Below, piece after piece: positions 1 through 23,052 of a stretch of 23,052 bases of DNA. The position numbers were made by a program, and so were the translations under genes. Numbering within the stretch: the stretch's first letter is position 1; each line of letters starts with the position of its first letter. This DNA comes from a virus: positions 1-23,052 of the IMG/VR virus record IMGVR_UViG_3300009154_000294; one strand, 5' to 3'. The notes below the pieces were generated by a model that was not told where the DNA came from, searched no databases, and saw only the letters and a list, made by a program, of their open reading frames with translations.

Positions 1-570
1 GCCAATACTGCGGCCAGCCGTCCGATCTACCCGGTGCAAATGGCCCATGACGACAGGCTTGCGGAGCATTTCAACGTGGTCGCGTACCGCGCTGGACTCT
101 GAATACATAAAGCCGTGGCCAAACGCAGTCCCGCCCAGATCCCGCCACCCCTTCTCAATATCGTAGGGCACATACTGCGCTTTCAAATCTTTGCACATAT
201 TGTAGATCTCCGATTTCGCCGACGTGCAACAGTGCGCCACAATAGCGCTAGGCGAGTATTGCAGGGCGGTTAGCCGGTGCTCATGGTTGCCCTCAAATAT
301 GTAACGTGGCGCCAGTTCTCGAACAAAATTAAGCCCAGCGTCAAAGTCCTCACGGATTGATGCAGTGCGTTCGGGAGAGTCTGGATCTTTCCTTGCGCTA
401 CCCATAAGCCCAGACAGATCCACAAAATCGCCTAGGTGAAGGATTGAATCTGCGTCTGGTTGCCACCGCCTTTTCATCTCTAACGCAGCCTTGCAGGCAG
501 CCGCATTTGCCAGGTGTCCATGGCTGCAACTAACGGCCAGCCACTTTTTCCATTTGCGGATTACCTTCAC
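1..570 (-). CDS. Calcineurin-like metallophosphoesterase, partial (C-terminus beyond the window)
   Basis: The frame stays open from a GTG at 570 to base 1, giving 190 codons with no stop, so the C-terminus lies outside the window. The translation shows the metallophosphoesterase motifs in order: SCSHGH near residue 14, LGDFVD near 46, GNHEHR near 94, GHGF near 152 and GHLH near 177. Such phage enzymes hydrolyse phosphomono- or diesters with two metal ions; the substrate cannot be read from sequence. The GTG overlaps the upstream stop (GTGA), typical of coupled translation, and later in-frame ATGs would lose the first motif. Oddity: the usual Asp of the first D-x-H motif is Cys (C-S-H). Family call is firm, role unknown. 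Confidence 0.85.
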   Translation of the reverse strand, partial: MKVIRKWKKWLAVSCSHGHLANAAACKAALEMKRRWQPDADSILHLGDFVDLSGLMGSARKDPDSPERTASIREDFDAGLNFVRELAPRYIFEGNHEHRLTALQYSPSAIVAHCCTSAKSEIYNMCKDLKAQYVPYDIEKGWRDLGGTAFGHGFMYSESSAVRDHVEMLRKPVVMGHLHRVDRTAGRSIG

Positions 571-881
571 TTTTTATCGATTGCGCTAGGGAATCCTTCA
601 AGCACAGCGAGAATCTGACGGCAACTCTCCCTGCTAGACGACGCGGCCACGCTCTCGTCACTCGCCCCCAGCAAAGCCAGATCGGCAATTACCGAAAGCT
701 GCATGCGTAAAGTATGTAGATACGTGCATAGGTCTAGGCATTCCTCCCACGCATCTTTCCACACGGGCCTGCGCCATAACGCTCCCCCGTGCTGCTCTTG
801 TCCCTTGCGGTACTTGGCATCCACGTCCTTCACTAAATCCGACAAGATGCCGGCCAAGTGCTTCTCGTGTTCGGGACTCAC
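567..881 (-). CDS. Small MazG-like or phage-specific helical protein
   Basis: The product is a 104-residue, mostly helical protein. Residues 23-36 read KYRKGQEQHGGALW, followed by an acidic EECLD at 46-50 and a predicted helix. A KY-x-x-G/EHGG stretch followed by E-E-x-x-D is common in small phage proteins related to all-alpha NTP pyrophosphatases (MazG/dUTPase-like), in which such acids bind magnesium. Only half of the usual paired acidic motif is visible, so enzymatic activity is uncertain. The start overlaps the endolysin stop by 4 bases (ATGA), and the stop overlaps the phosphoesterase start. It may act in nucleotide-pool cleansing, but that is inference from motif resemblance. Confidence 0.6.
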   Translation of the reverse strand: MSPEHEKHLAGILSDLVKDVDAKYRKGQEQHGGALWRRPVWKDAWEECLDLCTYLHTLRMQLSVIADLALLGASDESVAASSSRESCRQILAVLEGFPSAIDKK

Positions 882-1396
882 CGGCTACTCCACGGCTGAC
901 TACGGACTGTGCTGCTAGCCTTTGTTTTTTGCGGAATATCCTTGGCCCTTACTTGTTCCACACCCTCGCGTGGAATGTCACGCCAGCTCTTAAATAAACT
1001 GGTTTGCAGATGACCTGTTTCCCAGGTGATGCCGACTAGCCCAAAGCTCAGGCCCACGTGTTCGCCCAATTTGAACGCGGTTTCATCATCCCAATTTGCG
1101 ACCCATAGATCCGCATTTTTGGCCGTCCTTTTTAGCGGCACCCAATCGAACGCCAGCCCGTAGTTATGATAACTTTCCCCTGGGCGAGCCTTGGTCACGA
1201 TCTTGCCTTTGCTCGTCCTGCCTTTTGCAAAAAGCGCAGCCTGCTCCTCCATTGTCCGACGGCCGCAGTAGATCAGCGGCTCAATCCGGCTAGTGACCAT
1301 CTCGTTCACCCAGCCCCTTACCTGCTTTTGAAAGCCGACGTCTAATGTATCAATCGCCCGCAGGGTGCGGGAGCCAGCTTCAGCCAGGCTGGTCAC
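878..1396 (-). CDS. Endolysin: M15-family (VanY/T5-type) peptidoglycan peptidase
   Basis: This 172-residue protein has the zinc-peptidase signature of family M15: SYHNYGLAFD at 75-84 (ligands His77 and Asp84), then WETGHLQ at 125-131 (probable catalytic Glu126 and ligand His129). T5 endolysin and related L-alanyl-D-glutamate or D,D-peptidases share this layout and cut peptide cross-links of peptidoglycan at the end of infection. No signal peptide or membrane segment is present, so export would depend on a holin. It starts by ATGA overlap with the upstream lipoprotein gene and sits at the end of a cassette of small membrane proteins, which supports a lysis role. The C-terminal 25 residues are basic and Ser/Thr rich. 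Confidence 0.88.
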   Translation of the reverse strand: MTSLAEAGSRTLRAIDTLDVGFQKQVRGWVNEMVTSRIEPLIYCGRRTMEEQAALFAKGRTSKGKIVTKARPGESYHNYGLAFDWVPLKRTAKNADLWVANWDDETAFKLGEHVGLSFGLVGITWETGHLQTSLFKSWRDIPREGVEQVRAKDIPQKTKASSTVRSQPWSSR

Positions 1397-1638
1397 TGCC
1401 GCGCTCGCTCGCGTTGAGTTTCTGCCAAGCTGTCAGAAAGCGCTTTGAGCGATTCCGCAAACAAGTCTCGATAGGCTTGTGGGCACGGGGGGTTAGTGCG
1501 TTCTGCTTTGTCCCAGGCGTAGATGAAGTAGCTGATGCTGTCCGGGCTAGGCGGCGGGCCGTCCTGCGTTTGCGTCGTGGCACAGCTGCAGAGCGCAAAT
1601 GCGCTAATCAGTAGGAGGGCGTTTAGTCCACCACGCAT
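1393..1638 (-). CDS. Small lipoprotein, candidate outer-membrane spanin (Rz1-like)
   Basis: The protein has 81 residues. The N-terminus is a lipoprotein signal: Arg2, a hydrophobic run at 5-16, then LCSC with the likely lipidated Cys19. A proline-rich stretch (PPPSP) follows, then a helical, charged tail. Small proline-rich lipoproteins next to endolysins are typical o-spanins, which bridge the outer membrane during lysis. The ATG lies inside the 3' end of the upstream 55-residue membrane-protein gene in another frame (35-base overlap), recalling nested Rz/Rz1 pairs. It is longer than the mature part of lambda Rz1, and two extra cysteines are present (Cys17 and one in PPCPQ). Lipoprotein call is strong; spanin role is inference from context. 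Confidence 0.72.
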   Translation of the reverse strand: MRGGLNALLLISAFALCSCATTQTQDGPPPSPDSISYFIYAWDKAERTNPPCPQAYRDLFAESLKALSDSLAETQRERARQ

Positions 1639-1771
1639 CTATATCTCTCTGCCGCCTGCGTCGCTCTAGCTCTATGGCTTCCCAGTTGCGTTGCAGGGGC
1701 GATTTGCGTTTTAAGAACCACAGTACGATCCCGGTTATCCCGCCCAGCGCCGTTAAGATGCCGGCGATCAT
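1604..1771 (-). CDS. 55-residue membrane protein of the lysis cassette
   Basis: Translating the minus strand from the ATG at 1771 gives 55 residues ending at TAG. Residues 2-20 (IAGILTALGGITGIVLWFL) form one transmembrane helix, followed by KRK and a strongly charged helix (ELERRRRQRD, near 34-43). It begins 6 bases after the preceding 56-residue gene, and the lipoprotein gene starts within its 3' end. The nested partner would suit an i-spanin. However, the positive-inside rule puts the basic C-terminus in the cytoplasm, opposite to Rz topology, so it could equally be a small holin or antiholin. Its function is unproven; coding status is supported by spacing and the clear helix. Confidence 0.62.
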   Translation of the reverse strand: MIAGILTALGGITGIVLWFLKRKSPLQRNWEAIELERRRRQRDIDAWWTKRPPTD

Positions 1772-1777
1772 GGGTGG

Positions 1778-1948
1778 TTATTTTTTTGAAAACTTGGAAA
1801 GAAAATCGACGATCTTTTGCAGAGTCTTTTCAGGCTCATCGCCAGGGATGAACGAGGCAACCGCTGCAATAGCGGCAAGGGCGGCCGTGATTGCACCCAA
1901 TGCGCCAAGCCAATCGACCTTAAGCAGTGCGGGGATGATTGTTTCCAT
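1778..1948 (-). CDS. 56-residue single-helix membrane protein, holin candidate
   Basis: Reading from the ATG at 1948 gives a 56-residue protein. A hydrophobic Ala-rich stretch (about residues 13-34, with GALGAITAALAAIAAVASF) is flanked by acidic residues, then an amphipathic helix ends in SKFSKK. Size, a single glycine/alanine-rich membrane segment and position between the XhlA-like protein and the endolysin make it a holin candidate, since holins permeabilise the inner membrane to release endolysin. No sequence family is recognised. The ATG follows an AGGGG tract that is part of a short CCCC/GGGG hairpin, which could tune its translation. The 6-base gap to the next gene supports operon membership. 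Confidence 0.62.
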   Translation of the reverse strand: METIIPALLKVDWLGALGAITAALAAIAAVASFIPGDEPEKTLQKIVDFLSKFSKK

Positions 1949-1950
1949 GC

Positions 1951-1962
1951 CCCTAGCGGGGT
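1951..1962 (-). promoter_or_regulatory. Short hairpin covering the ribosome site of the 56-residue gene
   Basis: On the minus strand, CCCC-GCTA-GGGG lies 2 bases before the ATG at 1948. The GGGG arm is the only purine-rich, SD-like sequence for that gene, so pairing would hide it. The stem is only 4 bp, but all G-C. A role in timing holin translation is speculation. Confidence 0.3.
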
Positions 1963-1963
1963 G

Positions 1964-2224
1964 TCAAAGGCTGATGCGGCGCTTAATCAGTTCCCAGATC
2001 GTGCTAAACACGGCCCCAGATACAAGCGCCACCAGCCACAGCTTTGTCTTAATCGTGTGGGCGTCCCGCTCCATGTTGGTTAGGCGACCGTGATACTCGC
2101 CAAGGCTGGCTTGAGAGCGTTCTAGTAAATCCAGAATTACTGTCTGGCGGGTTTCTATTCTTGCTATCGCTTCTCGAGCTAGAGCCAGTCGTTCACTCAG
2201 CTCCGCTACTTGGTCTGCACTCAC
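1964..2224 (-). CDS. XhlA-like lysis-associated protein: coiled coil plus C-terminal membrane helix
   Basis: From the GTG at 2224 the product has 86 residues. Residues about 3-57 are a charged coiled coil, and residues about 62-80 (LWLVALVSGAVFSTIW) form one transmembrane helix, followed by KRR. This order, a soluble coiled coil then a C-terminal anchor, matches haemolysin XhlA-type proteins, which work with holins at the inner membrane. The GTG overlaps the stop of the upstream 57-residue gene (GTGA), as at other junctions here. In-frame TTG (2233) and GTG (2230) further upstream are alternatives, adding three or two residues. Family call rests on architecture, not on a recognised signature. 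Confidence 0.72.
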   Translation of the reverse strand: MSADQVAELSERLALAREAIARIETRQTVILDLLERSQASLGEYHGRLTNMERDAHTIKTKLWLVALVSGAVFSTIWELIKRRISL

Positions 2225-2394
2225 TTCCACCAATCTGCTGAGTCGTTAGATACTAGCTTTGTGATGGCCTTCCTTGCTTCTAATAAGCTCGTGGTAAGAT
2301 AAACCGCTGGCTTGCCGTCAATGTAGCCTAACGAGATAAAGCCCTCGTCTAATAGGTACTGCAGGGCTTTGCATGCTTGCTCGTCTTTGCTCAT
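2221..2394 (-). CDS. 57-residue protein of unknown function in the lysis cassette
   Basis: The frame from the ATG at 2394 encodes 57 residues with no membrane segment. The first half reads as a helix followed by ISLGYIDGKPAVYL, which could be a beta hairpin; a second helix and the C-terminal DWWK follow. The layout (helix, hairpin, helix) could be a tiny DNA- or protein-binding fold, but I do not recognise it. Coding is supported by ATGA overlap with the lipoprotein gene upstream, GTGA overlap with the XhlA-like gene downstream, and codon usage like its neighbours. It could be a lysis regulator or an unrelated small protein. Confidence 0.6.
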   Translation of the reverse strand: MSKDEQACKALQYLLDEGFISLGYIDGKPAVYLTTSLLEARKAITKLVSNDSADWWK

Positions 2395-2516
2395 TTGCTA
2401 GGAGTTCGGCCTGCGTCCTCGGCGGCTTGCATCATATCGTACGTTTGAAGAGTGTTTTTGTCTGCTTGCTTTGGAGAGCAAGAGCAGAGAAGAAGAAATA
2501 AAAGCAGAGGTGGCAT
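2391..2516 (-). CDS. 41-residue candidate lipoprotein
   Basis: The ATG at 2516 lies 1 base after the stop of the adhesin gene; the frame gives 41 residues. The N-terminus is MPPLLLFLLLCSCS: a very short hydrophobic stretch followed by LCSC, a plausible lipobox with Cys13. The mature part would be about 29 polar residues. The signal lacks the usual basic residue near the N-terminus, which lowers certainty. It is the second candidate lipoprotein within 1.2 kb of the endolysin, and the LCSC motif is shared with the 81-residue one. It could be an alternative o-spanin or a superinfection-exclusion lipoprotein. Both are inference. Confidence 0.55.
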   Translation of the reverse strand: MPPLLLFLLLCSCSPKQADKNTLQTYDMMQAAEDAGRTPSK

Positions 2517-2517
2517 T

Positions 2518-3012
2518 TTACAATTCAGCAATACTCCAAGACGATAAACTATTAATTTCACTTTGTGTTATGTCGGCACCGGATGGAATAAATATGATAC
2601 TATAAACTTCATGTTGAAAAACTTGCCTAACAAATCCTGTTGATGTTGGGAATAGCGACCCGCTTGCTGATACTGGAAGTTCATACACAACATCAGTAAT
2701 ACCGCTTCCATCTGCGTCTGGAGCAGTTGGGCATTTTATTAGAGAAGTAACAAGGGCCAAACTACCCCAACTGCTCCCCTGACTTCCAATTTGCACAAAA
2801 AAACTACAAAAAGAATTTCTATTTATTTTAACTGCAGAATAACCACCAGACTCATAGTTGTGATAATATGTAAATAAATCGCCTGTGTTTATTATGGGAG
2901 AGGGATTCCATGTTGTTTGATTAAGCGTTGCATTAGATAATGTAATATCTCCTGATTGATACCATTTTGCCTTAAAAATAGATTTTGGAGTAATTGCACG
3001 AAATAAGGGCAT
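2518..3012 (-). CDS. Putative distal tail adhesin or receptor-binding protein
   Basis: The start is the ATG at 3012, because a near-perfect SD (TTAGGAG) sits 8 bases before it; a longer frame to 3096 would overlap the upstream gene by 73 bases. The product has 164 residues, begins MPLFRAITPK, and is rich in aromatic residues, Ser, Thr and Gly with predicted beta strands. It resembles jelly-roll or lectin-like tips in general composition, but I do not recognise a family. It is the last structural gene before lysis and follows a fibre protein, a usual place for receptor-binding proteins. The gene is very AT-rich (about 27-30% GC in sampled stretches), unlike the head genes, which suggests recent acquisition. 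Confidence 0.6.
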   Translation of the reverse strand: MPLFRAITPKSIFKAKWYQSGDITLSNATLNQTTWNPSPIINTGDLFTYYHNYESGGYSAVKINRNSFCSFFVQIGSQGSSWGSLALVTSLIKCPTAPDADGSGITDVVYELPVSASGSLFPTSTGFVRQVFQHEVYSIIFIPSGADITQSEINSLSSWSIAEL

Positions 3013-3023
3013 TGATAATACTC

Positions 3024-4277
3024 CTAATAACTTGCCCACGAGGCCGTGCCTGTCGTCGCATATATAGCCGATAAAGTCGTGGTCGTAAATCCGCATTCAA
3101 AGTAATCACCGCTAGAAAGTGCCACCATAAATCCACCTCCGATAGTTGTGGCGGTTGTCCCGGCGTTCACAAATAACTTCCCTGCTCCGAGATTGTAGAC
3201 AGTAGCCATCTTGCGAGAGGTGTTGGCTGGGACGAGGGTGGCTGAAGTAAGTGACGCAAAACTGCCCGAGGTAATGGCGGTGGAGGAAATTGCTAGGTTG
3301 GCGGTGACCGTGCCACTAATCGCAGGGAGCGAGCCAATGGTGATGCTGTTGCCTACTGTTACTGCGTTGCTGATCGATGCCGTGACAGAGCCAATTTGAG
3401 CCGTACCAGCGGCCAAGGCAGGTAAGGAGCTGACGGTTACCGTTGTGCTCGTAAGAGTGACGGCATGCACAGGTACGGAGGCCAAGCTGACGGGTTGCGT
3501 GGCCTGATAAAATGTACCGCTGACTGGCTGTGTCGCCTGCCAGAACGTGCCAGAGACAGGTACCGTGCCGCTGATAGATGCGGTAACAGAGCCGATTTGG
3601 TTTGTGCCAGCCGCAAGTGCTGGCAAGGACGCCAAAGATGCGGGCTGAGTGGCCTGAAAGAATGTTCCGCTAACTGGTACTGTCCCAGAAATTGATGCGG
3701 TAACAGACCCAATCTGCGCCGTTCCTGCAACTAACGCTGGTAGCGTAGTTAGTGAGACTGGTTGAGTTGCCTGCCAGAACGTACCGCTGACGGGCTGCGT
3801 GGCTTGGAAGAATGTGCCGCTGACCGGTACGGTTCCTGAGATGCTCGCTGTTACTGAGCCAATCTGTGCCGTGCCTGCCCCGATCGTTACAGTGCCCCCG
3901 CCAATCGTCACTACGCCGATTCGGTTTGTGGATGTAAGGCACGTTGCGTTTACTAGAGTTCCATTGAGAGATTGCTGCAAACTTTGTCCATCAAAAGAAA
4001 CTGGCACAGTCCCGTAACTTTGAAATCCTTGCAATATACTTTGTCCAACAGATGCAAAATTAGTATTATTGGTCAGCGATGGGAGTACGCCAACCGTCAC
4101 AGTGCCGATGACAGTCGTGACTGAAGGAGCCTGAATTGAAATTGACGGCATCGTCACCACGTTCACGCTTACCACGTTTGCAACGGTGACTGTGTTGACC
4201 ATCACGCTGGACACAACGGGTGCGCTTAATGTGACTACGGCGGGCGTTTCGGTGATCTGAAGATAAATATCGCTCAT
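3024..4277 (-). CDS. Repeat-rich tail fibre protein
   Basis: This 417-residue protein is almost entirely Ser/Thr/Val/Gly-rich beta sequence. Residues 134-303 hold interleaved repeats: AGTAQIGSVTASIS-type units at 134, 184, 223 and 290, and GTFWQATQPVS-type units at 154, 165, 204, 243 and 254. The last 80 residues (SATLVPANTSRKMATVYN onward) resemble a C-terminal domain widely found on phage tail and decoration proteins, ending near an ALSSGDYFE strand. The repeats suggest an elongated trimeric fibre shaft with a compact tip. The gene starts by ATGA overlap with the BppU-like gene. Receptor binding is inference from position and composition. Confidence 0.72.
   Translation of the reverse strand: MSDIYLQITETPAVVTLSAPVVSSVMVNTVTVANVVSVNVVTMPSISIQAPSVTTVIGTVTVGVLPSLTNNTNFASVGQSILQGFQSYGTVPVSFDGQSLQQSLNGTLVNATCLTSTNRIGVVTIGGGTVTIGAGTAQIGSVTASISGTVPVSGTFFQATQPVSGTFWQATQPVSLTTLPALVAGTAQIGSVTASISGTVPVSGTFFQATQPASLASLPALAAGTNQIGSVTASISGTVPVSGTFWQATQPVSGTFYQATQPVSLASVPVHAVTLTSTTVTVSSLPALAAGTAQIGSVTASISNAVTVGNSITIGSLPAISGTVTANLAISSTAITSGSFASLTSATLVPANTSRKMATVYNLGAGKLFVNAGTTATTIGGGFMVALSSGDYFECGFTTTTLSAIYATTGTASWASY
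3369..3878 (-). repeat. Intragenic fibre-shaft repeats
   Basis: Within the fibre gene, two repeat types alternate: four copies of a roughly 14-residue unit (AGTxQIGSVTASIS, with one copy reading AGTNQ) and five copies of an 11-residue unit (GTFxQATQPxS). The copies are nearly identical in protein but differ at many synonymous positions, so they are old duplications held by selection on the protein rather than fresh tandem copies. Confidence 0.8.
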
Positions 4278-4609
4278 GGTATGGTTATCCTTGGACTCAA
4301 TGTCACAGCGCCTTCCAGCAGCCTAGTTGCGACCCCTGCGCTAGTTACCTGAATCAGGTCGTACCTTGCCCCAGCGGTAGGCACTAGCAGGCTGGCCGCT
4401 GACGTGACGGAAAGGCGGAGCTGCCCACCGGCCGCCGATACCACGCTAGTGGCAATCTGCGTGACTACGGTGCCCCCAGGCATCTGTCGGATCTGAGCCG
4501 TGAACGTCCGGCCAGCAAGGCTGATTGTCCCTTGAGTGGCGGTAGTAAGGAACAGATCCCGAGTCCAATCCGTCCCCTGTTCAATCGTGATGTTGTAAGT
4601 AGCGGCCAT
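4274..4609 (-). CDS. BppU-like small beta-sandwich tail protein
   Basis: The protein has 111 residues and a pattern common in phage tail-tip regions: YNITIEQGTDWTRDLFL at 5-21, then GRTFTAQIR near 33, a glycine turn before LRLSVTSA near 64-71, and YDLIQV, RLLEG and VTLSP at the end. This matches small Ig-like proteins usually found beside tail-fibre genes and sometimes labelled baseplate upper protein domain. It probably links the fibre downstream to the tail tip. It has no SD, starting 21 bases after the previous stop, and overlaps the fibre gene by 4 bases. The fold call is by pattern, and its exact partner is unknown. Confidence 0.65.
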   Translation of the reverse strand: MAATYNITIEQGTDWTRDLFLTTATQGTISLAGRTFTAQIRQMPGGTVVTQIATSVVSAAGGQLRLSVTSAASLLVPTAGARYDLIQVTSAGVATRLLEGAVTLSPRITIP

Positions 4610-4630
4610 GAGGTTGCCAAAGATGGAATG

Positions 4631-5539
4631 TCAAAGATTCCGATCGCTCACAATTTTCCATTTTACGTCTATATTAAGACTCCCCGATGAGCCGCCCTGG
4701 GCCCAATCCGTACCTACAGGGATGTTGATTCCATCGATTGATAAACGACTTTGCGTGGGGAATGATGTTGGTTGCTTGGAATCAGATTTAACAAACCCAG
4801 GCCAATTTACGTTATATGGGCTTCCTTCAAATGTAATCAGTGGAAAGATTTTCCCATTCGTTGTTTCATAATATGTCCCAAATGCATCAGATCCACTGGG
4901 AGTGTAGTTTAGGGAAAAAGAAGCGGGCTGCGTAATTTGATAGGATACATAAAAGTATTTTGTCTGTTCACGCACAACCGATGTTATATTCACCGATGTA
5001 ATTTGCTTTCCATGAGGCCATTCAGTAATTGGATTTTCATCGACTCCCCTGCTCCCTATGTACTGATTTTGAACGGTGGATCGAATTGTAAAAAAGGATG
5101 TGGCTTTTACCGTCTCGCCAGCGCATCGGTTATGACGCTGAAGGTTGATCCATTCATCCGGGTTTTTACCGTATTTTGTTGGTGTGCTGTTAAAAGTTGG
5201 GTCGGATACCAGGCTTGTTGTTCCATCTTCGTTATATTGTGGTTTTTTATTTTCCCTATTGTTTTGAATGGTTCCCACTTTTGTAATTTGATTCGTTCTT
5301 GCGCTGTATATTTTCGCATTATCATCCACAGTCCCGAGTGCGGTTGAACTTAGGGATAAATCGCAATCCCAAATAGCAAGATACAGCCATCTAAAATACT
5401 GAACGATTGAACAGTTAATCCCTTTTCTGGCGTCCCAAAAAAGCTTAAAGGTTTCAGTGGCATCAATGTACCATTCTGGGCGCTCTGGCGGCTTGCCATA
5501 AACAAAGCAAGGCGATTTATATCCAAGTTCTGTCAGCAT
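4631..5539 (-). CDS. Unknown tail-region protein, 302 residues
   Basis: I do not recognise a family. The N-terminal 75 residues hold a compact aromatic and cysteine-containing segment (YGKPPERPEWYIDATETF, IVQYFRWLYLAIWDCD). The rest is polar, Asn/Thr/Ser-rich and probably beta-structured (VNITSVVREQTKYFYVSYQ). The start ATG has a GGAGAG SD and overlaps the upstream stop by 7 bases. Position among fibre genes points to a virion tail component. The gene is AT-rich (about 32% GC in a sampled 60-base stretch) compared with the packaging genes, so it may have been acquired separately together with the two genes upstream. Confidence 0.6.
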   Translation of the reverse strand: MLTELGYKSPCFVYGKPPERPEWYIDATETFKLFWDARKGINCSIVQYFRWLYLAIWDCDLSLSSTALGTVDDNAKIYSARTNQITKVGTIQNNRENKKPQYNEDGTTSLVSDPTFNSTPTKYGKNPDEWINLQRHNRCAGETVKATSFFTIRSTVQNQYIGSRGVDENPITEWPHGKQITSVNITSVVREQTKYFYVSYQITQPASFSLNYTPSGSDAFGTYYETTNGKIFPLITFEGSPYNVNWPGFVKSDSKQPTSFPTQSRLSIDGINIPVGTDWAQGGSSGSLNIDVKWKIVSDRNL

Positions 5540-5934
5540 AACTCTCCAATCCCATGGGCGCGAGTCAACGAATCATGCGCATCAATAAACTTAATCCAAT
5601 CAGAGTGAATCGACCCCGTTTGTGCGTGTAGACGTGTCACGCACCAAGGCTCTTTGACCTGTTTTTTGGGACTAATCCTAGTTTCAAATCCGTGAATGCT
5701 CACGTAGATTACATAACGCGGATCGCAACCTACACGCAAAAGATGCAACAAAGCCTCATTCGTTTTGCATCTGGCCATGTTTGTATAAAACACGCGCCAA
5801 CCGGCCTGCGTCTGGTACAGCCTGGGCGCATATTCTGGCGGGTTAATTTGATCAAAATCCCCGATGACAAGATTATCGGAGCGCAAACAACGAATGCGGG
5901 TTCCTGTCGTAAGATTCCTTCCCTCGATAATCAT
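5533..5934 (-). CDS. Unknown tail-region protein, 133 residues
   Basis: The chosen start is the ATG at 5934, overlapping the upstream stop as ATGA. An earlier ATG at 5994 would add 20 residues inside the upstream gene and has no better ribosome site. The product begins MIIEGRNLTTGTRIRC and appears mixed alpha/beta, with YVIYVSIHGFETRI in the middle and six cysteines, including one at the C-terminus. I do not recognise the family. Its location between two other uncharacterised tail genes suggests a tail-tip or hub component, but a non-structural accessory role cannot be excluded. Confidence 0.58.
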   Translation of the reverse strand: MIIEGRNLTTGTRIRCLRSDNLVIGDFDQINPPEYAPRLYQTQAGWRVFYTNMARCKTNEALLHLLRVGCDPRYVIYVSIHGFETRISPKKQVKEPWCVTRLHAQTGSIHSDWIKFIDAHDSLTRAHGIGELC

Positions 5935-6551
5935 GCGTAGTATGCATTTATAAATTCCTGCGTTAAGGCCAGAGCTGGATACCCGGAATAACAAAAGAGC
6001 GGTGATAAAATGTTTGTCGTTACATTTTGTATTATATGATAATCCTTCTGCCCCTCTGTTGCCGAGATATAAGATCCAAGAGAAATTCTGGCATAGGTTT
6101 GTTTGCCGCCATTCACAACAGTACGTTCCAAGGTTGAGTCGTTATCTTGCGTTTTTATAGTGATATCTGTTATCGTCAGGTCGCTGATCTTGGCCTCCAA
6201 ATAAATTCTAGCAGGCGGCTTAAAATCAACCCATTTTTCAATGTTGTCCGGCTTTACGTTGCCGCTCCCAACTGTCCCGTTTAGAGCATAAAACTGATAT
6301 TTCTTGTCTTTTTGTTTTACGGAAAGTTTAAACGGATGTTCTAGAATAAAAGGGGATCCGCCTGAATTGCGTATGGTAAGAGTCGTGCCGCCGCTGGAAC
6401 GATTCACAAGATAACCCAAGCCAGGCTGTATCCGACAGGCATCTATCGCCTCTCGCATTTTATTTAGTTTGTCTACAAATTGTCGAACGTCAGGATTGGT
6501 AGCTACTTCAAAGGAGCCGCACTGAAAGCTGTCCGGCCTATCCGATGCCAT
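5931..6551 (-). CDS. Unknown tail-region protein, 206 residues
   Basis: No family is recognised in this 206-residue protein. The first 45 residues look helical (VRQFVDKLNKMREAIDAC), a feature seen at the start of fibre or trunk proteins that attach to the tail. The remainder is beta-rich with Asn, Gly and Thr, ending ALTQEFINAYYA. It begins 1 base after the stop of the large repeat protein and overlaps the next gene by 4 bases. Its helical N-terminus plus beta body may be an attachment region and a small fibre; this is inference only. Confidence 0.6.
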   Translation of the reverse strand: MASDRPDSFQCGSFEVATNPDVRQFVDKLNKMREAIDACRIQPGLGYLVNRSSGGTTLTIRNSGGSPFILEHPFKLSVKQKDKKYQFYALNGTVGSGNVKPDNIEKWVDFKPPARIYLEAKISDLTITDITIKTQDNDSTLERTVVNGGKQTYARISLGSYISATEGQKDYHIIQNVTTNILSPLFCYSGYPALALTQEFINAYYA

Positions 6552-6552
6552 T

Positions 6553-8541
6553 TTAGATTGTCGCGGCTACCGCAGCTTGTAATTGAAGGTAAGTGCTAGT
6601 CCCAATGGTAGAAACACCGCTAATTTGCATGGTGACGGCAGTAGATGGCAGGATTGAATTTACAAAGGCCGTCGTGACAGCAAGAACGCCAGAAAAGATT
6701 GTGCGAGATGGGCTGGCATCCAGAGTGACGGCCGGTGCTGTAACATAGCCTGATCCTGCATTTGTTAGCTCAATCGAGTAAATTCCACCATTCAAGACAG
6801 AGGCAGTGGCGACGGCCCCGGATCCCCCGCCTCCACTGAAAGAGATAACAGGCGCTGTGTTGTAGTTCGTGCCTGATGTGACGATGGAAATCGACTGAAT
6901 TATCCCAAGATTGTCTGGCTTTGAAAATCCGACAGTAACTGTCCCCGTGTAATTACTTCCTGCTGATGTTATCTGAACTGCGGAAACAGATCCATCGGTC
7001 GCCAAGGTGGCCGTAGCGGTAGCGCCGGATCCAGCTCCATAAACGGTGACCGTGGGTTCAGTAGTATATCCAATCCCGGCGCACGTAATTGTGATTTTTT
7101 GCAGTGAATTGGTTAGGTTAGGCTCCGGGCAAGTTACGGCAGGCGCCACAGTGTAGCCAGATCCTGAATTTATAACTGAAAAAGAGGCTAGTCCATTTGC
7201 GACAGTCATGTTGATTTCAGCTTTTGCTCCTGTAGTTGGTGCTGCCACAGTGCATGAATAAATCCCGTCCGCATATCCAGTTGGCGTATTTGTAAGGGTG
7301 GCGAATCTTAATCCGTCCGACAGCCGAGCTGGTTGAATTGCGATCCCAGGCGTGGCTGTATATCCGTAGCCAGAGGAAGTCAGGATGACGGAAATGCCGC
7401 CCGACGCTGTTGTGATCACAGTGGCGGCCGCCTGCGATGCCCCGCCTACGGTGCTGTCATAGTAAGCACTGTCGATCGTAATAGAAGGGATAGAATCGTA
7501 ATAACCGGCTCCCGCGCATGTGACGCTAATGCTTTGAACCTTATAAGCTGGCGTGATTGCGTAGCTTTTGCCGTTTGTAATTGAGGATGTAAATCTTGAC
7601 CCATGTGAAACGATAGATGCGGTGACAATAACTCCACCAACTGCACGCATAACACCTGTACATGGCCTTCCATCTCCCGTTTCGTCAGATGGAATAGTAA
7701 AAGGGATATCGACGCCATCAGGGAATCCAGATCCGCCATTATTTACGATTACAGAATTGGCTGAATAGACGTAATCAGGATCGGCGACAAAGGAGAAACT
7801 TTGCACATTATACCCTTGAACAGGATCTAAAACGCTGGGGCTAACTGAAACAAGTTTGCCATTTGAAAATCCGAAATGTTGCGAAACGTTTGCGACGGCA
7901 TAATAAGGGCCATACTCAAAGCCGCCCGTAACACATATTTGATAAACCAATGGAGATCCCCAGAGATTCTGACCATCTGAAATAATTTCAACATAAGAAG
8001 CTCCAACAGTAGAAGCTGCACCAAACCTGTTGCTATAAGTAGGAACTGTGCTTGTGGTAGCTGCTATGTTTTGTCCAAGCGAAACTGCTCTAACTTGCAG
8101 TAACGGATAAATAACCGATGCAACAGACAGCGACAACGTGCAGGCCGTTCCCCTGGTAATCGTTGCCGATGCCAGGGCTGTGATATTGCCGTAAAGCGAC
8201 GCGGTAACTGTGGCGGTAACTCCGCTATATTTAGACGCAGTTCCCGTGGCAGTAATAGCACTGTAAAGAGATGCAGTCGCTGTTCCCGTAATGCCCGCCT
8301 GTGTGGATCTGGTCATAGCTGGAATGCTGACCACGGATCCGGGGATCCCTACGACCATGGAGATGGTCGTTCCAGTTGCGGGAGCGTAGTTTAGCAGATT
8401 TGAGTTGGTGTCCCTTTGCACAAAATCCACGCTAATCGTTTCCGTGTTGCCAGAGTAAAAAACCTGCTGGCTGGCGATTAAAGGATTCAGTGACCCCGCA
8501 AGCAGCTTGTTATTATCCAGGTCAACGTAAAGGGATTTCAT
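6553..8541 (-). CDS. Large repeat-containing tail fibre or baseplate protein
   Basis: The product has 662 residues with a strong SD region (AAGGAG and GAGGAT) before the ATG. Residues 1-70 resemble the small Ig-like attachment domain found in phage upper-baseplate proteins. Residues 86-128 hold three diverged copies of a TATASLY-x-x-I unit. Residues 341-607 carry seven copies of a GxGYxxxPxV-type motif (near 345, 390, 461, 489, 528, 557 and 596), some followed by GSGAxATA. This repeat occurs in phage fibres and secreted bacterial adhesins and is expected to form stacked beta structure. It is the largest gene of the tail-tip block and probably forms a main side fibre or tip appendage. Confidence 0.7.
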   Translation of the reverse strand: MKSLYVDLDNNKLLAGSLNPLIASQQVFYSGNTETISVDFVQRDTNSNLLNYAPATGTTISMVVGIPGSVVSIPAMTRSTQAGITGTATASLYSAITATGTASKYSGVTATVTASLYGNITALASATITRGTACTLSLSVASVIYPLLQVRAVSLGQNIAATTSTVPTYSNRFGAASTVGASYVEIISDGQNLWGSPLVYQICVTGGFEYGPYYAVANVSQHFGFSNGKLVSVSPSVLDPVQGYNVQSFSFVADPDYVYSANSVIVNNGGSGFPDGVDIPFTIPSDETGDGRPCTGVMRAVGGVIVTASIVSHGSRFTSSITNGKSYAITPAYKVQSISVTCAGAGYYDSIPSITIDSAYYDSTVGGASQAAATVITTASGGISVILTSSGYGYTATPGIAIQPARLSDGLRFATLTNTPTGYADGIYSCTVAAPTTGAKAEINMTVANGLASFSVINSGSGYTVAPAVTCPEPNLTNSLQKITITCAGIGYTTEPTVTVYGAGSGATATATLATDGSVSAVQITSAGSNYTGTVTVGFSKPDNLGIIQSISIVTSGTNYNTAPVISFSGGGGSGAVATASVLNGGIYSIELTNAGSGYVTAPAVTLDASPSRTIFSGVLAVTTAFVNSILPSTAVTMQISGVSTIGTSTYLQLQAAVAATI
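6722..7521 (-). repeat. Seven GxGYxxxPxV repeats within the large fibre gene
   Basis: Protein copies start near residues 341, 388, 458, 487, 526, 555 and 594 of the 662-residue protein. Conserved positions are G-x-G/N-Y, then Pro and Val/Ile a few residues later. Two copies are followed by a glycine-rich GSGA segment. The spacing (29 to 70 residues) varies, so this is a diverged protein repeat and not a DNA-level tandem array. Confidence 0.7.
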
Positions 8542-8569
8542 TGTCTATCCTCGCTCCTTGTCAAAGTTT

Positions 8570-9220
8570 CTATTTGTAAAGAAACGTGTCCCAGCCTCCC
8601 TCACCGCTCATCTCGTACTCTTCCGTCACCGTGTAAGATCCGGCGGATCCTCTTGCAGAGACGTTAATCAAAAGAAAGGTCGCCCCGTTGGGTGTTCCTG
8701 CCACAAAAACGCCTGGGCTGGCGATTTTACCTATTCTCTTGGAATTAGGCGGGCTGGATGCCTGATAAGTTTTTCGCACAATAATTGATGGGACATAGTA
8801 CGATTCCACTCCATCAATCAAATATCCGTACAAAGATATAGCTCTTTTTCTGTCTTTTGTATTGTCAAAGTTTGGGGATCGATCTGGAACATTTACAGCG
8901 TCCTTAATTAGTTTTTTATCAGCAGCAGAAAGATAATCCTCGCTAAAGTTGGGATGCGCCTCAATCGGGACTGTTCTTACCGATGCCACAAACTCATACG
9001 TTGTTGGCGTATTTGTGCCGCCGGTGGAAGAGTCTAGTTCTATCTGATATTGTGTGCGGATCTGGCCAGCCTCTGATCTTGTGACGCTTTTATTCTTTAA
9101 AGTGCCTGTAAGGTCGGCCGGTCTGGGCGCCTCCTCTGTACCGATAAACGTAACTGTTGTGGTTGCTTTTCCGTCTTTATCGATGGAAGTCGTGCGGCCG
9201 GGCTGTTCGTAGTAAGGCAT
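8570..9220 (-). CDS. Unknown tail protein, 216 residues
   Basis: The ATG shares one base with the tape-measure stop (TAATG), so translation is likely coupled. The protein starts MPYYEQPGRTTSIDKDGKAT, is beta-rich through residue 75, has a more helical middle (SEDYLSAADKKLIKDAVNV) and ends in YTVTEEYEMSGEGGWDTFLYK. The C-terminus resembles a strand-rich domain with a closing aromatic tail. A distal tail or tail-tip hub protein is expected immediately downstream of a tape measure, and this is the positional candidate, but I cannot match it to a known family. Confidence 0.6.
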   Translation of the reverse strand: MPYYEQPGRTTSIDKDGKATTTVTFIGTEEAPRPADLTGTLKNKSVTRSEAGQIRTQYQIELDSSTGGTNTPTTYEFVASVRTVPIEAHPNFSEDYLSAADKKLIKDAVNVPDRSPNFDNTKDRKRAISLYGYLIDGVESYYVPSIIVRKTYQASSPPNSKRIGKIASPGVFVAGTPNGATFLLINVSARGSAGSYTVTEEYEMSGEGGWDTFLYK

Positions 9221-10578
9221 TATTGCGCTCCCTGGGTGTTAGACGAGGTTTGAGTCAATTTTGTGATTCCCTTGTCAATGGATTTCAATGTGTTCAGTTG
9301 ATCTTTTTGAATTGTTTCCGTGCCGCCTATCCTTGCAACGCCTCCGCCACCGCCCACTTTTTGCAGGCTATCGGCCAAGATTAGCATCGGCTCAGTTCGA
9401 GTGCTTGCGGGTTTTGTCTTATCTTCGCCGATCATGTTTTTCATCACGTCAGCCTGAACTTTTTTCTGCAATGGGCCGATTTCTGTATCTAATTTAGCCT
9501 GGTCGACCACAAGTTTTGCCCGATCAACTCCTTCAGGCGTTTGATTGATTTTCTTTTGCAAATCAGCGCGTTCCTGCATGAGTGTCTGCAGCTTGTCTTC
9601 GTCAGACATAGCATTCAGCATCTGGCGTCGGTGAATTTCATCCGCTTGGCGATAGAGATCCATTGTTTTCTGCTTTTCATCCTGCTTTTTCTTTTCGGCA
9701 TCGACAGCGGCTTTGGTAGATTCGGCATCCGTTTGCCCGCCAACTGTTTTAGGGCCGCCAGCGCCGAGAGGTTTTGCGCTTCTATTTTCGTCTATGACAT
9801 TATTGATTTGTTTTATCAGATCTTTGGCACCTGAAAAATTACCGGAAATAGCTTCTTTAACAGCAGCTCCTGAAAGAATCAAAACCTCAACAAACTTTTG
9901 ATATGCATTGATGGCTGGGTTAATAATTTGAGCCACACCTCCAAAAACCATCGTAAAAGTGTTTTGAAGTTGTTTTATTTGATCATCCGCCGCCTTGAGA
10001 TTGGCAATCGTTTCGTTCGACCAGACGCCCATGGCCTCGCCCTGTGCGTTGATAGCGGCCGATCCCTGCGAAAGCATAGGCAGCAGATTCGTGGCGCTTT
10101 TGCCCATGAGATCCACAGCAAGGGAAAACTCTTGGCCTTTAATTGACCCGTTGGCCATGGCATCCGCAAAGGCCATCATAATCTGTTCCGGGCTGGCTGA
10201 TGCCAAATCAGCAACGGTTAATCCAATCTTGGCAAAGCTGGCCTGCAACGCCTCGTTACCCGCAACAGCCTCCTGCGCCTTAATGGCAGCCTTGTTCATG
10301 GCGGCCGCCACATCCTCAACAGACGATCCGGACAAGCTGGCTGAGTTGCCAAGTTTCTGCAACGAGCTGCCGGCTATGCCAAACTTTTCAGCCAGGTCGC
10401 CAAGCATCCCGCCTTTTTCAATCGCACCTTTTAAGCCTTCAAATATGGATCCAGCGGCAAAGCCGCCGGCCAGCATGTTCTTGACCTCAGACGAAAAGCT
10501 CTTGACCTCGTTCTGCAAGGCGGAAAGGCCGGTGCTAAACGCGGATTTGTCTAAGCCTACTTTGGCGACTAAAGCCAT
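9220..10578 (-). CDS. Tail tape-measure protein (short)
   Basis: The protein has 452 residues, is strongly helical and Ala-rich, and begins MALVAKVGLDKSAFSTGL, a typical tape-measure N-terminus. A Gly/Ala stretch lies at about 38-56, a hydrophobic segment at about 206-245 and a long charged coiled coil at about 285-380, with a Gly-rich hinge (GGGGG) near residue 415. Tape measures set tail length and are ejected with DNA. At about 1.5 angstroms per residue, 452 residues would predict a tail near 65-70 nm. An SD (AAGGAT) directly precedes the ATG. Position after neck and tail genes supports the call. The family is diverse, so identity rests on architecture and order. Confidence 0.72.
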   Translation of the reverse strand: MALVAKVGLDKSAFSTGLSALQNEVKSFSSEVKNMLAGGFAAGSIFEGLKGAIEKGGMLGDLAEKFGIAGSSLQKLGNSASLSGSSVEDVAAAMNKAAIKAQEAVAGNEALQASFAKIGLTVADLASASPEQIMMAFADAMANGSIKGQEFSLAVDLMGKSATNLLPMLSQGSAAINAQGEAMGVWSNETIANLKAADDQIKQLQNTFTMVFGGVAQIINPAINAYQKFVEVLILSGAAVKEAISGNFSGAKDLIKQINNVIDENRSAKPLGAGGPKTVGGQTDAESTKAAVDAEKKKQDEKQKTMDLYRQADEIHRRQMLNAMSDEDKLQTLMQERADLQKKINQTPEGVDRAKLVVDQAKLDTEIGPLQKKVQADVMKNMIGEDKTKPASTRTEPMLILADSLQKVGGGGGVARIGGTETIQKDQLNTLKSIDKGITKLTQTSSNTQGAQ

Positions 10579-10582
10579 ATCC

Positions 10583-11398
10583 TTAAGCCGTGGCCGCTCG
10601 CGCTAAAGCGATCTCAATCGCGGTGTTCATTTTGTCTCGCTGTATGTCAAGGGCACGCTGTAACTGCCCTCCGTTTAAGCATTTGTCTATCCAAGGAACA
10701 GTGTTCTCCATCAATACATACTGCTCGTCACGATTGGCATTGGTATTGTCCGTTACGTTGCCAATGGCTTTTTTGCCAGCATGCCTAGTTACCCATTGCG
10801 GGATGCCACGGGATCCGCCTAATTGCTTGGCACAATGCGCCCAGCCTGCTTTGGCTATGCCAACTTTTTTTTGCACCTGTTTTACGTAAGCAATAACCTG
10901 ATCCTTATCCACAATGCCTCGATTGCCACCTTTGTGCCTACCAATATCGCGAGTGTAAGAACCAGCCATGCTTGTTCTTTTTCTGTCTCGCGTTCGCATG
11001 CTTTGATGAAAACTTTTAATTGCACCTTTAGTAGTTAAAATCTGATCCTCTTCACTTAACCAAACGTTTCCATCCTTGTTTGTAAATCTTCTTTGAAAAT
11101 TTTCTGGGGCATATTGTTTCATGCGAATTGCTTCATTCATCCAGTACTTGTTTATTGGTTTAAAGATTCCTTTGTTTGATCCTTCTTTTGGCATTAGGTC
11201 TGACCACACCGCGTTTTCGCCTTGTTGTTTGCCTTTAACATCACCGAACGGTTGAGTTTGAAATGCGAGATTGACGGCTACCAACCTAGCCTGACGTTTG
11301 ATGGCTTCAGCAAAACTGATTTGCATAGCCAGCGCATATTGACGCAAATTTGATCTGAACTCGCTGTCGTCGATTTGAAATGATAGTGCCCCAGCCAT
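10583..11398 (-). CDS. Tail-completion or minor tail protein (HK97 gp10-like position)
   Basis: The ATG at 11398 is chosen because GGGGTGAT, close to the SD core, precedes it. A frame opening at 11458 would start inside the upstream gene from a weak TTG. The product is 271 residues, basic, beginning MAGALSFQIDDSEFRSNLRQYA, with a helical N-terminus and a Lys/Arg-rich middle (MRTRDRKRTSMAG). Proteins beginning this way upstream of tape measures are often tail-completion or minor tail proteins of the HK97 gp10 type, though this is longer than usual (about 120-150 residues). Its length and the C-terminal helix are unexplained. Confidence 0.5.
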   Translation of the reverse strand: MAGALSFQIDDSEFRSNLRQYALAMQISFAEAIKRQARLVAVNLAFQTQPFGDVKGKQQGENAVWSDLMPKEGSNKGIFKPINKYWMNEAIRMKQYAPENFQRRFTNKDGNVWLSEEDQILTTKGAIKSFHQSMRTRDRKRTSMAGSYTRDIGRHKGGNRGIVDKDQVIAYVKQVQKKVGIAKAGWAHCAKQLGGSRGIPQWVTRHAGKKAIGNVTDNTNANRDEQYVLMENTVPWIDKCLNGGQLQRALDIQRDKMNTAIEIALARAATA

Positions 11399-11399
11399 A

Positions 11400-11984
11400 T
11401 CACCCCGCCTGCCCCACAAGGCTGCCAGCTCTTTTTGTTTTAATCTTATCAATAGCAATCTGCTCGGCCGGACTAACTAGATCGATCTCTGCCCCGCGAT
11501 GCTTTGCCAGAGCCACGTAGTACCAATGAGCCAACCCAATGGGCATGCTCCAAGCACGCTCCTCGCTAAAGTTGTGGCGAATAAGCCAGGCGGCAACGTC
11601 CAGCGGCTGCGGTAAAGCACATAACTTATCTGCCTTGGTCGTCTCTTCTTCCTTAGCCCACAGCATCGGCGGTGCGTGAAAGTCGCGGATGTAGGCTGAA
11701 AATTTTGCGGCCTCAGTCGCTAGCTTGTGTTTCCTGGTGCGGAAAGCCCACAGAACAAGCTGCCAGCCGGATGGGATGACGTAGCGCGGGAAAGAATCTC
11801 CGCAAATAGCCACGGCTAAGCGTAGATCCGTCATGGTGACGCCGCTTTTCCCGTGCCATAGCGGACTATCGATCAGTTCCAGCAAAACAGCGTGCCAAAG
11901 GCACAGCGGCTTTAATTTTCTTTTTAGTATTACGTGATTCTCGCGATTGACCACGCTTTCAGCAAACAGACGGTCGAGGCTCAT
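11400..11984 (-). CDS. Probable tail-assembly chaperone
   Basis: The protein has 194 residues, mostly helical, with hydrophobic clusters (LCLWHAVLLELIDSPLW near 27-43, DLRLAVAIC near 53-61) and a second half reading AWSMPIGLAHWYYVALAKHRG. A helical protein between tail-tube-position genes and the tape measure is usually the tail-assembly chaperone. Many phages express it in two forms by -1 frameshifting. Here I see no X-XXY-YYZ slippery heptamer near the 3' end, and the next gene is in the +1 frame with its own ribosome site. The chaperone call is by position and general pattern. Confidence 0.45.
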   Translation of the reverse strand: MSLDRLFAESVVNRENHVILKRKLKPLCLWHAVLLELIDSPLWHGKSGVTMTDLRLAVAICGDSFPRYVIPSGWQLVLWAFRTRKHKLATEAAKFSAYIRDFHAPPMLWAKEEETTKADKLCALPQPLDVAAWLIRHNFSEERAWSMPIGLAHWYYVALAKHRGAEIDLVSPAEQIAIDKIKTKRAGSLVGQAG

Positions 11985-12003
11985 GGTCGCCCCGGCCTAC
12001 AAA

Positions 12004-12303
12004 TTAAGAAACGCCAGGGTAAGAAGTGCCGCGAATAGAAACTTTTGTAACGTCGCCTAGGGTGCGCTTGCGCTCGACGCTGGTTACTTGAAAGGTCAAA
12101 CCCTTTGCAGTCACGGTTCCTGTCGCGGTGTAACCATCATCAATACCCTCTGCGGAAAGCTCATATTTCGGGTTGAAGGCTTCTTTTACCGGGGGAACGG
12201 TGTTGGCCGTGCCGCTAGGCGTGATCAAAGTATCCACGGATCCGGAGATCCCCACGCTCGTCAGCTCAAGGCCAGAAATTGATACTGTTGTTCCAATAGC
12301 CAT
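12004..12303 (-). CDS. Small beta-rich virion protein, tail-tube candidate
   Basis: The 99-residue protein begins MAIGTTVSISGLELTSVGI and is Thr/Val/Gly-rich with regularly spaced predicted strands, ending VTKVSIRGTSYPGVS. It has a good SD (TTAAGGA, overlapping the upstream stop). Composition and place, between neck genes and the chaperone, make it a candidate for the tail tube or an associated small beta protein. It is much shorter than typical tube proteins (140-250 residues), so the tube may be made of this and the adjacent 93-residue protein, or one may be decorative. No family is recognised. Confidence 0.5.
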   Translation of the reverse strand: MAIGTTVSISGLELTSVGISGSVDTLITPSGTANTVPPVKEAFNPKYELSAEGIDDGYTATGTVTAKGLTFQVTSVERKRTLGDVTKVSIRGTSYPGVS

Positions 12304-12312
12304 AAAATTTCC

Positions 12313-12594
12313 TTAAGGGATTGTCGACCAAGCCATCGTTGTCTGTGTGACGCGAGGCTGATCTGTGTTGCTTTCCTTGTATTCGTAAGCCGTGATGGAT
12401 CCGTTCGTTAGCGTTCCAGTAGCAAGCGTGGGCAAGGTCGTTGTGTAAGTTTCGGTTTTTGCCTCGCCTTGCGCATACTTTTTGAATTGCGCTTTCATAG
12501 AGCCATCTGCGCCCTGAATAAAAGCCCTTTCAAAGCTGGTAGATACCGTTTCCGATAATGTCGTGCTAGCGGGTGTGCCGTAAGTGTAAGCCAT
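12313..12594 (-). CDS. Small beta-rich virion protein paired with its downstream neighbour
   Basis: The product has 93 residues: MAYTYGTPASTTLSETV, then FERAFIQGADGSMKAQFKKYAQG and Thr-rich strands (KTETYTTTLPTLATGTLTNGS). It is followed by the 99-residue protein with a 9-base gap. Both are short, Thr-rich and probably beta-structured, as expected for capsid- or tail-tube-class proteins, but sequence similarity between them is weak by eye. No SD is visible before the ATG. The gene follows a 54-residue membrane protein. Structural role is inferred from neighbours. Confidence 0.48.
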   Translation of the reverse strand: MAYTYGTPASTTLSETVSTSFERAFIQGADGSMKAQFKKYAQGEAKTETYTTTLPTLATGTLTNGSITAYEYKESNTDQPRVTQTTMAWSTIP

Positions 12595-12621
12595 ACGCGG
12601 ATGCGTAGGCTGTCAACCCAA

Positions 12622-12786
12622 CTATTTGCAGAAACGGCCAGCAATAAACGCAAAAAGGCCAGCCAGAAAAATCAACACACAAAAAGGCCAAATCATGGCC
12701 AAAAACAAACCAACTAAGCAAACAATGCCGCCTATAATCTTTATTCTTTTAGGCCATCCACCGTCGATCTGCACCCTTTGCGTCAT
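12622..12786 (-). CDS. 54-residue two-helix membrane protein
   Basis: Between the tail-terminator-like gene and the 93-residue gene, the minus strand encodes 54 residues from the ATG at 12786 to TAG at 12622. Residues 1-16 are basic (MTQRVQIDGGWPKRIK). Residues 17-34 (IIGGIVCLVGLFLAMIWP) and 36-50 (CVLIFLAGLFAFIAG) form two tight hydrophobic helices, and the C-terminus is RFCK. By the positive-inside rule both ends face the cytoplasm. Repeated TGGCCTTTTTG-type bases come from recurring GLF codons. A membrane protein among tail genes is unexpected. It could be a class II-type holin, a superinfection-exclusion protein or an accessory protein. No SD is seen, so expression is less certain. Confidence 0.55.
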   Translation of the reverse strand: MTQRVQIDGGWPKRIKIIGGIVCLVGLFLAMIWPFCVLIFLAGLFAFIAGRFCK

Positions 12787-12818
12787 GCGCTCATGCTATG
12801 GCGCGGCGGCTTAGTTAA

Positions 12819-13238
12819 TCAAGCAGGATTAACCCAAAAGACGGCCGTGACGGTATCGCCCATGGCCTGATCATTCCCGGCGCTCTTTTCCGCTGTGATG
12901 TAAGATCCCAGCAAAGTCATGCCGGACGTGATTGCCGTAACCATCGCATCCTTATTGCTCAATCTGGCCTCCGTCCATTTGAAAAAAGCATTATGGCTGG
13001 CTACTGTGCCCGTCTCTTGCATGGGCGTCAGAACCGTTGCCTCGACAGTGATTTTGCGGGTGGTGCTCTGAATTCCCTGCTCTGCTGGCTCCGCCGATTC
13101 AGCATGGATGATCAGAGCTGGCACCTGTAGATCATCGATCCGATGCCCGGCCTGAATGTTAAGGCCGGTAGGCTTGGACGGGCTGACGGTGGTTAAATAG
13201 CTCGTCAGCGCATTTTCAAAATCTAGGCGTAAGCTCAT
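12819..13238 (-). CDS. Tail-terminator-like protein (lambda gpU position)
   Basis: The protein has 139 residues, beginning MSLRLDFENALTSYLTTV, with a helix followed by strands (ALIIHAESAEP, ITVEATVLTPM) and a C-terminal VTAVFWVNPA. This helix-strand order and length match small tail-terminator proteins of siphoviruses, which cap the tail tube and bind the head connector. It overlaps the upstream head-closure-like gene by 4 bases (ATGA). The family call rests on length, secondary-structure pattern and gene order rather than a clear signature motif. Confidence 0.55.
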   Translation of the reverse strand: MSLRLDFENALTSYLTTVSPSKPTGLNIQAGHRIDDLQVPALIIHAESAEPAEQGIQSTTRKITVEATVLTPMQETGTVASHNAFFKWTEARLSNKDAMVTAITSGMTLLGSYITAEKSAGNDQAMGDTVTAVFWVNPA

Positions 13239-13546
13239 TTTCTTACATCCTCCGGGGTGTTCAGCGTAAGGCTTGTCGTGCCGCTGTCTGTATTGATCCC
13301 GGCCACCCGTTTCCGAATACCGGCCACCGTGATCACGCTCATTAGGCTAGGCGTTGTAACGCCTGCGCTTACATAGACAAATTCGCTGCCTTGTGGGTCG
13401 ATCATGCCGCCGTAGCCAAGCTGACCCGTCTGTTCGTTGGATGCATAAAAACCAGTGACGACTGTGCCGCTAAAAGATGCGGTCACGGGCGCGGCAGCAA
13501 TCGCTTCAGAAAGGCCGCTGGTCATAAGTTGTTCCAGCTCGGTCAC
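13235..13546 (-). CDS. Head-closure or stopper-like protein (lambda gpFII position)
   Basis: The start is GTG at 13546; the stop overlaps the tail-terminator-like gene. The product has 103 residues: a short N-terminal helix (ELEQLMTSGLSEAIAAA), then a beta-rich body with VTGFYAS near 30, FVYVSAGV near 56 and VAGINTDSGTTSLTL near 82-96. Lambda gpFII and related head-tail joining proteins of about 100-120 residues have this helix-plus-barrel form and sit between the portal complex and the tail. Position after the sugar cassette and before the terminator-like gene fits. AGAGAG before the GTG is a weak SD. Confidence 0.52.
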   Translation of the reverse strand: MTELEQLMTSGLSEAIAAAPVTASFSGTVVTGFYASNEQTGQLGYGGMIDPQGSEFVYVSAGVTTPSLMSVITVAGIRKRVAGINTDSGTTSLTLNTPEDVRK

Positions 13547-13556
13547 GTCGTCTCTC

Positions 13557-14111
13557 TTATGTCAAAACTTTCACCCAGCAGTTATCTTGAAAATCAACGC
13601 AGTTAAAAGCCTCTGCCACGGCCTGATCTACCCCTGGCCAACCGCACATGTAGTCGTGCCCGGCGATCACGCCCCCTTTCTTCACCTTGGGCAGCCAAGC
13701 AGCTATATCTGCCTTCACGTTTTCGTAGTCGTGTGCGGCATCGATAAAAACTGCATCCAGACAATCATCTGGGAAAAAGTTGGATCCTTTCAGGCTAGTC
13801 ATTCGTAATGGAACAAGTTGCCGAGAGACTGGCTTTACGTTTGCCAGAAATTCATCGTACAGCGTTTCGTTTTTGATGCATTCATCGTCCGCGTGTTCCT
13901 CGCTACCCAGCCAAGTGTCGACAGCGTAGATCTCGATCCTAGGCGATTTGTTCCAAGCCTCCACCAACAGAAACGCAGTAGATTTCCCTTTCCAGCTTCC
14001 AACTTCCACGATCTTTCCATCCATCGGACAAACGGCCACTAGGCGCCGATAAAGATCTGCAAAGCTGAACCAATCCTCTCCGCCTATGTCTAGGTGTTGC
14101 AGTTTTTCCAT
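13557..14111 (-). CDS. Class I SAM-dependent methyltransferase, Methyltransf_24-like
   Basis: The protein has 184 residues. Motif I is IVEVGSWKGKS at 34-44 (SAM-binding glycines), the acidic ribose-binding residue is likely Asp65 in AVDTWLGS, and the acidic motif IV is VFIDAAHDYE at 121-130. GGVIAGHDY at 146-154 completes the Rossmann core. This short type commonly methylates sugars or other small acceptors next to glycosyltransferases. It starts with a good SD (AAGGA, 7 bases before ATG) inside the 3' end of the second glycosyltransferase (22-base overlap). It probably methylates the glycan made by the two upstream enzymes; the acceptor is unknown. Confidence 0.85.
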   Translation of the reverse strand: MEKLQHLDIGGEDWFSFADLYRRLVAVCPMDGKIVEVGSWKGKSTAFLLVEAWNKSPRIEIYAVDTWLGSEEHADDECIKNETLYDEFLANVKPVSRQLVPLRMTSLKGSNFFPDDCLDAVFIDAAHDYENVKADIAAWLPKVKKGGVIAGHDYMCGWPGVDQAVAEAFNCVDFQDNCWVKVLT

Positions 14112-14764
14112 TTTGTTTCCTTATCCGTTGCCACTCGTGTCGCGTGCTGATGTTCCTTGTGAAATTCAGGCCCAGGACAAAACGTGCCACGTTCCGCGCC
14201 GATGTTTTGGATCCGGCTGACATGCGGGAATAGTTCACCCATTCCCATCCGTTCACGCATCCGCTGAACGGATCCGTCCCAGAAGCTAGGATCCCAAGCT
14301 GGATTCAAATACCTTTCAAATCGATCGCGCCAAGTTGCCCACCCCCATGGCGTGAACCAGTCTCTGAACCCGCAGGCGTCGTTCTGGGCATCTCCGCCGT
14401 GTTGATTGTATGCAGATACAGTCAGCACTTTTGAACCGGCGTTTTGTGCCGCCCACTCAAACCAACGCAAGCAGTCCGGGCTTGGAACAGTGTCGTCCTC
14501 CAAGTGGATGTGATAATCCGATTTTTTAAAACCGTACGTCATCGCGTACCTAATTGCGGATCCGCATCCTAGATGATGATCTGGAATGTGAACGCGAATA
14601 CCGCTGCCTTTTGCAATCTCGGAAAGTTCTGCCGTCTTGTCGGACGGATCCAGAATAGCGGTAATCTCGTACTCGCCCACGCCATCACACCAAGCCAACG
14701 CCTTTAATACCTGGGCAAAGTAATCCGGCCGCTTGTAGCCGGATATGGTCAGCGTTTTATCCAT
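14090..14764 (-). CDS. Glycosyltransferase, GT-A fold, with GWATW motif
   Basis: The start is the ATG at 14764, preceded by AAGG and overlapping the upstream stop by 8 bases; a frame reaching 14791 would add 9 doubtful residues. The 224-residue product begins TLTISGYKRPDYFAQVL, as in nucleotide-sugar-binding GT-A folds. It has LEDD at 88-91 (metal-binding DxD-type site) followed by PSPDCL, and PWGWATWRDRF at 139-149, a motif seen in sugar transferases of bacterial and phage origin. It is expected to move a sugar from a nucleotide donor onto an acceptor. The neighbours, another glycosyltransferase and a methyltransferase, indicate one pathway. Donor and acceptor are not predictable. Confidence 0.82.
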   Translation of the reverse strand: MDKTLTISGYKRPDYFAQVLKALAWCDGVGEYEITAILDPSDKTAELSEIAKGSGIRVHIPDHHLGCGSAIRYAMTYGFKKSDYHIHLEDDTVPSPDCLRWFEWAAQNAGSKVLTVSAYNQHGGDAQNDACGFRDWFTPWGWATWRDRFERYLNPAWDPSFWDGSVQRMRERMGMGELFPHVSRIQNIGAERGTFCPGPEFHKEHQHATRVATDKETKWKNCNT

Positions 14765-16892
14765 TCGCCTTGAGCAAAGCGTAGGCCGCAAGGTTTCCGC
14801 CTGTGCCCTTGTTATTTTGCAAGGCGTCAGCGCCTAGCCCTTCCGGCCTAATCTTGAGGGAGTTTCCACGATTTAAATCTGGCGTGTTGCAGACAAGAGT
14901 GGCAGTTCCAGCTTTCCGCAGTTCCGTGCTCATCATGTAATCGTCAGCAAGGAACCTGGCACGATCCAGGGGAGACAGTCCGACAAATTGACTGGCTGGG
15001 ACGGCTGGCCATAAATCGGCTTTTGGCATGTCAGAACGCCGACACATCACCCCGCCAAATCCTTCCAGAATTTCGGCGTGGCCACCGTGATCCGGGGCGA
15101 TGGCGTAGCCGCTGGATCCCGTCATAAAAAATCCGCAGACACCTAGCGCCGTTTTGGGTCTTGTATCTAGTTCTTCGGCGAGGGTCTGCAAAAGGCGTGG
15201 GCTGTAGAGGATATCGTCGTCTAGCCAGCAAATCTTGTCGTCAGGATCCCCGCCCACTTCCAGCGGGCCGATAAACTTTGTGGCCGGGCCGTAGTCCTTA
15301 GTTCGGTGAATTTGCAATTTACCAGCATCGGCAAGCGCCTGTAGCTCTTTTGGAATATCCCCAAAACGCTCCCCCGTACGTGCCAACTTCTCAGGCACAG
15401 AGAGAATGATCTGATCTGCCGGACGTGATTGATTCAGCAGGCTTTGAATCGTGGGCATGATTTTACCGATCCTAGTCGGCGTGGTGGTAAGGCCGACGAT
15501 GACGTTGCCTGCTCGATCGATCGGATCTGGCAAGCGTTCTGCTCCCGCAGGGATTGCGCCATTTTCAATCAGATCCAGATCCCATCGCAAGCCGGGCATC
15601 TGACCTTCTTTTGCTGTCACAGTTAAAAGAATGTCTCCGGCGGCTGCGCTGATGGCCTCATCCGCAGATTGAACAATACAATGCCGATCAGCCTGTTTGT
15701 TGCCGCGTTGCGTTACTAGCATGTGCTGGATGGCGTTCGGATTGTCCGCCGTGTCCGTATAAACTGCTACAGATCGCATGCACTGCTCTGGATCTCCGAT
15801 ATGAATGACGGTGATTTTTCCCCAGGCTGCTCGGAATCCTTGTTTCATCAAAGCGTCTGCCTCTGCGTTTTGTTTATTCGCCCGCAAACATTGAGCCATG
15901 AGATGTCGCGGTAGGTGCTTGTACCAACGATTTTCCTGATTCCAATCCGCTGTATGCGGCATCGAATCCACTGTTTTTAAAATGTGAAATGCAGTGGTGA
16001 AGTCGTCGTGATCCATTCTGTCAGCAGCTAGTAATCCGTACGCCTCACGACGTAGCGGGCAAAGAGTGATCGCTTTTCCAATATGTTCTAATCGTTTTGC
16101 ACGTTCCAACAGCATCATAGATGCCTGCGTGTGGAGCTGATATCGCTCGGCTGGGCCGAGATCCGAATGTTCTAACGCCAACAGGCAAGGCCCGATGGCT
16201 TGCTGATATTCGTTCTTAAGAAAATGTTCTTGCGCCAAGTAGTACCACTCCATGCCGATTCCATTGATCCGGCTGGCGATGATCCGCTTGTTGCGATCTG
16301 CGCTGGATATCTTTGGCCCGTTTGGCGCATGCAGGATTTTCAGGTGTTCTGCCACGCCGATCTTTGTGTCTTTTGCGGGCGTGACTCTTTCGTGGATCTG
16401 CCGTTCCCAATGAGCTGGTAATCTGCCGTCGTCCATCCTGCGGAATATCCGTTCGCGCTTGTTGTTGCGCATGCCGGAGTTTTGGACGTCGTAGATGGTA
16501 ACTAAGATATCCCACTCCGTCTTGCCTGCCTCCCGATCCATGATGGCTCGCCGATGAGCCTCTGCCTGGCCTGGCTCAAAGATGTCGTCGCAATCTGCCC
16601 AGATCACATACTTGCCAGTGGCTAGGCTAAAAGCCTTGTTCCTGGCGGCTGCAAAATTATCGATATGAGGCCAATCCTTAAATTCAGGGCTATTGTGGTA
16701 CTCCTCGCACACTAAAGCCTCGCCAGCGGCTTCCAGAGCACATTGGCGCACACTGTGCGCATCGTTTGCGCCTACTGCCGGCACGACTACGACCTGATCC
16801 CACAGGCCACGGGATGACTCGATCAGTCTACGCAAAATCGCCCCCTCGCCGGGGCCGGCGATAAGGGCGATTGAGACGAGTGGGGGTTTCAT
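14757..16892 (-). CDS. Bifunctional glycosyltransferase with two GT-A domains and a TPR-like linker
   Basis: The 711-residue protein has three parts. Residues 1-200 form a family-2-type domain: VSIALIAGPGEG start, then FAAARNKAF and a metal-binding WADCDD at 98-103. Residues about 215-355 are helical hairpins resembling TPR repeats (WYYLAQEHFLKNEYQQAIGPC). Residues about 463-690 are a second GT-A domain: GLTTTPTRIGKIMPT, DYGPATKF at 533-540 and WLDDDI at 556-561. TPR-linked glycosyltransferases often act on proteins. This makes a two-step sugar addition on a virion or host protein plausible. It has no clear SD and follows the hairpin after the capsid gene. It is not needed by known lambda-like morphogenesis, so it is an accessory gene. 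Confidence 0.85.
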   Translation of the reverse strand: MKPPLVSIALIAGPGEGAILRRLIESSRGLWDQVVVVPAVGANDAHSVRQCALEAAGEALVCEEYHNSPEFKDWPHIDNFAAARNKAFSLATGKYVIWADCDDIFEPGQAEAHRRAIMDREAGKTEWDILVTIYDVQNSGMRNNKRERIFRRMDDGRLPAHWERQIHERVTPAKDTKIGVAEHLKILHAPNGPKISSADRNKRIIASRINGIGMEWYYLAQEHFLKNEYQQAIGPCLLALEHSDLGPAERYQLHTQASMMLLERAKRLEHIGKAITLCPLRREAYGLLAADRMDHDDFTTAFHILKTVDSMPHTADWNQENRWYKHLPRHLMAQCLRANKQNAEADALMKQGFRAAWGKITVIHIGDPEQCMRSVAVYTDTADNPNAIQHMLVTQRGNKQADRHCIVQSADEAISAAAGDILLTVTAKEGQMPGLRWDLDLIENGAIPAGAERLPDPIDRAGNVIVGLTTTPTRIGKIMPTIQSLLNQSRPADQIILSVPEKLARTGERFGDIPKELQALADAGKLQIHRTKDYGPATKFIGPLEVGGDPDDKICWLDDDILYSPRLLQTLAEELDTRPKTALGVCGFFMTGSSGYAIAPDHGGHAEILEGFGGVMCRRSDMPKADLWPAVPASQFVGLSPLDRARFLADDYMMSTELRKAGTATLVCNTPDLNRGNSLKIRPEGLGADALQNNKGTGGNLAAYALLKANG

Positions 16893-16901
16893 CTTTTAGG
16901 T

Positions 16902-16938
16902 GGTGGCCGGCCGCACCCCCCGATGCGACCGGCCCACC
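16902..16938 (-). terminator. GC-rich hairpin after the major capsid gene
   Basis: On the minus strand, 14 bases past the capsid stop, an arm GGTGGGCCGGTCGCA (16938-16924) pairs with TGCGGCCGGCCACC (16915-16902), with one bulged G, one G-U pair and an 8-base loop. No U-run follows; the next bases are ACCUAAAAG and then the glycosyltransferase start. It may be a partial terminator or an mRNA-stabilising 3' end that boosts capsid over downstream genes. Confidence 0.55.
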
Positions 16939-16952
16939 GATAATCTTAGTCT

Positions 16953-17828
16953 TTAGACCAAGCGAACTAGGCTGGATCCCGATCCAACTCCCGTTCCAAA
17001 CAGAACGATGTAGCTGCGGAAGGTCTGCCCGAGATTCGGGTTGAACCATTCGCGCATCTGCATGCTGAGTCCGGATTCGGGTTCGGTCACGTTCTCGACC
17101 AAGCCAGGGAAGTTCTCAGGAACTTCAGGCAAGCGAGCCGCCACCAAGAGCGCTTCCTGTTGGGCTGCGAAGCCTTTGGAAACTGCGCTAGGGAGCGCCG
17201 TGTAGTTGAACACGTTGATGTTGTTCACCAGACCGATGCGACCCGTGCCGATCTTGTCTGCGTTCAACTGAGCATTCGCCACGATGGACGAATCGTTCAA
17301 CAGGCTGGCGTAGTTGTCCGGGGACACCACGGCAAACCGATTCACACTAGGCACCTTGCTGTTGTCGAGGGTGTAGCCCAAGCTGGTCACACCGCGATAG
17401 GTCAACGCACCGGCCGCCACTGTCAGCGTGCTGGTAAAGTTGCCGCTGGTGATGTTGGCGAGCACGGAATCAACCATGCTTTTTCCAACCGCGTAGGCGG
17501 CGGAAGCAGCAAAACGCTCGATCAAATTGATCTGCGAGCTGGCTTTTTCGTCGTCGCGGATGGCGATGGTCGAGTGGATCAGGCTGGACAAGCTGATGGT
17601 CTTGTCGGTCTGAGTCCGATCGTTGGCTACGTAGCCGTTGGTGGTGTCGTAAGCGGAGGCGGTGCCAACGCTGACGAGGTGGGTGGTGATGACGTCACCT
17701 TTGCGTGCGGGAACGTCCGAAAAATCGGTGACGCCCTGCGTTAAGAAAGGAAAGCGATCGACCAGAATGCTGAGCGCGCGCTGGGCGATGGCTTTTCCAT
17801 TCGAGACTGATCCGAGTGTATTTGCCAT
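16953..17828 (-). CDS. Major capsid protein, HK97 fold
   Basis: The product has 291 residues. It begins MANTLGSVSNGKAIAQRALSI, has a beta stretch with TQTDKTISLSSLIHSTIAI near 73-91, a spine-like helix (SSQINLIERFAASAAYAVGKSMVDSVLANI near 97-126), and RFAVVSPDNYASLL near 163-176, a phrase typical of the P22-like branch of HK97-fold coats. It lies directly downstream of portal and protease genes and is followed by a hairpin. The ATG has AAAGGA 11 bases upstream. The gene is one of the more GC-rich and regular in codon use, consistent with high expression. I cannot name a close relative. Confidence 0.85.
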   Translation of the reverse strand: MANTLGSVSNGKAIAQRALSILVDRFPFLTQGVTDFSDVPARKGDVITTHLVSVGTASAYDTTNGYVANDRTQTDKTISLSSLIHSTIAIRDDEKASSQINLIERFAASAAYAVGKSMVDSVLANITSGNFTSTLTVAAGALTYRGVTSLGYTLDNSKVPSVNRFAVVSPDNYASLLNDSSIVANAQLNADKIGTGRIGLVNNINVFNYTALPSAVSKGFAAQQEALLVAARLPEVPENFPGLVENVTEPESGLSMQMREWFNPNLGQTFRSYIVLFGTGVGSGSSLVRLV

Positions 17829-17846
17829 GGTGGTTTGTGTCCTTTG

Positions 17847-18830
17847 TTATTTGCGGGCGAACTTGAGTTGTTTGAAAATCTCCGCCGCCCGACGGGGATC
17901 TTTTTCCGCGTTGAAAGCCTTGAGGATTTCATCGCGAGAAATGGGTTGATTGGATGCCGTTTCCAGGGGTTTGATTCCTCGGCTGGCTTCTAATTCAATT
18001 TTGAGAGTGGCGAGTTCGGCCTTTGCACCGGCTTCGTCATTCTTGGAAAGATTGGTTTCGGTTGCTTCAACAGCGGGTGCTGCCTCCTCAACCTTGGGTT
18101 CCTCGGCCTTGACTTCAGGTTCGGAAAGTTTGGTTTCTTCAACCTTGGCGCTGGCCATAGCGGGTGCCTCTGCTTCAGGAGCTTCGTTTCCTTGTTCGCC
18201 AGCGATGTCCGCCTGTTGGAGCGCAAGCAGTGCGTCCATTTTGCCAGCAAGTTCAGCAATGGCCTTGAGGATGTCGTTATGATTAGGCTCCATAACGGGA
18301 GCTTCTGGCGCCGGGGCCGCCGGTGCTGCGGGCGCGACTTCTGCCAGCGCTTCTAGTTTGACCTCAGGGGCCGTGGTTTTATCCATGCCATCTTTTTTGC
18401 TGTCAACCAGTGCATGAAAAATTCCCGTGGGATTTGCAGCGGGCGTTAAAACGAGATCCACAGAAAAGAGGCTTTGAACGTCGGCCAGTGTGGTTCCGTC
18501 CTCTGCTGATCTGGGAATTCCGCTGAAGCTGATGGAAAATCCGATCTGCCCTGGAAGCGTGCTGATCAGTTCACTGAAATAGGAAAAGCCGGTGTGGCTT
18601 TGAAATAGAGTCAGGTCAGCACGAACACGATCACCGTCTAAGCTAAAGTTTTCAAGATATCCGATGATATTTGAGATTGAGCTAGAGTGATCCGACAAGA
18701 CCTTCACCTGCCCAGCTTCGTTCCCACGTTCGACTACTTGGGAAAGAGTTTCTGCATCAATCACCATCCCGTGCCCTAATGCCGGGCCAGCAGTGATGAC
18801 GCTGATCCCCTTGAATTTCTTTTCGGCCAT
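17847..18830 (-). CDS. Prohead protease with a C-terminal scaffold-like region
   Basis: From the ATG at 18830 the product has 327 residues; an upstream in-frame TTG at 18839 would add three. Residues 1-150 are protease-like: VLSDHSSSISNIIGYLEN (candidate His48), GQIGFSISFSGIP (candidate Ser99 or a nearby Ser) and SVDLVLTPAANPTGIF (Asp125), a pattern similar to HK97-type S78 prohead proteases. Residues about 155-327 are Ala/Glu/Pro/Lys-rich with coiled segments (ILKAIAELAGKMDALLALQQ), like a scaffolding region that fills the prohead. No separate scaffold gene is present, so this protein probably serves both roles, perhaps also from an internal start. The catalytic set is inferred by eye. Confidence 0.75.
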   Translation of the reverse strand: MAEKKFKGISVITAGPALGHGMVIDAETLSQVVERGNEAGQVKVLSDHSSSISNIIGYLENFSLDGDRVRADLTLFQSHTGFSYFSELISTLPGQIGFSISFSGIPRSAEDGTTLADVQSLFSVDLVLTPAANPTGIFHALVDSKKDGMDKTTAPEVKLEALAEVAPAAPAAPAPEAPVMEPNHNDILKAIAELAGKMDALLALQQADIAGEQGNEAPEAEAPAMASAKVEETKLSEPEVKAEEPKVEEAAPAVEATETNLSKNDEAGAKAELATLKIELEASRGIKPLETASNQPISRDEILKAFNAEKDPRRAAEIFKQLKFARK

Positions 18831-18845
18831 ATCGGCCAAACCGCG

Positions 18846-20432
18846 TCAACTCGATTTCTTTTTACGTGTCTTTTTGTCTTTTAGACCAATGCTTTTCGCC
18901 ACCATCGTCAGCTCTTTGTCGCTGAAATTAAAGTCTGGCTCGTCTTTCATTGTGAAGGCTTCAGTTAAAACAGGAGCCTGTGTAGTTTCGGATTGGATAA
19001 CTGCCGCCAACTGCGGAGCTGGCGTCTCGGTAGTGGGGGCCGGAGCGTCGGCGGGTGGTTCGGATGGAGGAGTGGCAGCGGGTTGTTGATTCTGGATGAA
19101 TTGAATTTCGCTTACAGGGATCCCGGCCTCGGCGCATTTGGTTCTGATGTATTTTTGTTCCGCAATCTTTTGATCAATCGCCTCCTGCCAGTCGTCTCCG
19201 CCAGCTGCGTAAATTTGAGAGTACGTGGTTAGGCCTAGCTTCAGGTTCTCCCGTTCAGCTGCGGAATCTCGGCCGGCGTCAATCGTGGTCTGCTTTGGCG
19301 TGTGGTATGCCGCTTGCCACCAACGATCCATGCCCTTGGGCACAGTCAGATCCTTACGCTTAATTCCCTTTGCCAGTGCCCACAGCCGCACCCGGCTGAC
19401 GAGTTGAGTGATGACGGTCTGGGCGATTTCATCAAAGCGCCTCTGTGCCTGCGCCAGGACAAATCTCTGCGATGGCCCGGATAGATCAGCTTTCCACAGG
19501 TACTCGTAGGGCAAGCCCAAGCCGGTGGCGGCCGCCCGTAAAAATTGATCCATGAAGTCTTGCAGGTTCGGGCTGGGCCGATCGTTTTTCAGTTCACGCA
19601 AGCGGCGTCCTTGAGGAATGTTCCAGATTGCGCCGCCGCCTAGAATTTTATCTGTCGTGATGCCATCATCGCTTGTGCTGTCGTTCCCGAAAAATCCTGT
19701 GCTCCCCTCGCCTTCAAGCGCCAATCCGATTTGCCCCACCCGCTTGGCCGCGCCGGTTTCATATTCAAGAATCTCATCGCGATCCTGAAGAAGGTTTAAG
19801 CATGTAACCAATCGTGACAGGCTGCGCAGCTCGTCCGCCCGGTCGCGTTCCGCCAGGACAATGACGTCGGCGGCCTGCACCTCACTGAATTTATCGCCGT
19901 CTCCTGTGCGGATGTAATAGGAAAGCGGGCGTCCGTTGCCATTGACCCGCACGCCGTCGATCACTTTTGGATCGTTAATATATGCAGGAGTTGAGCAGCG
20001 GTGTGCCTCAATGAGCTGCAACATTGGCCACCCATCACCATTATCGGTTAATAAAATAAAGAGTTCGTTATCGCGTAGCATGGTGCGTGTGGCCACCTGT
20101 TGAAGCGTGTTGAAATCCAAAAGACCGCGAACGTCGCAAGCCAGCGACCAGTTGTGAAACCACTCCTCTGTTGCATTGTTCCATCCCTCGTCCTTTGTTC
20201 GACTTTGGCATTTGATGCCAGGGCCGATCGAATTGCGAGTCATGCAATCAATCGCCCCGCGTACCACTGGATTGTTGTAATACATGTAACGGGCAAGGCC
20301 CAGCACCTGTGTCCGGCTTGCGGTTGTTACGTCGATCCGGCTGTCTTGTGGCGGCGTGTAAATGTAGCGGCGCTTTGTGTAGTCCTGGGCGCCCGCCCGA
20401 ATCAAACGACCAAACCAATTTCCTAGAGGCAT
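18846..20432 (-). CDS. Portal protein, lambda gpB family
   Basis: The protein has 528 residues. The N-terminal part, RRYIYTPPQDSRIDVTTASR followed by NNPVVRGAIDCMTRNSIGPG, is the well-known start of lambda-type portals. FNTLQQVATRTMLRDNELFI and LQLIEAHRC follow, with AERDRADELRSLSRL and LQDRDEILEYETGAAKR in the middle, and QDFMDQFLRAAATGLGLPYEYL at the core. The C-terminal 80 residues are Pro/Ala/Thr-rich and end in KDKKTRKKKSS. Portals form the dodecameric DNA channel at one capsid vertex. Length is close to lambda gpB (533). The ATG lies 1 base after the upstream stop. The protease gene follows, as expected. Confidence 0.93.
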   Translation of the reverse strand: MPLGNWFGRLIRAGAQDYTKRRYIYTPPQDSRIDVTTASRTQVLGLARYMYYNNPVVRGAIDCMTRNSIGPGIKCQSRTKDEGWNNATEEWFHNWSLACDVRGLLDFNTLQQVATRTMLRDNELFILLTDNGDGWPMLQLIEAHRCSTPAYINDPKVIDGVRVNGNGRPLSYYIRTGDGDKFSEVQAADVIVLAERDRADELRSLSRLVTCLNLLQDRDEILEYETGAAKRVGQIGLALEGEGSTGFFGNDSTSDDGITTDKILGGGAIWNIPQGRRLRELKNDRPSPNLQDFMDQFLRAAATGLGLPYEYLWKADLSGPSQRFVLAQAQRRFDEIAQTVITQLVSRVRLWALAKGIKRKDLTVPKGMDRWWQAAYHTPKQTTIDAGRDSAAERENLKLGLTTYSQIYAAGGDDWQEAIDQKIAEQKYIRTKCAEAGIPVSEIQFIQNQQPAATPPSEPPADAPAPTTETPAPQLAAVIQSETTQAPVLTEAFTMKDEPDFNFSDKELTMVAKSIGLKDKKTRKKKSS

Positions 20433-20433
20433 A

Positions 20434-20763
20434 TTATGGGTAGACGACTTGCTGGACGCCGTAGTTTGGGTAACTCACTTGACCCGTGTTTGTGCTTAAA
20501 AATGTTTCAACCTGAGCGCTCGTTGTAAATCCCTTTACTCTGCGCCAAGCTTCGTAAGCCAACCGGGCTAGAGTTGCAGGATCCATGTCTTTTTGAAATT
20601 GATAGCTGAACGATTTCCCAGCCACCGATGCGCTCACCATATAACGCCCGTTATTGTTGTATGATTCAAACTGACTTGCGGCCAATGCCTCCAAGGCAAG
20701 GCGCAAAGCGACAGGATCTTTTGCAGCCTGAATCCAAAAGGAAAAAATAAGCCCTCGCTCCAC
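20434..20763 (-). CDS. Short connector-position protein (gpW-like place), start uncertain
   Basis: The open frame from a GTG at 20763 encodes 109 residues: FSFWIQAAKDPVALRLALEALAASQFESYN, then beta strands (GRYMVSASVAGKSFSYQFQ) and helix (DPATLARLAYEAWRRVKG). Lambda has the small head-tail joining protein gpW between terminase and portal, and this helix-strand-helix protein could be its counterpart, although it is longer. No SD precedes the GTG. An ATG at 20784-20786 overlaps the terminase stop exactly (ATGA) but is in another frame. It would enter this frame only by losing step at the T6 run near 20743-20748. The true start, or a one-base error in the run, is unresolved. Confidence 0.6.
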   Translation of the reverse strand: MERGLIFSFWIQAAKDPVALRLALEALAASQFESYNNNGRYMVSASVAGKSFSYQFQKDMDPATLARLAYEAWRRVKGFTTSAQVETFLSTNTGQVSYPNYGVQQVVYP

Positions 20764-20782
20764 ACCGCAAAAATCGTGTCAA

Positions 20783-22513
20783 TCATGCCTGCGTAAGTGT
20801 TGCCTCTGCGGCAATCACCTTTCCGTAGACGGCAAGGCCAGCCAGATAAGTTTCACAGTCATACAAGTGGTCTTGCCGTGACTTGATCCGAATCCACTCA
20901 TACACGTCTTTGCCCGTTTTGCGGTTAATCCGATGGGCTTTTCTGTGGCTCGCCATGTGCTCTCGGTAGTCCGGGCTAACGTCGTGTGCCACTTCCCACA
21001 GCGGCCCCTGCCCTCGTCTCAACCAAGCCAGCAAATCCTGGCAAGCCGGGGAGCTGAGAAGGAGCAAACGGCAGCCTGCGTCGGTATTTTGCTCAGAGCT
21101 GTGCACGCTCTTAATGCGTGTGCCGTTTATTTCGATCAGATAATGCGGCCGCTCCTCGCCCTTAATTGCCATCCAACCGTAGCGGGCGGCGATGCGATAC
21201 GTGTCTTGAGTTTCGTAACCTGAGTCAATACAGGCATGGCGCGGCTTTACTCCTAAATCTTGTAGGCTTTGCGCCACGTCCTCGATCGTTCGCCTGTGTC
21301 CTTCCTCAATTAGTCGACTCGATCCGTCCCTAGCAAACGCACGCACCACAAACCAGTATCCGTCTATCTGACGATCGATCGCCGCTAGTTTAATGTGATC
21401 CGTTTCCCACTCTTGCTTTTTTGCAAACGCACCGGGCGGAATGCTGTTCAGCTCGTTATCATCAAATTGGTCTTCCCACGGCATCGCGCTCCATCCGTTG
21501 ACCCACCCTTGCAACCCGTGCAGATAATGTTTTTCCGTCAGGAACTTCTTGGCGCAATCAGCGAACGTGATTGTCGGCGAGTACCAGCTTGGCAAGCGGA
21601 ACGATCGACGCCCGGCCTCCGAGTTTGCGTTTGTTGCCACCCATTTGCCCTGCTCGATCGACTGGCGGCGATTGCGCTCAGTCCACGGTGCGTCGCACTT
21701 GGTGCAGTAGTAAGCGGCCGTCTCCGTTACCTTTCGCATGTCCCATTTGCCATCCTCCGATCGCGCCGTTTGATCCCATCGAATCTGCCCGAATTCCATT
21801 GCCTGAAACTCTCCGCAAGCATGGCAAGGCACGTGAAAAGTTTCCTGCGTCCCAGCCTGATAGTTGATCCAGATGTCGCCGGTGTTCAGCGTTGGGGTAG
21901 ACGTCAGTACGTGCTTACGTTGTGGGAACGCCTTTGTCCGTTCCAACGCCAGGGAGTATGCGGCCGCATCTTTTTCGGATGGAGCTGCAAAAGAGTCCAG
22001 CTCATCCAGAACGGCGATGCAGATCGGGCGGGAACTCAAGTTCGCCGGGCTATTCGATCCAACCAGGGAAAGCGTCATCGTAACAAATTGCATTTCCAAA
22101 ATCTTGAAGTCGTCCATGTCCTGCGGAAATAGGCGTTTCACCGGCTTGCACTTTTCAAAGATCGGAGTCAGTCGCGTCTCGCTGTAAGACCTAGCCAGAT
22201 CCGCGTTCGGCATGACTAGCAAAGCTGGGGCCGGATCGTTGGCGATTCTGTACGCCAGCCAGATAGCAAGCGTCAGCGTCTTGCCTGTCTGAGATCCCCA
22301 GCAAAGCGTCACGGTATGGACGCCAGGATCCGCAAGTGCTTCCAGTACGCCCCGCACGTAAGGCGTCCACGTAGTGTTATATAAACCCGGCCGTGCCGTC
22401 AGCCTGCTATCGAGTTGGATATTTCGCTCCGCCCACTCGATCACCCCTGGCGGCTTTTCGTAGTGCCATCGGATCCGTGCTCGTCGGCGTAGCTCCTCTT
22501 GAGCTTTAATCAC
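20783..22513 (-). CDS. Terminase large subunit, GpA family
   Basis: The 576-residue protein shows the ATPase: Walker A WGSQTGKT at 72-79, Walker B IAVLDELD at 166-173, and a coupling motif TSTPT near 204. A zinc-finger-like pair CHAC (230-233) and CTKC (270-273) is typical of GpA-type terminases. The nuclease half has LAAIDRQIDGYWFVV near 376-390 and ACIDSGYET near 427-435 with candidate metal-binding aspartates. It packages DNA into the prohead and cuts the concatemer. The start is GTG, overlapping the upstream stop (GTGA). Lambda-like terminases usually cut cos sites, but I did not identify one. Family call is very firm. Confidence 0.95.
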   Translation of the reverse strand: MIKAQEELRRRARIRWHYEKPPGVIEWAERNIQLDSRLTARPGLYNTTWTPYVRGVLEALADPGVHTVTLCWGSQTGKTLTLAIWLAYRIANDPAPALLVMPNADLARSYSETRLTPIFEKCKPVKRLFPQDMDDFKILEMQFVTMTLSLVGSNSPANLSSRPICIAVLDELDSFAAPSEKDAAAYSLALERTKAFPQRKHVLTSTPTLNTGDIWINYQAGTQETFHVPCHACGEFQAMEFGQIRWDQTARSEDGKWDMRKVTETAAYYCTKCDAPWTERNRRQSIEQGKWVATNANSEAGRRSFRLPSWYSPTITFADCAKKFLTEKHYLHGLQGWVNGWSAMPWEDQFDDNELNSIPPGAFAKKQEWETDHIKLAAIDRQIDGYWFVVRAFARDGSSRLIEEGHRRTIEDVAQSLQDLGVKPRHACIDSGYETQDTYRIAARYGWMAIKGEERPHYLIEINGTRIKSVHSSEQNTDAGCRLLLLSSPACQDLLAWLRRGQGPLWEVAHDVSPDYREHMASHRKAHRINRKTGKDVYEWIRIKSRQDHLYDCETYLAGLAVYGKVIAAEATLTQA

Positions 22514-22998
22514 AGAGCTGCCTCAACCTGGCGCATAATCTGCCCAACTTCGTTTTCCACCTCTGCCTCAACTTCAACCGCTGGGCGATTGGCACAAATC
22601 GGAGCCAACCGCTTTGCCATTCCTTTGAGTAGCGGGACAAGTGCATTATCCCTTGCGGCCAGCACTTTGTCGGCTTCGTCCACCGGCACCATCGTGCCCT
22701 CTGCCTGATCGATATCTGGCCGGTCGCCTTTCATTCTGCGTAACGCCTCGACCAGCTTTGTGTAATTACTGATCAGCTCGGAGCGATCCGCCCGCGTGTC
22801 GTCTTTTGCCGACTCACCCAGGCTGGCCGCCAGATCCTCAAGCCTCTGGATCTCGACGTCTAGGCCGCCTCCCTTGGCCTTAACCAACGGCTTGGCCTGT
22901 GGCCCGGATCCGGCCGCCAGATCGCGGTAGGTCTGGGCACGGGATTTGCCGCTGGCCTTCATGGCCGCACGCACCCGGTGGTTAGGTTCCCTGCCCAT
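22510..22998 (-). CDS. Putative terminase small subunit
   Basis: This 162-residue protein begins MGREPNHRVRAAMKASGKSR and has an N-terminal basic, helix-turn-helix-like region (GKSRAQTYRDLAAGSGPQ), then a long helical segment (EIQRLEDLAASLGESAK, LISNYTKLVEALRRMKG) and an acidic C-terminus ending GQIMRQVEAAL. The layout (DNA-binding N-terminus, coiled-coil middle, C-terminus for contact with the large subunit) suits a Nu1-like small terminase. The stop overlaps the large terminase GTG by 4 bases. I do not see a strong signature motif, and the start lacks an SD, so the call leans on position immediately upstream of the large subunit. Confidence 0.65.
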   Translation of the reverse strand: MGREPNHRVRAAMKASGKSRAQTYRDLAAGSGPQAKPLVKAKGGGLDVEIQRLEDLAASLGESAKDDTRADRSELISNYTKLVEALRRMKGDRPDIDQAEGTMVPVDEADKVLAARDNALVPLLKGMAKRLAPICANRPAVEVEAEVENEVGQIMRQVEAAL

Positions 22999-23004
22999 GA
23001 TACG

Positions 23005-23052
23005 TTAAGACCGTGAGGCTACACTCAAGAAATCAACGCGAGTCGTCGCCAC
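23005..23052 (-). CDS. Possible C-terminal end of an upstream gene
   Basis: One minus-strand frame is open from the window edge for 15 codons to a TAA at 23005-23007, ending DFLSVASRS. The other two frames stop early. A gene ending 6 bases before the small-terminase start would match the tight packing seen elsewhere. The stretch is too short to name, and it could be non-coding. Confidence 0.3.
   Translation of the reverse strand: MATTRVDFLSVASRS

What the first reader, a model, noticed from the sequence alone, without database searches (positions are those of the whole stretch)
13557..16892. Glycosyltransferase, glycosyltransferase, methyltransferase cassette inside the head-tail operon
Three enzymes with recognisable catalytic motifs interrupt the normal order from capsid to neck genes. 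The first is a fusion of two GT-A domains with a TPR-like linker. Together they could build and O-methylate a glycan on a capsid, tail or host surface protein. Expression with late genes argues for modifying the virion itself rather than phage DNA.
Basis: partly seen in the sequence, partly recalled or inferred. Interest (0 to 1): 0.62.

Follow-up and report, generated by a model that had tools for sequence, protein, structure and literature searches.

The report
Phage sugar-coating gene cassette beside capsid
A group of uncultured, mostly temperate phages carries, right next to its capsid gene, one constant sugar-attaching enzyme followed by an exchangeable set of sugar-building enzymes, which most likely coats the virus particle with sugar chains that differ from phage to phage.

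Summary
The three genes are real and intact at the stated coordinates. GT1 (711 aa) has an N-terminal GT-A domain related to the flagellin glycosyltransferase GmaR and the peptide glycosyltransferases SunS/ThuS, then TPRs, then a KfiA-like second GT-A domain. GT2 (really 224 aa, 14090-14764) resembles the GT13 enzymes POMGNT1/GnT-I. MT is a Methyltransf_24 enzyme. Catalytic motifs are invariant in relatives; dN/dS is 0.05-0.12.

The main result is comparative. In 51 other viral loci GT1 follows the capsid gene; a sister clade (80 loci listed) has a homologue one gene further on. The N-GT+TPR half is shared between clades, the second GT is not, and the genes after it differ within each clade: 105 slots hold at least 13 enzyme sets (methyltransferases, GT34/GT7/GT47/GT77-like enzymes, epimerases, TPP and radical-SAM enzymes). 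Variability rises outward from the presumed protein attachment.

Best reading: cytosolic glycosylation of a virion protein with swappable outer sugars. Acceptor, sugars and host are not shown. Phage virion glycosylation is known (Che8), so this is a new variant of a known kind. DNA-base glucosylation and host-surface conversion are disfavoured.

The parts
14757..16892 (-). GT1: bifunctional glycosyltransferase, 711 aa (N-terminal GT-A, TPR region, C-terminal GT-A)
16269..16892 (-). GT1 N-terminal GT-A domain (about residues 1-208), GmaR/SunS-like; invariant acidic motif D100/D102/D103 at 16584-16595
   Evidence: GmaR 8.7e-9 over residues 4-210; SunS/ThuS best Foldseek matches; invariance
15828..16259 (-). 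GT1 TPR region (about residues 212-355)
   Evidence: TPR matches over 215-326; helix pairs in the model
14760..15512 (-). GT1 C-terminal GT-A domain (about residues 461-711), KfiA-like; DDD 558-560 at 15213-15221
   Evidence: KfiA Z 16.8, 2.6 A over 180 residues; invariance
14090..14764 (-). GT2: GT13 (POMGNT1/GnT-I)-like glycosyltransferase, 224 aa
   Evidence: Pfam GNT-I; POMGNT1 2e-7 with profile; start by relatives
13557..14111 (-). MT: Methyltransf_24 class I SAM methyltransferase, 184 aa
   Evidence: Pfam 1.3e-18, 68.2 bits against cut-off 26.3; motifs invariant
16953..17828 (-). major capsid protein, neighbour and favoured but unproven acceptor
   Evidence: PHROG major head protein 5.9e-19
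13235..13546 (-). h103: small head/neck gene that closes the exchangeable slot
   Evidence: counterpart of the 99-aa gene of the sister clade, hhalign 86%, E 5e-6

Best explanation
The cassette makes a glycan on one or more of the phage's own structural proteins in the host cytoplasm. The N-terminal domain of GT1, guided by its TPR region, attaches the first sugar to the protein (inferred from homology to GmaR and SunS). The second GT-A domain of GT1 adds the next sugar, GT2 extends or branches it, and MT modifies or caps it by methylation (order inferred). In related phages the protein-attaching half of GT1 is constant and the outer enzymes are exchanged as modules, so particles built the same way would carry different outer sugars. 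Shown: gene order, homologies, invariant catalytic motifs, purifying selection, module exchange. Inferred: the acceptor (capsid protein by position, but neck or tail proteins possible), the sugars, the reaction order and the benefit (shielding or altered particle surface).
For: GT1 N-domain matches GmaR, which glycosylates flagellin (PMC9638930); SunS/ThuS are the best structural matches. Catalytic motifs invariant. Median dN/dS 0.115, 0.074 and 0.052 for GT1, GT2 and MT. GT1 sits next to the capsid gene in all relatives with both genes, including all 53 loci fetched with other queries. A sister clade keeps a homologue on the other side of the h103 counterpart. N-GT+TPR part shared (residues 3-443, E 3.7e-46) while the C-terminal GT differs. 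At least 13 enzyme sets in 105 slots, all with sugar, methyl or sugar-precursor type enzymes where a family is recognisable; sets are not tied to capsid type. No membrane-like segment in GT1, GT2 or MT.
Against: No acceptor is shown. Pairwise distances of GT1 correlate with portal (0.85) and h103 (0.80) more than with the capsid protein (0.64), so the capsid protein is not singled out. Several tail proteins are richer in Ser/Thr than the capsid protein. The structure prediction of GT2 failed. Sugar O-methylation by MT is inferred from its family and company only.
Confidence: 0.66

Rival explanations
1. The enzymes remodel a host surface glycan or envelope precursor during infection or lysogeny (receptor masking, superinfection exclusion or serotype conversion).
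For: Most relatives are temperate: integrase in 15 of 19 records. The C-domain of GT1 resembles the capsular polysaccharide enzyme KfiA. Swapping outer-sugar modules is also typical of surface-polysaccharide loci (general knowledge).
Against: No membrane segment or flippase in the cassette; late-operon position between capsid and neck genes in two clades; initiating domain of the protein-modifying type.
Confidence: 0.17
2. The cassette glycosylates virion proteins, but the acceptor is a tail, neck or fibre protein and not the capsid protein. This is the main alternative acceptor within the best explanation and is scored inside it.
For: Tail proteins at 3024-4277, 6553-8541, 12004-12303 and 12313-12594 have 25-31% Ser+Thr against 19% for the capsid protein. 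GT1 distances follow h103 and portal more than the capsid protein. Tail tubes of mycobacteriophages are glycosylated too (PMC12619734).
Against: The cassette lies directly beside the capsid gene in clade 1 and within one gene of it in clade 2; Ser/Thr content alone is weak evidence.
Confidence: 0.25
3. The transferases modify phage DNA bases.
For: Phage-encoded glycosyltransferases are often DNA-modifying; a PHROG named DNA methyltransferase matches MT (3.4e-22), but only at one part of a 599-position profile.
Against: No thymidylate-synthase/dNMP-hydroxymethylase family gene in 19 of 19 relatives of 33-36 kb (completeness of the records is not known); late-operon position; swapped modules are glycan and sugar-precursor enzymes; MT is Methyltransf_24.
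Confidence: 0.04

Closest known systems
Virion glycosylation of cluster F1 mycobacteriophages (Che8, Rita; Freeman et al. 2023, read through PMC11256854 and PMC12619734)
   Same: Phage-encoded glycosyltransferases and glycans on capsid and tail subunits.
   Different: There, in the related phage Maravista, the genes lie near the 3' end of the genome, not at the capsid gene; no GmaR/SunS-like bifunctional enzyme with exchangeable sets is described in the passages read; GT1 has no match in 50,697 phage records.
GmaR (flagellin GlcNAc transferase of Listeria) and SunS/ThuS (peptide S-glycosyltransferases)
   Same: N-terminal GT2-type GT-A domain followed by TPR/helical repeats.
   Different: GT1 carries a second GT-A domain in place of the GmaR antirepressor part, and lies in a phage head operon.
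Chlorovirus PBCV-1 A064R/A061L (outer capsid glycan; PMC9614988)
   Same: Two glycosyltransferases plus methyltransferase that build the outer part of a capsid glycan with soluble virus-encoded enzymes; glycan variants without change of the capsid polypeptide.
   Different: Unrelated virus of algae, N-glycan, different GT families, A064R is one three-domain protein, genes expressed early.
Verrucomicrobia phage P8625
   Same: Only isolate in the phage collection whose capsid protein matches (27%); similar late-gene order and a hairpin after the capsid gene.
   Different: Has no glycosyltransferase cassette there.

Membership tests
GT2-plus-TPR protein/peptide glycosyltransferases (GmaR, SunS/ThuS type) | N-terminal GT-A domain homologous to the family | tested here: met
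   GmaR 8.7e-9 by profile; SunS/ThuS best Foldseek matches, 1.9e-13
GT2-plus-TPR protein/peptide glycosyltransferases (GmaR, SunS/ThuS type) | conserved acidic DxD-type motif | tested here: met
   D100, D102, D103 invariant in 26 sequences
GT2-plus-TPR protein/peptide glycosyltransferases (GmaR, SunS/ThuS type) | TPR/helical repeats after the GT domain | tested here: met
   TPR matches over 215-326; helices in the model
GT2-plus-TPR protein/peptide glycosyltransferases (GmaR, SunS/ThuS type) | transfers sugar to a protein or peptide | not testable with these tools
   needs an enzyme assay
GT13 (GnT-I/POMGNT1) | sequence homology with an EDD metal-binding motif | tested here: met
   GNT-I 32.5 bits against cut-off 25.4; POMGNT1 2e-7; EDD 89-91 invariant
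GT13 (GnT-I/POMGNT1) | GT-A fold of the family | tested here: inconclusive
   AlphaFold model of mean pLDDT 46.7, not searched
Methyltransf_24 SAM-dependent methyltransferases | full-length domain match over the curated cut-off | tested here: met
   68.2 bits against 26.3, profile 1-105 of 105
Phage virion glycosylation systems (Che8 type) | glycan covalently attached to virion proteins | not testable with these tools
   needs mass spectrometry of virions
DNA-base glucosylation of phages | hydroxymethylated base made by a thymidylate-synthase-family enzyme | tested here: not met
   PF00303 absent in 19 of 19 relatives of 33-36 kb, controls positive; records may be incomplete
gtrABC-type serotype conversion | membrane flippase and membrane-bound glucosyltransferase in the cassette | tested here: not met
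   no membrane-like segment in GT1, GT2 or MT; highest 19-residue hydropathy of the 23 slot ORF families is 1.84, in a TPP-enzyme half

The most novel reading that the evidence does not exclude
A protein glycosylation system of phages in which variability follows the order of glycan assembly: a constant protein-attaching enzyme, a second sugar transferase that differs between clades, and outer-sugar modules (including sugar epimerases, GT47/GT7 enzymes, TPP-dependent and radical-SAM enzymes that may make unusual sugars) exchanged between otherwise similar phages. It would be a phage counterpart of O-antigen or chlorovirus capsid-glycan polymorphism.
Probability: 0.45. Interest if true: 0.75.

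Novelty: new variant of a known kind. Interest (0 to 1): 0.6.

Why it matters
Glycosylated phage particles are known from few isolates. If this reading holds, two clades of small temperate phages (over 130 loci listed here) devote roughly 3 to 5 kb of a genome of at least 33-36 kb to decorating their own particles, and they swap the outer sugars. That makes it testable why a phage would vary its surface glycan (escape from particle-binding factors, adsorption traps or grazers). It also supplies a family of soluble candidate protein glycosyltransferases together with natural sets of different outer-sugar enzymes.

Tried and rejected
Host assignment: GT1 and the TerL profile found no relative among 84,980 bacterial and archaeal species genomes; the only isolate hint is a 27% capsid match to Verrucomicrobia phage P8625, too weak to name a host. 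GT1 has no match in 50,697 phage records. GT2 fold: model too poor to search. The 'DNA methyltransferase' label from PHROGs was rejected because the match covers only a generic SAM-binding part of a long profile. GT1-capsid co-evolution: distance correlations do not single out the capsid protein. Apparent internal stops in GT1 of L018, L021, L040 and L050 were alignments read past the true stop; the genes are intact. The post-capsid hairpin was first taken as part of the cassette; it also follows the capsid gene in the sister clade and in P8625, so it belongs to the capsid 3' end, and no Rfam family matches it. Some slot patterns are effects of ORF picking; 'at least 13 gene sets' is my count after merging these. 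The full text of Freeman et al. 2023 was not held and is cited only through papers that cite it.

Full report
WHAT IS THERE. The window is a 23,052-base viral record whose late genes run on the minus strand: TerS, TerL (GpA type), portal, protease, major capsid protein, then the three enzymes of the finding, then neck and tail genes. The coordinates 13557-16892 are exact. The true start of GT2 is the ATG at 14764, the start shared with relatives. The enzyme genes overlap each other by 8 and 22 bp; 10 bp separate MT from h103; 60 bp lie between the capsid stop and GT1.

GT1. The profile of 26 sequences matches GmaR, the Listeria flagellin glycosyltransferase, at 8.7e-9 over residues 4-210, TPR proteins over 215-326, and heparosan synthase/KfiA in the C-terminal part. 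The AlphaFold model (mean pLDDT 81, pTM 0.47) gives SunS and ThuS, peptide S-glycosyltransferases, as best Foldseek matches, and KfiA as a clean match to residues 461-684 (Z 16.8, 2.6 A, 180 residues). In GmaR the GT domain transfers GlcNAc to flagellin and the TPR domain is proposed to recognise flagellin (PMC9638930). Both acidic motifs are invariant.

GT2 AND MT. GT2 matches GT13 enzymes: Pfam GNT-I and, with the profile of 18 sequences, POMGNT1 at 2e-7 and GnT-I at 2e-6; its fold could not be predicted. MT is a full-length Methyltransf_24; the best solved relative is a methyltransferase-domain protein, 6g7d, at 4e-4 over a short stretch. Sugar O-methylation is inferred from family and company, not shown.

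SELECTION. Median dN/dS over pairs with dS between 0.05 and 1.5 is 0.115 for GT1, 0.074 for GT2 and 0.052 for MT, against 0.260 for the capsid protein and 0.050 for TerL. All three enzymes are under strong purifying selection.

RELATIVES AND MODULARITY. A scan of viral contigs with GT1 gave 51 distinct loci, and TerL relatives added more at about 60% identity. GT1 follows the capsid gene wherever both are present. Of the loci fetched by capsid, TerL or GT2 queries that reach 700 bases past the capsid gene, all 53 (some from the same contigs) carry GT1 or its homologue downstream (the two exceptions listed there are the window itself, read on the other strand, and phage P8625). Between GT1 and h103 the content varies: GT2+Methyltransf_24, a single FkbM methyltransferase, a GT34-like enzyme, GT2+an unrelated gene with a methyltransferase look but no Pfam match, GT2+GT7 with or without a fused sugar epimerase, and a set with an epimerase in L023. 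Each capsid type occurs with more than one set, and the FkbM and GT2+Methyltransf_24 sets recur across capsid types.

SISTER CLADE. L157, with 80% TerL identity, led to a second clade (101 matching stretches, 80 loci listed). There a 560-aa GT1 homologue lies after the capsid gene and a 99-aa gene that is the counterpart of h103 (hhalign 86%, E 5e-6), so the cassette is on the other side of that gene. GT1 and its homologue align over residues 3-443 (hhalign 100%, E 3.7e-46), but the C-terminal GT domains do not align. The slot again varies: TPP-enzyme halves + radical SAM, Methyltransf_23 types, FkbM + nucleotide-sugar transferase + GT47, a GT47-radical-SAM fusion, DUF5672 + Methyltransf_24. 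Two recurrent slot genes (254 and 222 aa) have no Pfam match. The Methyltransf_24 of the window is found there too, at 69-76% identity, evidence of exchange between clades. Over both clades, 105 slots with both borders hold at least 13 gene sets by my count.

HOW IT MOST LIKELY WORKS. GT1, GT2 and MT have no membrane-like segment, the initiating domain is of a protein-modifying type, and the genes are in the late operon next to the capsid gene. The simplest mechanism is stepwise glycosylation of a newly made structural protein in the cytoplasm: N-GT attaches, C-GT extends, GT2 extends or branches, MT caps. Conservation falls in that order across the clades, as expected if the protein-proximal sugar is fixed and the outer sugars are diversified. 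The capsid protein is the favoured acceptor by position only; distance correlations do not single it out, and several tail proteins are richer in Ser/Thr.

RIVALS. DNA-base glucosylation: no thymidylate-synthase-family gene in 19 relatives of 33-36 kb. Host-surface conversion: 15 of 19 carry an integrase, so lifestyle does not exclude it, but operon position and lack of membrane partners speak against it. Tail or fibre glycosylation is a serious alternative acceptor within the same general idea; its confidence is counted inside the best explanation.

KNOWN OR NEW. Phage virion glycosylation is known: Che8 and Rita carry glycans on the capsid (PMC11256854), and the tail tube of mycobacteriophages is glycosylated too (PMC12619734). 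Chlorovirus A064R is a GT-GT-methyltransferase that builds the outer capsid glycan, and its mutants are antigenic variants (PMC9614988). GT1 has no match in 50,697 phage records. A GmaR/SunS-like bifunctional initiator at the capsid border with exchangeable sets was not found in the papers searched, which cover open-licence papers only. I therefore rate it a new variant of a known kind.

Noticed in passing
window 16899-16938 (-); same place in clade-1 relatives; L157 15022-15082; L165 (P8625) 9252-9310: A strong hairpin (-33.5 kcal/mol, z -4.7) directly after the capsid stop. In clade 1 the stem changes in compensating pairs (8 of 13 pairs changed on both sides, 98.4% of cells paired) while the tip ATCGGGGGGT is constant. 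The sister clade and P8625 have different hairpins at the same place. No Rfam match. It may lower transcription or stabilise the capsid message.
   Followed up: partly
L157 17066-20044 and most of L166-L245: The commonest sister-clade slot set: an unassigned 254-aa protein, two split TPP-enzyme halves (transketolase/E1 type) and a radical SAM enzyme, inside a phage head-tail operon. Possibly a pathway to an unusual sugar.
   Followed up: partly
L026 10792-12336; L213 2442-4292: Fusions within slot sets: a GT7-type galactosyltransferase joined to a sugar epimerase, and an exostosin-type GT47 joined to a radical SAM domain.
   Followed up: no
15 of 19 related records of 33-36 kb: A tyrosine integrase is present, so the group is mostly temperate, yet TerL and GT1 found no prophage in 84,980 species genomes; the host is unknown.
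   Followed up: partly
window 12595-12818: A 224-base gap in an otherwise tight tail operon; by eye it can encode a small hydrophobic protein of about 55 residues.
   Followed up: no
window 3024-4277 and 6553-8541: Two repetitive, Ser/Thr-rich (30% and 25.5%) tail or fibre proteins without Pfam match; possible alternative glycan acceptors.
   Followed up: no
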